Assembly (NCBI GenBank): GCA_020852965.1
Contig: JADYZV010000011.1
Location: 1-64,000 of the forward strand
Direction: 5' to 3'
Length of the DNA stretch: 64,000 nt
Source of the DNA: Pirellulaceae bacterium
GTDB taxonomy: Bacteria > Planctomycetota > Planctomycetia > Pirellulales > Pirellulaceae
This document shows positions 1 to 64,000 of this stretch, piece by piece. Within the stretch, counting starts at the first letter, position 1. Each line of letters begins with the position of its first letter. The notes under the pieces were generated by a model that saw only the letters and a list, made by a program, of their open reading frames with translations, was not told the DNA's origin and did no database searches. Position numbers and translations under genes: made by a program.

Positions 1-185
1 CCCGCAAAATCGCTATCTTCTGTTTTGGCGTTAAAATCTTACGTGTTGACATGTGGCGATACCCTTTGTGGAACCGCTAAACTCTAGCACACGTTTCGTG
101 GCACACCTTCAGTTTCGGCAATACAGAGGCAATACAAGCCAAGCAAGAAGCATTCAAAATTCCCAATTTCTATGCACGAGCAGTT

Positions 186-332
186 TTAAACTCGTGAACG
201 GTTACAGAAAAAAGCACCAGCAGCTCGTAGGACTTGCCGTAGCTTCGCGTCCATTTGTTTCTGCCAATTGTAGAAATCGACGGCACTCATGCCGTGCTTA
301 TCGCAGATCTCCGAAAATGGCACATTTTTCGA
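186..332 (-). pseudogene. Transposase OrfA (helix-turn-helix) remnant
   Basis: The minus-strand frame between a TGA at 333-335 and the TAA at 186-188 translates to a short peptide containing VPFSEICDKHGMSAVDFYNW. This is the recognition-helix region of IS3/IS66-type OrfA transposase proteins (PFSEICDKHGMS followed by an FYxWQKQ signature). Only about 49 codons remain, no catalytic ORF lies nearby and no inverted repeats were recognised, so it is a decayed scrap. It lies just downstream of the M14 peptidase gene. The family assignment rests on motif resemblance only. Confidence 0.6.
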
Positions 333-351
333 TCAGGTGCAGTATCCAAGA

Positions 352-1614
352 TCAATCTTTTTCATTTTTACCCGATTCCGCCTGTTCTTTCAGCGAACGC
401 GAAATCGATTGACCGAGTTGTCTGCCGATGGTGCGGTAGTTTTCAGTCGTGCTATGGGGAGTATTCCAAGAGGTCTCCAGCGTCACTGCAATCGCCGGGG
501 TGCCCAATAAACTAGCCCAATTGCCCGAAATCTTCGTCCAATTTTTGTCGTATGCCGAACCGGAGGACTTGACCCTACCGTTAAACCGAAGGGGCCCTCG
601 CATTTCTTCTTTGGCAATGGCGAGGAAGCGAGTCTGATTTACCTTCGCCGCGTCTGACATAATCTCTTCGGACGAAAGATAGAAGAAAGGGGAAAGGTCC
701 TCCGCCGCAGGATTATGAAGATCCACGAAAGCCGCTAGTTTGTCATTCTCGGCCGCCTTTCTGATCAAAGCGTGTGCGGCAGCCACGGAGTTCCAATGCG
801 GATCGTCGCCCCAGTCGCGGTTGTGGTCATGCGGGGTCTGGCTCTTTCCCCCGGCTCCTAGATCGACATTATCGATATCCATCACGGGGACGAGGACGAC
901 CTCGGTATTCCGACGCAGCCACACCGCACCCGCGTCGTCCGATACCAACCACTCTCCAAATCCTTGCGCCACCCAGCTCGAACCCGACTCCCATGCATGT
1001 TGCCTCGCTTGAATCCAGACCAATGGCTTGTCCCGCCCTTCTTCCGCGCCGATGCGGATGGCGGGTGTTTCCCGACCTCCCCGTGTCTGGCAAAGGGTAA
1101 ACGCCGATGCCGCCTCTGAGCCCGCAGCCAGTTTCTCGACCAGAGCTTTTGCATCCGATGACACGAAAGGAGGCCCCCAAGCCACCAGGACGAAATCAGC
1201 ATCCACTTTCAATTTGTAGACGATCCGCTTCTGATCGCGCTCACCCTTTTCCGTGTGCTGCCAAGTCTCTCCACCGTCGACGCTAAAAGTCGCTTGATCT
1301 GGAGTCGCCCAAGGAGCATTGCCCACATCCAAGGTGACCGTTTCCCCTGGCCGGATTCCCGTTAGCCTGACATACCACCAACATCGCCAGCCGTGTCCGG
1401 GGTGATTCGTGGGGTTCAGTACGAGATGCTGGTTTTTTTCATTCAGAGAAACGACCTCGCCGGAACCACCGGGAAAGTCCGTCTGCACTTTCAATTGAGC
1501 CTGAGCTGCCGTGGATTGGGAGAGGACAAGGCAGAGTAGCAGACAATAACTTAGTTTGGTGATCCACCTTTCGTATAGCCTCTGAATGCAATGGCGGAGT
1601 TGTTGAGTATTCAT
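352..1614 (-). CDS. Secreted M14-family zinc carboxypeptidase-like protein
   Basis: A 420-residue protein with an N-terminal hydrophobic segment (about residues 20-38, ending in an AQA-type cleavage site), so probably exported. The first half resembles the beta-sandwich that precedes the catalytic domain of cytosolic-carboxypeptidase-like M14 proteins. The M14 zinc site is visible: H-x-x-E in QHAWES near residue 206, the third ligand in DLHNP near 297, and the catalytic glutamate in LETSW near 377; NRDW also fits the family. It probably hydrolyses C-terminal residues of peptides outside the cytoplasm; the substrate is unknown. It is the last gene of the minus-strand DUF1501/PSCyt1/WD40 unit, 127 bp after the WD40 gene. 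Confidence 0.82.
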   Translation of the reverse strand: MNTQQLRHCIQRLYERWITKLSYCLLLCLVLSQSTAAQAQLKVQTDFPGGSGEVVSLNEKNQHLVLNPTNHPGHGWRCWWYVRLTGIRPGETVTLDVGNAPWATPDQATFSVDGGETWQHTEKGERDQKRIVYKLKVDADFVLVAWGPPFVSSDAKALVEKLAAGSEAASAFTLCQTRGGRETPAIRIGAEEGRDKPLVWIQARQHAWESGSSWVAQGFGEWLVSDDAGAVWLRRNTEVVLVPVMDIDNVDLGAGGKSQTPHDHNRDWGDDPHWNSVAAAHALIRKAAENDKLAAFVDLHNPAAEDLSPFFYLSSEEIMSDAAKVNQTRFLAIAKEEMRGPLRFNGRVKSSGSAYDKNWTKISGNWASLLGTPAIAVTLETSWNTPHSTTENYRTIGRQLGQSISRSLKEQAESGKNEKD

Positions 1615-1741
1615 AATTTTAAATCCCTATTCACGACTAATCTACAGTATGAAGTCAATTGAAGCGGACACCTTATTGGGCGATGTCGCCAAAGCGGAGA
1701 AGTGCTTTCTTTCAGAAATCAAACTTACATTGCCCAAAACC

Positions 1742-3175
1742 TCAACGGCCTGTTGTTGCGTCATGCGGCACCCCTTGCCAGTTACGGATGCTCGTGCCGT
1801 CCGCCATACTCCAAAGTCGCAACTGGCCGTCGAAAGAACTGCTGAGTAAGTAGTCTGTCGGCGAGGCATTCTCACTTGGCTGCTCCTGTAATTTGGCTCG
1901 ACGCTCCGCCGTCGGATTGACTTCCACCGCCGCCTCGTCATTCCCACTTGGCTGTACATGCGCAGTGAGTACCCAATCGCTATGCCCAGCATAAGTCTGC
2001 GCAACTTTGTTTTCACTTAAGTCAATTCTCAACAAGCGATGATCTGCGCAAGGCACAAACAGGTTGTTGCCGCTTCGAGCGATCTTGCCCGGTTGAGTCC
2101 CCAGAGGGATGCCCACAACCTTCTTACCGTCGTCCACCTGCCAGCGATGTAGGATTTTGTCGTCGCCTGCTGAAAGTACATGGGTGCCATCGGCACTAAA
2201 TACCGCTGCACGAACCGGAGCACCGTGCCCCGCATAGCTGGCTAGCAAATCTCCCGTCGCACCGTCGAAAACCTTACTGGTCTTGTCGCGACTGGCAGAA
2301 ACTAACCGCGACCCATCTTCATTCCAAGCCACCGTGCTGACCCAGTCGGCGTGGCTGGCGATGTTGCGTAGCTCCGTCTGGTCCGTGACATTAATGATGC
2401 GGATGGAACTATCCGCCATAGCCACCGCGATTTCATCGCTGCCTGGGCGAAAGGCAACGTCGTAAGCAACGTCGCTGGCGCGCGCCACCACGCCTTGAAT
2501 TTGACCGCTGGCCATGTCGATCAAGCGCACTTCACCGCTTCTACCCGGCTCGCCACACGCGACCGCTATGGTCTGACCATCGGCGCTAAAGTCAATGGCG
2601 AAAACTCGCTGTCCCACGTTGCCGATGCGACGCTGCAGACTTCCGTCGGCAACATTCCATACGGTCAGTTCGTGGTAACCACCGGCGATGATTTGTGCGC
2701 CATCTGGCGAAAAGCGACTGGCTACTATCGGAACCGGATGGACATAGGTTTCAGGTGCGGCAGGATGGGTGGCCGGCGGAATCACCAGATGGAGCGGTTG
2801 TGCGGGGTCGCTACCATCAAAGGTTGCACCCGCAACGATCCATTGTTTGATGCGGTCGATCTGCTCCGCTGTCAACGGTTCCGCTTCGGCAGGCATGCGC
2901 TCCGACACATCGCAGTCGAGTCGCCTCAGCAGTTCGCTCGTTTGATCGGAAGCAGTGGCTATCGGTGTCTCGCCCGAGTCGCCCGCTTTCAATAGTTCTT
3001 GGTAACTGTCTACGCGAAAACCACCCTCGGCCAGCTTGGCACCGTGACAGGCCAAGCAATTGTCGAGCAGGATCGGCGCAATGTCGCTGCGAAAGCTGAT
3101 CGGCTGCGCCTCGGCGGCCCGACTGCTACCGGCAGCGGAGCAAACAAACGATATAACGACGCATATCTTAACCAT
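1742..3175 (-). CDS. PSCyt/WD40-repeat secreted protein
   Basis: Encodes 477 residues from an ATG at 3175 that gives a clean signal peptide (MVKICVVISFVCSAAGSSRA, then AEA). The frame is open upstream to 3394 and starts at 3295 or 3394 cannot be excluded, but that stretch looks like intergenic repeat. Near residue 40 is a single haem-type motif CLACHG inside the planctomycete PSCyt1-type domain (IAPILLDNCLACHG, then SERMP). From about residue 150 to the end come WD40 beta-propeller blades (FSPDG, VWNVADG, SASRDKTSKVFD, SAGDDKILHRW, LRLWSMADG). In planctomycetes such proteins accompany DUF1501/DUF1549 genes, as here; the function is unknown. A REP-like sequence lies inside the frame at 1892-1915, coding TAERRAKL between two blades. 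Confidence 0.8.
   Translation of the reverse strand: MVKICVVISFVCSAAGSSRAAEAQPISFRSDIAPILLDNCLACHGAKLAEGGFRVDSYQELLKAGDSGETPIATASDQTSELLRRLDCDVSERMPAEAEPLTAEQIDRIKQWIVAGATFDGSDPAQPLHLVIPPATHPAAPETYVHPVPIVASRFSPDGAQIIAGGYHELTVWNVADGSLQRRIGNVGQRVFAIDFSADGQTIAVACGEPGRSGEVRLIDMASGQIQGVVARASDVAYDVAFRPGSDEIAVAMADSSIRIINVTDQTELRNIASHADWVSTVAWNEDGSRLVSASRDKTSKVFDGATGDLLASYAGHGAPVRAAVFSADGTHVLSAGDDKILHRWQVDDGKKVVGIPLGTQPGKIARSGNNLFVPCADHRLLRIDLSENKVAQTYAGHSDWVLTAHVQPSGNDEAAVEVNPTAERRAKLQEQPSENASPTDYLLSSSFDGQLRLWSMADGTSIRNWQGVPHDATTGR
1892..1915. repeat. REP-like palindrome inside the WD40 reading frame
   Basis: GGCTCGACGCTCCGCCGTCG at 1895-1914 matches the core of the repeat at 3446-3523 with one extra C in the right arm. 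On the minus strand it codes TAERRAKL, close to the DAERRATL that the intergenic copies would encode, which suggests a repeat-derived insertion within the protein. Confidence 0.5.
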
Positions 3176-3445
3176 GCAGTTACGCGGCGTTCGTGCGAGC
3201 CGCCGCGAAAGTATTTCTGGCAAGCCGCCCCGCGTTAAATTGCTAAGCACGGTTTGGTTGAACAACATCGCCATTGAAGTAAGTAACTCGTACATATGGG
3301 TCTCTTGGTCTCGCAAAATCGCCAAGCTCTTCAAGGCGAATCCTTTGCGAGTTTTGCATCTTTGCGTGAGGTATATTTTTCGGGCAGATGACATCGATCG
3401 GGGTTGTTATTGAAAAGTTCGGCGTGCGGCACTTTGCCTGTTCCT

Positions 3446-3523
3446 TTTAATGTGGCTCGACGCTCCGCGTCGTGAGTGCTGGGATTTAATGTGGCTCGAC
3501 GCTCCGCGTCGTGAGCGCCGGAA
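3446..3523. repeat. Two tandem REP-like units (39-bp period)
   Basis: TTTAATGTGGCTCGACGCTC begins at 3446 and again at 3485. Each unit contains a perfect 6-bp stem with a 3-base loop (CGACGC TCC GCGTCG) followed by GTGAGYGCYGG. A related unit occurs at 25706-25736, a coding copy at 1892-1915 and a degenerate one at 9966-9984. It lies between the giant PSCyt1 gene and the WD40 gene. The stem has no T-run, so a terminator role is not supported. Confidence 0.8.
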
Positions 3524-3564
3524 TCTTGCAGACAGCACAAGGAACCGTGCTTGCTACCTTTAAA

Positions 3565-6500
3565 TTAATGCTGAAACAAAAACTCATCGGTGTTGAACAA
3601 AGCCCAACAGACGTCCTCCAAGCCGATCGACGGCTCGCTAGCGCTGGCACAATGCGCGCTAGCTGTCTCGATTTCAATGTCGGATGGAAGGCGACATAGC
3701 CCAGCCAAATACAACTCCTGGATAACTTCGACCACACTTTTACCAGCGGCCAATGAAACGCGGAAGCGATTATTGGCATCGCGCAGTTTGTCGTGCATCA
3801 TCGGCCCATTGAACAATTCGATGGCCATTCCCAAATTGGAACTGTCGGCTCGCTCACAGGCGCACACCGTGCTCCGCTCGGGCTGCCCAAAGACTTTCAG
3901 GAAATCGACTTTGGCAATATCCGGTGCGGGCATTTGAGTCGCCAACGTGCCCGCCGGCAAATTGCCCAAGGTTTGTGTCAGCGATAGAGTATGATTGATT
4001 GCGTCGAGCAGTTGCTCGGCACCGAGCAACCGTGGCTCTTGATGAGAAAAGTAGTGCGTGTCACCGCGATTGAAATCGCTCGTCTGATAGCTCGCTTGAT
4101 AGGTGCGACTATTGAGGATCACTCGCAACAAATGTTTGCGATCATAACCACTTTCAACAAAGTCCTTGGCTAGTGCGTCGAGCAGGGCCGCATTGGACGG
4201 TGGATTCGAATCGCGAAAGTCGTCGATCGGATCGACAATACCGCGCGCGAAGAGATGACTCCACAAGCGATTGGCTTCGATACGCGCAAAGAACGGATTG
4301 TCGGGAGCGACCAACCAATCGGCAAACGCCAGGCGTCGATCGCTATCGCCCGAGCCATCGATCGATCCCTTCTTGGGTAGCCAAGGCTGCATGACCTCAC
4401 CCGTTCTCGGCTGGGTGACCTCGCCCGTCGAGGCAAAATAAATGAATAGTTCGCCTGGGCGCTGAGTCTTGCGACGCTCGACACGGTTGAAAAAGGCTCC
4501 CAGCCCGTAGTAGTTGTCTTGCGTCCAGCGTTCGAACGGGTGATTGTGGCACTTCGCACATTGGAGCCGCGCACCGAGGAAGACTTGAGAAATGGTTTCA
4601 ACGCTCTCATTCATATCGGCCGCCGTACGATAGAAATTGGCTGGCGGATTGGCGAGTGTACTCCCCGAGCCGGTCAACAGCTCGCGGGCGAATTGATCGT
4701 AGGGCTGATTGTCTCTCAGTGAAGCTTCCAACCAGCGGTAGTATTTGTGAACGCCCTCATCTCCCACCGATTTCCCTGTCAGCTTGAGCAGGTCGCCCCA
4801 CTTCAATGCCCAGAACTTGGAATACTCGGGACGATCCAACAATGCGTCGATGAACCGCGCCCGTTTATCGGGCCTGGTATCTGCCAGAAATGCCGTCGTC
4901 TCTTCGACCGACGGAAGAATGCCAATCACATCCAAGCTCACGCGTCGTAGAAACTCCGAATCATTGCAACGCTCGGCCGGCAAGTATTGAAGTTGCTGCA
5001 GTTTTTGATCGACGAGCGTATCGACGTAGCTATTCTGTGGTGGAGAACTCCATTGGAAATCCGCTTGGTCCTCTACAAACATCAGCGGCACTGCCTCGAT
5101 GTACTCCAGGCAGCGAACGAGTACCGCCACTTCGCCACGTTTGTGCGGTTGAACCCAGCCTTCTGTCGTGACCGTAGCCACAGCGCCATCGGAACTTTCG
5201 TAGGCGACCAGATGGGTGACATCGCGCTGCCTGCCATCGCTAAAGTGAGCCGTCACGGCAAGCTGCTGTCCACCGTCGGCAACCGACAAAATCTGTTTTT
5301 GATTCGGAAACACTTCCAGCCGTGCAATGCGAGCGCTTTCGGGCGGGTCGGCCGTGGCACCTTGCGCAACCCATTCCCGTAGAATTTTGTACGATGCGCT
5401 GTCGATGTGCAATTGCTTCCCACCACCGTGCGGAACCTTCATCGTCGGTTTGAGCAACAGCAGGCTTTGTTCCGGTGCAAGCGGATTTGTTCGACGACCG
5501 AATTCTTCATGGATCAGAGTCAATTCGTCGAATTGCAAATCGAAGGCGCGTAGCGACAATCGAAAACCTCCCTTGCCACTGGGAGATCCATGACAGGCAC
5601 CTGAATTGCAACCTTGCTTTGACAGAGCAACCAATACTTCCGATTCGAAATCAACGCGTCGCGGTGTCGCCGGCAAATTAACCGTCAATGGGATCGATTG
5701 AAGTTGGCTACCAACTTGGACGACAAGCTCGGTTTGGCCACTCGCCAGCGGATAGACAACTCCTTGGCGAACCTCAGCCAGCTCAGGATTTGCCACGCTC
5801 AGCCGCGCGTGACGCGTCCAATCGCGCACAGCAGCTTGAGCGTCAACACCTGTCACTACAATTTGTTGCTGCGCACTTGCATCGTGCAATTCGATCGCAC
5901 TCGGGTAAACACTCAACTCCTGCGGGCTGGCCAGCAACGGTGGGAATGCTTGTTGAGCGGTGATGCTGAATTCGTCGCCGCCATATTGGCTCTTAGCCGA
6001 AACCGTTAAGACAGCCGCAGCGGAGAGCGTGGCATCGGCGGATACAGCCAATTCAAAATCAATTTCGCTTTGATCGTCAGCCAAACCAATAGGCCCTGCG
6101 GACGTAAACCCGGTGGGTAGATCGACCAGCGAAAGAGTCACCGGCTGCGAATCAGTCCCCTCGCGACTGACGATGGCTCGCCCGCGAACGGTTCCCCCGC
6201 TTATCATGGGCTCTGGGAATTCCAAACGCACTTTCACGGGGTCGATCCACTCGATCGGCATTTCATAGGCTTGTATTTGCCCGCGACCATTGAACTGTGC
6301 GAAGGCCACCAGCGGGATACTGGTTGGTTCATCTGCCTGCATCGCCTCTATGGCAACTGACGGACGCTGAATCGTGAGCGAGTAGGTATCCTTGTCGATT
6401 TTGGTTTCGAGCTTCCAATCCGCACCTACTACCTGGGATGAGGCGGTGTCTTCGCTTGACGGATTTGGCGATCCAGCCGGCAGAATCCCAGCCGGCAGAG

Positions 6501-8328
6501 ATCCAAATGGCATCAATTCGACCCCCGCTTTGAATTCCGGATTGGTTCGTTGTAGTGCCAGCACTGCGGCGTGTGTGGACAGCGGACGTGCGAACTGGAT
6601 AGGCGCAGCAGGCTGAAACGTGTACGGCGAAGGGCTCGAATCCGCTGCCGCAAACACCAACGCACCGTCGAGACAGTCGAGCGCGTTGACCAAGAAGGGC
6701 TCTTTCAATCGACGCAGTTCACGGCTCCCGACCAAAACACTCGTTGGCACCGCCGCATGGTCGCTGGCTGGGCTAGCTGTTACGTCGGCGGCAATCGCTT
6801 GCAGTTTCGTAAGAGTCAATGTGTGTGGTTGCCAAGTCGAATCGGCGGCCAAATAAATCCGAGCCGTGGTGGCTGCGGCCGCAATGCGCGGGTTGACAAT
6901 GCGAATTCCCGGCGGCGAGTCGACCCAGCTTAGATCGATTGCACCGTCATATCCAAAGCGTGCGATTTGTAGATCGATGGCCGCCGCTCCATGTTCCAAT
7001 TCGAACGGGAATTGCCCCCCCTGCGCTGCGTCGGCTTTGAGTGCAACAGCAAAAGTTGAAGCGGGTGCAATCTCCAAGGCATAGGTATACTTGGCACCGC
7101 CACGCTGAAGCAGATCGGTCACTTGCAATCGCACTTCGCCATCCTCCGGCAAGACAGCTTCCAAGCTCCACTCGTCCGCCTCGCTAACTTTAGTCTCGGC
7201 AATCAGCGCGTCGGCGGCAGTAAATAACTGCATCCTAAGTAAAGTCGCGCTGCCGACGCTTCGCGTGTGCGCCGTGATGCGTATGGCCTGACCTTTGGTC
7301 GACAACAGTCGGTAACTATCGACTTCGCCTCGGTTTTCGAGCCTACCACTGATGCCGACTGGAATGCTCAGCGGCTGCGGTGGTTGTGCCGACTCGGGGG
7401 CTGAATCCCCCTGAACGGTTTCGATATGTTGTGGAAGCTGGCTGCGCCACACAGGTATCCAGCTCGCCGATTGCCCTTCAGCAGCCCGCGCGGTGACCGG
7501 AACCACTTCATTATGACCGGGCGGCAACTCTACCGGCTGATCGAACAGTCGCTGCCCATTGCGATCCAATACGGCGACGGTCGTGGTAGCGCCAGCGGCT
7601 ACAGAAGGTGGATACGCTTGTTGCGCAACCGGAAAATCGCCAATGCGTAGTTGATAGGGAGCACCACTGGCCGAGTTACGGCTGTCGTGTATTTCGACAA
7701 GGCAGTCCCCGGCCGCTTCAAATCGATAGCTGAAGGCGCAATCAGGCCCAAGCTGGTCATCATCGGACTCAGTGAGCAGTGAGCCATTGGCGTCGAGCAA
7801 GCGCACGACGGGGTCCATGGGAGAGCGAAGGGCTTGGGTATGTACGGCGATCGAGAGACTCTCTCCAGCAGCCATCGAGACGCGATAGAAATCGCTGACC
7901 GATGCGTCGCACGTCCCCTCGATGGTGCATCGAGTCGATACGCTTTGCGCCGAGTCAATCCCATGGTTATTGCCCGCGTCCACGACCGGTTCGAGGTCGT
8001 CCACCAGCAACATCGATTGATGCATTGCGCCCGAGGCGAAAGCGAACTGCAATGCGACTGGGCCAAGTGTTGTGCCGGCTGGGGGAGTGGCTTCGACGAC
8101 CGCGCGCGTTGGTTCGACTTGAACAATTCTTAGTTCGATGTCGGCGCGGTTGGAGACGACGCGGAGCGAATCGTTGAAATCGGCGCCCTGTAAAGTCAAT
8201 TGCTTCGTCTGCCCAGGCCGCAGCGTTCGGCCTTGGAGCGAGGTGACGCTCTGCGCAAGCGCACTGCTAGACAGACTGCCTAAGATAAACAGACCAAGAA
8301 ATAGAATAAATAACTTGCTACTGCGCAA
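3565..8328 (-). CDS. Giant PSCyt1/DUF1549/DUF1553 protein with PPC and Big_2-type domains
   Basis: About 1587 residues. The start is chosen at TTG 8328, preceded at six bases by AAGGAA; an in-frame TTG at 8349 would overlap the upstream stop as TTGA. A signal peptide follows (LFILFLGLFILGSLSSSALA). Domains in order, numbered from 8349: two PPC-like beta-sandwiches (about 130-235 and 336-425), Ig-like segments (about 750-860), a PSCyt domain with CNSGACHG near 916, a Big_2-like segment (about 1010-1090), DUF1549 with CAKCHNHPFERW near 1265, and DUF1553 (about 1340-1580, ARIEANRLWSHLFARG). The cysteine-histidine motifs suggest c-type haem, so an extracytoplasmic redox or surface role is inferred. 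It directly follows a DUF1501 gene, the usual planctomycete partner, whose stop lies 18 bp upstream of the chosen start. Confidence 0.85.
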   Translation of the reverse strand: MRSSKLFILFLGLFILGSLSSSALAQSVTSLQGRTLRPGQTKQLTLQGADFNDSLRVVSNRADIELRIVQVEPTRAVVEATPPAGTTLGPVALQFAFASGAMHQSMLLVDDLEPVVDAGNNHGIDSAQSVSTRCTIEGTCDASVSDFYRVSMAAGESLSIAVHTQALRSPMDPVVRLLDANGSLLTESDDDQLGPDCAFSYRFEAAGDCLVEIHDSRNSASGAPYQLRIGDFPVAQQAYPPSVAAGATTTVAVLDRNGQRLFDQPVELPPGHNEVVPVTARAAEGQSASWIPVWRSQLPQHIETVQGDSAPESAQPPQPLSIPVGISGRLENRGEVDSYRLLSTKGQAIRITAHTRSVGSATLLRMQLFTAADALIAETKVSEADEWSLEAVLPEDGEVRLQVTDLLQRGGAKYTYALEIAPASTFAVALKADAAQGGQFPFELEHGAAAIDLQIARFGYDGAIDLSWVDSPPGIRIVNPRIAAAATTARIYLAADSTWQPHTLTLTKLQAIAADVTASPASDHAAVPTSVLVGSRELRRLKEPFLVNALDCLDGALVFAAADSSPSPYTFQPAAPIQFARPLSTHAAVLALQRTNPEFKAGVELMPFGSLPAGILPAGSPNPSSEDTASSQVVGADWKLETKIDKDTYSLTIQRPSVAIEAMQADEPTSIPLVAFAQFNGRGQIQAYEMPIEWIDPVKVRLEFPEPMISGGTVRGRAIVSREGTDSQPVTLSLVDLPTGFTSAGPIGLADDQSEIDFELAVSADATLSAAAVLTVSAKSQYGGDEFSITAQQAFPPLLASPQELSVYPSAIELHDASAQQQIVVTGVDAQAAVRDWTRHARLSVANPELAEVRQGVVYPLASGQTELVVQVGSQLQSIPLTVNLPATPRRVDFESEVLVALSKQGCNSGACHGSPSGKGGFRLSLRAFDLQFDELTLIHEEFGRRTNPLAPEQSLLLLKPTMKVPHGGGKQLHIDSASYKILREWVAQGATADPPESARIARLEVFPNQKQILSVADGGQQLAVTAHFSDGRQRDVTHLVAYESSDGAVATVTTEGWVQPHKRGEVAVLVRCLEYIEAVPLMFVEDQADFQWSSPPQNSYVDTLVDQKLQQLQYLPAERCNDSEFLRRVSLDVIGILPSVEETTAFLADTRPDKRARFIDALLDRPEYSKFWALKWGDLLKLTGKSVGDEGVHKYYRWLEASLRDNQPYDQFARELLTGSGSTLANPPANFYRTAADMNESVETISQVFLGARLQCAKCHNHPFERWTQDNYYGLGAFFNRVERRKTQRPGELFIYFASTGEVTQPRTGEVMQPWLPKKGSIDGSGDSDRRLAFADWLVAPDNPFFARIEANRLWSHLFARGIVDPIDDFRDSNPPSNAALLDALAKDFVESGYDRKHLLRVILNSRTYQASYQTSDFNRGDTHYFSHQEPRLLGAEQLLDAINHTLSLTQTLGNLPAGTLATQMPAPDIAKVDFLKVFGQPERSTVCACERADSSNLGMAIELFNGPMMHDKLRDANNRFRVSLAAGKSVVEVIQELYLAGLCRLPSDIEIETASAHCASASEPSIGLEDVCWALFNTDEFLFQH

Positions 8329-8345
8329 AACGATTTCCTTGTTAG

Positions 8346-9785
8346 TCAACTAAGTAGTCCGTGGTGAACTTTTCCTGTGGCGACTCGATGCGGTCGGTTC
8401 TCGCGATCGAGTAACATGCCGTCGATCGGAAGTCCCATGGCATGCAGGATCGTCGTCGCAAAGTCTTGCGGAGACATTGAATTGTCTGTTGGATAGGCCG
8501 CGTGTTTGTCGCTGGCACCGTAGACAATACCCGACCGAACGGGGCCGCCAGCCAGAATGCCGTTGTAACAGAAAGGCCAGTGTTCCCGACCAGCGTTTTG
8601 CTGTGATATTTGCGGACGACGACCGAACTCGCCCACCCAAGCCACGATCGTTTCATCCAATAGTCCGCGCTCTTCTAAATCCTGCAGCAGTGCGGATAAC
8701 GCCATGTCGGCAGGTGGGATCAAGTCGTTTTTCAAACGATTGAAATTGTCCCCGTGTGTATCCCAAAAATTCCGACCATCATTGTGCCAATTGACCGAAA
8801 CCAGCGGCACACCATGCTCGACCAAACGCCGAGCCATCAAGACGCATTGACCATGTTGATTGCGTCCGTAGCGCTCGCGCGTCGCGTCATTTTCCTGTGA
8901 CAAATCGAAGGCTTGGCGCACGTTTTGCGAGGTGAGCAATTGCAGCGCACGCGATTGATGATTCCCATAAGCAACGCTCTGCAATGATTGCTGCAGAGTA
9001 GCGCGCTGGGCGTCGAGCAGGCGAAGGAGCTCTACGCGCGACTCCAGTCGATCCAGTCCAATATCGGCGGGTAATGACAATCCCTGGGGTTGCCAATCGG
9101 CTGCGTTCAAATCGCCTTGAAGCAACATGCCATCGTAGGCGGATCCGAGCCAACCGCCATGTTGCCCAGGCGCTTCGCCCCCCGGGGCACCGGGATGATA
9201 GGCCTTCCAAGGCATCGCCACAAACGATGGCATGCCCGTAGAATTGGGACGCATTTTCGAAATCAATGCGCCCAAGTGTGGCGAGTCTTTGGCGCTGGGT
9301 GGATCGGCATCGCTCTTAAGCACCGGTGCCAGTTGTCCCGTGAGCGCCAGATGGCCGCTCGACAAATGCGCTGGATCATCATGTGTCAGCGAACGAACAA
9401 TTGCCAGCTTGTCGGTCATCTGCGCCAGCCGCGAAAAATGCTCGCAGATCTGAATGCCTGGTACTTTGGTAGCGATCGGATTGAATTCCCCACGCACTTC
9501 AGCGGGCGCGTCGGGTTTAAGGTCAAACGTCTCCAGTTGGCTGGGCCCACCCCACATAAACAACAAGATACAGGCTTTGGCACGCGGCTTCGCGCTGGCA
9601 CCGTTCTGAAAAGAGCTGCCTTGCTCAGTACCTTGCCCTGCGAGCGCTGCTCGTGACAGTACATCTCCCCAGCCCAGCCCTAAGGCGGACAGCGTGCCAG
9701 CTTGCAAGATTTGGCGACGTTGGAGCAGGTGGCTGCGCCGGAAATCGCGGCAACCATGCTGCTCTCGACGGGGATGATTGGACAT
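8346..9785 (-). CDS. DUF1501 protein, Tat-exported
   Basis: A 479-residue member of the DUF1501 family, which has an alkaline-phosphatase/sulfatase-like fold. The N-terminus carries a twin-arginine-type signal (LLQRRQILQAGTLSALGLGW). Family hallmarks are LLFMWGGPSQLETFDLKPDAPAEVRGEF, IVRSLTHDDPAHLSSGH, GEFGRRPQIS and GREHWPFCYNGILAGGPV. The ATG at 9785 has AGGAAA about nine bases upstream. It is the first gene of the minus-strand unit and its stop nearly abuts the start of the giant PSCyt1 gene. No enzymatic activity is established for the family; the conserved pairing with PSCyt1/DUF1549 proteins suggests they act together outside the cytoplasm. Confidence 0.88.
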   Translation of the reverse strand: MSNHPRREQHGCRDFRRSHLLQRRQILQAGTLSALGLGWGDVLSRAALAGQGTEQGSSFQNGASAKPRAKACILLFMWGGPSQLETFDLKPDAPAEVRGEFNPIATKVPGIQICEHFSRLAQMTDKLAIVRSLTHDDPAHLSSGHLALTGQLAPVLKSDADPPSAKDSPHLGALISKMRPNSTGMPSFVAMPWKAYHPGAPGGEAPGQHGGWLGSAYDGMLLQGDLNAADWQPQGLSLPADIGLDRLESRVELLRLLDAQRATLQQSLQSVAYGNHQSRALQLLTSQNVRQAFDLSQENDATRERYGRNQHGQCVLMARRLVEHGVPLVSVNWHNDGRNFWDTHGDNFNRLKNDLIPPADMALSALLQDLEERGLLDETIVAWVGEFGRRPQISQQNAGREHWPFCYNGILAGGPVRSGIVYGASDKHAAYPTDNSMSPQDFATTILHAMGLPIDGMLLDRENRPHRVATGKVHHGLLS

Positions 9786-10002
9786 CGTCGAACCATTTCC
9801 TATTATTGCGGTGGGGAGGAACGGCAGGTGCGGTCAAGGCATATAGTTAAGTTACGGTAGGCTTTAGGCGGGGATCAGTTACTATAACCGATTTCAGAGG
9901 GTGATTCGCGAACAAAGTTGTTTTTTTGGGACACTTCTTGGCAAACCCCGCTAAGCGAACAATCTCGCCCGACGCTCCGCCCGTTCACATATTCTCTAAT
10001 TG

Positions 10003-10230
10003 CCCCCCGGCGAGCTTGTCTCGCTGGTGAATCAGTTTTGTGCCCAGACACGGCTCTTTAGACCCCCGCGAGCTTGTCTCGCTGGTGAATCAGTTTTGTA
10101 CCCAGACACGGTTCTTTAGACCCCCGCGAGCTTGTCTCGCTGGTGAATCAGTTTTGTGCCCAGACACGGCTCTTTAGACCCCCGCGAGCTTGTCTCGCTG
10201 GTGAATCAGTTTTGTGCCTAGACACGGTTC
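10003..10230. repeat. 58-bp direct tandem repeat, about 3.8 copies
   Basis: CGAGCTTGTCTCGCTGGTGA begins at 10011, 10069, 10127 and 10185, an exact 58-bp period. Units differ at only a few positions (GTGCCC/GTACCC, GGCTC/GGTTC). Each contains a small hairpin GCGAG-CTTGT-CTCGC. There are no unique spacers, so it is not a CRISPR array. The last unit breaks off near 10230, shortly before the hairpin at 10245-10289. A single inverted unit sits at 47548-47590 beside a similar hairpin. The 9786-10002 stretch upstream holds no recognisable gene. Confidence 0.95.
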
Positions 10231-10244
10231 AGCCACCTGCGCGC

Positions 10245-10289
10245 CATCCCGCCATGATCGCCGCTGAAAGCGGCGATCATGGCGGGATG
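10245..10289. repeat. Perfect 21-bp inverted repeat (hairpin)
   Basis: Left arm 10245-10265 and right arm 10269-10289 are perfectly complementary around a GAA loop. The inner core is GATCGCCGC/GCGGCGATC, shared with the 25-bp hairpin at 47471-47524. No T-run follows, so it is unlike an intrinsic terminator. It forms the right end of the composite that begins with the 58-bp units. Confidence 0.93.
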
Positions 10290-10337
10290 ACCGACTTAAG
10301 AATTTCAAAACCGCCGCATTCTAACTGCAAAACTTCC

Positions 10338-10628
10338 TCACCCGTGAGGCAAGCTCACTGGGGGAGAGATGACCGAGCACTTGTCCACCCAGCACTCCGG
10401 CTTAGGGTCGAGCATATCTAGCTGGCTAGGTCCACCACTGAGCAATACCAACAACACCGAGCGAGCCTGCCCAAAACCGGGCGGGTGAACCGTACCAGCG
10501 TCCGCAGCAGTCGCGACGTGGTTTGCGAGCTGACTGGGGAGTACCGAACCGACGACTCCTGTCGCCGCCATGCGCAGTAGTCCACGGCGGTCGACTCCAA
10601 ATAGCGGGTCCATCATGACAGGCTCCAT
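10338..10628 (-). pseudogene. Truncated DUF1501 gene (N-terminal fragment)
   Basis: The first 80 or so codons encode a typical DUF1501 start: twin-arginine signal (DRRGLLRMAATGVVGSVLPS) then VLLVLLSGGPSQLDMLDPKPE. After DPKPE, where the family continues with A-P-x-E-x-R-G, the sequence changes to unrelated residues and stops. The other roughly 400 residues are missing; in their place are a short sequence with CTCACCCGTGAGGCAAGCTC and the hairpin/repeat composite. This indicates loss of the 3' part at a repeat junction. The ATG at 10628 is the natural start. Confidence 0.82.
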
Positions 10629-11060
10629 CTAGCGAAGGCAGTGTCTCAATGGGGCAATGACAGCAAAAGGTGGGGTGGGGTGATAACGATTGTAACGCAG
10701 CGAACGATTGATTTTAAAAAGGATAGCAAACTATTCGCTATTTTCCGCTCATCCGCGCCTCGATACTACGATACCGATCAAGGCCCACGCATGGTCAGAC
10801 TCAAGATTGAGGGCAGTGGACCAGGTTCCGAGTCCGTTGGCTACGGAATGTGATGTGTCAGGGACTCGTAACTCCGTCCACTCTCGCCAACCCTATCGCT
10901 TAGCTTTGACCATGCACGCGGCCGTGGGACGAATGCAATTCGGCGAACCAACATGCCGGCTACAGGCCACGCTAAAACACCGTACCGCCAAATAAATAAT
11001 TGTAGCGAAATCTAGTTGACACCAGGGCTCACCAGCCGCCCATTGGATCATGAGGGTTAT
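10629..11060. other. Intergenic, no gene seen
   Basis: Divergent region between the broken DUF1501 gene and the TolC-family gene. Open frames here are short and unlike any family I recognise. TTGACA at 11016-11021 could be a -35 element, but only a poor -10 (CCCATT) follows at a suitable distance, so no promoter is claimed. Confidence 0.5.
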
Positions 11061-12617
11061 ATGAACCGGTCGCGACACGCCTTTCGAATACTGCTCGTAC
11101 TAACCGCATTGGGAAGTTCAGGCTGCGCAACGTCTCGCGAGTTGACTTCGCCAACGACGCGTCGCACACCCTGGCACAGCACAGTACGCAATGCTCAGCC
11201 AGCCGAACCTGTAGAGTCGGTGAAGTCTGCAATGCGCGAGTCGGCGCACGATCAGGCAACTTTGCCGACACAAATGACGAACGTCGCTGCGCAGCCCGAG
11301 ACTAGCGACACTCGCTTCAAACTAGTCGCCTTCGAAGACCCTGTCGTCCAAGATGCCGGAGGCGATGCCATCGCCGCAACGACGATCGCTGACACAGTTA
11401 CACCTACGATCACGTTGGCTCAGATCGAGTCGATCGCTCTCGCCAACAACCCTACGTTACGGGGTCTAACGGCGACGATGAACAAGGCGGCAGGCTATCG
11501 AAATCAAGTCGGTTTGCGAGCCAATCCAACGGTGGGCTATCAGGGCCAGCAATTGGCCGACCAACAAACCGATCAACATACCGCCTTCATCGAGCAAGAG
11601 TTCGTCACCGGCGGCAAGTTGGAATTGAATCGTCGTGTGCTCGGCGAGGCGGTACAGGCGCAAGCGTTGGAGCTCGAAGCCCAGCGACTGCGCATTTCCA
11701 CCGATGTGCGCGCTCAGTTCTTCCAAGCGTTGGCCGCTCAGAGGCGTATTGAACTAATCCACGAATTCCAATCGGTTGCAGACAAGGGCTTCGAACTTGC
11801 CGAGCTGCGCAGACAAGCCCTCGAAGGTTCCAAGATCGACGTACTGCAAGCCAAAGTGCAGAAGAACGAAATCGACCTAGCCTATCAGCAGGCGCAGATC
11901 GCCTTCTCGACGGCTTGGAAATCGCTGACCGCGCTGGCCGGGACCACTTCGATGCCACCGGTGCGCCTCGACGGTGAGCTGCCTGAGTCCGATGAGACAC
12001 TCGATTGGAATTTTGTCGGGGCTACGATTGTCAGTGCGAGTCCCGAATTGCAAGCGGCACAGACGCGTGTTCGCCAAGCCCGGGCCTACCTCGAGCGACA
12101 AGGCGTTCAGGCCATTCCCAACTTGACGATGCAGATGGCCGCCGGTGTCGACAACGGAACCAACTCGGGCCTGATCAACCTCCAAGTCGGCGCGCCCATT
12201 CCGGTCTTCAATCAAAACCAAGGAAACATCGCCGCCGCTCGAGCCGATTACTGCCGCGCGGTAATGGAAGTGCAGCGGATCGAGAACTCCATCGCCGCTC
12301 GCTTGGCCAACGTTTCGCAGGACTATCAATCGTCCCTCGTTGCGGTTGCTAAATACTCGCAGGAAATTCTACCCAACGCAGCCGAGTCGATGTCGCTAGC
12401 CGAGCTGGCCTACAAATCGGGCGAAACCAATTTCATTCAAGTATTGGTAGCGCGACGCACGTACTTCGAATCGAATCTACAATACATCGCCGCGCAAAGC
12501 CAACTGGCGCAAGCACGCGCACGCGTCGACGGCTTTGTGCTCAGCGGAGGTCTCGACCCAATGAATGACCAAAGCGGCGACGATTCGCTACGCGGATTGA
12601 CTTTCAGCCAGCAGTAA
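11061..12617 (+). CDS. TolC-family outer-membrane efflux lipoprotein
   Basis: 518 residues from ATG 11061, preceded by GAGG at 11052-11055; the TTG at 11016 would spoil the signal peptide. The N-terminus is a lipoprotein signal (ILLVLTALGSSGC, Cys22). After a low-complexity linker comes the TolC/OEP architecture of two long alpha-helical repeats (LAQIESIALANNPTLRGL at the start, later VGAPIPVFNQNQGNIAAARADY and the helical ending LAELAYKSGETNFIQVL). It resembles CzcC/CusC-type outer-membrane channels for cation or drug efflux. No RND pump or adaptor gene lies beside it, so the inner-membrane partner must be encoded elsewhere. Confidence 0.88.
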   Translation: MNRSRHAFRILLVLTALGSSGCATSRELTSPTTRRTPWHSTVRNAQPAEPVESVKSAMRESAHDQATLPTQMTNVAAQPETSDTRFKLVAFEDPVVQDAGGDAIAATTIADTVTPTITLAQIESIALANNPTLRGLTATMNKAAGYRNQVGLRANPTVGYQGQQLADQQTDQHTAFIEQEFVTGGKLELNRRVLGEAVQAQALELEAQRLRISTDVRAQFFQALAAQRRIELIHEFQSVADKGFELAELRRQALEGSKIDVLQAKVQKNEIDLAYQQAQIAFSTAWKSLTALAGTTSMPPVRLDGELPESDETLDWNFVGATIVSASPELQAAQTRVRQARAYLERQGVQAIPNLTMQMAAGVDNGTNSGLINLQVGAPIPVFNQNQGNIAAARADYCRAVMEVQRIENSIAARLANVSQDYQSSLVAVAKYSQEILPNAAESMSLAELAYKSGETNFIQVLVARRTYFESNLQYIAAQSQLAQARARVDGFVLSGGLDPMNDQSGDDSLRGLTFSQQ

Positions 12618-12638
12618 ACGCACGTTCCGTTCTGGAGT

Positions 12639-13142
12639 GTGGAAGCAGGCAACAAACCCGACGGAACCTACTATTCAACTGGGATGGAACCCTGGTTTGC
12701 CTGGGGAAAAAACCCACCACCTGGTGAAGTCAACCTATATAGCTACTTCTTGGACATGGAAGTAGATCCCAAGATGAACAAGTACTGGGGGAACGCCTTC
12801 TTCCCACCGGGTCCCGGCAGAGGTGAAGCAGCCGGTCCCAGCCGAGTCATTCCCCCGCTCGATCAGTGGCAGTGCTGGGAATTCATGATCCAAGCCAATT
12901 CCGCTGCGGACGTCGCGGACGGCCAGCAGGCTATGTGGTTGGACGGCAAACAGGTCAGCAGTCATACCGGTATTCGCTGGCGCAATGACATGGATTTGAA
13001 AGTAAATTGCCTGTGGTTGGAACACTATGGTTACGATGATGGCGATCCAACCAGAAAATACTGGAAGAAGAGCCAGTCGGTTTGGTTCGACGATGTCGTT
13101 GTGGCGACAGAGTATATCGGCCCTCAAAGTCCTTCCGAATAA
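12639..13142 (+). pseudogene. C-terminal fragment of a LamG-like/polysaccharide-lyase-like protein
   Basis: A 167-codon frame with no signal peptide and only a GTG start 21 bp after the TolC-family stop. It reads like the second half of a planctomycete concanavalin-type beta-sandwich protein (WQCWEFMIQANSAADVADGQQAMWLDGKQV, DMDLKVNCLWLEHYG, then SVWFDDVVVATEYIGP). The N-terminal half and secretion signal are absent, and the upstream bases belong to the TolC-family gene, so I read it as a 5'-truncated gene. It could still be expressed as a small cytoplasmic protein. Confidence 0.6.
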
Positions 13143-13170
13143 ACATCGCAACTCAAAAGGAATCTCTCGA

Positions 13171-14547
13171 ATGCATAAGCACATCTACTACCTAGCGATC
13201 TGCTTGAGTATTGCAGGTCTCGCCCGAGCCCAAGACACTCAGGAAGCACCCTCGTGGAAACCACTGTTCAATGGCCATGACCTGAGTGGTTGGCAACCCA
13301 TCAACGTCGCGGCCGATACGTTTACTGTCCGAGATGGAATCATCGTCTCCACGGGAAAGCCAATCGGCGTGATGCGTACGGAGCGCATGTACGAGAACTT
13401 CATCGTGGAACTCGAATGGAGACACATGCAACCGGGAGGCAACGCAGGTTTCTTTGTGTGGGGAGATGGCATACCCAGCCTTGGCATTCCGTTCACTCGA
13501 GGGATCGAAGTCCAGATTCTCGACAACGCCGCCAAAGCGCCGGGAAAGAACGATTTCTATACAACACACGGTGATATCTTTCCCATTCACGGAGCGAAGA
13601 TGACCCCTAGCGGACGCACTGCACCCAAAGGAAATCGCAGTTTTCCCACACAAGATTTATCCCATAGCTCACCCCAGTGGAATCACTATCGCGTGGTTGC
13701 CAACGATGGCCAAGTGCGTTTGAGTGTCAATGGACAAGAAGTCACTACCGGCCAGGATTGCTGGCCACGCAAAGGCTATCTCTGCTTGGAATCCGAAGGC
13801 TCCGAATGCCACTTTAGGAACTTGCGAATTCAAGAACTTCCTTCAACGGGTGCCGATGCAAGCCAAACGGCCAGATCAGGCGATGGGTATGTTCCGTTGT
13901 TCAACGGTCTCAATTTGGATGGCTGGAAGATCCCAGCAGGAGACAACGGGCACTGGAAGGTAGTCAACGAAGTGATCGACTGCGATGCGCTAAGCGAGGC
14001 ACCAGGTGAAAAGTCGCTCGAGTCGGAACACGAGTACACGAACTTCAATTTGATCGTCGACTGGCGCATCAAGGAAACTCCCTACATCAACCACCAGGTG
14101 GCCCAAATCCTGCCCGATGGTTCGGAAGCGGTCGATGCCGAGGGTAAGCCCATCAAGTTGTCAGTCCCCGATTCGGACTCCGGTATCTTCCTGCGTGGTA
14201 GCGGCAAACATCAAGTCAACATTTGGTGTTGGCCGATCGGCTCTGGTGAAATGTATGGCATTCGGCGCGACCAATCCATGCCCAGTGAAGTTCGCGCTGC
14301 GGTGACGCCACGAGTGAAAGCCGATAACGAAATTGGCAAATGGAATCGATTCGAGATTACCGTGATCGGCCACGAAGTAACCGTCGTCCTCAATGGCCAA
14401 ACCGTCATTGAAAAAGCCTCCATTCCCAGTTTGCCACCCAAGGGATCCATCTTCTTGCAGCACCATGGCAGCAAAAAGAATGGACAATGGACAGGCCCAC
14501 CATCTCTGGTTCAGTTCCGCAATATTATGATCAAGGAACTTCCGTAA
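13171..14547 (+). CDS. Secreted protein with two DUF1080 (3-keto-disaccharide hydrolase-like) domains
   Basis: 458 residues from ATG 13171, with AAAAGGAA upstream; the longer open frame lacks a signal peptide, while this start gives one (MHKHIYYLAICLSIAGLARA). Two DUF1080 concanavalin-like domains follow in tandem, each opening with the family signature: WKPLFNGHDLSGWQPI (about 27-220) and YVPLFNGLNLDGWKIP (about 235-455). Further family features are GNAGFFVWGD, GIEVQILDN, DSGIFLRGS and GSIFLQHHGS. DUF1080 proteins are linked to glycan or 3-keto-sugar metabolism, so an extracytoplasmic carbohydrate-active or binding role is likely. It sits between two broken genes. Confidence 0.85.
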   Translation: MHKHIYYLAICLSIAGLARAQDTQEAPSWKPLFNGHDLSGWQPINVAADTFTVRDGIIVSTGKPIGVMRTERMYENFIVELEWRHMQPGGNAGFFVWGDGIPSLGIPFTRGIEVQILDNAAKAPGKNDFYTTHGDIFPIHGAKMTPSGRTAPKGNRSFPTQDLSHSSPQWNHYRVVANDGQVRLSVNGQEVTTGQDCWPRKGYLCLESEGSECHFRNLRIQELPSTGADASQTARSGDGYVPLFNGLNLDGWKIPAGDNGHWKVVNEVIDCDALSEAPGEKSLESEHEYTNFNLIVDWRIKETPYINHQVAQILPDGSEAVDAEGKPIKLSVPDSDSGIFLRGSGKHQVNIWCWPIGSGEMYGIRRDQSMPSEVRAAVTPRVKADNEIGKWNRFEITVIGHEVTVVLNGQTVIEKASIPSLPPKGSIFLQHHGSKKNGQWTGPPSLVQFRNIMIKELP

Positions 14548-14577
14548 AGCTTTTCGAGATTTTGCTGCCACGCACCG

Positions 14578-14853
14578 TTGCAACAGGGAAGCAATGATGC
14601 CCACAAACAATCCAACGTCCCTGCCTACTTCCCTCAATCCGACTCGACGACGGGCTGCCAGCGCTGCGCTCTGGTTGGTAGTGCCGCCGTCACTTTGCTG
14701 GCTATAATGGGACGGATGGCGACTTACACGGGTCAGCAAATCACCTGGGACATGGCTTGGAATTCTCAGGAAGACCTCAGTCCACCTCGTTACGAATGGG
14801 GTGAGCTGGCGACTCCAACGGTAGCGGTCCCCGGCGTAGCCAAGTTTGTGTGA
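14578..14853 (+). pseudogene. C-terminal remnant of a Gfo/Idh/MocA-family oxidoreductase
   Basis: From about 14665 the frame reads ALVGSAAVTLLAIMGRMATY, then TGQQITWDMAWNSQEDLSP and ends in a VAVPGVAKFV-like tail. This is the characteristic last segment of planctomycete Gfo/Idh/MocA dehydrogenases (usual form: S-x-x-x-I-x-GRMAAYTGQ-x-ITW-x-x-x-x-x-S). The Rossmann domain and most of the C-terminal domain are missing. The preceding codons are not recognisable. The rest of the 14548-15028 gap holds nothing else I can name. Confidence 0.65.
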
Positions 14854-15028
14854 GGTCCGACATGGCTTCATATTCTCACTACCGAAGAAGTCTGGCTCCT
14901 GTGACACAAGGTCATTGGGGGCCTTGATTGAAAGCCCGAATTATCGCAATTTCAATGCTCACGCATCGGGTTGGGAAATACGGTGCAATCGACCCAAGCG
15001 ATGCTGTCCAATTAGGAGTTGCGCCGAA

Positions 15029-18000
15029 ATGTTTCAAGCGGTAACCCCACGACGTTTTCTATGGCTGGTTCTGCCTGCAATCATGTTGGCTGGCTCGACT
15101 GCTCTATTGCATCTATTGCACGCCGACGACAGTCTGCTGCCATCGCGTGAGTCGTGGCTGTCGGGCTTTCATGGTTCCCCCGATCCGCCGCTGCCGCTGG
15201 TGCTCGAGCGCGCCTATCCCAAGCTAAGCTTCAAAGGCCCCACTTCGCTGCACCGTATTCCAAACGACGATCGGTTCATCGTCCTCGAACATTGGAGCAA
15301 GATCTATTCATTTGAAGACCGTGAACAGGTCGACAGTGCCGATCTATGTGCCGATCTTGCAGCCGATCGTCCTCCCGAGTCGGCAACCGTGGCAGGTGAT
15401 AAACATCGGATCGAGCTCTATAGTTTGGCGTTTCATCCAGACTTTGCCGACAACCGCTGGGTCTTCCTGGCGTACATCGTCCATGGGGCGGAAAAACCGA
15501 TCACGCATCTCAGTCGCTTCGAATTGAGCGACACACAACCCCCGCAGTTACTGGTCGACACCGAGTTGGAAATACTGACGTGCCTGGGCGGTGGTCACAA
15601 TGGTTGTACGCTGTTGTTCGATCATCAAGGCTATCTCTACATGTCGATCGGTGACTTGACCAACCCGTCCCCGCCCGACACGCTGGAGACCGGCCAGGAT
15701 ATCAGTGACCTTTACTCCTCGATCTTGCGCATCGACATCGATCATCCTGCGGATGGAAAAAATTACTCGATCCCACCCGATAATCCCTTCGTCGACCTGC
15801 CGGAGGCTCGCCCCGAGGTCTTTGCCTATGGACTCCGCAATCCGTTTCGCATGTCCTTCGATCCCCCGACAGGCGACCTGTGGGTTGGCGACGTTGGTTG
15901 GGAAGCGTGGGAGATGGTCTATCGAGTCGTTTCGGGAGGGAATTATGGCTGGGCAATCAAGGAGGGACCGGGGGACGTCAAGTCACAACCGATCGGGCCA
16001 ACTCCGATCCGCCCTCCGGACATTGCCCTCAGTCACGCCGAGGCGGCTTCGGTGACCGGGGGTGTAGTCTACCGTGGTAAGCGACTACCGGAGATAAAGG
16101 GGAAATATATCTTTGGCGATTGGATCACTCGAAAATTTTGGGCTGCCGAGTTCGACCATGAGAAGACGATCCGTGTAGAAGAAATCGCAGTTGGCACGGT
16201 AAAGCCTTCGTGCTTTGAAACCGATCGCCAAGGGGAATTGTTGATTGCCGATTTCACCGATGACGCACAAGATTCCGGAATCTACCGCTTCGTCACCAAT
16301 CCAGCCACCAAATTAGCTTCAGCGGATAGCTCAATCCCTACGTTTCCACGTCTACTGAGTGAAACCGGCTTGTTCGCGGACACCGCTGATCACCTCCCGG
16401 CACCGGGCGTAGTCGAGTACTCGTTGAATGCTCCCATGTGGATGAATGGTGCTTCTCAAGTTAACTTGCTGGCGATTCCCGGGACAGGAACCGCAGTCTT
16501 CCATGAGCATCCACAAAAAATGTTCGATTGGTTTAAGACCTATGTTACCTTTCCCAACGGAAGCGTACTGGCGAAAACCTATTCGCTTCCCACCATCGAC
16601 GACCCCGGCATTGCCGAGCGTCGCATCGAAACTCAAATTGCACTCAAGGATGAGCTGGGAGAATGGCAATACTACACATACCGCTGGAATGCCGAGAACA
16701 CCGATGCAGAATTGGTTCCGCGTAGCGGGGAGTCTGAGAAACTACGAGTCCCCGACCGCCGCGTGGCAGGAGGGGAACGGGAATTGAATTGGCAATTCGG
16801 ATCGCGAACACAATGCCGTATCTGCCACACCCCGTGGGCAGGTGAAACACTCGGTTTTATTGAGCAGCAACTGCGACGTCCGAAACAGCAGCATGACAGT
16901 TGGCGGACGTTGCTCGATGCGGGCATCGTCCGGACCAGCCATAGATTCACGCCACAGTTGGTCGACCGGCTCAGCGACGGCAAGCAGATTGAACCACCAC
17001 CTAGCGGCAACTTAGCAGAGTCCGAGGAATCGAGCGCCGCAAGTTTGAGAGAACATGAACTTGCCGACCGCAGCTCTTGGCCGGCCATTGGCGCAATGGC
17101 GGTAGTGAGTGATGCCAGCGAACCGCTCGAAGATCGCGCGCGAGCCTATTTGCATGCTAATTGTGCGCACTGCCACCTGTCCGGAGGCAGCGCTTCCACC
17201 ACCTTCGATGTGACGTTTCCAAAAACGCTAAGCGAGACCAAATTGGTCGACGCACTCCCGATGCGCGGCTCGATGGGACTGAGCGATGCACGGCTGATCG
17301 CGGCCGGTGACTTGTCGCGATCGGTGGTCTGGGTTCGCATGGCGAAGTCGGGTTCGGGACACATGCCGCACATGGGGGCTACCATCGTCGACGCTGAAGG
17401 TGTGCGACTGCTGAGCGCGTGGATTCAGCAACTGGCCCCGGATGCCGACCGTCGCGCATGGCTGGAGACTGTCTGTCGCACGTCACCAGTTGAGGATCGT
17501 AGCCAGCGACTCGAAGCCGCCCAGGCCTTGATGCAATCACTGGAAGGGTCGATCCTCTTGGCGACCGCCTTGGAGGAGAACCGCGTGCCAACACAATTGA
17601 TTGAAGCGATCGTCGAACTTTCGCAGAGCCAGGAACCGACTATCAGGGAACTCATCGAGCCCTTTGGCGCGCCACATCAATACATCCAGCGACTCGGCAC
17701 CGACTTCGATCCAGCGGAAGTCCTTTCATTGCAGGGGGACCGAGAAGCGGGGAGGCAGCTATTTATTGCCGGAGTGGGAGAGTGTGCGAAATGCCACCGC
17801 GTGGCCGACGCGATCTCCAACGAATTGGCCACGGAGGTTGGGCCAGATCTCAGCCGTGCCCAGGAAAAATGGAAGACGCGTGAGAGTTTACTAACGCAAA
17901 TCATGCATCCGTCGCTAGAGATCGACGCTGCCTATCGGAGCCTGACGGTCGTCGACTCCGACGGGAAAGTCTTGGCTGGAAGAGTGCTAGCGCGCGACGA

Positions 18001-18172
18001 TCGTTGGCTTACATTACGCGATGCTCAAGGAAAGGATTTAATGGTTGAGAATTCTGAGATCGAATCCGAACGCTATTCGCCCGTATCGACCATGCCCGAG
18101 CAAGTCTTGGCGCCGTTGACCGCGCAGCAAGCCGCAAATCTGCTGGAGTTCTTGATGACGGCAGCCCAGTAA
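15029..18172 (+). CDS. Sorbosone/glucose-dehydrogenase-like beta-propeller fused to multiple c-type haem domains
   Basis: 1047 residues from ATG 15029, with AGGAG about ten bases upstream and a signal anchor at residues 10-35; the frame is open further upstream but unlike protein. Residues about 60-420 form a glucose/sorbosone dehydrogenase (soluble PQQ-dependent) propeller: LYSLAFHPDF, GGGHNGCTLLFD, EVFAYGLRNPFRMSFDP, GGNYGWAIKEG. The middle resembles SO2930-type dihaem cytochromes, with CRICHT near 595 and CAHCHL near 712. The C-terminus is the planctomycete putative haem-binding domain (GRQLFIAGVGECAKCHRVAD, Cys near 918). It is probably a periplasmic sugar or aldehyde oxidase passing electrons to its own haems. 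No obvious operon partner. Confidence 0.82.
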   Translation: MFQAVTPRRFLWLVLPAIMLAGSTALLHLLHADDSLLPSRESWLSGFHGSPDPPLPLVLERAYPKLSFKGPTSLHRIPNDDRFIVLEHWSKIYSFEDREQVDSADLCADLAADRPPESATVAGDKHRIELYSLAFHPDFADNRWVFLAYIVHGAEKPITHLSRFELSDTQPPQLLVDTELEILTCLGGGHNGCTLLFDHQGYLYMSIGDLTNPSPPDTLETGQDISDLYSSILRIDIDHPADGKNYSIPPDNPFVDLPEARPEVFAYGLRNPFRMSFDPPTGDLWVGDVGWEAWEMVYRVVSGGNYGWAIKEGPGDVKSQPIGPTPIRPPDIALSHAEAASVTGGVVYRGKRLPEIKGKYIFGDWITRKFWAAEFDHEKTIRVEEIAVGTVKPSCFETDRQGELLIADFTDDAQDSGIYRFVTNPATKLASADSSIPTFPRLLSETGLFADTADHLPAPGVVEYSLNAPMWMNGASQVNLLAIPGTGTAVFHEHPQKMFDWFKTYVTFPNGSVLAKTYSLPTIDDPGIAERRIETQIALKDELGEWQYYTYRWNAENTDAELVPRSGESEKLRVPDRRVAGGERELNWQFGSRTQCRICHTPWAGETLGFIEQQLRRPKQQHDSWRTLLDAGIVRTSHRFTPQLVDRLSDGKQIEPPPSGNLAESEESSAASLREHELADRSSWPAIGAMAVVSDASEPLEDRARAYLHANCAHCHLSGGSASTTFDVTFPKTLSETKLVDALPMRGSMGLSDARLIAAGDLSRSVVWVRMAKSGSGHMPHMGATIVDAEGVRLLSAWIQQLAPDADRRAWLETVCRTSPVEDRSQRLEAAQALMQSLEGSILLATALEENRVPTQLIEAIVELSQSQEPTIRELIEPFGAPHQYIQRLGTDFDPAEVLSLQGDREAGRQLFIAGVGECAKCHRVADAISNELATEVGPDLSRAQEKWKTRESLLTQIMHPSLEIDAAYRSLTVVDSDGKVLAGRVLARDDRWLTLRDAQGKDLMVENSEIESERYSPVSTMPEQVLAPLTAQQAANLLEFLMTAAQ

Positions 18173-18187
18173 GCCAAACCAACTTGG

Positions 18188-19096
18188 CTACTGGCTCAGG
18201 TGTTTGGCAAACCAATCGACCATGGCGGCAGTCGCTTGCTCAGCATCTGCGCCTTGAAAGCCGTGCCCTGCTTCGGGGAATTCGATCAATTCGCTTTCAA
18301 CCCCCACTTTATCGAATAGTGCCTTAATATTGCGGCTATGAGAAACCGGTACCAATTCGTCCTTGGTACCCGCCAGCAATAAGGTCGGCGGATCATCGGC
18401 GGTGACGTGGATGATCGGCGAATCGACTTCGGCAACGGCCATGTCGATCTGCAGTGCGGGAAACTGCGCATAGACAGGCAAGCGATCGGGGGCGTCCTGT
18501 GCCATGATGCGTAAGTCGGTGGGGGCCACATAAGCCACGACAGCTTGGACGCGATCGCTCACCCTGTCGACCGGATCTTTGGCTTCTGGGTCTCCTTCAT
18601 CGGAGGCGGTGCCTAACATCAGTGACAAGTGCCCACCGGCACTCATCCCGAAGACTCCAATCCTTTGCGGATCGATCTGAAATCTATCCGCGTTCATACG
18701 AATGAACCGCACGCTGTGCCGCACATCGGCTACCGCTTCGGAAATCGAAAATTTGGGACTGCTGCCGTGCCGCACGGTGAATACCGTGAACCCCTTGTCG
18801 GTCAAGGGACGCACGGACTGCTGCATCTTCTCTGGCGGAGACCAACTGGAATACCAACCGCCGCTGACCATGAACAATGCCGCCGCACCGTTGGCATTCT
18901 CCGCTGGCGTAAAGACGTCAAACGTCATTGCCAAGCCGAGCTTGTGTCCATATACCACATCGGGTGTGATCTGAACCTCCTGCGCCGTGGCAGGCACAGT
19001 ACCACTGCTCAGCAGCGTCAGCAAAACTAACATCCAAGGGCGAGGCGACAACAATCGGCGAGTCGTGAAGCGATCAGAATCGAGCATTCGACGCAT
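18188..19096 (-). CDS. Secreted alpha/beta-hydrolase (esterase/lipase-like)
   Basis: 302 residues from ATG 19096, preceded by AGGAA; the open frame extends to 19213 but this start places a signal peptide at about residues 18-38. The alpha/beta-hydrolase fold shows a nucleophile elbow G-M-S-A-G-G near residue 150, an acid in GTKDELVP near 245 and the catalytic histidine in AGHGF near 277. The early SGGWYSSW segment fits the oxyanion region of BD-FAE/kynurenine-formamidase-like esterases. Probably hydrolyses small esters or acylated sugars outside the cytoplasm. It converges with the preceding gene 15 bp away. Confidence 0.82.
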   Translation of the reverse strand: MRRMLDSDRFTTRRLLSPRPWMLVLLTLLSSGTVPATAQEVQITPDVVYGHKLGLAMTFDVFTPAENANGAAALFMVSGGWYSSWSPPEKMQQSVRPLTDKGFTVFTVRHGSSPKFSISEAVADVRHSVRFIRMNADRFQIDPQRIGVFGMSAGGHLSLMLGTASDEGDPEAKDPVDRVSDRVQAVVAYVAPTDLRIMAQDAPDRLPVYAQFPALQIDMAVAEVDSPIIHVTADDPPTLLLAGTKDELVPVSHSRNIKALFDKVGVESELIEFPEAGHGFQGADAEQATAAMVDWFAKHLSQ

Positions 19097-19373
19097 GGCG
19101 GGGTTCCTGGGATTTAGGGGGATAGTAGTTAAAGCAATTCGGTTCAAAAGTAGCGGGCGCGGTCCGTTGAAACGTATATTATCGTAACAGGCACGATCCC
19201 TTGCACTGTCCAAACAGCGTGTAAAATTCTACTTTTCCGTGGGCCACGGCACACGGCGTGTACCTGCGACTTTGAAATGCCAAAGCTGTCGAGCATTAGT
19301 GTACAATGGACGGTGGGTGCGTCGAAGAACCAGCGGCGCGTTATTGAGCTCGGAGTCTGGAGTAATAGCGAAC

Positions 19374-20750
19374 ATGTTGGATCTAATCGGTCAAGGCAAA
19401 GCCCATACGTGTAACGGTGCCACGCGACGGGACTTTCTGCAAGTAGGTACACTCGGAGCATTGGGTCTTGGGCTGCCCCAAATGCTGCAAGCCGAATCGG
19501 CGGGAATCGTCGATCCGAGCAAGGACAAAAAGTCTTGTATTTTGATCTTCAATTTGGGTGCCCCCAGCCAGCTCGATACCTTTGACATGAAGCCCAACGC
19601 GCCGGCGGAAGTGCGTGGACCATTTCAACCGATATCGACCAATGCCGATGGGATCCAACTTTCTGAGATTCTGCCACGCCATGCAAAGATCGCGGATAAG
19701 ATCGCGTTGGTTCGCTCGTGCTTCCATCGCGGTGCAGCCGTTCATGATTCGGGCTGGCAGATCATGCAAACTGGGCGACTATTCACCGGCGGCGTCGACA
19801 CACCGCACGTGGGATCGGCCGTATGGTATATCCGAGGGCCGCGCGGCGACTTGCCACCCCACGTAGTTCTACCGGAGACGATGGGACGTGGCGGAGGCAA
19901 TTTGCCCAATGGACAGGCGGGTGGTTTCTTGGGCAAGGCCTATGATCCCTTTGCGCTGATGGCCGATCCATCGCAAGAGAACTTCAAGGTGCCCGATCTG
20001 CTCCCGCCAAGCTCGATTCCACCGGCCCGCTTAGATCGTCGCCGACGACTGCGCGAAGCGGTCGAGCTCTCGATGACCCAGTTCGAAAGCAGCGAAAGTG
20101 CGCGGATCATGAGCGAGCACTTCGACACAGCTTATCGACTGATGACCAGCCCACAAGCGCGCGATGCCTTCGACCTCTCAAAAGAGCCCAAGCGAGTCCG
20201 CGAACAGTATGGTATGAATCGCTTCGGACAGTGCTGCCTGCTGGCTCGGCGTTTGATCGAAGCCGGTGTGCGCTTTGTCACCGTCAATACCTTCCTCACC
20301 GTCTTCGACGAAATCACTTGGGACATCCACGGCAGCAAACCGTTCACTTCAATCGAAGGCATGAAGAATATCGTCGCCCCCATGTACGACCAAGGCTACG
20401 CCGCCTTGATTACCGATTTGTCCGACCGCGGTATGCTCGATGATACCCTGGTAGCCAATCTGGCCGAGTTCGGAAGAACGCCCAAAGTCAATCCGGCCGG
20501 TGGTCGCGATCACTGGCCAGGCTGTTTTACGGTCTATTTTGCTGGGGGTGGTGTCCAGGGAGGTCGCGTAGTGGGCGCCAGCGATCCGATCGGGGCCGTC
20601 CCCGATGACCGACCCGTCGAACCGCCTGAAGTCTTAGCCACCATTTTTCACAGCTTGGGTCTCAAGCTCAGCGATCACTTGCCCGGCCCCGGTGGTCGCC
20701 CCTTCCCACTGATCGATACCGGCTTCCGAGAGATTCACGAATTGTTCTAA
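19374..20750 (+). CDS. DUF1501 protein
   Basis: 458 residues from ATG 19374; the longer frame back to 19239 has no family similarity. A twin-arginine-type signal is present (GATRRDFLQVGTLGALGLGL). Family motifs: CILIFNLGAPSQLDTFDMKP, NAPAEVRGPFQPI, LVRSCFHRGAAVHDSGW, FGQCCLLARRLIEAGVRFV, NLAEFGRTPKVN and GRDHWPGCFTVYFAGGG. Unlike the other two intact DUF1501 genes here it stands alone, without an adjacent PSCyt1/DUF1549 gene. Confidence 0.88.
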   Translation: MLDLIGQGKAHTCNGATRRDFLQVGTLGALGLGLPQMLQAESAGIVDPSKDKKSCILIFNLGAPSQLDTFDMKPNAPAEVRGPFQPISTNADGIQLSEILPRHAKIADKIALVRSCFHRGAAVHDSGWQIMQTGRLFTGGVDTPHVGSAVWYIRGPRGDLPPHVVLPETMGRGGGNLPNGQAGGFLGKAYDPFALMADPSQENFKVPDLLPPSSIPPARLDRRRRLREAVELSMTQFESSESARIMSEHFDTAYRLMTSPQARDAFDLSKEPKRVREQYGMNRFGQCCLLARRLIEAGVRFVTVNTFLTVFDEITWDIHGSKPFTSIEGMKNIVAPMYDQGYAALITDLSDRGMLDDTLVANLAEFGRTPKVNPAGGRDHWPGCFTVYFAGGGVQGGRVVGASDPIGAVPDDRPVEPPEVLATIFHSLGLKLSDHLPGPGGRPFPLIDTGFREIHELF

Positions 20751-21489
20751 GCCATCCATCGCTACCGTCGCCAGACTGCGCTGGCCTGCCGACCGGAGCT
20801 GCGCTGAAAACGAAATTCCCAGAATAAGTCCAACAACACCGCTCGATTCCCCAGAATCTCGCCGGCTCTGTTGCAGTAGACTTGGGGGAGCGTTACATTA
20901 AGGGTCAGCGAATCGTCGGCTCGAACTTAGCCGGAGATATTAGACTAATCTTCGAGAGTGAAAATTCTTGCGTTAGAAATTAGTCCGCTGCTTTTGATGG
21001 ATGTTTCGCGAAAAAAAATTAAAACGTTCGCTAAACGACCCAAGATCAAAAACCTTGTGATGCTCCACCGTCTCAGTCCGCAATCTTATCCACTGACACT
21101 CCCTCGCATCGAAATGCTCCTTCCTTTCCACTATAGATAGAAATCGAGTTACTAGAAATGGTAATGCTCGGAGTTCTCGTTCTCCTGCTATGGCTCAGCT
21201 CGGGTTGGATTTCCCAACTCCGGTCGATAGCATGGACAACGCGCAAAAGTGGATCTAGCAAGCTGCCTGACCGCCCGCGCTGCAACGCAGTGGCAGGTGG
21301 GATCTGTGTGGAATTGCCGCTGGACCTCTTCCCACCGGGATTCCCACTGGGAACTACGGTGGTCGAGGCGTTATGCGCACACGCTGCGCGATTCGAGACC
21401 GGCACACAATGGAATTATGAATCCGCTCGCACTCGGAGAGGGCTCGATCTTTGTCGTTGCGCACGTAGCTACAAAGAAAGGTTCTCACC
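20751..21489. other. Intergenic, no gene supported
   Basis: 739 bases upstream of rny. Several short open frames occur, the longest (21158-21514) with a hydrophobic start, but it overlaps the rny start in another frame and matches no family I know. No repeat or RNA gene recognised. It presumably includes the rny promoter and leader. Confidence 0.45.
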
Positions 21490-23115
21490 GTGTTTGTTTC
21501 AACTTATGCTCTGATTGCATGGGAAGCGGAATTCGGCCACTGGTCGCTCGTTGCCCAAACCAGCAACAGCGGCATCGTCGCAATTGTGGCCATGGTTGTG
21601 GGATTGATCGTCGGCGCTGGCGCCCTCTTGATCGTCAATCACCTGCGTGGACGCGAATTGAAGGCCAAGGCGGACTCCTTCCTGGCACAGGCGAAAACCA
21701 CCGCCGATAATTTGGTCCGTACCGCCGAAGTCGACGCCAAAGAGGCCGCTCTGCGCCAAAAACAGCACTTGGAGCAAGAAGCCAATAAGCTTCGCGAGCA
21801 AGTCCGCAAGAAGGAGTCTACGCTCGAACGACGCGAAGAATCGTTGCAGCAAGCTGCCGACGACATGCGCAAACAAGAGAAAATGGTGGAAGCCAACCAG
21901 CGTCGGCTGAGCGAAAAGATTGCCGAAGCCACCCGACGCAGTGAAGAAGTCAAGCGCCTGGTACAAGACCAAACGCAAAAGCTACTGGCTACTAGCGGTC
22001 TGAGCCGCGAAGAAGCCAGCGAACGATTATTGAAAATCATCGAGCAAGAGCTCGAGCAAGATATCGGCAATCGCATCCTCAAACACGAGCGGCGCGTCCA
22101 CGAAATCTGCGAACAGAAATCGCAAGAGATCATTCTCACCGCCATGCAGCGTTACGCCTCGGCGCATACAGCGGATAGCACCACCAGCACGGTCGACATC
22201 CCCAACGACGAGATGAAGGGGCGCATTATCGGGCGTGAGGGACGCAACATCCGCGCCTTTGAAAAAGCGACCGGTGTGGACGTCATCATCGACGATACAC
22301 CGGGGGTGGTCATCGTCAGCGGCTTTGATCCCGTGCGCCGCGAAGTCGCTCGCCAGTCGCTAGACAAATTGATCGCCGACGGTCGCATACACCCCTCACG
22401 CATCGAAGAACTCGTCGCCGAAACTGAGAAGGAGTTGGAAAAATTCATTCGCCGCAAAGGACAAGAGGCAGCCGAAGAAGTCAACATCTCTGGACTGCAT
22501 GAACGAGTGATCTACATGCTGGGCCGGCTGCACTTCCGGACCAGCTTTAGCCAAAATGTACTCCGGCATAGCGTCGAAGTCGCCTTTCTGTCGGGCATGA
22601 TGGCCGAAATGATCGGACTCAATCCAGATACGGCTCGCCGCGCTGGCCTGCTGCACGATATTGGCAAAGCAGCCGACCATGAATTGGAAGGGGGCCACCC
22701 CAAGATCGGTGCCGATCTGCTCAAGCGACACGGCGAAAACGAGATTGTGGTCCGTGCCGCCTTGGGTCACCATGATCAACTGACGTCTGACTTTCCTTAC
22801 ACGCTCTTGGTCGCTACCTCCGATGCTTGCAGCGCGTCGCGTCCCGGAGCGCGGCGAGAATCGCTCGAACGCTATATCAAACGCATGGAAGAGCTCGAGT
22901 CGATCGCACGCGGCTTCGAAGGCGTAGAACAAGCGTTTGCGATTCAAGCGGGTCGCGAACTGCGAGTGATCGTCAGCGCACGTGAAACCGACGACGCCAA
23001 AGCCGCCAAGGTCTGCCGTGATATCGCCAAAGCCTTTGAACAACAATTGACCTACCCCGGCGAAATCAAAGTCACCGTGGTTCGCGAGTCACGCTTTGTC
23101 GAGGTTGCTCGGTGA
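21490..23115 (+). CDS. rny: Ribonuclease Y
   Basis: 541 residues, close to the usual length. RNase Y is a membrane-anchored endoribonuclease that initiates mRNA decay. The start is GTG 21490 with GAAAGG upstream. An N-terminal transmembrane segment (about 27-50, [20 protein letters not shown]) is followed by a long charged coiled coil (about 55-190), a KH RNA-binding domain ([20 protein letters not shown]) and an HD phosphohydrolase domain ([20 protein letters not shown], then [12 protein letters not shown]), and a conserved C-terminus ([19 protein letters not shown]). It overlaps ymdB by four bases (GTGA), so the two are translationally coupled. Confidence 0.96.
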
Positions 23116-23993
23116 TCGCGGACGAGCTTCCTCCTGCCCCGCCTGCCCATTGCGTGCGACTGGTGATGGTCGGTGATATCGTCGGCAAACCAGGCATGCG
23201 CATCGCGTGCGCATCGGTGGAATGGCTGCGACGTGAGCTACGCGCTGATGCAGTGATCATGAACGCGGAAAACGCCGCCGACGGTTCCGGGCTGCGTTGC
23301 AAGGACTATCGCCGCTTGATCGATCATGGCGTGGATGGCATCACGCTCGGAGATCACGTCTATAAGAAGCGAGAGATTATCGAAGTGCTCGAGTCGGCCG
23401 ACAACATTATTCGTCCAGCCAACTTGCCCGCTCAAGCTCCCGGCAAATCGCTGATGGTCTTGCCCATCGGTGACGAGCTCACCTTGGCCGTGACCTGCTT
23501 GCTGGGTCGCGTTTTCATGAAGCCGGTCGACTGCCCCTTCCAAGCCATCGATCGGATACTGGCCGAGCTTGCGCAGTCCCACCCACACAATCGCTTGCGC
23601 ATGGTCGAGTTTCACGCCGAGGCGACGAGCGATAAACAGTTGATGGGACGACACGTCGATGGACGCGTAAGCGGAATGGTCGGAACGCACACGCATGTGG
23701 CCACGGCCGACGAGCAGATTCTGCCCGGCGGCACTGGTTTCCAATGCGATCTGGGGATGACCGGCCCCTTTGAAAGTATCCTCGGCAGAAAGATCGACGC
23801 CGTGTTGGAAGCCACCCTGCATGGCGTCCCGCTCCCCTTTCAAGTCGCTACCGAGGACGTACGCCTGTGCGGCACTTGGCTCGACCTCGATAAACAGTCC
23901 GGATTTTGTGCCAACCTAGGCCGCATCGTTCTACGTGAGAATACGCTTACAGCATACTTGCAAGCCAAATCCGAAGCTCGCCGCGTGTTGTAA
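23112..23993 (+). CDS. ymdB: YmdB-family metallophosphoesterase (TIGR00282)
   Basis: 293 residues, starting at a GTG that overlaps the rny stop. YmdB proteins are binuclear-metal phosphodiesterases (2',3'-cAMP hydrolysis in Bacillus) usually linked to rny, as here. Metal-site motifs are [40 protein letters not shown] and [11 protein letters not shown]; the family's usual GNH block reads GDH. The C-terminus ends SEARRVL. Its TAA stop (23991-23993) is the first three bases of a 94-bp inverted-repeat element, so insertion of that element may have set the present C-terminus. Confidence 0.93.
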
Positions 23994-24084
23994 GCACCCA
24001 CGCATGAGCCATTGCGCTTCCGTAGCCGTTTTGGCGATAGCCATGGTTGCTCGGTATACCTAAAACCTTGTGCGTAGGCGCTTA
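23991..24084. repeat. 94-bp inverted-repeat element, family A, copy 1
   Basis: Begins TAAGCACCCACGCATGAGCC and ends with an imperfect complement (TTGTGCGTAGGCGCTTA). It aligns without gaps to the reverse complement of 52510-52603 over the full 94 bases, including internal blocks TTGCGC, CCG, TTTG and TAGCC. No coding capacity; the size and inverted ends suggest a MITE or REP-type element. Copy 1 provides the ymdB stop codon. The 24085-24338 stretch beyond it contains no gene I can support. Confidence 0.85.
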
Positions 24085-24338
24085 CTTATTACTCTGCCGA
24101 CCATGGTTCTGCCTGAGCCGAATTAGCGAGTAGGCACAACGGTCTATCCTTTCATCCGTGCTAGCCAGTGCTTTGAAGACTAGCGCGGATGGCAAGGCCG
24201 TAGCACGTAGGCAGTGGTCACATTATTATGACAATTTGATGCTCTCTGTCGTTCGCATGAATGGTTACTATAAGGCCCCCTCAATGTAACGCTGTCCAAA
24301 AATAAATCATTTCAAAAACTTTCAACGATGTTGCCCCC

Positions 24339-25664
24339 ATGCCTCTCCCTAGCCAACCCCCGCCGCCTTCACCCGATGTGCTCACAAGTTGGCATTGGAG
24401 CCGCGATGAATTGGCCGCTTGGCAACTCGCTCAATTCAATGCGGAGCTCGCACGGATACTACCCGACAATCGTTTTTATCGTGCCAAGCTTGGCGACGCG
24501 CAAGCGGGGCTGACACACCTCGATCAGTTGTCACAACTTCCGCTGACAACTAAGCAAGAGTTGGTCGCTAGTGCCGCAGCCGATCCTGACGGCATCAGTA
24601 CACATCACACATATCCACCCAGCAGTTACTCTCGGATGCACCGCACCAGTGGCACCTCGGGGAAACCATTGCTGATACTCGATACGGCCATGGATTGGCA
24701 GTGGTGGTCGTCGACGTGGCAACATGTGCTGCAATCCGCCGAGGTGACGGCGAACAGTCGCGTCTTTCTAGCTTTTTCATTTGGTCCCTTCATTGGCTTC
24801 TGGTCAGCGCATCAAGCCTGCGTTGACCGTGGTGCTGCCGTCATACCGGGCGGCGGGCTATCGTCACTGGCCCGCTTGGAGTTCATGCGTCAAACGTGCG
24901 CCGACATAGTGTGCTGCACCCCATCCTACGCGCTTCATTTGGTCGAAGTTGCCCAGCAAGAAAATTGGCCACTCGAGCAACTCGAAGTCGAGCGATTGAT
25001 CGTCGCGGGCGAAGCCGGCGGAAGCATCCCTGCGGTACGTGAACAATTGGAACAAGCCTGGCAGGCGCAAGTCATCGATCATGCGGGTGCTACAGAAATT
25101 GGTCCTTGGGGGTTTGGCTGGCCCGATCGTCCCGGCCTGCACGTCACCGAAACCAGTTTCATCGCCGAACTTCTTCCGCTAGAGACTTCATCTGGAAATC
25201 CGCTGGGCGATGCTCAGGGCGTTACACCACTTTGCGAACTGGTGCTCACCTCGTTGGGACGGTACGGAGCACCGCTGATCCGCTATCGCACTGGCGATGT
25301 CGTGCATGCCGGGACGGTCTCTGCAAGCTGCAATTTCTTGTGGCTACCGCAAGGAGTCGTTGGCCGCGTCGACGACATGGTCACGATTCGCGGCGTCAAT
25401 GTGTTTCCGAGTAGCATCGACGAAATTGTACGTCAAGTTTCCGGGATTCACGAGTATCGAGTAACCGTTGATCGCGACGGCGCGCTCGATCGCCTACAAA
25501 TTGAAATTGAATCCGATTCGGATCAGCAACAACCGCAGTTGGAAAAGCTGCTCTCCACGCAGCTCGGGCTCCGCATTGCGGTTCGAATTGTACCCCATGC
25601 CAGTCTGCCACGAAGTGAGCTCAAAGCCCGCCGCTGGATCGACACACGCTTCCGAGAACCGTAA
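24339..25664 (+). CDS. PaaK-like phenylacetate-CoA ligase family protein (adenylate-forming)
   Basis: 441 residues with the architecture of PaaK-type AMP-binding enzymes. It activates a carboxylic acid with ATP and usually transfers it to CoA. Visible motifs: the early LDQLSQLPLTTKQEL segment, the phosphate loop HRTSGTSGKPLL near 103, DHAGATEIGPWGF near 247, the hinge YRTGDVV, VGRVDDMVTIRGVNVFPSSIDEI, and a C-terminal subdomain ending LPRSELKARRWID with the likely catalytic lysine. The substrate cannot be told: no paa genes, carrier protein or aromatic pathway lies nearby. It follows rny-ymdB but is separated by 345 bp and a repeat element. Confidence 0.85.
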   Translation: MPLPSQPPPPSPDVLTSWHWSRDELAAWQLAQFNAELARILPDNRFYRAKLGDAQAGLTHLDQLSQLPLTTKQELVASAAADPDGISTHHTYPPSSYSRMHRTSGTSGKPLLILDTAMDWQWWSSTWQHVLQSAEVTANSRVFLAFSFGPFIGFWSAHQACVDRGAAVIPGGGLSSLARLEFMRQTCADIVCCTPSYALHLVEVAQQENWPLEQLEVERLIVAGEAGGSIPAVREQLEQAWQAQVIDHAGATEIGPWGFGWPDRPGLHVTETSFIAELLPLETSSGNPLGDAQGVTPLCELVLTSLGRYGAPLIRYRTGDVVHAGTVSASCNFLWLPQGVVGRVDDMVTIRGVNVFPSSIDEIVRQVSGIHEYRVTVDRDGALDRLQIEIESDSDQQQPQLEKLLSTQLGLRIAVRIVPHASLPRSELKARRWIDTRFREP

Positions 25665-25692
25665 TCCCAATTATAATCTTCCATTGTGTTAG

Positions 25693-25736
25693 TTTAATGT
25701 GGCCGTTTAATGTGGCCCGACGCTCCGCGTCGGCTG
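25693..25736. repeat. REP-like element (second locus)
   Basis: TTTAATGTGGCC occurs at 25693 and again at 25706, the second copy continuing through CGACGCTCCGCGTCGGCTG. It is the same family as 3446-3523. It lies just after the PaaK-like gene with no T-run behind it. Confidence 0.78.
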
Positions 25737-25873
25737 TCCCCTCCCTCCCGCCTCCCCGTCAGATGCCCTCTCCCCCCGACACCTATCGCACTTTCACTTC
25801 ATAACCCTTTGAAGATTTCGATGGTTTTGAAGTTTAAGGATGCATGGAACCAGCCCACCAGTCCCCGACACAT

Positions 25874-25933
25874 ACTACCACACACGGACTCCTAACCTCG
25901 TCCACTACCACACACGGACTCCTACCCTCGCCC
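25874..25933. repeat. Two 30-bp tandem units related to element family B
   Basis: ACTACCACACACGGACTCCT starts at 25874 and 25904. The unit (continuing AACCTCGTCC / ACCCTCGCCC) resembles the inner arm GGACTCGTAACCTC-ATCCACTAC of the hairpin element at 27138-27268. The rest of 25665-25983 has no gene. Confidence 0.7.
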
Positions 25934-25983
25934 AATCCACCATCAAAATTCTTTCCTGACGATCACCGGTTCGCTACCATAAA

Positions 25984-27108
25984 ATGTCAAACATGCAAAA
26001 CTCTCCCGGCAGCTATCTCAGGCTCATGCTGCTAGCAGCCTACCCACTCCTCGGCGGCTGCGGTCCTGCCTTAGTGGACATGTCGCATCCGTCTACCGAT
26101 CTAGTCGAGCAATTCGCTGTATCGCTCGACAAGCAATCACCATCGCTTCGCGAGAGAATTGCCGAAGTGCTTGCCGACGGTCGGCAGAACCGCATATTGA
26201 GCACTGAAATCAACGCCGCTTGGCAAATTATGCACGGAGTTATCTGTTACGGCCGACAATTGGAAGTCGACACGCCCGATCGCGGTCGCGTCAGTGCCCT
26301 CGACTACGCGTTTTCGGGCGGGCAGATCGACGGTTTCGAGCTCATGCTCGGCAGCAAGCCACTTACCAGCACTGGCCGCGTAGGGCTCAAGGCGCGGCTT
26401 GAACCAGGCAGCTACACTGGTCAAGGTCACGTCGATCAGTGGCTGGCCATTTTCGCCATGGCCGACCTTCCACTCGACACCCCAGTCACGCTGGGCGGGC
26501 AAACCATGACGCTACTCGATTGGGCGCGGCAAGCCCAGTATGATGCCAGCCAGAATATGCTCGATGAATTCAGTTGGACGCTCATCGCCTTGACACACTA
26601 CTTTCCTGATGAGCCAACATGGCAGGCCGCTGATGGGATAGTTAGTTGGGAGCTTTTGGTTGAAGCCGAGTTGACTTACGACCTTGACGAGAGTCCCTGT
26701 GGCGGCACGCATCGCTTGGCTGGTATCACCCGTGCCTTGAGGGCAAAGCAGCGACTCGGACTGGCCGATTCGCCTGTTTGGCAGAAGGCGCAAGGCCTAG
26801 TCGACCAGTGTTTGGTTCGTGCCAAAGAGCAGCGTTCGGCCGATGGCGGAATATCCTCGCAGTACTTCTCGCGACCAGGCGTGACGGCAGATTTGTCTGC
26901 CGAGCTGGCAAGTTCAGGCCACGTGTTCGAGTTCATCGCCCTGGCCGCGTCTGCGGAAGAGCTTGCCACCCCCTGGGTCGAGCTCGCCGCGCTGCGGCTA
27001 TGCGAAATCCTCGACCGGACGCAGCGCCTCGAGCTCGATTGCGGCGGGCTCTATCATGCCCTCAACGGCTTGAAGATCTATCAACATCGTCGCTGGCCGG
27101 GCACATGA
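25984..27108 (+). CDS. Predicted lipoprotein of unknown function, all-alpha
   Basis: 374 residues starting with a lipoprotein signal (LRLMLLAAYPLLGGC, Cys26), so probably membrane-anchored. I do not recognise a named family. The remainder is helical and tryptophan-rich with many short conserved-looking segments (EINAAWQIMHGVICYGRQ, GHVDQWLAIFAMADLPLDTPVTL, LTHYFPDEPTWQAADG, CGGTHRLAGITRALR, GGLYHALNGLKIY). The pattern of repeated helices with H-x-x-G turns recalls alpha/alpha-toroid folds, but that is only an impression. It is monocistronic, with repeats on both sides. Confidence 0.72.
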   Translation: MSNMQNSPGSYLRLMLLAAYPLLGGCGPALVDMSHPSTDLVEQFAVSLDKQSPSLRERIAEVLADGRQNRILSTEINAAWQIMHGVICYGRQLEVDTPDRGRVSALDYAFSGGQIDGFELMLGSKPLTSTGRVGLKARLEPGSYTGQGHVDQWLAIFAMADLPLDTPVTLGGQTMTLLDWARQAQYDASQNMLDEFSWTLIALTHYFPDEPTWQAADGIVSWELLVEAELTYDLDESPCGGTHRLAGITRALRAKQRLGLADSPVWQKAQGLVDQCLVRAKEQRSADGGISSQYFSRPGVTADLSAELASSGHVFEFIALAASAEELATPWVELAALRLCEILDRTQRLELDCGGLYHALNGLKIYQHRRWPGT

Positions 27109-27137
27109 TCACATTGGCATTTGGCTGCTCGGATGTT

Positions 27138-27268
27138 CTAGTAGTCTGTTACAGCTAAGAATTAGGGTTGAATGTAGTGGACGAGGTTACGAGTCCCATG
27201 CATCTGCCAAGCCAAACGGACTCGTAACCTCATCCACTACCCTAGAATTGAGCTGTAACAGACACTAG
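27138..27268. repeat. Hairpin element, family B, copy 1
   Basis: Outer inverted ends CTAGTAGTCTGTTACAGCT and AGCTGTAACAGACACTAG enclose inner inverted arms (GTAGTGGACGAGGTTACGAG and the near-complement from about 27219 to 27240). The whole 131 bases can fold into one long interrupted hairpin. It lies between two convergent genes, so it could act as a bidirectional terminator, though it has no T-run. Copy 2 is at 36172-36283. Confidence 0.85.
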
Positions 27269-27270
27269 GA

Positions 27271-28476
27271 TCATTTGGCCGGCCCAGGAGTTCCCGTGCT
27301 CTGTGGTGGAGCCATCTGAGAAAACAGGTCAACGGGCCAACGGGCAAGACGCTCGAAATCGCTCGGCACGGACTGCTTGAACTGCACATAAGCCTGAACC
27401 TTGCCCTTCGTGGTATAGCTCAAAGCCTCGGAGGCGACGCCGGGGGTAAAAAGGCTGTATCCTGCCAGGATGCAATCTTCCAAGTCGATGTGCAATCGTC
27501 CGGTTGGAGAGTGGCCTTGGGTGCAAAGGATGCCCGTTGAATTCCCGCCCATTTCTGGTTGCGTGAAGTTCAGTACGATCATGCGGCAGTTGCGGAAATT
27601 GGCTCGGGCGCAATGGCTGGCATAGGACATGGCGACGGCATTGTCTGGATGGACCAGAGTACAATCTTCAAAGACGGCGTGTGGATGTTCGGGCATCGCA
27701 TTCTCAGTCCCTCCCAGCAGTACGGCGGCCGTATCTCCATTCCAGTCCAGCGCCATGAAATAGCAGCCTCGAAAAACGCTCGGCTCGCCAGGGCGCACCG
27801 TTGGATAAACGACGCCGCCGCCGAATGCCCGACCGATACCCACGCAATCCTCGACCACCACGGTAAAACCTTCGCCGCTCTTGTTCGTTAGGTCCCAAAA
27901 CAGACCTGCATCGCCACCGGTGACATATAAATTGCGGATCGTCCATCGATCCCAGATAATGCTGGAGAACGTTTGCTGATTATTGCCACCATGCCAATTC
28001 TTATCCGATGCGCGAATTGAGCTCCACCAATCCCAGCTCTTGAACCCCATTTCCGGATCTCCGCTATCGATCAGCACCCAACCTTTGGCACCTGAGCCGA
28101 GGCTACCATCGCAATCGCCGATCAAAGCGTTGTAGGCTCCCGCTGCCCCTTGGTGGGCTGGGGCGAGATTCGCCTCGGCGTAGGTATCCGGCCGCACAAT
28201 GATCCGATGCCCACCTTGAACGTCCGGCACGGCATCGAGCGCACTCTGAACAGTATGGAATGCCGCCGCCCAAGAGCTTCCATCGGAGTTATCACCCAAC
28301 TTGGAGACGAACAAAGTAACCGGTTTCCGCGCACTCTCGTGTGCCACACTCTCTTGTGCCACACTCTCTTGTGCCACACTCTCTTGTGCCACACTCTCTT
28401 GTGCCTCAATAGGCTCAGTCACGATGGACACAGCCATCGCGCACACGACTCCAATCAACTTCAGTAGTATCTTCAT
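27271..28476 (-). CDS. Secreted right-handed beta-helix-like protein with AQESV repeats
   Basis: 401 residues from ATG 28476 (a second ATG sits directly upstream). A signal peptide (MKILLKLIGVVCAMAVSIVT) is followed by a low-complexity segment of four or five AQESV repeats. The body has pectate-lyase-like beta-helix features: LFVSKLGDNSDGSSWAAAFH, TVQSALDAVP, then runs such as TIRNLYVTGGDAG, VVVEDCVGIG, AVFEDCTLVHPDN and ANFRNCRMIVLN. This start (L-F-V-S-x-x-G-x-D-x-x-x-G-S) is common in surface polysaccharide-binding or -cleaving proteins. No catalytic residues can be assigned. It converges with the lipoprotein gene across element B. Confidence 0.75.
   Translation of the reverse strand: MKILLKLIGVVCAMAVSIVTEPIEAQESVAQESVAQESVAQESVAHESARKPVTLFVSKLGDNSDGSSWAAAFHTVQSALDAVPDVQGGHRIIVRPDTYAEANLAPAHQGAAGAYNALIGDCDGSLGSGAKGWVLIDSGDPEMGFKSWDWWSSIRASDKNWHGGNNQQTFSSIIWDRWTIRNLYVTGGDAGLFWDLTNKSGEGFTVVVEDCVGIGRAFGGGVVYPTVRPGEPSVFRGCYFMALDWNGDTAAVLLGGTENAMPEHPHAVFEDCTLVHPDNAVAMSYASHCARANFRNCRMIVLNFTQPEMGGNSTGILCTQGHSPTGRLHIDLEDCILAGYSLFTPGVASEALSYTTKGKVQAYVQFKQSVPSDFERLARWPVDLFSQMAPPQSTGTPGPAK
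28341..28400. repeat. Four perfect 15-bp tandem copies in coding sequence
   Basis: GTGCCACACTCTCTT is repeated four times without error at 28341, 28356, 28371 and 28386, coding AQESV on the minus strand just after the signal peptide. A degraded fifth copy gives AHESA. The 15-bp unit keeps the frame, so copy-number changes would alter linker length rather than switch the gene off. Confidence 0.95.
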
Positions 28477-28948
28477 CATGGGATCAGCCCTCTGTGCCAG
28501 CTTACGATATTCAACGAGCGTAGCATACCAAATGACAACTCCCAAGAACGACGCATTGGGCGAACCAGTCCAACACCACGAAGCGACCGCCAGTTGAGCA
28601 TTCAGGTAAATGGCGAACGTGCGCAGCCAGAATTTTCATTTTAATCCGGGCAGCACCGACCTTCCACAGCTATCTGACGACCAGTTGACGTGACGATCGG
28701 TCGCCGCGTTGATGAGCATCGCGGTAGCCTGATTGCGCTTGGAGCTCGTACCCAACAGCCAGCTTGGAGGGTGTTTGCAGGAATTCAGGATAAGGCTTTA
28801 CGAGCGGATTAGGCATTGCTAAACTACTCCCCAGTTGGGAAGCATTACCGAATTGCCATCGAGCACACCGATGTCGCTCGGAGCGTAACAGTCCCCTTTG
28901 TTTTAGAAGCAGGGTCTGAAAACGCTCAAAACCCATGAAACAACAATT
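28477..28948. other. Intergenic, no gene supported
   Basis: 472 bases upstream of the tRNA. One 88-codon frame (28670-28936, minus) exists but has no start signal or recognisable sequence. No repeats noticed. Confidence 0.45.
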
Positions 28949-29022
28949 GGCGGAGTAGCTCAGTCGGTTAGAGCAGCGGAATCATAATCCGCGTGTCGGG
29001 GGTTCGAATCCCTCCTCCGCTA
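28949..29022 (+). tRNA. tRNA with CAU anticodon (elongator Met, or Ile2)
   Basis: A 74-nt cloverleaf can be drawn: acceptor GGCGGAG/CTCCGCT (first pair G-T), D arm GCTC/GAGC, anticodon stem GCGGA/TCCGC with loop ATCATAA (anticodon CAT), variable GTGTC, T arm GGGGG-TTCGAAT-CCCTC, discriminator A. CCA is not encoded. The CAU anticodon with an A-T-rich loop fits elongator methionine tRNA, but lysidine-modified isoleucine tRNA has the same anticodon and cannot be excluded. A decayed integrase abuts its 3' end on the opposite strand. Confidence 0.93.
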
Positions 29023-29455
29023 TTTTTGAGTATTCCATAAGCCCCACAATTTCGGCAAATGGCGTGTTTTGCTTGATTTTGTGTACTTTCTCGGCCTTCT
29101 TCTTCTTGGCCACGCGAGTGGTTGCAAGCGGTTGCATCCCCAGTGAGTCCCCAGTTTTGATCGCTCTGGCGAAATGATCGCTGGTCACCGTAAGGTAGTG
29201 CTTGTGGGCAACGTTTGGTGTGTTGCCCAACCAGGAGCAAACGACGTATGTCGGGAAATCCTGTTCCAGTTCTGTTTGTCTACTCGCGCGACAATTCTGA
29301 AATGGCTTGGGCCATAGTTTGAGGCCAGCACGGCGTACGATTTTTTGAAACGTCGTGCCGAGGTTCTTGTTGGGGTTGCCGGCCAGCATGGGAACAACCC
29401 ACGTTTCGTGCACGTTCGGGGCCTGGCGAGCTTTCTCTACCAAATTCGGCTGCAT
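28982..29455 (-). pseudogene. Tyrosine recombinase (integrase) C-terminal remnant next to tRNA
   Basis: The minus-strand frame reads GTTFQKIVRRAGLKLWPKPF, then an R-containing segment (QNCRASRQTELEQDF), VCSWLGNTPNVAHKHYL and TVTSDHFARA. This matches the last third of planctomycete phage-type integrases, including the HYL block with the likely nucleophile tyrosine. The N-terminal and core portions are missing. The last codons (EEGFEPPTRGL) are simply the antisense of the tRNA, so the frame runs through it. This is the classic arrangement of an element integrated at a tRNA 3' end. Confidence 0.75.
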
Positions 29456-29676
29456 CCTAACCTGAATTCAACAACAACGGCGCAAGTGCATTGGCTATGC
29501 TACACGACAGAGCAACTGGTATGCAGCGGCGTTTGCTGTGCGTTGCATATCGCCGAATCCCCAGTCATTTTGACGGCTTGCGTTCTGAGGCAGAGACTTC
29601 GATAACTTGTTCCTCATTCCCACGGGTGAGGTTTAATCAAGGAAACGTTTGCGACTAAATCGAGGCCCGCTTCATC

Positions 29677-29892
29677 ATGACACCTGTCACTGGCACCGTT
29701 AAAAATGGCAAGATTGAAATCCCCGCTTCATCCTAGTTGACGGAGGGGGCCGAGCCGCTCGTGTGGCTTGAGACATACTCGTCCCCGGCGGCCGAGGCTG
29801 ATTCCATGGACGCAGCTGAGATTGAGCGAGTTTTAAAGGCGATGGACGAAGTTCGTCCGTTTGTGATGACCGAGGAAGAGCGAAGTAAGTGA
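29677..29892 (+). pseudogene. Decayed antitoxin-like small gene with internal TAG
   Basis: From ATG 29677 the frame gives MTPVTGTVKNGKIEIPASS, then TAG at 29734-29736, then continues in the same frame (EGAEPLVWLETYSSPAAEAD, DAAEIERVLKAMDEV, MTEEERSK) to TGA at 29890-29892. The G-T-V-K-N-G-K-I-E start and acidic C-terminus resemble small DUF104/AF2212-like antitoxins and related planctomycete proteins. The stop falls where the family has a P-D/E-W-P-x-G segment. No toxin frame follows. It probably belongs to the old tRNA-integrated element. Confidence 0.55.
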
Positions 29893-30263
29893 CTATTGGC
29901 TGCGCGCCCACGTCCCAACGAGTACAGGCGTCCCGATGCGCGAAGCTTGATGTTAAGCCAAACCCTACGGTGGCGACATGAGCCTGACACGAACACATGA
30001 GAACGCAGGTGCGGGTCTTTCCGCACGCGCTGCCCATGCCGTAACTCGCACTACTCGTTACGAGCCTACTCCAGGGTGCAACAGCCGCGATCGATTGTGC
30101 CGTGATGTATACGTGGTTCGCTGCGGCGGATCTATTCGTTAATAAGGAATTAGGCAAACAGAGTTATTGAATAGGCTCGGTGATGCATCGAACTTATCCT
30201 TGGGACAAAGACAAACTATTCTGCCTTCGTCTGGACCTACCTACCCCATCGAAGCTTGTTCTT
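29893..30263. other. Intergenic, no gene supported
   Basis: 371 bases between the decayed antitoxin-like gene and the stop of the PQQ-propeller gene. A minus-strand frame of 152 codons (29699-30157) crosses the region but is proline/serine-rich shadow sequence with no family match. No repeats recognised. Confidence 0.4.
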
Positions 30264-31871
30264 TTATTTCGCCTCGTCAGCGATGCAGTACAGCCTGGTG
30301 CGAGTGCGGAGGAAGATCTGCCCGTCGACAAGAGCGGGGGTCGCCGCGATCGGCTCGCCGAAATCGTTGTTGGCAAGCACTTTCGGTTCTGGGCCACTCT
30401 CGATCACGCTGACCACACCCGATTCCGATGTGACATAAATCTTCCCGTCACCGTAGACGGGAGCGGACAAGTACGACCCACCGGCACCCACTCGCCGACG
30501 ATCCCAGAGCCGCTCTCCGCTCGCGGCCTGGAACGATGCGAAGATGCCCCCCTGCTTAATGAGAAACATGCGGCCACCAGCCACCAGGGGTGAAACGATG
30601 TGTGAAGCGGATTTCGTCTTTTTCAGCCAAAGCACGTGGGTCTTCGAGACATCTCCTTCGCCACCGCCGCGAACGGCCTGAATCGAGGCGTCCTTCTGAC
30701 GTTCACTGAGTTCCTCAGAAAGTTTGCCAGCATCGGTATCGATCGTATTGCCCAGTCTCCCCTGGACCTCGCTGGCCAGGAGTCCGCCCCGGTTTTTGGG
30801 ATCGAGAAAGGCCTTATCGATTTCCTCTCCCTCCAACACGCCATCTTTGTTTTCGTCGCCTCGATCGAACTTGGCCCAGAAGGCGTCGGGAATCGACTTA
30901 CCCGTATTTAGGCGGTATTTGTTGTTCAAAATCTCGTCGCGGGTTATCTTGCCATCGCCATCGGCATCCGCTGTAACACGCCACTGGTACGAGATACCAA
31001 CACTCTCCACGGACACATAAATGATGCCATCAAAGGTCACGGGAGTCGTCTTGATGTTGCGGCAAAAGACCTCGGTCGCCCATTTACGATGGCCCGTCTT
31101 GTAGTCGTATCCAATCATCTTCCCTGTTCCGGCGATGATGACTTCCGGTCCCTGCGGCGTCTCGCAGATCACCGGGTGCGAATAGGAGCAGGCCATGTCA
31201 CCGCGGTCATCTTTCCAGAGGATCTCGCCGGATCTTCTGTCGAGGCAGTACGCCGCTGGCGAGAGATCGTCGTCCTGGCAAAAGAACAACCGGTCTCCAT
31301 GAATCACCGGAGACATCCCCGGCCCCCAATCAAAGACGAAGTAGGGTTCGGGAAGTTGTCGCCTCCAGGCCGTTTCGCCGGTCTTGGTGTCCAAGGCCAT
31401 CATTCCCAGACGGGCATGATAGACATAGACTCGCTCCGCATCGGCCGCTGGTGTCGCCGAGGCATAGCTGTTGGAGTCATGAATCTTCGGCAGGGCTTCA
31501 CCTTCGATCGGGAATTCACGCTCCCAATGTTTCTCACCGGTGGCGGCATCAAAGCAGAAGACAACGAACTTGTTGCCTGGTTTCTCGCCCAGCATGGCTG
31601 TCGTAAACAAACGCCCGGCGACGATCGTCGGAGATCCGATTCCGTCGCCCACTTCCGCCGACCAGCGAACATTCTTCGTCGGCGAGAATTCGACCGGCAG
31701 CGGCTTCGTTGAAGTGGTGACTCCCGTGCAGTTGAAGCCGCGCCACTGTGGCCAGTCCTCGGCCGAAAGTTCCTGCGCGCCCAGGCACATCCCCCACATC
31801 GCCAGCATAGCGATCGAGCCAACACGGAAAACCCAGTCGAATCCAAAGCGACACATCAACGTCTGAAACAT
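30264..31871 (-). CDS. Secreted PQQ-like beta-propeller protein with EF-hand insert
   Basis: 535 residues from ATG 31871, where GGGAG lies eight bases upstream; the frame is open to 32057 but the extra part looks non-coding. A signal segment (VGSIAMLAMWGMCLGAQ) precedes EDWPQWRGFNCTGV, the standard opening of planctomycete PQQ/BamB-like propellers. Repeated blade motifs follow (FDAATGEKHWERE, LDTKTGETAWRR, LDRRSGEILWKD, YDYKTGHRKWATE, FQAASGERLWDRR). Inserted near residues 300-350 are two calcium loops, DADGDGKITRDE and DENKDGVLEGEE. It is the last gene of the symporter/dioxygenase unit, 242 bp after the glycosidase-like gene. Probably an extracytoplasmic binding or oxidoreductase-like protein; no cofactor ligand can be proven. 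Confidence 0.8.
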   Translation of the reverse strand: MFQTLMCRFGFDWVFRVGSIAMLAMWGMCLGAQELSAEDWPQWRGFNCTGVTTSTKPLPVEFSPTKNVRWSAEVGDGIGSPTIVAGRLFTTAMLGEKPGNKFVVFCFDAATGEKHWEREFPIEGEALPKIHDSNSYASATPAADAERVYVYHARLGMMALDTKTGETAWRRQLPEPYFVFDWGPGMSPVIHGDRLFFCQDDDLSPAAYCLDRRSGEILWKDDRGDMACSYSHPVICETPQGPEVIIAGTGKMIGYDYKTGHRKWATEVFCRNIKTTPVTFDGIIYVSVESVGISYQWRVTADADGDGKITRDEILNNKYRLNTGKSIPDAFWAKFDRGDENKDGVLEGEEIDKAFLDPKNRGGLLASEVQGRLGNTIDTDAGKLSEELSERQKDASIQAVRGGGEGDVSKTHVLWLKKTKSASHIVSPLVAGGRMFLIKQGGIFASFQAASGERLWDRRRVGAGGSYLSAPVYGDGKIYVTSESGVVSVIESGPEPKVLANNDFGEPIAATPALVDGQIFLRTRTRLYCIADEAK

Positions 31872-32113
31872 GAGGGCGACTCCCGGTATTGAGGCGATAA
31901 TCTGAGGCGGAGACCATGAGTCCACTTCACTTTCGAAGGATTGAGAAATAACGGTAACATCTTTCCAGTGAGAATGCAGCCATGCTCTCGCCTCGCTCCA
32001 GCGGCTTTGGACCACTAGCGGTGTCGATCCAGCCGAACCAACCGCCTGGGCAATCATCGAATGTCTCTGTGTAAGTTTTCATAACATTCTGTTCTCCAAC
32101 TGAGGGGTGATTT

Positions 32114-33175
32114 TCACGATGGCAGATTCACGTCACTGGTGGCCGACGCGATCCGCCAGACTCCGCGAGAGTTGGGAGCGGTTCCATCGCACGCCTCGTA
32201 GAACATGCGATAGCAGGGTGGCGCAGTTGCTACTCCGGGCAGTCGAATGAGGCACATCTCTGACGCCTTCGCCACATCCCAGCCACCTGGCCCTGGACTG
32301 ATGACCGGCACGGCATCTTTCTTCCAGGTCAGCCCGTCGGTCGAGACCGCTCGGAGAATGTCCGCACGATCAGACCGACAATAGCCGGCGTAGTACATAA
32401 CGTAGTCGGCGTCAACCACGCGGACAATCTCCGGAGCAAACGCACAGAGCGAGTCATACGCTCCGTCCTGAGCGATTCTCAGACCCGGTTCCGGATGGAA
32501 CTCAAGTCCGTCGCTCGATACGAGGCTGATAATCCCTTGGCCTCGATCAAAGAGGTACATCCGGCATCGTCCGTCGTCCAGAAAGACGATCCGGGGAGAA
32601 GCGTAGTTGTGCCCCTCCGATTCCACGCGGACGCCTCGGTCCATGGTCCACTTCAGACCGTCCGATGAGGTCGCGCTGCGAATCGAATTCGTCACCGCTT
32701 GAGAACCCGCGCAGCACTCGAAGTACATTCGCAGTCGGCGTCCATCACCGACGGGAACGACCTCGGACGACACCACACGAAACTCGCCCGCTCCGCCTTC
32801 CTGTGGCGAAAGCCGGACTCCCGGTTCTGGAACCCAGGCGTTGCCGTCCTGGGACCAGGCACTCAAGATGCGTGTGGAGGCATTGTCATAGTCGTTCGCT
32901 CCGGCCGGGTAACCGGGACGAGGAAGCATCTGTGAGTAGTACATCCGGTAGCCACCGCCGGACAATGCCAACACACGCGGTGACACGACACCACATATTC
33001 CCGTGCGACAATCCTCGCGAGACCATGTCGCCTCGGGACGTTGGGTGGTGTCAGGGTCTGGAGGTGCGTCGATCGCCACCGCCGCGTCCTTTGACCACAG
33101 CACACCCGGGTCCGCGTCGACGGTCTGCACCCAAGGCGATGCCGCCGAACATTTCGAAAGATCGATCATTCCCAT
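32114..33175 (-). CDS. Cytoplasmic GH43/GH32-like five-bladed propeller protein
   Basis: 353 residues without a signal peptide. Start ATG 33175 is preceded by GAGGG and follows the PhyH stop by six bases, so the two are co-translated. Repeated short strands with aromatic-acidic motifs (YRMYYSQMLP, RILSAWSQDGNAWVPEPGVRL, RLRMYFECCAG, SIRSATSSDGLKWTMDRGVRV, CRMYLFDRGQGI, DYVMYYAGYC, LRAVSTDGLTWKKD) are typical of the propeller shared by GH32/43/62/68 and related phosphorylases. S-x-D-G-L-x-W repeats are the clearest mark. Its role is probably cleavage or binding of a sugar taken up by the neighbouring symporter; the substrate is unknown. Confidence 0.7.
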   Translation of the reverse strand: MGMIDLSKCSAASPWVQTVDADPGVLWSKDAAVAIDAPPDPDTTQRPEATWSREDCRTGICGVVSPRVLALSGGGYRMYYSQMLPRPGYPAGANDYDNASTRILSAWSQDGNAWVPEPGVRLSPQEGGAGEFRVVSSEVVPVGDGRRLRMYFECCAGSQAVTNSIRSATSSDGLKWTMDRGVRVESEGHNYASPRIVFLDDGRCRMYLFDRGQGIISLVSSDGLEFHPEPGLRIAQDGAYDSLCAFAPEIVRVVDADYVMYYAGYCRSDRADILRAVSTDGLTWKKDAVPVISPGPGGWDVAKASEMCLIRLPGVATAPPCYRMFYEACDGTAPNSRGVWRIASATSDVNLPS

Positions 33176-33181
33176 TGTCCC

Positions 33182-33934
33182 TCAAGTCTTCAAGCCCATC
33201 GCAGTGTGTTGTTCACTCGCCGTTTCAGAATATCGTGCGAAGGCCGCCTCATCACGCTGGCACGAGACCCCTGTGAAGACCATCGCGAATGAACGTCGAT
33301 GACGTGTCTGCGACAGGTTCGCATCTGCTCGGTGAATCGTCATCCCGTGATGCACGACAACGTCGCCCGGTTGCAGGATTGCGGCCACTTCGCGATTGAA
33401 GTCATCCGTCGTGAAGTCGTTGATCCCCTGCGAAAACCCAAGGATCTGCGACTTGGCGTGCTTCCGGTAGCCGCGCTTATGCGACCCATCGACATAGCGC
33501 AGACAGCCGTTTTCGGCATCGACCGGATCGAGTGCCATCCAAATGGTCAGCACATTCGCGGGCTGTTGACAGAAGTAGTAGTTGTCCTGGTGCGGAGGGG
33601 TCACGTGCTGTGTTCCAGGCGGCTTGTTGAACCATTCCGGCTGATCGACCGTTGCCGGCTCGCCGATCAGGGCCTCGGCCAGTGCCTTCCACTTGGGATG
33701 TTTCACGTACTCACGAAAATAGGGGTCGCCTCCCATTCGCTGCATCTGCTTGAGCGTCTCTGGGCGAGAGCGATCCTGATAAAAGGCGTCCGCGTCGGGC
33801 AGCGTCGGCACGACAACACGGATGTATCGGTCGAGATTCTCCTTCAGCTCTGCGAAGTCCTGGATTCCCAGCAACTGTCGCACGATCACGAAGCCATGTT
33901 GGTCGTAATACTGCTTTTCCGATTCGAAGTTCAT
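33182..33934 (-). CDS. Phytanoyl-CoA dioxygenase (PhyH) family protein
   Basis: 250 residues, a complete PhyH-type Fe(II)/2-oxoglutarate dioxygenase. The iron triad is visible as H-x-D in PPHQDNYYF (about 116-118) and a distal histidine in VVHHGMTIHRAD near 200; the 2-oxoglutarate-binding arginine is probably in TRHRRSFAM. LTIWMALDPVDAENGCLRYV is the classic family core. In bacteria these enzymes hydroxylate small acids, amines or lipids; the substrate here is unknown. Downstream, the propeller gene starts six bases after its stop. Upstream is the symporter. Confidence 0.9.
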   Translation of the reverse strand: MNFESEKQYYDQHGFVIVRQLLGIQDFAELKENLDRYIRVVVPTLPDADAFYQDRSRPETLKQMQRMGGDPYFREYVKHPKWKALAEALIGEPATVDQPEWFNKPPGTQHVTPPHQDNYYFCQQPANVLTIWMALDPVDAENGCLRYVDGSHKRGYRKHAKSQILGFSQGINDFTTDDFNREVAAILQPGDVVVHHGMTIHRADANLSQTRHRRSFAMVFTGVSCQRDEAAFARYSETASEQHTAMGLKT

Positions 33935-34004
33935 CTGGCGTTCCTTTCTGGCGTCACTGGCGCACTGTGCAACTGTTGACCAGTGCGCACTACTTTGTGG
34001 CTCG

Positions 34005-34100
34005 TCATTTCGATAGTTGAGGAAGATTAAGTGCCATCATTTCAGCTCGTTCAAGTGCTGCGCGATCGGGACTCGGGATATTGATGTAAAGTTGTGTCAT
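34005..34100 (-). CDS. Possible 31-residue peptide coupled to the symporter stop
   Basis: An ATG at 34098-34100 overlaps the symporter stop as ATGA and opens 31 codons (MTQLYINIPSPDRAALERAE, then MMALNLPQLSK). The ATGA overlap and continuous strand suggest translational coupling, and the gap to PhyH is otherwise empty. No family is recognised. It could equally be a chance frame. Confidence 0.3.
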   Translation of the reverse strand: MTQLYINIPSPDRAALERAEMMALNLPQLSK

Positions 34101-35584
34101 CGACTTGACTCCAAAGGGGGTCGTCCGGCGAAGCAACTGGCGACAGATCCGACCGTGATTCCCATGAGCAGCGAGCAGGGGATAATCCACACAAAACTGA
34201 TGGTCAGCGGCAGGCCCAGGTCTTTCGAAAACGCGATAGACACGGCGGTCGCGATGCTGGCCAGCAAGCCCAGCCAGGCACCGAATGCGTTGGCCCAGCG
34301 TACGAACAGTGCCAAAAAAAACAACACAAACAGCGGAGCGGTCAGGAGGTTGATCAGCTTAAAGCAACGCTCCACGAGGTTCCCGACGAACAGAAGATTT
34401 AGCATGCTGAGCGCGACGGCGGCCAAGGCCAACAGCCAAGTCAGCCATTTCAAACGCGCCACCGTCGCTGTGTCTGAAGACGAGTAGCCCGGCTGCCTCG
34501 ACAGAAAATCTTTCTCAAGGACGGCACACGCCGAGTTCAGGCCCGACGAGAGGCTCGACAGAGCTGCGCAGAGAATCGCGGCCAGCACCAGCCCTGACAA
34601 CCCCGCCGGCATCTGTGTCATGATGAACTTCGGAAAGAGCTGATCGCCGATCAAATGCAGCGACTGGCCGACAGCGAATTCGGGCGGATGGGCCTGGTAA
34701 AAGCCCATGACTGCGATGCCCGTCAGCCCCAACAGCAACGATACCGACACATCGGTGACCTGCGAAACGAACAATGTCTTGCGAGCTGCCGATGCATCGC
34801 GCGTCGAAAGGAATCGCTGGATCGACATCTGATCCGAGCCATTCGTGCAGACGTACCACAGCGTCGTCGAGAGCATCAGCATTCCAAACGACACGCGGGC
34901 GTTGGGATCAAAGCCCCAACGCGGCTCCTGCCAGTGGCTGGGCCAGACGGTCGGCCACCACTCACTGACGCCACCCATCGTCACCGTGATCACCACCAGC
35001 GTGATGATTGCACCAGCCAGCATCGTGATGGACTGGATGGCATCCGTCACGACCACCGCCTTCAGGCCGCCAGTCGATGAATAGAGAGCAGTGAGCACAC
35101 CCAGCAGGATGCAAAGCCAGGGGGTCCAATACCGGTCCAGTCCCAGCAACGGAACCAGGACCACGCTGCTGGTCGCGAATAGAATCGTCGCCATCCAGCC
35201 CAGACGCAGCAGTAAGAAGACGCCCGCGCCAGCCAATCGAATGCTCATCCCCAACCGCTTTTCGAGCAGTTCATAGGCACTCGTTACCGGCTGACGCATG
35301 AGCAATGGAATGAGGCCGTATCCGACAATCACGAAGATTAGAGGCATCGCGGCCGACTGCGTCATCATCATCGGACCATAGGCGATCATCTCGCCCGGGT
35401 TTCCGAGGTACGACAAGGTGCTGACGAGCGTCGCGAACAACGACAAGCCCAAAGCAATCGGTGAAATCCTTCGCCCGCCCAGCAGATAGTCGTCGGCCGT
35501 CTTGTTCTGCCGCGAGTAAAACGCCCCAACCCCCAGCATCAGCGCGGCGTAAGCCGCGATCACCAGCCAATCGAGGATTTTCAC
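34097..35584 (-). CDS. Sodium:solute symporter (SSS family)
   Basis: 495 residues with 12-13 hydrophobic segments. GTG 35584 is chosen because CCAGGAGA lies seven to eight bases upstream; longer ATG starts exist at 35617 and 35659. Family features include an early DWLVIAAYAALMLGVGAFYS helix, ADDYLLGGRRISP, the unwound first-helix-like SLFATLVSTLSYLGNPGEMI, and YSSTGGLKAVVVTDAIQS, the SSS signature region. Such transporters bring in sugars, sialic acid, organic acids or nucleosides with Na+. The gene leads into PhyH, a propeller glycosidase-like protein and a PQQ-propeller protein, suggesting uptake of the compound they process. Confidence 0.88.
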   Translation of the reverse strand: MKILDWLVIAAYAALMLGVGAFYSRQNKTADDYLLGGRRISPIALGLSLFATLVSTLSYLGNPGEMIAYGPMMMTQSAAMPLIFVIVGYGLIPLLMRQPVTSAYELLEKRLGMSIRLAGAGVFLLLRLGWMATILFATSSVVLVPLLGLDRYWTPWLCILLGVLTALYSSTGGLKAVVVTDAIQSITMLAGAIITLVVITVTMGGVSEWWPTVWPSHWQEPRWGFDPNARVSFGMLMLSTTLWYVCTNGSDQMSIQRFLSTRDASAARKTLFVSQVTDVSVSLLLGLTGIAVMGFYQAHPPEFAVGQSLHLIGDQLFPKFIMTQMPAGLSGLVLAAILCAALSSLSSGLNSACAVLEKDFLSRQPGYSSSDTATVARLKWLTWLLALAAVALSMLNLLFVGNLVERCFKLINLLTAPLFVLFFLALFVRWANAFGAWLGLLASIATAVSIAFSKDLGLPLTISFVWIIPCSLLMGITVGSVASCFAGRPPLESSR

Positions 35585-35860
35585 GGCGGTGTCTCCTGGG
35601 GAAAAAATGAATCGCATTCCGGAGGTCGTGCCTTTTCCTCGGCGTGCTGTCAGAATCACTCGATCAATTCAAGTAGGTACGACGGTCGTTCTTTCATCAT
35701 CAACGCTGCATGACTGTAGAATGGCCAACCGTCGTCTGCGGTTGTTGAAGTGAGCGCATCCATGTGTCCTTTCGGTCGAGGGGTTGGGAAAACCTGAGCT
35801 GGTCTGCATCGAAGTCCTCCCAGGATCCTCTGTCATTCTGGTTCGGTGACCCATTGGGGG

Positions 35861-35989
35861 TTAATCAATAATTCCGAATGACTTTAGTGCTTGGTATAGG
35901 TTGTAAGCACCGAAGCATCCCATCGCCGCAATAAACAGCAACCAAAAGAACCGCTGTCTCTGTTTCGAACTCGGCTTTTCGTCGTTCAT
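35861..35989 (-). CDS. Small single-span membrane protein (42 aa)
   Basis: ATG 35989, preceded by AAGGGGAG, opens a 42-codon frame ending at TAA 35861-35863. The peptide has a charged start (MNDEKPSSKQRQR), one hydrophobic span (FFWLLFIAAMGCFGAYNLY) and a short tail (QALKSFGIID). Such size and topology are normal for small planctomycete membrane proteins and the ribosome site is strong, although the spacing is short. It lies 276 bp upstream of the symporter on the same strand and may start the unit. No known family is recognised. Confidence 0.55.
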   Translation of the reverse strand: MNDEKPSSKQRQRFFWLLFIAAMGCFGAYNLYQALKSFGIID

Positions 35990-36171
35990 CTGCTCCCCTT
36001 GGTGGGTGAATGGCGGGTGATTTCAAATTCGGGCGGGGCTCTCCGCTAGAGTTTGTGCATTCGGACGAGCGAATCGAAAAAGCTAACGGAGTTGTAAAAT
36101 ATGGTAGTATAGGGACTGCCACTGATTGTGGTCAGCCCTCCTGCATAAACTGATTTCAATACGATTGCGTT

Positions 36172-36283
36172 GTCACAGCTAAGCAAAAGGGTTCATTGTA
36201 GTGGACGAGCTTTCGAGGCCCTGGATAGTACGACACCGCTGGGACTCGTGGCCTCGTCCACTACCCTATAAACAAGCTGTGAC
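36172..36283. repeat. Hairpin element, family B, copy 2
   Basis: GTCACAGCT at the left end pairs with AGCTGTGAC at the right, enclosing inner arms GTAGTGGACGAGC-TTTCGAGGCCC and GGGACTCGTGGCCTCGTCCA. Both inner arms match copy 1 at 27138-27268 closely. It sits 122 bp upstream of the PSCyt1 gene, in the gap 35990-36404 that otherwise holds no gene. Confidence 0.82.
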
Positions 36284-36404
36284 GGACCACATTGTTGCAC
36301 AGTGCAAAAATGAAGTCTGCTTCCCGTGTACTTCACCAGAGATTCGTTTAGGGGTTCGCAGATATGCTTTTTTGTCTCTCTGCCTAAAGCCGAGAAAATT
36401 TTTG

Positions 36405-39365
36405 ATGATAACGAACACTTTGAAGTTGACTTTGCTGCTGGTCTTGGCCTTTGTCGACTCCGGTGTGACAGCATCAGCGGAAGAGAATCAAGTAAGTTTC
36501 TCGCGCGATGTCCGCCCCTTGCTTTCCGATCGCTGCTTTCGCTGCCATGGTCCCGACCAGGTCGCGCGGCAAGCCGACCTGCGACTCGATCGTGAAGAGA
36601 GTGCCTTCTCAGATCGTGACGGCGTGCCAGCTATCGTCGCGGGGAAAATAGGGGCATCGTTGCTAGTCACACGCATAACGTCGGACGATGCCGACGAGAT
36701 CATGCCACCTCCCGACTCAGGCATGACGCTCAGCTCCGAGGAGATCGCTCTCATTTCACGCTGGATTGAGCAGGGCGCAAAATGGGAGAAGCACTGGGCC
36801 TACATCGCACCACAAACTAGCAGGCTACCGGAAGTTCGAGATTCGGAGTGGGAACAAAACCCGATCGACCGCTTTGTGTTGGCGCGTCTGGAAAAAGCGG
36901 GACTTGGGCCAGCGCCTGCTGCTGATCGGCGCACGTTGATTCGGCGCGTGTCACACGATTTGACTGGACTGCCACCGACACCTGCCGAGATTATCGAGTT
37001 CGTTGCCGACGAAAGTTCGCAGGCGTATGAACGCGTCGTCGACCGCTTGTTGGACTCGACAAGGTTTGGAGAACACATGTCGCTACCCTGGCTTGAAGCG
37101 TCGCGCTATGCCGACACCAGCGGCTATCAAGAAGACTATGGTCGCTTTATGTACCCCTGGCGAACGTGGGTCATCAATGCCCTCAATAACAACATGCCCT
37201 TTGACCAGTTTGTGATCGAGCAGATGGCTGGGGATCTGCTTCCGGATGCGACGCATGAAACAATTCTGGCGACGGCTTTCAATCGCAATCATCGAATTAA
37301 CCAAGAGCTGGGCGCAATCCCCGAAGAGTACCTGGTCGAATACGCCATCGACCGCCTCGAAACCATGGGGACTGTGTTTCTCGGAACCACCATTGGCTGC
37401 GCTCGTTGCCATGATCACAAATACGACCCATTCACTCAGAAGGAATTCTACGAACTATACGCATTCCTTAATAACAATGACGACGAAGGGCTGGATCAGA
37501 CGTCTCGGTTTGGGTTTTGCAAGCCATTCATCGAACACCCTACGCCGGAGCAACAAGCGGAACTCGACGTCCTGCAGCATTCGTTGGACTCACTTAAGGG
37601 GGCGAAGTCAAACTCCGACCAAGAGTCCGTGGCGTACCAAAACTGGCTTGATCAATGGAACAAGCAACCGCCGCTAGGAGTGTCCCCATGGTTTTCGCTG
37701 GGACCGTTCGAGCACGAACAGGCGACGCGAGTGACCGGATTCGATCATGCGTATATTGATGAGCCAATGGTGGATCAGTCGATCAAGAGCGGCGAATTGG
37801 CTTGGCGGAAACAAGTGAAGTGGGGACAAGATGGGCAGGCAATTGTTTTGGGTGGCGAGTTCACGACGTACTATGCGTTTCGAGAGCTATACTCCGCCAA
37901 GTCGGAAGAGATCACCGTCGGCCTCGGAGCCAGCGATGCCATTAAGGTCTGGATCAATGGAGAATTGCTACTCAGTCGTCGCGAAGAGGGAAGTGACACA
38001 CCCAAGGCGGAGCCGATGAAGGTCAGGTTGCGGGAAGGACGCAACGAAGTATTGCTCAAGCTCTCTAACGGTGGCTTTTTTCAAAGTTTTATCTTTGCGC
38101 CTCGACAACGCAAGACCGTGCCAATCGATGTGTTTCACGCGATCAGGGCGCCGCTCGAACAACGGACCGTCGATCAGCAGGAGCAACTCCATGCGCATTT
38201 TCATGCATTGCAAATTGCGAAGGCACAAAAAGCAGTCGACAGCTTGAAGGGCAAGTTCGCCAAGGTGATGGTGATGGAAGAACGGAAGGAGGTGCGTCCT
38301 GCGCATGTGCTGATGCGCGGCGAGTACAACCAGCCGCAGCAGCAAGTCGAACGTCAGGTTCCGAGTGTGCTCCCCCCCTTACCCAAAGATGCGCCCCAAA
38401 ATCGCCTGGGATTGGCCCGCTGGCTGGTCGCTGCGGGAAATCCGCTTACAGCGCGCGTGACCGTCAATCGAATATGGCAACAGTACTTCGGGACAGGCCT
38501 AGTGAAAACCGCTGGCGACTTTGGCGCCCAGGGAGAGTGGCCTTCCCACCCAGAGCTGCTCGATTGGCTGGCGCTGGAATTCGTTCGAAGCGGCTGGGAT
38601 ATCAAACAGCTCCATCGACGGATCGTCACTTCAGCCACCTATCGTCAGTCGTCCCAGGCGACCGAGGAGGCGCATCAGCGCGACCCACGAAACCGACTGC
38701 TGTCCCGCGGTCCACGCTTTCGCTTGCGTCCGCAGGAAATTCGAGATCAAGCGCTATTTGTCAGCGGGCTGCTAGTAGAACGTGTCGGCGGCCCTTCGGT
38801 CAAACCGTACCAGCCAGCCGGATTGTGGGAAGATGTATCCAATCTCTTGTTACTCCAAGGTTGGTTCAATACCAATAAGTTTGTGCAGGACCATCACGAC
38901 CAGTTGTATCGCAGATCCCTTTACACATTCTGGAAACGTGCGGTTCCTCCTCCCAACATGACCGTCTTCGATGCCGACAGCCGCGAGGTTTGCAGCGTTC
39001 GCAATCAGATTAGCAATACGCCACTGCAGGCGCTGAATCTACTCAACGACGTAACTTATGTCGAAGCGGCGCGACACCTGGCGCACCGCATGCTGACCGA
39101 GAGTGGTGCGACCGCAGACGATCGACTAAGGTTTGGCATGGAGCTCGTTACCAGCCGCTTGCCCACTGCAGACGAATTGAACATTCTCCACCGCAGTCTC
39201 GATCAGCAATGGGAACTCTATCGACAGAATCCCATGCAAGCAGCCGCACTGCTGTCTCACGGTGAGTCCGAAAACCCAGGGGATCACGACCCTGTCGAAC
39301 AAGCGGCTTATACGCAAATTGCGCTACTGCTATTGAATCTCGATGAGACAATTACCAAACAGTAG
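36405..39365 (+). CDS. PSCyt1/DUF1549/DUF1553 protein with a carbohydrate-binding-like insert
   Basis: 986 residues from ATG 36405, which gives a signal peptide (LKLTLLLVLAFVDSGVTASA); the upstream open frame crosses repeat element B and is not coding-like. A PSCyt1 domain comes first (VSFSRDVRPLLSDRCFRCHG near 44, then EIMPPPDSGMTLS), then DUF1549 (NPIDRFVLARLEKAGL to TTIGCARCHDHKYDPF near 331), a beta-rich insert around 510-620 (IKVWINGELLLSRR, NEVLLKLSNGG) and DUF1553 (NPLTARVTVNRIWQQYFGTG and later RNQISNTPLQALNLLND). Two CXXCH motifs suggest c-type haems. It overlaps no gene but its stop is 23 bp before the next DUF1501 gene, the usual pair. Confidence 0.88.
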   Translation: MITNTLKLTLLLVLAFVDSGVTASAEENQVSFSRDVRPLLSDRCFRCHGPDQVARQADLRLDREESAFSDRDGVPAIVAGKIGASLLVTRITSDDADEIMPPPDSGMTLSSEEIALISRWIEQGAKWEKHWAYIAPQTSRLPEVRDSEWEQNPIDRFVLARLEKAGLGPAPAADRRTLIRRVSHDLTGLPPTPAEIIEFVADESSQAYERVVDRLLDSTRFGEHMSLPWLEASRYADTSGYQEDYGRFMYPWRTWVINALNNNMPFDQFVIEQMAGDLLPDATHETILATAFNRNHRINQELGAIPEEYLVEYAIDRLETMGTVFLGTTIGCARCHDHKYDPFTQKEFYELYAFLNNNDDEGLDQTSRFGFCKPFIEHPTPEQQAELDVLQHSLDSLKGAKSNSDQESVAYQNWLDQWNKQPPLGVSPWFSLGPFEHEQATRVTGFDHAYIDEPMVDQSIKSGELAWRKQVKWGQDGQAIVLGGEFTTYYAFRELYSAKSEEITVGLGASDAIKVWINGELLLSRREEGSDTPKAEPMKVRLREGRNEVLLKLSNGGFFQSFIFAPRQRKTVPIDVFHAIRAPLEQRTVDQQEQLHAHFHALQIAKAQKAVDSLKGKFAKVMVMEERKEVRPAHVLMRGEYNQPQQQVERQVPSVLPPLPKDAPQNRLGLARWLVAAGNPLTARVTVNRIWQQYFGTGLVKTAGDFGAQGEWPSHPELLDWLALEFVRSGWDIKQLHRRIVTSATYRQSSQATEEAHQRDPRNRLLSRGPRFRLRPQEIRDQALFVSGLLVERVGGPSVKPYQPAGLWEDVSNLLLLQGWFNTNKFVQDHHDQLYRRSLYTFWKRAVPPPNMTVFDADSREVCSVRNQISNTPLQALNLLNDVTYVEAARHLAHRMLTESGATADDRLRFGMELVTSRLPTADELNILHRSLDQQWELYRQNPMQAAALLSHGESENPGDHDPVEQAAYTQIALLLLNLDETITKQ

Positions 39366-39387
39366 TCCTACCAAGAAGCGAATTGGC

Positions 39388-40863
39388 ATGTCCTCCAAAC
39401 AACCGATCAACCATCCACTACGAGCTGCTCAGATCGAGGCAAACCGACGCTGGTTTTTTCGCCGGGGAGCGGTTGGTTTGGGGGCGGCTGCGCTGACGGA
39501 TTTACTTTCAAGTGGGAATGCGATAGCAACCGAGAGTCGTTCTGCCGTCGCGAACCACCCGCCTGACTTCACCCCCAGAGCGAAGCGCGTCATCTATCTG
39601 TTTCAGTCGGGTGCCCCCTCGCAAGTTGACTTGTTCGACTACAAGCCTGCACTCGATCAGCTCGATGGAAGTGAGCTCCCTGACTCGGTGCGCTCTGGGC
39701 AACGGCTAACTGGAATGACGGCGGCGCAAAAGAGCTTGCGTGTCACCAAAGGAACATCCAAATTCAGTCATTGCGGCCAGTCGGGTGCAACAATTTCCGA
39801 CCAATTACCCCATTTACAACGGATTGCGGACGAGCTGTGCTTCATCAAAACAGTCAATACGGAAGCCATCAATCACGATCCGGCAATTACGTTCTTCCAG
39901 ACAGGTTCGCAGATCCCCGGTCGCCCCAGCGCGGGTGCCTGGGTCTCCTATGGGCTTGGCAGCGAGAACGAGGACCTGCCGACCTTCATTGTGATGGCCT
40001 CACGGGGAACCGGTCGACAGATGGTGCAACCATTGTACAACCGCTTATGGGGAGCGGGCTTTTTGCCGTCGAGCTACCAGGGAGTGAAGTTGCGTTCGAC
40101 CGGCGACACGATGTTGTATCTGAACAATCCGGAAGGGATCAGCCTGCAGCAGCGGCGAAAGTTCTTGGACTCTTTGGCGGAGATGAATCAGCTAGGCCTC
40201 GCCCAATATCAGGATCCGGAAACGGCCACGCGTATTGGTCAATACGAGATGGCCTACCGCATGCAGTCCTCCGTCCCGGAACTGCTCGATTTTTCGGATG
40301 AGCCTGAATGGGTTTTCGATATGTATGGTCCCGATTCGCGAATCAAGGGAACGTATGCGTTTAATTGTTTATTGGCTCGACGTTTGGCCGAACGCGACGT
40401 GCGATTTGTGCAATTGTTTCACATGGGTTGGGATCATCATACCGATTTAGTACGAGACATCACCAATCAGTGTCGCGACGTCGACCAGCCCTCCGCGGCG
40501 CTCATTCACGATTTGAAGTCGCGGGGACTATTGGACGACACGCTCGTCATTTGGGGTGGAGAATTTGGTCGGACCATTTACGCCCAAGGCGACTTTCAAG
40601 GTGGCAACTATGGCAGAGACCATCATCCGCGCTGCTTCACGATGTTTATGGCGGGCGGCGGGACTCAGCCTGGTTTGACCTACGGTGAAACGGACGATTT
40701 TTCATACAACGTCGTTCGGGATCCAGTACATCTCCACGATTTCCACGCCACCATGCTCCACCTGCTTGGCATCAGCCATGAACGGCTGACCTATCGCTTT
40801 CAAGGCCGTGATTACCGCTTGACGGATGTGCACGGGCGTGTGGTAAAGTCGCTACTGTCGTAA
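39388..40863 (+). CDS. DUF1501 protein paired with PSCyt1 protein
   Basis: 491 residues from ATG 39388, 23 bp after the PSCyt1/DUF1549 gene, so almost certainly co-transcribed. The N-terminus has a twin-arginine-type signal (ANRRWFFRRGAVGLGAAALT). Family motifs: VIYLFQSGAPSQVDLFDYKP, FIKTVNTEAINHDPAITFFQ, GSQIPGRPSAGAWVSYGLGS, FNCLLARRLAERDVRFVQLF, HMGWDHHTDL, GGEFGRTIYAQG and GRDHHPRCFTMFMAGGG. The QTGSQIPGRPS version is the larger DUF1501 subgroup, differing from the copies at 8346 and 19374. Confidence 0.9.
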   Translation: MSSKQPINHPLRAAQIEANRRWFFRRGAVGLGAAALTDLLSSGNAIATESRSAVANHPPDFTPRAKRVIYLFQSGAPSQVDLFDYKPALDQLDGSELPDSVRSGQRLTGMTAAQKSLRVTKGTSKFSHCGQSGATISDQLPHLQRIADELCFIKTVNTEAINHDPAITFFQTGSQIPGRPSAGAWVSYGLGSENEDLPTFIVMASRGTGRQMVQPLYNRLWGAGFLPSSYQGVKLRSTGDTMLYLNNPEGISLQQRRKFLDSLAEMNQLGLAQYQDPETATRIGQYEMAYRMQSSVPELLDFSDEPEWVFDMYGPDSRIKGTYAFNCLLARRLAERDVRFVQLFHMGWDHHTDLVRDITNQCRDVDQPSAALIHDLKSRGLLDDTLVIWGGEFGRTIYAQGDFQGGNYGRDHHPRCFTMFMAGGGTQPGLTYGETDDFSYNVVRDPVHLHDFHATMLHLLGISHERLTYRFQGRDYRLTDVHGRVVKSLLS

Positions 40864-41107
40864 GTTCAGAAGAAAGGATATCCTCACCGTTGCAATCCGT
40901 CTTGCAATCGTTGATATATTCGCATCTTGCCGCATGCAATGCCTGGCCCTGACAATGAGCTAGTCGTAAAATGGTCTGTATGGAAAAGTCTTGTCTTCAG
41001 CACTGCAACGGACGTAGGGCACTCGAAGACATTTTTTTAGCATACAACTTGCAACGTTCGTTGCTGGTTTTCGATCGCCACTAGAACTAACCCGAGTAGG
41101 AGCGAAG

Positions 41108-41566
41108 ATGAAGTTAATGCGGAGTATGGCAATCACATTGGGAATCGCAACACTTGTCTGCGTATTGGGCGTGCCTGCGACATCGCAAGACGCCGATGTG
41201 GAGACCCAACCGGTGGTCGATCAAAACAAGGGCGGCATTCCTCAGGCAACCGCTGAGCGGCCGATGAGTTTTTGGATGGAGAAGAAATTGGTCTACTCCA
41301 AATCGGTTTTGGAGTCGCTCACGAAGGGTGATTTCGACCAATTAGCCAAACAGGCAGAGCGAATGCGTCTGCTGGGAAAAATGGAAGGATTGGTCCGCAG
41401 AAAGAACGAGAACTATCGAGTGCAATTGCAGACGTTCGATATGGCGAGCCAGGAGCTCGTCCGTCAAGCAAACCGCCACAATGCGGAAGGGGCCACGCTG
41501 GCATTCAATCAGTTGACGACCAGTTGCGTGGCCTGCCACGTTTTGCTTCGTGAAGGGGTCGAATAA
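41108..41566 (+). CDS. Secreted cytochrome c'-like four-helix haem protein
   Basis: 152 residues with a signal peptide (SMAITLGIATLVCVLGVPATSQ). The mature part is helical (MSFWMEKKLVYSKSVLESLT, FDQLAKQAERMRLLGKM) and carries one haem-attachment motif at its very end, TTSCVACHVLLREG near residue 140. C-terminal CXXCH in a four-helix bundle is the cytochrome c'/c556 plan; these bind NO or CO or shuttle electrons. It starts the cluster that continues with the cNMP-binding protein and hydrogenase; only two bases separate it from the next gene. The 244 bp upstream has several TTGCAA words but no promoter I can define. Confidence 0.75.
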   Translation: MKLMRSMAITLGIATLVCVLGVPATSQDADVETQPVVDQNKGGIPQATAERPMSFWMEKKLVYSKSVLESLTKGDFDQLAKQAERMRLLGKMEGLVRRKNENYRVQLQTFDMASQELVRQANRHNAEGATLAFNQLTTSCVACHVLLREGVE

Positions 41567-41568
41567 GC

Positions 41569-42036
41569 ATGCCTGCCGCAATGGCTGATCCGTTCACGGT
41601 CCTTAGCAAAATGCAGACTCTATCCGAGCTGAGCGAGGGACTAATGCGCCAACTAGGCGACGCGGCTCACATGCGGGCGCTGCCGGCCGGCGGAGTGCTG
41701 TTCCTCGAATCCGAGCAGCATTCGCAGCTATATCTCGTCGCTTCTGGGACTGTCCGATTGGAGATGCTAACTGCAAAATGCGGAAAACGTACGATTCTGT
41801 CGATTGGCAGCGGCGATTTCTTGGCTTGGTCGGCCCTGGTCGGTGACGGCGTGATGACAGCCACGGCCATAGCCAACGACGCGGTACAGCTTGTCGCCTT
41901 TGACGCAGGGTCATTGCAGCAACTTTTTGAACAGAACACTGAGTTGGGTTTCCGCGTTATGCGTGCACTGTCCAAATCGCTCTCTCGGCGACTTTTGGCA
42001 ACGCGTCTGCAACTGCTCGATTTGTATCAAGACTGA
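41569..42036 (+). CDS. Solo cyclic-nucleotide-binding domain protein (Crp-like, no DNA-binding domain)
   Basis: 155 residues covering only the jelly-roll cNMP-binding fold of the Crp/Fnr family: LPAGGVLFLESEQHSQLYLV, ASGTVRLEM, LSIGSGDFLAWSALVGDG and VAFDAGSLQQLFEQNTELGF, then a single C-helix ending LQLLDLYQD. Crp/Fnr regulators are usually 220-240 residues; the winged-helix DNA-binding part is absent and no frameshift is evident, as the next gene starts 25 bp later. It may sense a nucleotide or redox state and act by protein contact on the hydrogenase or the upstream cytochrome, which is inference from position. Confidence 0.82.
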   Translation: MPAAMADPFTVLSKMQTLSELSEGLMRQLGDAAHMRALPAGGVLFLESEQHSQLYLVASGTVRLEMLTAKCGKRTILSIGSGDFLAWSALVGDGVMTATAIANDAVQLVAFDAGSLQQLFEQNTELGFRVMRALSKSLSRRLLATRLQLLDLYQD

Positions 42037-42061
42037 TCAGCCGCTCGAGTCCACCGTGTAG

Positions 42062-43300
42062 ATGCTCGCGGCTAGTTACGCTAACCATCGAAATAGAATA
42101 CTGATGCTTCGGAAATTCGCGAAAGCTGAATTGAATCGCCTGTTGGCGCACCTGCGGAGCTTAGGTTTCACAGTGCTTGGTCCCAAGCTCGAAGATGAGG
42201 CGATTGTCTATGGTCAAGTCGACTCTCTGGCAGACCTACCACGTGGCTATAGCGACTCTCAACAGCCGGGCAAGTATCGCGTGTCGCAAGCGGAACACCA
42301 GTTCTATTTCGAATTCAATCTCGGCCCACACTCATGGAAACAGTTCTTATTCCCGCCGCGAGTTTCGCTGTCTACCGCTCAGCTCGATGCAACCGGTTGG
42401 ACTTTTGAGACACCGCACCAGCCAGCCCCCAAGCTGGCATTCCTGGGAGTACGAGCCTGCGAGCTGGCCGCAATCGCGGTGCAAGATCGCGTCTTTCTGC
42501 ATGGACCCTACGTCGACCCAATCTATCAAGCGCGGCGCGAAGCCGTGCTGATCATCGCCGTCAACTGCACGGTTGCGGCAGCTACATGTTTTTGCACGTC
42601 CATGCTGACTGGACCCAAGTGCCAAGCGGGTTTTGATCTGGCTCTGACAGAACTGGACGACTGTTTCGTGGCCGAAGTCGGTTCTCAACGCGGCGCGGAA
42701 ATCTTAGAAGCGATCACGACGGAATCGGCCACGCCACCAGAAATCGAACAAGCGAAAGTGCGTGAACAAGGAGCTGTCGAGCAAATCCAAAAGTCTATGG
42801 ATACCACGAATATTCGCAACGTCTTGCTGGACAATCTCGAACATCCTCATTGGGATACCGTGGCGGAGCGCTGTCTGTCATGTACCAATTGCACCATGGT
42901 CTGCCCAACTTGTTTTTGCAGTTCCGTTTCTGAAGTCGCCGATCTGTCGGGCGAACATGTCCAACGGATTCGGCAATGGGATTCCTGTTTCAACTTAGAT
43001 TTTAGCTACACTGCCAGCGGCACAGTACGCAACGATCGTCGCAGTCGCTTCCGGCAATGGCTTACGCATAAGCTGGCCAGTTGGCACGATCAGTTCGATT
43101 CATCGGGCTGCGTCGGCTGTGGTCGCTGTATTACGTGGTGCCCGGTGGGTATCGATCTGACCGAGGAAGTTGCCGCATTGCGCGAGCCCCCTATATCTAA
43201 CCGTCGGTTGCCAGTTATCGAGCCACCACCGACCATTTGCCACCTGCCACGATCCCCGGTGGACCCCCATGCTGCGATCTCGGCTGAGGAGACTCAATGA
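42062..43300 (+). CDS. hydB: [NiFe] hydrogenase group 3b beta subunit (iron-sulfur)
   Basis: 412 residues (398 if ATG 42104 is used; neither start has a clear ribosome site). This is the iron-sulfur subunit of sulfhydrogenase-type cytoplasmic [NiFe] hydrogenases. The N-terminal two thirds match the HydB/AsrA domain (LAFLGVRACELAAIAVQD, YQARREAVLIIAVNC). Two ferredoxin-type clusters follow: CLSCTNCTMVCPTCFC at about 270-286 and CVGCGRCITWCPVG at about 349-362. It passes electrons between the delta/alpha core and the flavin subunit. The last four bases (ATGA) overlap the next gene. Confidence 0.9.
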   Translation: MLAASYANHRNRILMLRKFAKAELNRLLAHLRSLGFTVLGPKLEDEAIVYGQVDSLADLPRGYSDSQQPGKYRVSQAEHQFYFEFNLGPHSWKQFLFPPRVSLSTAQLDATGWTFETPHQPAPKLAFLGVRACELAAIAVQDRVFLHGPYVDPIYQARREAVLIIAVNCTVAAATCFCTSMLTGPKCQAGFDLALTELDDCFVAEVGSQRGAEILEAITTESATPPEIEQAKVREQGAVEQIQKSMDTTNIRNVLLDNLEHPHWDTVAERCLSCTNCTMVCPTCFCSSVSEVADLSGEHVQRIRQWDSCFNLDFSYTASGTVRNDRRSRFRQWLTHKLASWHDQFDSSGCVGCGRCITWCPVGIDLTEEVAALREPPISNRRLPVIEPPPTICHLPRSPVDPHAAISAEETQ

Positions 43301-44175
43301 GACCTGCTACTGCATCCGCGCCTTTGGAAGTTAGCAATGACCCGTGGCGGACTTGGGGGGTGACCGTCAAGCGTTTGGTTGACGAGGCTCCGAACATATT
43401 CACAATCGAGCTCGCGTTCAATGACCCGAGAGTTGCCAGCGAGTATCGCTTCGAGCCAGGGCAGTTCAATATGCTTTACGTCCCGGGCGTGGGAGAATCT
43501 GCTATATCAATCGCGGGCCAAACGTCGGCTAAGACGTTGCAACATTCGATTCGAGCGGTGGGCTCGGTGACTCGCGCAATCCAACGCGGCGGAGTCGGCA
43601 TGCAGCTGGGACTGCGTGGACCGTTTGGCACAAGCTGGCCCGTCGCTACGCCTTCGGCCCCCGCTGCGGTACACGATCTAATCATTGCGGCTGGGGGAAT
43701 TGGCTTGGCACCGCTCAAAGCGATGATTGCCAGCGTCGTTCACAACCGCACGCAGTTTGACCGAGTGAGTGTGTTGATTGGCGCTCGAACCCCAGCTGAT
43801 CTGCTCTACCACTTGGAGTATGACCAATGGCGGCAGGCGGCTATCGACGTGCAGTTGACCGTGGATCGTCCCGATGACGGTTGGACCGGACAAGTTGGAG
43901 TGGTGACGCTGTTGCTAGAACGACTGACGCTTCCTCACCCAACTGCGACCCGCGTGTTCACTTGTGGACCAGAGGTTATGATGCGCTACGTCGCCAAGTC
44001 AGCCGAGTCGCGCGGTATCCCCAGTCAAAATATCTGGGTTACGCTCGAACGCCATATGAATTGCGCGATTGGCTTATGCGGACATTGCCAACTCGGACCT
44101 GAGTTTATTTGTAAAGACGGACCTGTTCTGGGTTTCGATCGTGTTCGACGTTGGTTGAGCGTTTACGATTTATAA
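43297..44175 (+). CDS. hydG: [NiFe] hydrogenase group 3b gamma subunit (FAD/NAD(P) reductase)
   Basis: 292 residues of the ferredoxin-NADP-reductase family. The FAD domain reads FEPGQFNMLYVPGVGESAIS, the NAD(P) domain IIAAGGIGLAPLKAMI and FTCGPEVMM, and the C-terminus has the [2Fe-2S] site MNCAIGLCGHCQLGPEFICK (four Cys, about 255-270). This subunit lets the hydrogenase use NAD(P)H. The start ATG overlaps the HydB stop by four bases; HydD follows after a 29-bp gap. The order beta-gamma-delta-alpha is that of archaeal and bacterial group 3b hydrogenases. Confidence 0.93.
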   Translation: MRPATASAPLEVSNDPWRTWGVTVKRLVDEAPNIFTIELAFNDPRVASEYRFEPGQFNMLYVPGVGESAISIAGQTSAKTLQHSIRAVGSVTRAIQRGGVGMQLGLRGPFGTSWPVATPSAPAAVHDLIIAAGGIGLAPLKAMIASVVHNRTQFDRVSVLIGARTPADLLYHLEYDQWRQAAIDVQLTVDRPDDGWTGQVGVVTLLLERLTLPHPTATRVFTCGPEVMMRYVAKSAESRGIPSQNIWVTLERHMNCAIGLCGHCQLGPEFICKDGPVLGFDRVRRWLSVYDL

Positions 44176-44204
44176 CGGACCAAGTAATTTATTGTGTTTC
44201 GATC

Positions 44205-44999
44205 ATGTCTCATAAACCACGGCTAGCTGTCTTCAAATTTGCCTCCTGCGATGGCTGTCAGTTGCAATTACTCTCGTGCGAAGACGAGCTATTGTCACTG
44301 GCAGAGTCCGTTGAAATTGTGCATTTCATAGAAGCGTCGAGCCACGTCGAAGCTGGCCCTTACGATATTGCACTTGTCGAAGGCTCGATAACGACGGCCC
44401 ATGATCGGCAAAGGATTCAGGTTGTCCGCGAGCAGTCTCAGACATTGGTTACGATCGGCGCTTGCGCTACTGCCGGAGGTATTCAAGCGCTTAAGAATTG
44501 GGGGGATCGCGCCGATTATGTGCGGAGTGTGTATGCACAGCCCGAGTATATTCAGACGCTAGCGACCTCGACGGCGATCGCGGACCACGTGCGAGTCGAT
44601 TTCGAACTACGCGGCTGCCCGATCAATCGCTTTCAATTGCTCGAAGTTCTCCAAGCACTTGTGGCCGGACGCAAGCCGCGGACGCCGACGCATAGTGTCT
44701 GTCTCGACTGCAAGCGTCGTGGAACGGTGTGCATTGCGATCGCACGAGACGCCGCCTGTTTGGGGCCAATCACACAAGCCGGCTGTGGAGCCATTTGTCC
44801 CGATTTCCAACGTGGCTGCTACGGTTGTTTCGGCCCAAGTGCGCAGCCAAATTGCGATAGTTTGGCAGATTGGTATGTGCAAGATCGCACCACGCACGTG
44901 CAGTTGGTTCCACTCTTGAGAAACTTCAATGCGGATGCAGAGGCGTTTAAGGCCACCGGAGACCGCATCGACCCACACTCCGAACCAGGCACAGTATGA
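44205..44999 (+). CDS. hydD: [NiFe] hydrogenase small (delta) subunit
   Basis: 264 residues from ATG 44205. The small subunit holds the electron relay next to the Ni-Fe site. The proximal-cluster pair is in FASCDGCQLQLLSCEDE near the start, followed by IGACATAGG and ELRGCPINRFQ. Additional cysteines in SVCLDCKRRGTVC and in the run AGCGAICPDFQRGCYGCFG could ligate the medial and distal clusters, as in three-cluster group 3b enzymes. There is no Tat signal, so it is cytoplasmic. It overlaps the large-subunit gene by ATGA. Confidence 0.93.
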   Translation: MSHKPRLAVFKFASCDGCQLQLLSCEDELLSLAESVEIVHFIEASSHVEAGPYDIALVEGSITTAHDRQRIQVVREQSQTLVTIGACATAGGIQALKNWGDRADYVRSVYAQPEYIQTLATSTAIADHVRVDFELRGCPINRFQLLEVLQALVAGRKPRTPTHSVCLDCKRRGTVCIAIARDAACLGPITQAGCGAICPDFQRGCYGCFGPSAQPNCDSLADWYVQDRTTHVQLVPLLRNFNADAEAFKATGDRIDPHSEPGTV

Positions 45000-46297
45000 C
45001 CAGCCAGCGAACCCGTACCATCGAAGTTGGAGCAATCACACGTGTGGAGGGAGAAGGTGCGCTGCGCGTAAAGATCGAAAATGACGTGGTGCAAGATGTG
45101 CAGTTGTCGATCTACGAGCCACCACGATTCTTCGAGGCACTATTGCGGGGACGCCCATTGGAAGATGTGCCAGACATCACGGCACGTATCTGCGGCATCT
45201 GCCCCATCGCCTATCAGATGACCGCTGTCCACGCTTTGGAGCAAGCCCTTGGAGTGCGGATCACATCTGACATCCGCCGCCTGCGGCGCTTGCTATACTG
45301 CGGCGAATGGATCGAAAGCCACGGCGTCCACATGCACTTGTTGCATATCCCAGATTTTTTTGGATGCGCGAGCAGCATCGAGTTGGCCAAACGCTATCCG
45401 GACGAAGTTAACCGCGGATTGCGACTCAAGAAAATCGGCAATCGTCTGTTGGAGGTCACCGGCGGTCGGGCGGTACATCCGATCAACGTGGCGGTAGGCG
45501 GTTTCTATCGGGCGCCGCGACGGAGTGAATTGCAGAGCCTCAGGGATGACTTTCTGTGGGGGCTCGATGCGTCGATTGACGTTACCAAGTGGGTTGCACG
45601 TTTTGACTTTCCAGATTTTGTACGTGACTACGAAATGGTAGCCCTGCGTCATCCTGACGAGTACCCCATGAACGAAGGGCGACTGGTCTCCACGGTGGGC
45701 CTGGATGTTCCCAGTCAAGAATTCGAGACCCATTTTGACGAACGACAAGTGCCTCACAGTACGGCGTTGCAGGCGGTGCGGTTGCCGGCCGAAACCAACT
45801 ACTTCGTAGGGCCGCTGGCGCGAGTCAACCTCAATCGACAGCTACTTTACCCTGCCGCCCGACAACTTTCCGACGACGTTGGCATAGCATGGCCTTGCAT
45901 GAATCCCTACCAATCCATTGTCACTCGTGGACTGGAAGTGGTACACGCGTTTGAAGAAGCATTATCGATTATCGATGACTATCAGGGATGCGCGCCGGCC
46001 AAAATTGCGTATGAGCCACGAGCGGGCGAAGGTGCGTGGGCGACGGAAGCTCCGCGAGGCATGATCTACCATCGCTATCGAACCACGTCGGAGGGATTGA
46101 TAGAATTCGCCAAAATCGTCCCCCCAACCTCTCAGAATCAACGACAAATTGAGGTCGACTTAAGAGCCTACCTGCCCAGTGTCTTGGATCTACCAGACGC
46201 GGAGTTGGGGATGGCCTGCGAACGCCTGATCCGTTCTTACGACCCCTGTATCAGTTGCGCCACGCACTTCCTCAAGCTGGAGATCGACCGACAATGA
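44996..46297 (+). CDS. hydA: [NiFe] hydrogenase large (alpha) subunit
   Basis: 433 residues with both Ni-Fe ligand motifs: ARICGICPIAYQMTAVH (Cys near 65 and 68) and SYDPCISCATHF (Cys near 417 and 420). TRVEGEGALRVKI near the N-terminus is also diagnostic. After DPCISCATH come nine residues (FLKLEIDRQ), the C-terminal extension that a maturation endopeptidase removes after the histidine; that protease is the next gene. The DPCISCATHF form matches group 3b (NADP-linked sulfhydrogenase type) sequences. It catalyses reversible H2 oxidation. Gene overlaps of four bases on both sides imply tight coupling. Confidence 0.95.
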   Translation: MTSQRTRTIEVGAITRVEGEGALRVKIENDVVQDVQLSIYEPPRFFEALLRGRPLEDVPDITARICGICPIAYQMTAVHALEQALGVRITSDIRRLRRLLYCGEWIESHGVHMHLLHIPDFFGCASSIELAKRYPDEVNRGLRLKKIGNRLLEVTGGRAVHPINVAVGGFYRAPRRSELQSLRDDFLWGLDASIDVTKWVARFDFPDFVRDYEMVALRHPDEYPMNEGRLVSTVGLDVPSQEFETHFDERQVPHSTALQAVRLPAETNYFVGPLARVNLNRQLLYPAARQLSDDVGIAWPCMNPYQSIVTRGLEVVHAFEEALSIIDDYQGCAPAKIAYEPRAGEGAWATEAPRGMIYHRYRTTSEGLIEFAKIVPPTSQNQRQIEVDLRAYLPSVLDLPDAELGMACERLIRSYDPCISCATHFLKLEIDRQ

Positions 46298-46896
46298 AAT
46301 CGGCGATAAAACAGACGACAGCCCCAACGAAGCCTTCCCCATCGTCGCAGCCGTTGGTCATCGGTATTGGCAGCCCGCACGGTGATGACCGCGCTGGCTG
46401 GGAGGTTGTCGAGCGATTGCGTGCAATGGACTTGAGATTTGCATCGAACCGCTTGCATAAGGCTGCGGTGCCACACGACGCGTTGGACTGGTTCGATCCA
46501 CAGACGACCACACATTTAGTCGACGCGATTGCTATCCATTCAGACCGATTGCTCCGTTTCGAGCTGGCTCGTGATCCACAAGGCAATTTGCAAACGCTGC
46601 TCACCGATCAGGACCAGGGGCGACATCCCGTAGCTTTCCCAGCATTGCGTTCGCACTCAACGCATCAGTTTGATTTGCGCTCCGTGTTGGAACTTGCCGC
46701 AGCACTCAACACACTTCCGCGGCGCATCGTGTTGTGGGCGATTCCGATCGAAATCAACGCGACGCCAACGGGGACTCTCGATTGGTCCGCCACAGACTCG
46801 AATGTCCAGCAGATAGCCGCACTTCCCCATGCCACATTAGAACGCCACATCCAGCATGCCGTGCAGCGTATTGCCCACGAGATTGCCCATGCATGA
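46294..46896 (+). CDS. Hydrogenase maturation endopeptidase (HyaD/HycI family)
   Basis: 200 residues from ATG 46294, overlapping the HydA stop as ATGA. M52-type hydrogenase proteases cut off the C-terminal tail of the large subunit after nickel insertion. The family opening is clear (LVIGIGSPHGDDRAGWEVVERL, usual G-x-G-N-x-x-x-x-D-D-x-x-G, with S in place of N). Later acidic and histidine ligands are plausible (HLVDAIAIHSD and HQFDLRSVL, the H-x-x-x-L region). The N-terminal 25 residues are a Thr/Pro/Ser-rich extension. It overlaps hypA by eight bases. Confidence 0.87.
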   Translation: MKSAIKQTTAPTKPSPSSQPLVIGIGSPHGDDRAGWEVVERLRAMDLRFASNRLHKAAVPHDALDWFDPQTTTHLVDAIAIHSDRLLRFELARDPQGNLQTLLTDQDQGRHPVAFPALRSHSTHQFDLRSVLELAAALNTLPRRIVLWAIPIEINATPTGTLDWSATDSNVQQIAALPHATLERHIQHAVQRIAHEIAHA

Positions 46897-47245
46897 ACAG
46901 TCTCTGGTCAAAGCTCTCTGTGCGCAAGTTCTAGTAGCTGCAGCACCCGTTGCCGCAGACAAGATTCGCCAAGTAAAAGTTGCCATCGGTCCCCTCTCCG
47001 GTGTCGACCCCATACTGGTTCAATCCGCCGTCGAACAAGTGGGTCCCAACTACGGCTTGACGCAATGCGAACTAACGATTGAGCATGTCGAACTCGAGGC
47101 CTTATGTCGAGACTGTCATAGTCGTTTCACGATCGAAGATTTCGTGTTCCGTTGTGCCGACTGCAAATCGTCCAAAGTCCAAGTCACGCAGGGGGACGAA
47201 TTCCAGCTATTGTCAGTAACCGTTGAAGAAATGATCAATGATTAG
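46889..47245 (+). CDS. hypA: Hydrogenase nickel-insertion protein HypA
   Basis: 118 residues starting at ATG 46889, which gives the obligatory MHEQSLVKAL (His2 is the nickel ligand). The zinc domain has the two pairs C-R-D-C and C-A-D-C (ALCRDCHSRF and FRCADCKSS). It delivers nickel to the large-subunit precursor with HypB. It is the last gene of the first block; a 615-bp gap filled by a repeat element separates it from hypB. Confidence 0.95.
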   Translation: MHEQSLVKALCAQVLVAAAPVAADKIRQVKVAIGPLSGVDPILVQSAVEQVGPNYGLTQCELTIEHVELEALCRDCHSRFTIEDFVFRCADCKSSKVQVTQGDEFQLLSVTVEEMIND

Positions 47246-47470
47246 GCGTTTTAGTGTTAGTGCTGGAAACGCTATATTCCGCGCTGTGGAAACCCCAACC
47301 ACCCCAGAGCGATAAGCTCTTCGGCAGCGTGGTATGCTTAACGAAGCGATCGATTGTTTAACCCGGATTATTCGTCGGCCGCAGGACGCTCTCGTTATCG
47401 TGTGGCCCCATGCCCGCTTGCCGGGCGTGTGCCAAAGTTTTTCGGGTAGGAATGGCGTGACGTGAACTTC

Positions 47471-47524
47471 CTTCCTTTCCGCCGCGATCGCCGCCCGTTG
47501 GCGGCGATCGCGGCGGAAAGGAAG
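47471..47524. repeat. Perfect 25-bp inverted repeat (hairpin)
   Basis: Arms 47471-47495 and 47500-47524 are fully complementary around the loop CGTT. The inner part (GATCGCCGC/GCGGCGATC) is identical to the hairpin at 10245-10289. No T-run follows on either side. Confidence 0.95.
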
Positions 47525-47547
47525 ACTGGCTTTGCAGAGGACTCGCT

Positions 47548-47590
47548 AACTACAAAACTGATTCACCAGCGAGACGAGCTCGCGGGGGTC
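47548..47590. repeat. Inverted copy of the 58-bp unit
   Basis: Read on the minus strand it contains CGCGAGCTCGTCTCGCTGGT then GAATCAGTTTTGT, matching the 10003-10230 array apart from one base in this stretch. Relative order (unit, short gap, hairpin) is the same at both loci. A further degenerate copy seems to start at about 47613. Confidence 0.88.
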
Positions 47591-47860
47591 TACGAAGCCC
47601 GGTGAACGATGCGCAAACTACAAAACTATTTCGCGAGCACATACTAGCCTTTGCACGATCCTAAGCGTGACGCTCACTAGCGCGTGGCGGCTGATACTCG
47701 CAGTCTGTTAATTCAATGATATATGCAAGTAGCGTTTCACAAACGAGTTGCGTTGAATTGGCCGTTGCATATAAATGATCCGGGTTAAACGAAGTTACCG
47801 AGTCAATGTAAATTGTTGGAAATTTCGAAAGAGTATTGAATTCAAACGCGAAAGAAAGAT

Positions 47861-48538
47861 ATGAGCACACGCACGATCCAAGTCGATCGCGATATCGCAG
47901 CCGATCGCAAACAAGCAGCCCAAGTAGCACGCGAACAATTTACGCGGCAAGGTACACTGGTCGTCAACTTGGTCTCATCACCTGGGGCCGGTAAGACTAG
48001 CCTGTTGCAAGCCACCGCGGAGTACTGGAACGGTCGGCAGCGCATGGCGGTATTGGTCGGCGACATTGCCACCAATCGCGATGCGGAGCGTTTGGCGCCG
48101 TACATGCCAGTGAAACAACTTACTACAGGAGGTGCCTGTCACTTAGAACTCGAATTGGTGCAGCGAGGGCTGAAGCAGTTGCCTGAAGTTGACTATGAGT
48201 TTCTGTTCATCGAGAACATTGGTAATTTGGTCTGTCCGGCTTCGCACGATCTCGCTGAGCACTTACGCGTGGTGTTGGTCAGTACGACCGAAGGAGACGA
48301 CAAGCCCGGCAAGTACCCTAAAATGTTCCGAACGAGTCAAGCGATGCTTATTTCAAAACTCGACTTGCTCCCCTACGTCCCTTTTTCAGTCGCAGCGGTC
48401 ATTGAAGATGCGCGAACGATCCAGGGAGATATAGAGGTCATGCAAGTCTGCGCACTTACCGGCACTGGTATAGAGACTTGGTGCGAATGGCTCGACCAGC
48501 AACGCCAGCAACTCCTCGTGAAAGGGGCTAGCGTTTAG
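47861..48538 (+). CDS. hypB: Hydrogenase accessory GTPase HypB
   Basis: 225 residues of the HypB SIMIBI GTPase family, which powers nickel delivery with HypA. The P-loop is VNLVSSPGAGKTSLL (about 35-49), then VGDIATNRDAERL, GGACHLELELV with the metal-site Cys-His, FIENIGNLVCPASHDL, and SKLDLLPYVPF, where the usual N-K-x-D guanine motif reads S-K-L-D. The histidine-rich nickel-storage N-terminus of some HypB proteins is absent. It lies eight bases upstream of hypF. Confidence 0.95.
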   Translation: MSTRTIQVDRDIAADRKQAAQVAREQFTRQGTLVVNLVSSPGAGKTSLLQATAEYWNGRQRMAVLVGDIATNRDAERLAPYMPVKQLTTGGACHLELELVQRGLKQLPEVDYEFLFIENIGNLVCPASHDLAEHLRVVLVSTTEGDDKPGKYPKMFRTSQAMLISKLDLLPYVPFSVAAVIEDARTIQGDIEVMQVCALTGTGIETWCEWLDQQRQQLLVKGASV

Positions 48539-48546
48539 TTGATCCC

Positions 48547-50850
48547 ATGCAAGCTTCAACCACAACACCTGTAGTCGTTTGCAGCAAACTACTGTTGCGA
48601 GGGAGCGTGCAAGGTTGCGGAATTCGCCCCACCATCGCGAGAATTGCAACATCCAATGCACTGAGGGGTGACGTACGCAATAGCCAGGCGGGCGTCGAAA
48701 TCACACTCTACGGGGAACACTCATCGATCGCTAGTTTTTGCACGGCACTGCGTGAGAGGACGAGCGGCTCACTTCAAATGCTGAACGAAAGCCTGGCGAG
48801 CGGTGAGCTAACGCCTGAGGACTTTCAGATTGTGTCGAGCGACAATGATGGAGTCGTCGACGCCATCATTCCACTCGACCTGGTGACCTGCCGTGATTGC
48901 TTAAATGAAGTAGCAACTCCAGGTAATCGACGGTTTGGCTACGCCCTCAATAGCTGTGCCCAGTGTGGTCCTCGCTATTCCATTCTACGAAGCATGCCCT
49001 ACGATCGTTGCCGCACCAGCTTGAGCGGCTTTCCAATGTGTGACGATTGCCAGCAGGAGTTTGGCGACGCAGCGCATCGTCGATTTCATGCACAGAACAA
49101 TTGTTGTCCTGTCTGCGGACCGCAGATTTGGCTTGCATCCCCCGCAACTGATGCAGCCGCAGTCGCAGGAAGTCTCGCGCTCGACGCGGTGGCCGATGCC
49201 ATTGGTCACGGGCAGATCGTGGCGATCAAAGGCGTTGGAGGTTACCAATTGGTATGTGACGCCACGCGCGACGAGAGCGTATTGCGACTCAGGCAGAGGA
49301 AACGCCGAGCGTCCAAGCCGCTTGCGTTGATGGTTGGCTCGCTGGAGACCGCGCGGAATATCGCGATGCTCGACAAGCTTGAATGCGAGGCGTTGTGCCA
49401 CCCAGCAGGTCCAATCGTAATCGTCCGATCCAAACTCGCGGAACCGATGGCGGCGTGCATTCACCCGGGCCTAGCCTGGGTGGGAGTGATGCTTCCGACC
49501 ACGGCAATGCACGCGATGTTGATCCAGCGTCTGAAGCGGCCTCTCGTGGTTACGAGCGGCAATATCGAAGGGGAGCCGATCGAGATGGATGCGGAAGCTG
49601 CCGAGTTGCGACTAGCTGGCGTCGCTGACTGTTTCTTGCATCACGATCGCCCCATCCTCCGCCCGATCGACGACAGTGTGGTACGCTGCATGGCGGGAAG
49701 TACGGTCACCCTGCGCGCCGCCCGTGGACTGGCTCCGATGTCCGTGGAAACTAACTTATCTTCCAGCTCTTGCGTGGCCGTCGGAGGGGAACAGAAGTCA
49801 GCGATTGCACTATCGAATGGAGTTCGCACCTATCTCGGGCCGCATCAAGGTGAGCTTGATACGCTGCGCAGTCGCGAACGATTTGCCGAACAGTATCAAG
49901 CGCTTACGGAGCTGATAGGTGTTGAGACGAACCTATTCGCCTGCGATACGCATCCTGGATATTTTGCTACGAACTATGTTGCGGGCATTCCTGACGCTAT
50001 GCCGACGACAGTTCAACATCATCATGCGCACATCGCGGCGGCAATGGCCGAGCATGGATGGTTGGATCGACAAGTGCTTGGTTTTGCTTGCGACGGTACG
50101 GGCCTGGGAGCAGACAACACAGTTTGGGGGGGCGAAGTACTTTTGGCAACGGCTCACACCTATCAGCGAGTCGCTCACCTGCTCCGTTTTCGGCTGGCCG
50201 GAGGCGAGGCGGCCATTCGCGAGCCATGGCGAGTGGCGGTGGCACTGCTCAGCGACTGTGGGTATGACATCGAACAAATTGCATCGTGGCTGCATCGACC
50301 GGAAGAAACCATCCGGGCTGTACTGGGTGTACTGGCTAGCTCAACCGTTGGATTGGCTCCGGTCACCAGCAGTGTAGGTCGTTTGTTCGACGGGGTCGCC
50401 GTCTTGGTCGAATCATTAAGCGATGCGACTGCCGCCGCCAAAGTCACCTTCGAAGGTGAAGCTGCGATGAGACTCGAGTCGATGTGCACCACTAGCGAAA
50501 GGGGACAGTATACAATGCGGCTGACCGATGACGTACCAAGACAAATCGATTGGCGACCGATGCTGAGGAACATGGTTGACGACTTGCAATCTCGCGTCCC
50601 GGCAGGAGTGATCGCCATGCGGTTTCATCGTGGCCTAGCCAATTGCATACGACAGCTAGCCACGCAGTACCCTGAGCTACCTGTTGTGTTGTGCGGCGGC
50701 GTCTTTCAAAACCGCGTGCTCGTGGAGCTGGTGGCAGAGACGCTCGAAGGAAGAAGGGCCGATTCGCTTGGAATACCAGGTAGAGTTCCACCCAATGATG
50801 GCGGGTTGGCACTCGGGCAGCTTGTTGTCGCACATTTACAAAGGATATAG
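48547..50850 (+). CDS. hypF: Carbamoyltransferase HypF
   Basis: 767 residues, the usual full length. HypF makes the thiocarbamate from carbamoyl phosphate that becomes the cyanide ligands of the Ni-Fe site. Domains in order: acylphosphatase (LLRGSVQGCGIRPTIARIA, about 15-100), two zinc-finger blocks (VTCRDCLNEV with SCAQCGPRYS, and MCDDCQQEF with CCPVCGP), a YrdC domain (IVAIKGVGGYQLVCDA, RRASKPLALMV), and a Kae1-like transferase domain (VQHHHAHIAAAMAEHG, GFACDGTGLGADNTVWGGEV, VVLCGGVFQNRVL). It is followed by hypC after a three-base gap. Confidence 0.96.
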   Translation: MQASTTTPVVVCSKLLLRGSVQGCGIRPTIARIATSNALRGDVRNSQAGVEITLYGEHSSIASFCTALRERTSGSLQMLNESLASGELTPEDFQIVSSDNDGVVDAIIPLDLVTCRDCLNEVATPGNRRFGYALNSCAQCGPRYSILRSMPYDRCRTSLSGFPMCDDCQQEFGDAAHRRFHAQNNCCPVCGPQIWLASPATDAAAVAGSLALDAVADAIGHGQIVAIKGVGGYQLVCDATRDESVLRLRQRKRRASKPLALMVGSLETARNIAMLDKLECEALCHPAGPIVIVRSKLAEPMAACIHPGLAWVGVMLPTTAMHAMLIQRLKRPLVVTSGNIEGEPIEMDAEAAELRLAGVADCFLHHDRPILRPIDDSVVRCMAGSTVTLRAARGLAPMSVETNLSSSSCVAVGGEQKSAIALSNGVRTYLGPHQGELDTLRSRERFAEQYQALTELIGVETNLFACDTHPGYFATNYVAGIPDAMPTTVQHHHAHIAAAMAEHGWLDRQVLGFACDGTGLGADNTVWGGEVLLATAHTYQRVAHLLRFRLAGGEAAIREPWRVAVALLSDCGYDIEQIASWLHRPEETIRAVLGVLASSTVGLAPVTSSVGRLFDGVAVLVESLSDATAAAKVTFEGEAAMRLESMCTTSERGQYTMRLTDDVPRQIDWRPMLRNMVDDLQSRVPAGVIAMRFHRGLANCIRQLATQYPELPVVLCGGVFQNRVLVELVAETLEGRRADSLGIPGRVPPNDGGLALGQLVVAHLQRI

Positions 50851-50853
50851 AGC

Positions 50854-51132
50854 ATGTGTTTAGGTGTCCCCGGAAGAATCATGGATTGGCTTGATCGCGA
50901 TCCACTCTTTGCACGAGCGGTGGTTGAGTTCGACGGAGTTGGGCTTGAATGTCACATGGCCTGCGTTCCCGACGCCAGCATTGGCGATTATGTGATCGTG
51001 CATGCCGGTGTGGCGATCTGCCAAGTGGACGAGCTTGAAGCCATGCGGACGCTCACGGAATTGCGACGACTCGAGCTAATCGAAACCATCGCAGAGGAGT
51101 GTGATCAGTCGCGTTCGGGAGAGGAAGTATGA
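50854..51132 (+). CDS. hypC: Hydrogenase maturation chaperone HypC
   Basis: 92 residues starting with the invariant MCLGVPGRI, whose Cys2 binds the Fe(CN)2CO unit and the large-subunit precursor. The middle (VEFDGVGLECHMACVPDASIGDYVIVHAGVAI) is the family's beta-barrel core. It overlaps hypD by four bases (ATGA), reflecting the HypC-HypD complex. Confidence 0.96.
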   Translation: MCLGVPGRIMDWLDRDPLFARAVVEFDGVGLECHMACVPDASIGDYVIVHAGVAICQVDELEAMRTLTELRRLELIETIAEECDQSRSGEEV

Positions 51133-52253
51133 AATACGTTGACGAGTTTCGCGATCCAGCATTAGCACGACAGCTTGTCAAGCAAATCCGCCACGAGGCG
51201 TCGCAGCGGTGGATCTTGATGGATGTCTGCGGCGGTCAAACCCATAGTCTGCTGCGTTATGGGATCGAGGATGAGTTGAGCGACTCTGTCGAACTGATTC
51301 ATGGGCCAGGCTGTCCAGTGTGCGTCACTCCGGTGGAAGCCATCGACTTTGCACAACAACTGTCACTGCGTCCCGATTGCTTGCTGACTAGTTTCGGCGA
51401 TATGCTGCGTGTGCCTGGCAGCCGGCAATCGCTGCTCGAAGCTCGCGCCGCCGGTGCCAACGTCAGGATGGTCTACTCTCCGCTGGAGGCAGTGAAGTTG
51501 GCCGAGGAACTGGCAGAGGAGCAGCCACATAAACAAGTTATCTTCTTCGCTGTTGGCTTTGAAACGACTGCCCCCGCCACCGCTTTGGCAGTGCTGCAAG
51601 CGCAGGCGCGGGGCCTGCATAACTTTAGTTTACTGGTCGCGCATGTCCGCGTGCTGCCGGCCATGCAGTCGCTGTTGAGTTCGCCTGAGAATCGCGTACA
51701 AGGGTTTCTAGCTGCGGGGCACGTGTGTACCATCACGGGCTTCGAGGAGTACGCCGAATTGGTAAACGATTATCGCGTTCCGGTAGTCGTCACCGGCTTC
51801 GAACCGCTGGACTTGTTGCACGGCATCGCAACGGCGGTGAAGCAGCTTGAGAATGGTTTGCCCGCAGTCGCCAACTGTTACTCGCGCAGCGCGCGTCGCT
51901 GCGGAAACACAGCAGCCATGGAGAGTGTCCATCGCGTCTTTGAAACTGTCGATATGCCGTGGCGCGGCTTGGGGACGATCGCCGGAGGTGGATTGCGATT
52001 GCGTGCCGAGTACAGCCAATTTGATGCTGAGCAGCGATTCGAATTACCTGTCACTTCGACCACAGCGTTGCCAATTCTTCCAGTCGAAGAATGCCTGAGC
52101 GGGCAAGTCATGTCGGGGCGCATAAAGCCACCCCAGTGCCCACATTTTGCAAGTCGCTGCACACCTGACAGTCCCTTGGGTGCTCCTATGGTTTCCAGCG
52201 AGGGAGCCTGCGCAGCGTACATGCGATACCACCCCTCGGCGCTTGAGTCTTGA
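51129..52253 (+). CDS. hypD: Hydrogenase maturation iron-sulfur protein HypD
   Basis: 374 residues, typical length. HypD carries a [4Fe-4S] cluster and with HypC assembles Fe(CN)2CO. Key motifs: DVCGGQTHSLLRYG, HGPGCPVCVTP, the redox region VGFETTAPATALAVLQA, and cluster cysteines toward the C-terminus, including KPPQCPHFASRCTPDSPLGA and SSEGACAAYMRY. hypE is not directly downstream: a minus-strand HicB-like gene and a 94-bp element intervene. Confidence 0.96.
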   Translation: MKYVDEFRDPALARQLVKQIRHEASQRWILMDVCGGQTHSLLRYGIEDELSDSVELIHGPGCPVCVTPVEAIDFAQQLSLRPDCLLTSFGDMLRVPGSRQSLLEARAAGANVRMVYSPLEAVKLAEELAEEQPHKQVIFFAVGFETTAPATALAVLQAQARGLHNFSLLVAHVRVLPAMQSLLSSPENRVQGFLAAGHVCTITGFEEYAELVNDYRVPVVVTGFEPLDLLHGIATAVKQLENGLPAVANCYSRSARRCGNTAAMESVHRVFETVDMPWRGLGTIAGGGLRLRAEYSQFDAEQRFELPVTSTTALPILPVEECLSGQVMSGRIKPPQCPHFASRCTPDSPLGAPMVSSEGACAAYMRYHPSALES

Positions 52254-52268
52254 CGAGATCAATGCGCT

Positions 52269-52460
52269 TCATGAAACGATAAGATCCTCAACGCGCCGCG
52301 CGCCAGGAATCATCCCTGAAGACAAATCGGACTGGAGATCCTTTAGGTGTTCCATAAGATCGTCCAGGCGGCTACCCTGCGTCCAATAGTCGGGGTATTC
52401 TTGCAAATAGCCCAACCAAGAGTCATCTTCCTGCCAAACTACGATTTTTACGACTTGCAT
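52269..52460 (-). CDS. Orphan HicB-like antitoxin-family protein
   Basis: 63 residues from ATG 52460 (a GTG at 52475 is possible). It opens VVKIVVWQEDDSWLGYLQEY with P-D-Y-W-T-Q-G, the HicB-type beta-alpha fold (usual form: E-x-E-x-x-x-W-x-A-x-x-P-E-x-P-G-x-x-T-Q-G), then LDDLMEHLKDLQSDLSSG and ends in RVEDLIVS. No HicA toxin frame lies on either side, so it is solitary. It is inserted opposite the hyp genes between hypD and hypE, next to a 94-bp repeat element, and probably arrived separately. Confidence 0.7.
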   Translation of the reverse strand: MQVVKIVVWQEDDSWLGYLQEYPDYWTQGSRLDDLMEHLKDLQSDLSSGMIPGARRVEDLIVS

Positions 52461-52509
52461 GCTGTCACCTGTCACCCCATTAAAAACGATCGCTTCATTT
52501 TAGTCGATA

Positions 52510-52603
52510 TAAGCACCCACGCATAAGTTACCTGGCATCTCAATGAACCCAGGCTAACGGCAAAGCGGCCGAATATGCGCAAGAACTTATGCGTGGGTGC
52601 TTA
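52510..52603. repeat. 94-bp inverted-repeat element, family A, copy 2
   Basis: Ends TAAGCACCCACGCATAAGTT (52510-52529) and its perfect complement (52584-52603). It is homologous over its full length, in inverted orientation, to 23991-24084. It lies directly upstream of hypE (ATG at 52621) and downstream of the HicB-like gene start. Confidence 0.92.
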
Positions 52604-52620
52604 CGTGCAGAATTGCAACC

Positions 52621-53661
52621 ATGAATTCACAACAACTCCAATGTCCGGTACTTTCTAGTTCGAGCGATTGTGTGCAGCTTGCCCACGGTGAAGGTGGGCG
52701 ATTGATGCGCAAGCTTCTACAAGAGCGGATCGTGCCGATCTTGGGTGGTAGCACGCTCAGCGACGCAGCGGATTGCGGACCCGTCGATGGCTGCGTAGTT
52801 GTCTCGACAGATAGTTTCGTCGTCGCCCCTCTGTTTTTTCCAGGTGGGGACATTGGTTCGCTGGCAGTCTGTGGAACTGTGAACGACCTGGCCGTCTCAG
52901 GTGCCAAGCCACTGTGGCTTACGCTCAGCCTCATTATCGAAGAGGGACTACCGCTTCCGCTGCTCGAGCGAGTTTTGCGATCCGTGGCCGACGCGGCTCG
53001 ACAATGCGATGTGCAGGTCATCGCCGGGGATACCAAAGTTGTTCCGCGCGGAGCGGCTGATCAATTGTTTATCAACACAACCGGAATAGGAGTCAAGCGT
53101 CAATCTAACGAATTGAGTTGCACCGCTCTTCGCCCCAGTGATGTGCTACTGGTTAGTGGCCCGATTGGTCAGCATGGGATCGCCGTTCTCGTAGCGCGCG
53201 AACAACTCAGTTTGACTCCAATGCCAGTGTCAGATTGCGCTCCCTTGCACGTCGCCTGCGCTGCATTGCAGGATGAGCTCGGAGTGGATCTGCGAGCCAT
53301 GCGGGATGCAACACGGGGAGGTGTTTCGGCGGTGCTGCATGAATGGTCCGAGGCGTCGGGCACCACGATGAAGCTGAACGAATCGCTGCTCCCTATTGCA
53401 CCTGCAGTTCGTGGTGCTTGCGAATTGCTGGGCTTGGATGCGTTGTACGTGGCCAATGAAGGGACCTTCGTAGCTGCGGTCGCACCGCAGGCAGTCGACC
53501 GCGCTATTGCGGCTCTTCACGCAGTGCAGGTCTCATCCCAGGCAATCGCGATTGGCGAAGTTATTGAGCGAGGAAATTCTGCAGTGGTTATCGAGCGGCT
53601 GTTCGGTAGGCTGCATCCGGTCGACGAGCCCTCGGGGGCTCCGCTACCGAGGATCTGTTGA
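52621..53661 (+). CDS. hypE: Hydrogenase maturation protein HypE
   Basis: 346 residues from ATG 52621; an upstream TTG at 52597 lies inside the repeat element and is rejected. HypE dehydrates the HypF-made thiocarboxamide on its C-terminal cysteine to thiocyanate. The essential C-terminal P-R-I-C is present. Other features are LAHGEGGRLMRKLL, GGDIGSLAVCGTVNDLAVSG, VIAGDTKVVPRG (ATP site) and RDATRGGVSAVLHEW. The 3' end overlaps the convergent dihydroorotate-dehydrogenase-like gene by 18 bases. Confidence 0.95.
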   Translation: MNSQQLQCPVLSSSSDCVQLAHGEGGRLMRKLLQERIVPILGGSTLSDAADCGPVDGCVVVSTDSFVVAPLFFPGGDIGSLAVCGTVNDLAVSGAKPLWLTLSLIIEEGLPLPLLERVLRSVADAARQCDVQVIAGDTKVVPRGAADQLFINTTGIGVKRQSNELSCTALRPSDVLLVSGPIGQHGIAVLVAREQLSLTPMPVSDCAPLHVACAALQDELGVDLRAMRDATRGGVSAVLHEWSEASGTTMKLNESLLPIAPAVRGACELLGLDALYVANEGTFVAAVAPQAVDRAIAALHAVQVSSQAIAIGEVIERGNSAVVIERLFGRLHPVDEPSGAPLPRIC

Positions 53662-54693
53662 TACGGGATCGGTTGATACGGAATCCACTGATACGCTGGG
53701 AGTGTAGGAGGTCAACGCCCGCATGTAGTTAGCCCGCTTCAATCCCTCAGGGTTGGGACAGTGTTTCAGGCTCATGCTCCCCTGCAGTTGCTTGACCGAT
53801 GTGTACTCGTGCTCGGTGAGCCACTGCTGCAGGCCCTGCTTGAGTTCGCGAAACGCGTGGGGTCCGCGGCTGAGCAGAGCCGATGCACAGGCGACCACGT
53901 TGGCTCCGGCGGCGATGGATTTCACAACGTCCTGTGTCGAGTGTACGCCACCAGTGGCCGCCAGTGACAATTCGACTTGATCGCGAAGGATAGCAATCCA
54001 CCTTAGTGCCAAACGCAGTTCCGACGGAGTACTCAGTTCGAGCGCCGGCACGTACTCAAGCGACTCGAGTTCGATGTCAGGTGCCAAATAGCGATTGAAT
54101 AGCACGAGCCCATTCACGCCCAATGATGCCAACTCGCGCGCGAAGTGCGGCAAGGCACTAAAATACGGTCCGATCTTGACTGCAATTGGTATCTGGATGG
54201 TGTCGCGGACCGCTCTAATCAGCTTAAAATACTCCTCTTCGGCTTGCCGCGCATCGACCAGAGGATCGCAGGAGACTTCGTAGATGTTTAGCTCCAGCGC
54301 AGCGGCACCAGCCTGCTCGATCAACCCCGCATAGCGTACCCAGCCACCCATTGTCGAACCGTTGAGACTGGCAATGATCGGCATATCGAGTTGCTGCTTC
54401 GCATCGGCGATCAACTTCAAGTAGGCGCCAGGCCCCGTGTTGTAGTTGTCAAGTTGCGGGAAGTAATCGCTAGTCTCGGGAGAGGACAAGGCCCAGAAAT
54501 CGAGCATACGAGCCACTTCCATTTCTTCATGCTCGATCTGCTCTTCAAAGATCGATGGCAATACGGCTGCCGCCGCGCCCGCCGCGCGCAGGTGCTGAAG
54601 CGACTCCAAGTTGGAGGTTAATGGACACGCCGATGCCAGCAGCGGACTGTCAAGCTGCAGGCCCAGGTAGTCGATCGTCAGGTCAACACTCAT
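53644..54693 (-). CDS. Dihydroorotate-dehydrogenase-like flavoprotein
   Basis: 349 residues from ATG 54693, which has AAGGAG six bases upstream. The FMN-type TIM barrel is clear: LDSPLLASACPLTSNLESL, IIASLNGSTMGGWVRYAG, ALELNIYEVSCDP, IPIAVKIGPYFSALPHFARE, VNGLVLFNRYL, LSLAATGGVHSTQDVVKSIA and VACASALLSRGP. It is the diverged class that neighbours pyruvate:ferredoxin oxidoreductase in many anaerobes rather than the pyrimidine-pathway enzyme. The last residues (VDSVSTDPVSTDPR) are encoded by a short degenerate repeat and overlap the hypE stop region. Its position 149 bp downstream of nifJ suggests a redox role with ferredoxin. Confidence 0.83.
   Translation of the reverse strand: MSVDLTIDYLGLQLDSPLLASACPLTSNLESLQHLRAAGAAAAVLPSIFEEQIEHEEMEVARMLDFWALSSPETSDYFPQLDNYNTGPGAYLKLIADAKQQLDMPIIASLNGSTMGGWVRYAGLIEQAGAAALELNIYEVSCDPLVDARQAEEEYFKLIRAVRDTIQIPIAVKIGPYFSALPHFARELASLGVNGLVLFNRYLAPDIELESLEYVPALELSTPSELRLALRWIAILRDQVELSLAATGGVHSTQDVVKSIAAGANVVACASALLSRGPHAFRELKQGLQQWLTEHEYTSVKQLQGSMSLKHCPNPEGLKRANYMRALTSYTPSVSVDSVSTDPVSTDPR
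53651..53698. repeat. Degenerate 16-17-bp triplication at a convergent gene boundary
   Basis: GGATC-TGTTGATACG, GGATC-GGTTGATACG and GAATCCACTGATACG occur in a row. The array encodes the last 14 or so residues of the dihydroorotate-dehydrogenase-like protein and starts at the hypE stop region. Confidence 0.75.
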
Positions 54694-54842
54694 GGCTACT
54701 CCTTGGAATTCCTCAATCAGTTCAAGCGCAACCGTTCCCGCCATAGTGGCTGATCGCTCCGCCGATCAGTCGCTTCGGCACTTCGCAGTGGATTGACGCT
54801 ACCCACACTCCATTCACGATAGAGCACTCATCGGCGGCGCGA

Positions 54843-57800
54843 TCAGCGACTATCTACTAGATCACTGTAGGCCCGCTCCACACCTGCCAACTGTTCGTAG
54901 TAGTGCCAAGTGTCATCGATATCGCGCTGGGCCAAATCGAGCAAGCGGTTCGCTTGCGCGGGATTGGAGCGCACCAACATCGCAAAACGCGCTTCCTGCA
55001 TGGCGACATCCTTGAACCGCAGGCTGGGTTTATGACTGTCGAGACGGAAGGGATGCCCGCTATCGTGTGCATGTCGTGGATCGTATCGATACAAAGGCCA
55101 GAAGCCGCACTTGACTAAGTCTTTTTGATGGGTCATCGATGTAGACATGTCGATGCCGTGGGCGATGCAATGGCTGTAGGCTAGTATCAGCGATGGTCCG
55201 CGATACGATTCGGCTTCATGAAAGGCGCGGATGCACTGCGCAGGATTGGCACCGATGGCCACTTGTGCGACATAGGTATTGCCATAGGCAACAGCCATCA
55301 TGCCTAGGTCCTTTCGCCGAGCCTCACGACCGTCGCTTGCGAATTTGGCAGTGGCCCCGCGCGGTGTCGCTTTCGACGCTTGGCCTCCGGTGTTGGAGTA
55401 GACTCCCGTGTCTAGTACTAGTATGTTCACGTCGCGTCCCGAGGCGAGTGCATGGTCCAAACCACCAAAACCAATGTCATAAGCCCAACCATCCCCACCG
55501 ACAATCCACAAACTGCGTCGCGCCAAGCTATTCAACAGAATCGATAACTCGTGGGCTGACTCGGTATCCATTTGGCTGAGCAGTGGTTGCAACTCAGCAA
55601 TCCGTCCCCGTTGCGCGGCATAGTCGGCTTCGTCGGCCAGCGGGCTGTCGACCAACAAAGAGACCTTCTCTTGACCCAGCATGTCCGTTTGTTGTGTGAG
55701 CAATTGACGAGTACGCGCCAGTTTGCTGTCCAAAGCTAGTCTCAATCCCAGACCAAATTCGGCATTGTCTTCAAACAGCGAATTGGCCCAGGCCGGACCT
55801 CGCCCTGCGGCGTCTTTGGACCAGGGGGTCGTCGGCAAGTTGCCGCCGAAGATAGACGAGCAACCGGTAGCATTGGCGATGACACTGCGATCTCCAAATA
55901 GCTGCGACATCAGTTTCAGATAGGGAGTTTCGCCACAACCAGCGCAGGCCCCCGAGTATTCGAACAGCGGTAGAAGCAATTGCGAGCCCTTGACCGAGTC
56001 TGTTTTGACTGAAGTGCGATCTATCTCCGGTAGTTTCATGAAGGCGTCAAACCGACGCTTTTCCTGCTCTAAATGCTCCGCCTTGGGGCGCATGTTAATC
56101 GACTTGTGCTTGGCGACTTCCTTGCTCTTGGCGGGGCAGACATCCACGCAGACGCCGCAACCGGTGCAATCCTCTGGGGCAACTTGGATGGTCAACGCCT
56201 GCCCAGCGTGCTTCGCGTTCCCAGCGCGGTATAGGAAATCAGCAGGCACATCGCTGAGTGCCTGCACGGGGTACTGCTTCGTGCGAATCGCCGCATGGGG
56301 ACAGACGAAAGCGCACAGGCCGCATTCGATACAAATATCGGGATCCCAGATCGGAATCAACTGGGCGATGTTTCGCTTCTCATAGCGAGCGGTTCCTGTG
56401 GGAAAGGTCCCATCGATGGGCATCGCGCTGACCGGCAACAGATCGCCTAGGCCGGCGATGATTTGGCCGGTCACACGGCTAACGAAATCGGGTGCGTCGC
56501 GCGATACGGGTGGCGTCCGCTCAATCCGGCTAGTAGCTTGGCTGGGAACGCTAACAGCATGCAATCCTGCTAGGGCTGCGTCGACGACTTCGAAGTTCTT
56601 GCGAACGACTGCGGCACCTCGCTTGGAGTAGGTCTTCTCGATAGACGATTTGATCTTGTCGATCGCCTGTTCACGCGGCAAGATACCCGACAGAGCAAAG
56701 AAACAGGTCTGCATGATCGTGTTGATGCGTCCGGCCAAACCGGCACTCTGAGCCAGCGAGTCTGCATCGATCACATACAACTTGAGTCGCTTGGCGATGA
56801 TCTGCTCTTGCACATCGCGAGGCAAATGCTCCCATACGGCCAACGGATCAAACGGACTATTGAGCAGTAGTATGGCGTCGTCCGCAGCGATATCGACTAT
56901 GCTCATCCGACGCAGAAAGTCGAATTGATGGCAGGCTACGAAATTGGCTTGGCGAATCAGGTAGGTCGATTCGATAGGTCGTGGACTAAACCGCAAGTGC
57001 GAGACGGTGGCGGCACCTGCCTTCTTCGAATCGTAAACGAAGTAGCCTTGCGCGTGCAGGTCCGTTTCTTCGCCAATAATTTTCACCGAGTTCTTATTCG
57101 CACCGACGGTGCCATCGCTCCCTAGACCGTAGAAAACTGCGCGAATAACATCCGACGGCTCATGCCAACGGTCGGCATCCCACGGCAAGCTGGTGAGGCT
57201 GACGTCATCGTGGATGCCGATGGTGAAATGCCGTTTAATACGCGATCGAGCGTCAACATTCGAGTCTTGCGATAGGTGTTCCAACACGGCCGCCGCCATG
57301 GCTGGAGTAAACTCTTTGCTAGATAGGCCAAAGCGACCTCCTGATACAAGAGGTCGCTCTTGGGATTTCAGCGAATCCCATCCTTCGGCCAGCGCAGCCA
57401 CGACATCCAAGTACAACGGTTCGCCGATAGCGCCTGGCTCCTTAGTGCGATCCAGCACGGCAATCGACCGAGTCGAGTTGGGGAGGGCCGCGATAAACCG
57501 CTCGACATCAAAGGGACGGTAGAGCAGCACTTGGAGTAGTCCTACTGCTTGCCCTTCGGAATCCAGTCGCTCGACAGCTTCACGCGCCGCGCCACATCCG
57601 CTCCCCATCATCACGATGACTCGAGTGGCTTGGGGATGGCCAAAGTAGCTGAACAGTTGGTACTGGCGACCCGTCAACTCAAACAGACGATCCATTTCCG
57701 CCTGAACCGAGTCGCTCGTCCGCTCGTAGAACGGATTGACCGCCTCGCGGGCTTGGAAGAAGACATCTGGATTCTGCGCGGTACCGCGCAAGACTGGTTG

Positions 57801-58430
57801 ATCGGGATCAAGACTCCGCAGGCGGTGCTGGGCAATCGCTGAGCGATCGAGCATGTCGTGAATCGTATCCTGTCCCAGCAACTCAATTTTGTTAATCTCA
57901 TGCGAGGTGCGAAAGCCATCGAAGAAATGCAAGAACGGAATACGGCATTTGAGCGTAGCGGCATGGCTAACGAGAGCCAGATCTTGAGCGGCTTGAACCG
58001 ATGAAGAGGCCAGCATAGCCCAGCCGGTGCCGCGTGCCGCCATGACGTCGCTGTGGTCGCCGAAGATCGATAGCGCGTGCGTAGCGATGCTGCGTGCCGC
58101 CACGTGAATCGCACAGGGACTCAATTCTCCAGCGATCTTAAACAGGTTGGGGAGCATGAGCAGCAACCCCTGAGAAGCGGTGAAGGTCGTCGCCAGCGCA
58201 CCCCCTTGCAAGGCCCCGTGCAGTGCGCCGGCGGCACCACCTTCGCTCTGCATCTCAATCACGTTGGGGACCGTCCCCAACGCGCTCTGTCGTCCACTGG
58301 CCGACCAGGTATCGGCCAGTTCCCCCATGGGTGACGCAGGTGTGATGGGATAAATTGCGATTACCTCACTGGCTGCATACGCCACACGAGCCACCGCCTC
58401 ATTGCCATCCACGGTTACATACTCGGCCAT
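54843..58430 (-). CDS. nifJ: Pyruvate:ferredoxin (flavodoxin) oxidoreductase
   Basis: 1195 residues, the normal length of the single-chain enzyme. It oxidises pyruvate with CoA to acetyl-CoA, CO2 and reduced ferredoxin. Domain order: POR N-terminal (DGNEAVARVAYAASEVIAIYPITPASPM), domain II (VIVMMGSGCGAAREAVERL), gamma domain with YFVYDSKKAGAATVSHLRFS and IRQANFVACHQFDF, EKR linker (YEKRNIAQLIPIWDP), two [4Fe-4S] sites (CIECGLCAFVCPHA near 700 and CTGCGVCVDVCPAK near 757), then the thiamine domain with CAGCGETPY and IVGGDGWAYDIGFGG, DTGVYSNTGGQ. The cluster supports fermentative use with the hydrogenase disposing of electrons. Confidence 0.96.
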   Translation of the reverse strand: MAEYVTVDGNEAVARVAYAASEVIAIYPITPASPMGELADTWSASGRQSALGTVPNVIEMQSEGGAAGALHGALQGGALATTFTASQGLLLMLPNLFKIAGELSPCAIHVAARSIATHALSIFGDHSDVMAARGTGWAMLASSSVQAAQDLALVSHAATLKCRIPFLHFFDGFRTSHEINKIELLGQDTIHDMLDRSAIAQHRLRSLDPDQPVLRGTAQNPDVFFQAREAVNPFYERTSDSVQAEMDRLFELTGRQYQLFSYFGHPQATRVIVMMGSGCGAAREAVERLDSEGQAVGLLQVLLYRPFDVERFIAALPNSTRSIAVLDRTKEPGAIGEPLYLDVVAALAEGWDSLKSQERPLVSGGRFGLSSKEFTPAMAAAVLEHLSQDSNVDARSRIKRHFTIGIHDDVSLTSLPWDADRWHEPSDVIRAVFYGLGSDGTVGANKNSVKIIGEETDLHAQGYFVYDSKKAGAATVSHLRFSPRPIESTYLIRQANFVACHQFDFLRRMSIVDIAADDAILLLNSPFDPLAVWEHLPRDVQEQIIAKRLKLYVIDADSLAQSAGLAGRINTIMQTCFFALSGILPREQAIDKIKSSIEKTYSKRGAAVVRKNFEVVDAALAGLHAVSVPSQATSRIERTPPVSRDAPDFVSRVTGQIIAGLGDLLPVSAMPIDGTFPTGTARYEKRNIAQLIPIWDPDICIECGLCAFVCPHAAIRTKQYPVQALSDVPADFLYRAGNAKHAGQALTIQVAPEDCTGCGVCVDVCPAKSKEVAKHKSINMRPKAEHLEQEKRRFDAFMKLPEIDRTSVKTDSVKGSQLLLPLFEYSGACAGCGETPYLKLMSQLFGDRSVIANATGCSSIFGGNLPTTPWSKDAAGRGPAWANSLFEDNAEFGLGLRLALDSKLARTRQLLTQQTDMLGQEKVSLLVDSPLADEADYAAQRGRIAELQPLLSQMDTESAHELSILLNSLARRSLWIVGGDGWAYDIGFGGLDHALASGRDVNILVLDTGVYSNTGGQASKATPRGATAKFASDGREARRKDLGMMAVAYGNTYVAQVAIGANPAQCIRAFHEAESYRGPSLILAYSHCIAHGIDMSTSMTHQKDLVKCGFWPLYRYDPRHAHDSGHPFRLDSHKPSLRFKDVAMQEARFAMLVRSNPAQANRLLDLAQRDIDDTWHYYEQLAGVERAYSDLVDSR

Positions 58431-58575
58431 AAATAAAGCTTCCCTCTTGCGCTTGCGCGCTTCAACTCGGTCTATTCATGAGTTTGTGTGAAAAGCGAAG
58501 TTAACCTTAAAAGCCGATGGGTTTACGCCTCAGCAAAACACGGCCTGCTATCGAATCGCCACATCGCTTCAATCA

Positions 58576-59454
58576 TCAAGTTGCCTGTCGCCGCGCGATC
58601 CAAACCGAACAACGCGCGTGGCGAATGGCGAAACGCGAGGTGCTCCCCATCAGAAAACGAGACAACAAACCTCGTCCCGTGTTTCCCAACACGAGCAAAT
58701 CGCTGCCACGCCGCTGGGCAAAGTCAACCAGCCCCTCGCCAATGTGGCTATCTTCGATCACGTGCATATCCACATGGGGCGAAAGGGACTGCACGCTATC
58801 GAGCCGCGCGTTCAGTTTTTCAAGCATGTCCGTTCGTAACTCCTCCGAATCGTAGGTTACTGGGAGCTCGGAAAAGGATAACGGAGAAAGTAACACATTG
58901 ACCAGGTCGATATGCGTCTGAGCCCCCCAGCCAAACTCTGAAAGTTGCTCAATCGCGAACTCCGCCGCCGGCGATTGGTCATCGGCAATGCACAACTTGA
59001 GATTTCGATGGGTGGGCGATTCCCCTTGGTCGGGCCGAACCACCAGCACGGAGCACGGAGCGTGCGTGGCCACAAAATCACTGGTGCTACCGAGCATCAT
59101 TCGCTCGAGCATGCTTGATCCCACGGCCCCCAACACGACCAACTCAGACTTCAGCGCTTCCGCCTGCGCAACGATAGTGCTCCCCGGGTGTCCGTTGACA
59201 AATATCGTTTGGAGCCGGACATCAGCTCCCTCAAAAAGCCCCTCGATCCGACGACAGGCTTCCGCGACCCTTTGCTTCTCAGCTTCTTGGTTGCGTTCCA
59301 TCCACTCGACCACGTCAAGCGAACCATGAAAGCCCACCAGCGGGGTCACGGCCAGGATTGCCAACTCCAGAGGTTGGGAGTGTGGCAATCGCGCCAGTAG
59401 GCTCGCCGCATGCTCAGCGTACTTCGATCCATCGGTTGCTAGTAGTACTCGCAT
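58576..59454 (-). CDS. Tandem universal stress protein (two Usp domains)
   Basis: 292 residues from ATG 59454, with GGAG nine bases upstream. Two UspA folds in tandem: MRVLLATDGSKYAEHAASLL to about 145, and LKLCIADDQSPAAEFAIEQL to the end. Both carry the ATP-binding signature G-x2-G-x9-G-S/T (GAVGSSMLERMMLGST and GNTGRGLLSRFLMGST). Usp proteins bind ATP and support survival under hypoxia or starvation; placement beside PFOR and hydrogenase genes fits an anaerobic stress regulon. It is 145 bp upstream of nifJ on the same strand. Confidence 0.92.
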   Translation of the reverse strand: MRVLLATDGSKYAEHAASLLARLPHSQPLELAILAVTPLVGFHGSLDVVEWMERNQEAEKQRVAEACRRIEGLFEGADVRLQTIFVNGHPGSTIVAQAEALKSELVVLGAVGSSMLERMMLGSTSDFVATHAPCSVLVVRPDQGESPTHRNLKLCIADDQSPAAEFAIEQLSEFGWGAQTHIDLVNVLLSPLSFSELPVTYDSEELRTDMLEKLNARLDSVQSLSPHVDMHVIEDSHIGEGLVDFAQRRGSDLLVLGNTGRGLLSRFLMGSTSRFAIRHARCSVWIARRQAT

Positions 59455-59699
59455 TCTTAGTTCTCCAAAAAATTCCAATCTCAAACCATCTGGCGACGCG
59501 CCAAGAGCAGGAGGTTCACTACAGCCAGGAGCAGATGCATAAAGGAGTCCTTGTGTGAGGATCTGCAGATAGTAGCAAATTAATTATCAGCAAAACTCGT
59601 ACCAACTGCAACCAACTTTCTGAACTAGCCAACAGGGATTCGCAGTAGCCAGTGTAGATGTTGTTATGTGCAGGCTAGTCGCGTTCGTGCGAAAATGGC

Positions 59700-59999
59700 C
59701 TACTTGCATTGCGCGGGATCGCTCACGCATTGGGGGGTAAGGCTCAGCATTGGTCGCAAGAAGCTAGATCGCGTTTTGGATTCTTTCTCAGTCCGGTTGA
59801 CGTGGTTGCCCGAGGTCCATGGTGCCAACAGCCGCTTCGAAAGTTTCACAAGCGTGATCATACCATCCGTCGATCCGTATTGTTCAACGACCTTCGCCAT
59901 TGGATCGTCTCGATCGTAAAGAAATGGCAAAGGTTCGTCTTCTATTTCATGCGGAGAAACGTCGTGAGCTGGCTTGATCAAGTCGGCACTTCTTCGCAT
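59700..59999 (-). CDS. Possible small hypothetical protein overlapping the K+-channel 3' end
   Basis: A 99-codon frame from ATG 59999 overlaps the channel stop by 22 bases. The predicted peptide is soluble and fairly protein-like in its first two thirds (DVSPHEIEDEPLPFLYDRDD, PMAKVVEQYGSTDGMITLVK, LSKRL) but ends in a basic, serine-rich tail. No family is recognised. It could be a real downstream cistron or chance; the overlap and strand favour co-expression. The 59455-59699 stretch beyond has nothing I can name. Confidence 0.4.
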   Translation of the reverse strand: MRRSADLIKPAHDVSPHEIEDEPLPFLYDRDDPMAKVVEQYGSTDGMITLVKLSKRLLAPWTSGNHVNRTEKESKTRSSFLRPMLSLTPQCVSDPAQCK

Positions 60000-61003
60000 T
60001 CGTACAATAGCAGTTCGGATATGGCGGCGACCTTGCCGAGCGCAATCAGAACATCGTTAGGCCGAATGGTTGCCGAGCTCGAAGGAGGGAGTAAAACTTC
60101 TCCGTCGGGTCGACGAATAGCGACGATGATAACTCCTCGACTACGAAAATCGGTTTCCGAAAGGAGACGATTGGCGCATGGCGAATTCGAACGCACCCTG
60201 ATTTCGGCCAAGTCAAGCGTGGTCCCCGTACCTGAAACAATTTCAAAGAAGTCCTCGACCTGCGGGTTGATTAGCAGTTGAGCCATGGTCGTGGCGCCGT
60301 TGGCAATCAAACTGACAACGCGGCTCGCTCCAGCCCTCTCCATCTTGTGAGCGCTGTTCTCGTCAGTAGCTCGTGCGATGATTTGCAGGTCGGCAGCGAT
60401 CAGGCGCGCCGACAGCACGACGTACAAGTTGTCCGCATCGCTGTCTAGAACGACCGCCAATCCGCGTGCGCGCTGGACTCCCGCATCCATCAATGTACGG
60501 TCGTTGGTCGCGTCGTCACGCACACAAAGCCAACCCTGCTGCTCACATTCCAGCAGCGCCTCTTCATTTTGGTCGATGACCACAAATGGAAGCCTACGGT
60601 CGCAGAGATGTCGGCAGATCGTGCGGCCCATGCGTCCGAAACCACACACAATGAAGTGATCTTTCACACTTTTTAACGTTGAATTCATGCCATGTCTCCT
60701 GAGCCATGTTCGGAGTTCTGCACGGACCATCATTTCGCCAAGTTGCACAACTGCGAATAGAAAAACTCCGAGTCCACATACCATATATACGATCACGAAG
60801 ATCTGGCTTCGCGGTGTCAACGGCCTTACCGTGTCATACCCGACCGTGCTCAGCGTGATGACCGTCATGAACAAAGCATCAAGCAGCGACCACTCTTCAA
60901 CCAACCAAAACCATCCGGTTCCAACGAAGGTTAGAACTACCAGTACGGCGACGATCCAAGCTATTCTTCGCATCGATTTAGGAATGGTCGTGCTACGCCT
61001 CAT
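59978..61003 (-). CDS. Two-TM potassium channel with RCK (TrkA-N/TrkA-C) domains
   Basis: 341 residues. Two transmembrane helices (about 13-34 and 65-88) flank a pore loop with the filter TLSTVGYDT near 52-58. The usual K+-channel filter is TVGYG; here the last position is Asp, as in several prokaryotic channels with relaxed selectivity. A cytosolic RCK/TrkA-N Rossmann domain follows (HFIVCGFGRMGRTICRHL, with G-x-G-x-x-G and the acidic end VVIDQNEEAL), then a TrkA-C domain (DLAEIRVRSNSPCANRLL to the end). It gates ion flow by nucleotide or ligand binding. It may co-regulate with the Usp gene nearby. Confidence 0.88.
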   Translation of the reverse strand: MRRSTTIPKSMRRIAWIVAVLVVLTFVGTGWFWLVEEWSLLDALFMTVITLSTVGYDTVRPLTPRSQIFVIVYMVCGLGVFLFAVVQLGEMMVRAELRTWLRRHGMNSTLKSVKDHFIVCGFGRMGRTICRHLCDRRLPFVVIDQNEEALLECEQQGWLCVRDDATNDRTLMDAGVQRARGLAVVLDSDADNLYVVLSARLIAADLQIIARATDENSAHKMERAGASRVVSLIANGATTMAQLLINPQVEDFFEIVSGTGTTLDLAEIRVRSNSPCANRLLSETDFRSRGVIIVAIRRPDGEVLLPPSSSATIRPNDVLIALGKVAAISELLLYECEEVPT

Positions 61004-61263
61004 TGATTGTCACGGCGAGAACCGTCGTTTGATTTTCACACTTCAAAGCACTCGAGCTACTCAAGCCACTCATGCTAGCACTCGCCGTGCCAGATTACAA
61101 AGGACTTTTCGCAACTTATTGCATCGTTGAACAGAAAATCTTTGCTTGTAGGAAAACCAACGTCCCATTCCATGATGTCGCAGACTCCGAAGTGTGCGAA
61201 ATCGCACAATGCTCTGGATGGCGGAAAGGTAAGTCGACGTTATTCCGACGTTCGCCAAGTCGA

Positions 61264-61932
61264 CTAGCTGCGAGGGCGGACACTTCGAATAGCTGTCCGC
61301 AGTGAGGATACGTCCGCGCGCCAACTGGGTAACACAAGGGTCATCAAAGTGGCTTCGATGTTCGTGAGTGTGACTGCCAGGGCAGCTAGCCGCAACGGCC
61401 AAACGGCCCAACCAAGTACGATTGCAACGCCTGCTAGCAGCACCAACCCCTGCGACTTCTTCGCTGCCCAGGTGTGATAACTGGGGATGCGATGGTACTT
61501 CACTAGCCCTGTCACCGTTGTCAGAAAATAGCTCCCGACCGCCGCAGCCAGCCATAGATACTCGGCTCGGAACGCATCCCAGCAAAGTATTGCCGTGCCG
61601 GCCAGTAGAGCAGTGTAGAGTGCGGCGTCGGCAAAACTGTCGAGTCGCGCTCCAAAATCGGAACGTTGGTGTAACCAGCGAGCCAGTCGTCCGTCGATCC
61701 AATCCGATAGCGTGAGCGTAATAAACAAACCCACAAACCAATATCGGAGCCCAACCAGTGCCAATACGAGTAGCACGATCGAGCCCACGAGGCGCACCAT
61801 GCAAATCACATTCGGTACAGTAAAAATCCAATGCCGATAGGCTTCGTCGCGAGGTTCGATATGCGGCGACTCCAGGTTCAACGGTTGGTGCGACCGCTGG
61901 CTAGCTGGCTCAAGCTTATCACGAATTGGCAT
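61264..61932 (-). CDS. CDP-alcohol phosphatidyltransferase
   Basis: 222 residues with about six membrane helices after a 35-residue cytosolic N-terminus. The CAP signature D-x2-D-G-x2-A-R-x8-G-x3-D-x3-D is complete in SDWIDGRLARWLHQRSDFGA followed by RLDSFAD (about 75-100). Enzymes of this family transfer phosphatidyl groups from CDP-diacylglycerol to an alcohol (glycerol phosphate, inositol phosphate or serine). The substrate is not resolved from sequence, though PgsA-like use is plausible. It starts one base after the cdsA stop, whose product supplies CDP-diacylglycerol. Confidence 0.9.
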   Translation of the reverse strand: MPIRDKLEPASQRSHQPLNLESPHIEPRDEAYRHWIFTVPNVICMVRLVGSIVLLVLALVGLRYWFVGLFITLTLSDWIDGRLARWLHQRSDFGARLDSFADAALYTALLAGTAILCWDAFRAEYLWLAAAVGSYFLTTVTGLVKYHRIPSYHTWAAKKSQGLVLLAGVAIVLGWAVWPLRLAALAVTLTNIEATLMTLVLPSWRADVSSLRTAIRSVRPRS

Positions 61933-62928
61933 CTAAACCGTTTCTGGCTTGAAGGTGAACAACAGGGCGAAATAGTAAATGGCCGGAGCGGTAAACGTCA
62001 AACTATCGATTCGATCAATCATCCCACCCATTCCGGGTAAGAGGTTGCCACTATCTTTAACTCCTGCTTCGCGCTTGAGCGCCGACATATTCACGTCGCC
62101 CACAAATCCAACCACGGACACAATCGCTCCGGCTCCCATGGCCAACGCGAGACCACGCCAAAAAGGATAGTCGACCGCAAGGGAAGTAAGCCATGGTACT
62201 GCGACGACCGATAGGAACACGGTCACCACGAGGCCACCCGCAAATCCCTCCCACGTCTTACCTGGGGAAATTGAAGGTATCATTTTATGCCGACCGAAGC
62301 GTCTGCCAATCAGTGCCTGCGCGATGTCGTCGCATTGCGTCAGCAAAATAACAAACAATGGCCAGCCCATCGGTCCCACGGCTAACCAAGATGATTCAGG
62401 CGAATCGGAGGCGACTGGTAAGCTCGACAACGCGACGATGTGCGACAGCCCCCAGAAAAAGAGCACAGACGCCCAACAATAGCCCCCCGTCGCCCGCAGG
62501 TAACCACGACTCGCTCCATGGAGTACCTGCACCGTGCCGATCGCGACCCAAACGAACATCGGAAACGCTAGCAACGACCACTCGGTCTGGACTAGCACCA
62601 ACGACGCGTAGTGCCCCAGGCCTAGCAAGGCCACGGTCCAGGCGAGCCGTGATGCGTCTGCCGATTGGCGACGGTAGAGTTGATTAAACTCCCGCAGTGC
62701 CAATAGCCCAGCGACGTACATCAGTATTGCCAAACCGATTTCTCCAATCAGCAGTGCGGCGGTCAGAGCGCCCAAGAGTACCCACCACACACCGAGACTC
62801 TTCCAACGTTGGCTTCTGACCTGCGGCGATGCATTGCGTAGCGCTAGCGCTCGGACTAGCGTGCCGATCAACAGCGCGCAGCATACGATGATGACGATGG
62901 CTTGCAAACCCGATCCACCTTCAAACAT
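61933..62928 (-). CDS. cdsA: Phosphatidate cytidylyltransferase
   Basis: 331 residues, multi-span membrane protein. CdsA makes CDP-diacylglycerol from phosphatidate and CTP. Motifs in the C-terminal half: QCDDIAQALIGRRFGRHKM, ISPGKTWEGFAGG and the signature SALKREAGVKDSGNLLPGMG followed by GMIDRIDS (about 285-312), where the common P-G-H-G-G reads P-G-M-G-G. It overlaps the upstream VTT gene by eight bases and abuts the CDP-alcohol phosphatidyltransferase, forming a phospholipid-synthesis operon. Confidence 0.93.
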   Translation of the reverse strand: MFEGGSGLQAIVIIVCCALLIGTLVRALALRNASPQVRSQRWKSLGVWWVLLGALTAALLIGEIGLAILMYVAGLLALREFNQLYRRQSADASRLAWTVALLGLGHYASLVLVQTEWSLLAFPMFVWVAIGTVQVLHGASRGYLRATGGYCWASVLFFWGLSHIVALSSLPVASDSPESSWLAVGPMGWPLFVILLTQCDDIAQALIGRRFGRHKMIPSISPGKTWEGFAGGLVVTVFLSVVAVPWLTSLAVDYPFWRGLALAMGAGAIVSVVGFVGDVNMSALKREAGVKDSGNLLPGMGGMIDRIDSLTFTAPAIYYFALLFTFKPETV

Positions 62929-63700
62929 GATTGGGCCCTTGCAGATTTCTTGTCATATCCTGCCTCCTTGTCGGGCATTGCAGGTGCTTGCGAATGCGAC
63001 GCGTCCTACGAGACATTTTGCGCAGGGCTGGCCTCATTGCAAAGGGCAGCAAGAGAGTTGCGAGTAAGGCCAGAATAAGTGGAAGGTCCAGCAGTGACCA
63101 GACCCCTTCATCGGCTACGACTTGCAAACTAGGAATGCGCGTTCCGATGAATGTGAAAACAAGTGTGCCAGGGAGTATTCCAAGATGCGTCGTCCACCAG
63201 AAGGTCACTAGGGGAATGCGAGCCACGCCAGCACCATAGTTGACGAGCGTAAAGGGGGCGTGTCCGAAACGCAGAAGCAGCAAATAGAACGCACCTTCGC
63301 GACGAAACCGGCGCGCAAGCTTCCTTAGTTTCACCGTGCCGACTCGACGCTGAATCAACTCGCGAGCGAAGTAGCGGCCAATGAAGAAAGAGACCACGGC
63401 AGCCGACGTCAAGCCAATTTCTACCATAGCAACCGCAGGCCACAGCCCCAAGAGCCAGCCCGCAACCACCGACTTTCCCGCCGTACCGGGAACGAGTGAC
63501 AGTACGGCATACGCAAATACTCCCTGGCACCAGAACACCAGTGGCCTGCGTGCGAATTGCTCTCGAAGCTGTCGCTCGCTTTCGACGATCCACTGCCAAT
63601 TGGGCGCGTACCGAATACCCAGACCGACCGTTGTCACGGCCAGGATGAAGAATAATGTAATCAGTATGCGTCGCGAAAGCATATTAACGTTTAAGCCCAT
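62921..63700 (-). CDS. VTT-domain (TVP38/TMEM64/DedA-like) membrane protein
   Basis: 259 residues with an N-terminal helix and about five further spans. The VTT/SNARE-associated core is visible: LVPGTAGKSVVAGWLLGLWP, the basic-loop segment FYLLLLRFGHAPFTLVNYGA and IPLVTFWWTTHLGILPGTLV. DedA/TVP38 proteins are linked to lipid scrambling and membrane homeostasis, consistent with co-transcription with cdsA. A Lys/Arg-rich C-terminal tail follows. The ATG at 63682 is an alternative start. Confidence 0.87.
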   Translation of the reverse strand: MGLNVNMLSRRILITLFFILAVTTVGLGIRYAPNWQWIVESERQLREQFARRPLVFWCQGVFAYAVLSLVPGTAGKSVVAGWLLGLWPAVAMVEIGLTSAAVVSFFIGRYFARELIQRRVGTVKLRKLARRFRREGAFYLLLLRFGHAPFTLVNYGAGVARIPLVTFWWTTHLGILPGTLVFTFIGTRIPSLQVVADEGVWSLLDLPLILALLATLLLPFAMRPALRKMSRRTRRIRKHLQCPTRRQDMTRNLQGPNHV

Positions 63701-63926
63701 CTATCGACTCCAAGCTTCTACGAGCGCCGTTTCGCACTTTCGCACAGTGTGCATGAGTAGCTGTACCCCTGCCGCACATGCATCATGACCGTCGACGGTT
63801 GCTAGCATTCAACATGCAAATATTGGTCCCACGTTGGCTAGAGTCTAACCTTTTGGCGAACTTCAGACGTTCTCCCAGCGCAATTGGGCAGACCAGAGCC
63901 TGCACTGCGGAGCCCGATTCCCAACA

Positions 63927-64000
63927 TTAGCGACTGGCGATGGACCGCCGGAAGAGGGCTAGCGCGGCGGCAAAAAATCCGAAGGCCATGAGTGCCACCG
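63927..64000 (-). CDS. 3' end of a gene with a C-terminal membrane anchor (partial)
   Basis: The last 24 codons of a minus-strand frame entering from beyond the window read VALMAFGFFAAALALFRRSI-ASR and stop at TAA 63927-63929. A hydrophobic span followed by basic residues is typical of a C-terminal anchor or sorting signal (PEP-CTERM-like in plan, though the PEP motif would lie outside the window). Family unknown. The 226 bases between this stop and the VTT gene are empty. Confidence 0.45.
   Translation of the reverse strand, partial: VALMAFGFFAAALALFRRSIASR

Follow-up and report, generated by a model that had tools for sequence, protein, structure and literature searches.

A dispersed REPIN-like element built around a long palindrome in a Pirellulaceae genome, and a candidate fused Y1 transposase associated with it

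We analysed a 64,000-nucleotide stretch of DNA from a Pirellulaceae bacterium (hereafter the window) and found in it two copies of an element in which stem-loop end units of two kinds (A and B) stand on either side of a long palindrome. Together with further copies and genes elsewhere in the genome, these copies probably represent a dispersed, non-autonomous REPIN-like element with a strong central palindrome, moved by a Y1 enzyme that looks like a fusion with a composite active site.

Two copies of the element in the window

Element 1 spans approximately positions 10002-10366 and begins with four A units on the plus strand, at 10002-10047 (outermost, with a diverged start; 53.4 bits with the A-unit covariance model R1), 10061-10105 (67.6 bits), 10119-10163 (66.1 bits) and 10177-10221 (innermost; 69.6 bits). 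A first-pass annotation had reported a 58-bp tandem array here, and Tandem Repeats Finder returned the same (10005-10227, period 58, 3.8 copies, 96% matches). The perfect 21-bp hairpin that it placed next was likewise recovered at 10245-10289, with 100% complementary arms and a 3-nt loop, at a distance from the array that is 17 nt by coordinates instead of the 14 bases given. The locus extends past the hairpin into an inverted unit on the minus strand (10321-10365), which closes the element and is A-like by score (R1 46.4 bits; 30.7 bits with R2, the B-unit model) in the position of a B unit. The downstream end of a minus-strand ORF (10338-10628) runs into the element; this ORF is an apparent remnant of a DUF1501 gene, matching the first 24 of 390 profile positions with 20.5 bits, under the family cut-off of 27.

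Element 2 lies on the minus strand at approximately 47404-47590 and consists of an inward-facing B unit at 47404-47448 (plus strand, R2 62.2 bits), a central perfect hairpin at 47471-47524 (25-bp arms, 4-nt loop) and an A unit at 47546-47590 (minus strand, R1 70.3 bits). The hairpin and the minus-strand unit had been described at 47471-47590 as a second copy with the same order, which is right as far as it goes, but the far inverted unit was overlooked here as at locus 1, leaving two of the three parts in each description. The stem core said to be common to both loci is indeed shared but longer than the reported nine bases, reading CCGCC-NN-GATCGCCGC in both by eye; the two stem positions that differ between the loci change on both arms (by eye), in keeping with the claimed co-variation. 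Unit matches numbered five in the window vs none in any of 100 dinucleotide shuffles. Upon folding, locus 1 resembled a copy from a second genus that makes one long hairpin (G030, see below), and the ends of locus 2 folded separately.

Element 2 is located between the first two of a series of ORFs resembling hypA, hypB and hypF (46856-50850; hydrogenase maturation; names given by eye). The window also contains a 15-bp tandem repeat (28332-28405, 4.9 copies) and another inverted-repeat motif, GTAGTGGACGAG...CTCGTCCACTAC, present twice (27174-27240 and 36198-36264), the start of which also adjoins a hairpin element on contig C9. Another dispersed repeat, distinct from the element and made up of GTTTAACCCGGATTATT and the sequence downstream of it, occurs for instance at 47356 and 47774; a 1.13-Mb sample of the genome has 14 copies at up to 2 mismatches, four of which have an A or B unit within 300 bp.

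Anatomy of the element across the genome

We reconstructed the anatomy from a sample of 1.13 of the 8.37 Mb of the genome, comprising eight contigs with the window included. A complete copy contains, in this order, end units (A), a spacer, a long hairpin, a spacer and inverted end units (B), and its length is about 190 bp where the end units are single and greater where they form arrays. Consensus sequences were derived from 20 aligned A units (GACCCCnGCGAGCTTGCCTCGCTGGTGAATCAGTTTTGTAGCTAG) and 18 aligned B units (GGCCCCnnGCCAGCTTGCCTGGCAGGAGCCAAAGTTTTGnAGGTA); as the R1 and R2 models find each other's sites, the two units are related. In the stems, 91.9% of A cells and 92.9% of B cells were paired, a level reached in none of 500 shuffles; 2 of the 8 pairs in A and 4 of the 7 in B change on both sides, and one A pair is open in 11 of the 20 units. 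The stem foot in the consensus is GACC/GGCC (TTCA/GCTC on the other strand), followed by TAG or TA about 18 nt past the stem. Neither consensus carries GTAG or CGTC at the 5' stem foot, and CnGA is absent from the position directly at the foot in the units of this genome. Neighbouring like units are spaced 35-75 bp apart, and this variation suggests that the arrays probably grew locally after insertion.

The ends begin with GACCCC/GGCCCC in inverted orientation, as might be expected of a MITE of a double-strand (DDE) transposon with terminal inverted repeats rich in stem-loops. We regard such an origin as highly improbable: the end stems covary internally, many ends are arrays of units, and the gene found with units in its flanks (see below) encodes a Y1 transposase.

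Over the whole 8.37-Mb genome, the A-unit pattern yielded 103 matches at up to 3 mismatches vs 0 for the reversed pattern, the R1 model at least 154 matches (a few possibly being B units), and the hairpin core with its loop 10 places. Perfect hairpins (arm of at least 14, loop of at most 8) were present 19 times in the 1.13-Mb sample; in one block-shuffled control the longest arm was 12, seen once. A similar core was found in 17 of them (two with GCCAC and one with GCCGG replacing GCCGC), with arms of 16-31 bp, and central stems that differ in sequence still pair. Units adjoined all 17, on both sides in 16; the remaining two hairpins had no units nearby.

A tolerant scan of the same sample produced 56 clusters, 7 with a hairpin alone, 20 with units in one direction and 29 with units in both directions. 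Every one of the 29 two-sided clusters faced inward, and A stood opposite B in 27, the two exceptions (one being window locus 1) having A-type units on both sides. The central hairpin was perfect in 16 of the 29 gaps (perfect hairpins having been selected as such), near-perfect in 2, decayed in 4 and lacking in one full-length gap and six short ones of 17-54 nt. Across the 17 clusters to which the tolerant scan assigned a hairpin, the A-B gap measured 88-127 nt.

The 20 one-direction clusters could suggest that unit arrays and hairpins are independent repeats coinciding at few sites. With units at 17 of 17 family hairpins, an invariant order (29/29) and so narrow a range of A-B gaps, we consider that there is practically no chance of this, and it is refuted for the hairpin within the 1.13 Mb examined. 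Independence, which the first-pass annotation had named as the outcome that would count against it, is seen for none of the 17 perfect family hairpins in the 1.13 Mb and is seen in part for the unit, given the 20 one-directional clusters among 49 with units and the six two-sided ones with a short gap and no hairpin. Its proposal of one composite element with fixed order and co-changing arms, dispersed in the genome, is supported.

Dispersal and genomic setting

In one subfamily, four copies of a common element have unrelated outer flanks, and one of these copies is without the hairpin and has a short repeat, seen by eye, at the junction. Common sequence continues past the units over about 60-70 bp on the left (three copies) and 45-50 bp on the right (all four), so that the moving piece may exceed the A-to-B interval. 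Using rough ORF calls, we assigned 34 of the 49 unit clusters to intergenic regions and 15 to the inside of ORFs; the intergenic ones comprised 16 convergent, 16 tandem and 2 divergent cases, vs 21%, 54% and 25%, respectively, for random intergenic points.

The enrichment between convergent genes, as far as these rough calls go, and the very stable stems (calculated with DNA parameters) would fit a hairpin that serves as a transcription terminator or RNA-processing signal, with the units as accessory RNA structures for gene expression. We find this quite improbable. No T tract was found within 3 nt of the stem in any of the 16 hairpins checked (of 17), on which ground the terminator reading was rejected and the earlier suggestion of a transcribed element finds no support; the window had no Rfam match at gathering thresholds except a tRNA; the flanks of dispersed copies are unrelated; and scarcity in divergent regions (2/34) is also expected of any insertion that disturbs promoters.

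We then scanned 15 genomes of the genus with the R1 model, scoring 150 candidate stretches per genome. At least 4 had a match, with at least 154 in the own genome and at least 5, 2 and 1 in the others, and the A unit thus appears nearly private to its own genome among the matches listed from the 15.

A fused Y1 transposase gene with units in its flanks

The genome contains seven Y1_Tnp loci. A and B units occur in the flanks of one of them, on contig C169, where B>...<A pairs lie on both sides of the gene (R1 up to 44.6 bits, R2 up to 41.4 bits); the flanks of the other six gave no R1 or R2 match at E 0.1. The proximity to a recombinase or RAYT gene that the first-pass annotation had proposed to check for is therefore found for a Y1 transposase gene with units on both sides, but its product (P0001) looks like a fused two-domain protein. 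The units beside the gene are related to the abundant ones but have diverged from them, and no giant hairpin was seen between them. This was the one fused gene found in the genome, and P0001 is likely the cognate enzyme of the elements.

Alternatively, the elements could be REPINs moved by another Y1 protein, such as the RAYT-like one on contig C119, the C169 gene being a chance carrier or a domesticated relic. The six other Y1_Tnp loci provide candidates: two loci match the NCBIfam REP-associated model, if weakly (46 and 44.9 bits against a cut-off of 80), inverted flank words of their own occur at L103 (14 nt) and L100 (33 nt), and the units of the fused gene are the diverged ones. However, the flanks of these six loci yielded neither A nor B units (the 33-nt inverted match at L100 comes without either), and relatives of the fused gene in other genomes lie between stem-loop repeats of their own, which makes this alternative unlikely in our view. 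Separately, we observed that the Y1 transposase gene at L100, on contig C48 of the own genome, adjoins a long simple-sequence repeat array that reads as repetitive ORFs.

Relatives of the fused gene were present in 8 of 60 related genomes, the own one included. In a phylum sample of 392 genomes, the family profile had some match in at least 83 and a nearly full-length one in at least 4 (own included), with at most six candidates scored per genome. A scan of further genomes with one protein returned 3 loci in two Planctomycetota MAGs, adding one relative. Inspected by eye, fused genes are surrounded by stem-loop repeats, and these vary in sequence between genomes. R1 and R2 also matched fused-gene flanks elsewhere, clearly at L108, L111, L124 and L125 and weakly at L114, L121 and L122. 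Counting common flank words of at least 20 nt in either orientation, and leaving out the partial gene L108, we obtained 10 of 13 fused-gene loci vs 2 of 500 random ORFs (400-bp flanks), and 2 of 26 single-domain Y1 loci (600-bp flanks). The long common flank word at the C169 locus is direct (81 nt, with only 8 nt inverted). L125 is the weakest fused locus, with a word of 12 nt that 17 of the 500 random ORFs also reach.

Two halves of the enzyme with split motifs

We assembled a set of 10 full-length family members of 257-286 amino acids, including P0001. Pfam profiles matched P0001 in one stretch at E 0.1 and in two at E 1. The PF01797 and NF033573 profiles both matched all 10 members at E 0.1; P0001 scored 39.1 bits with the former (cut-off 23) and 33.9 bits with the latter, under its cut-off of 55. 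The TnpAREP profile NF047646 did not match P0001 at E 1 and matched 4 of the 10 members at E 0.1 (best 1.2e-4).

Four residues are invariant in all 10 members, Y117 and Q121 in the N-terminal half and H208 and H210 in the C-terminal half, and the family motifs read Y---Q and DHxH/NHxH/EHxH. In each member, the N-terminal half keeps the catalytic-type Tyr/Gln and misses the HUH motif at the aligned place, and the C-terminal half keeps HUH and misses Tyr/Gln by alignment. A profile of the N-terminal halves matched residues 9-138 of IS608 TnpA (E 5.6e-6), with the HUH stretch replaced and YxxxQ kept; a profile of the C-terminal halves matched residues 5-118 of 2f4f (E 1.8e-8), with DHxH kept and the match ending before the Tyr helix. 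An EYD/SYN-type tyrosine is present in the C-terminal half of 7 of the 10 members, off the catalytic place by alignment; a C-terminal tyrosine, but no Gln, is retained in the deeper members L114 and L126; and at other places in several members, scattered HxH or Y...Q patterns are present but not conserved. Direct comparison of the N- and C-terminal profiles gave no signal, and it was replaced by the matching of halves to solved Y1 proteins. A structure prediction from two sequences was poor (pLDDT 49.8, pTM 0.40); it agrees with the order of helices and strands.

The enzyme is Y1 by profile and yet not a usual IS200/IS605 transposase, given that neither half holds both motifs. In IS608-type enzymes the active sites have a trans arrangement, each taking its Tyr from the partner. 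The simplest reading of the motif distribution is that two fused domains would act as a pseudo-dimer that has a single composite active site. A literature search over a limited paper collection returned no description of a fused two-domain Y1 enzyme.

The hairpin architecture in other genomes

In the second genus (G030), we found 19 matches with the unit adjoining the fused gene, and in all 5 complete unit pairs the central stem spans 22-25 positions and has no more than one mismatch. A unit-hairpin-unit element lies alongside the fused gene itself. The ends of the copy that was folded are complementary, making the whole element one long hairpin, as in REPINs. Two loci of this genome (L156 and L164) have the same flanks and opposite loops, TTC vs GAA, which suggests that the palindrome flipped relative to its surroundings.

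Among other genomes with a fused gene, G173 has a single unit>hairpin<unit arrangement, in which the hairpin is branched, alongside that gene, and the rest of its copies are few and mostly solitary; the units of G009 are also few and mostly solitary, and G120 has 2 matches. The giant hairpin is clear in two genera and is not general, and we dropped the idea that hairpin elements accompany the fused gene in all genomes. In most relatives, an identical unit is found on both sides of the gene (by eye). This weakens the case for two half-enzymes reading two different ends, and A/B ends as a general property of fused enzymes were dropped for the same reason.

Proposed mechanism

We propose that the two related, inward-facing end units and the long palindrome that they flank would act together when the element is exposed as single-stranded DNA, for example on the lagging-strand template. 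The central palindrome would snap shut first, bringing both ends of the element side by side, and a Y1 (IS200/IS605-like) transposase would bind the end stem-loops and cut near the conserved TAG about 18 nt past each stem, after which the element would be excised or copied to another place. In the own genome this enzyme would be P0001, its N-terminal half giving the tyrosine and its C-terminal half the HUH metal site, so that a single polypeptide would work as a pseudo-dimer. Local tandem duplication of an end with adjoining DNA may produce the arrays of end units, and hairpins may be lost through deletion.

We advance a broader reading tentatively, rating its chances somewhat below even: the family may constitute a new planctomycete Y1 branch, a dimer frozen in one chain whose two sites were reduced to one (N-terminal Tyr plus C-terminal HUH), and in which, in at least this lineage, A and B ends diverged around a giant palindrome and could be distinguished by an asymmetric enzyme. 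If true, a natural fusion of one Tyr and one HUH would reveal which composite active site suffices for this chemistry, and would make the IS608-type trans arrangement testable within one chain. The giant central palindromes are a natural test of the survival, flipping and loss of long perfect hairpins in a bacterial genome.

Comparison with known systems

REPINs are inverted doublets of REP sequences in which the spacer can form a hairpin and shows compensatory changes (Bertels and Rainey, 2011, PMC3116915), and clusters in which REPs are tandemly reiterated with flanking DNA have also been described (PMC3733652). To call the element undescribed, as the first-pass annotation did, was too strong for its class, since REPINs are known (PMC3116915). 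It resembles them as an inverted stem-loop doublet whose hairpin spacer shows compensatory changes, which forms clusters and dispersed copies and is linked to a Y1 gene (PMC3116915), and it has most of what defines a REPIN, the GTAG foot excepted. What sets it apart is that its two end units can be distinguished (A and B), that a long palindrome occupies the spacer (in 17 cases with perfect arms of 16-31 bp), that the stem foot has no GTAG and that the transposase looks like a two-domain fusion. How REPs and REPINs move is described as poorly understood (PMC8266576).

Y1 genes located among high-copy secondary structures are a feature shared with TnpAREP/REPtrons and with class 3 TnpA (PMC6006769, PMC8266576). 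Class 3 was reported from Planctomycetes, Acidobacteria and Proteobacteria, with atypical structures in Planctomycetes (Quentin et al., 2018, PMC6006769). Its proteins are given there as single-domain, with a median of 178 amino acids, NHVH and Y----Q motifs and a CnGA foot; 5 of its 10 first members are without conserved HuH or Y motifs, and unexpectedly long proteins were discarded in that study as fusions or annotation errors (PMC6006769). The fused family differs from class 3 in its length of 257-286 amino acids and in carrying Y---Q and HxH in separate halves. PATE (palindrome-associated transposable element), an archaeal element of Haloquadratum, is similar by name alone, as a small element that carries a palindrome.

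The TnpA proteins of the IS200/IS605 family have one domain and function as dimers (PMC6006769). Those of IS608, ISDra2 and relatives (PDB 2a6m, 2vhg, 2xm3, 2f4f) are similar to the enzyme described here in that each half of it has a profile match among them and HUH, Tyr and Gln are all present in the chain; they differ from it in that here two domains are apparently fused, with the catalytic residues split between the halves.
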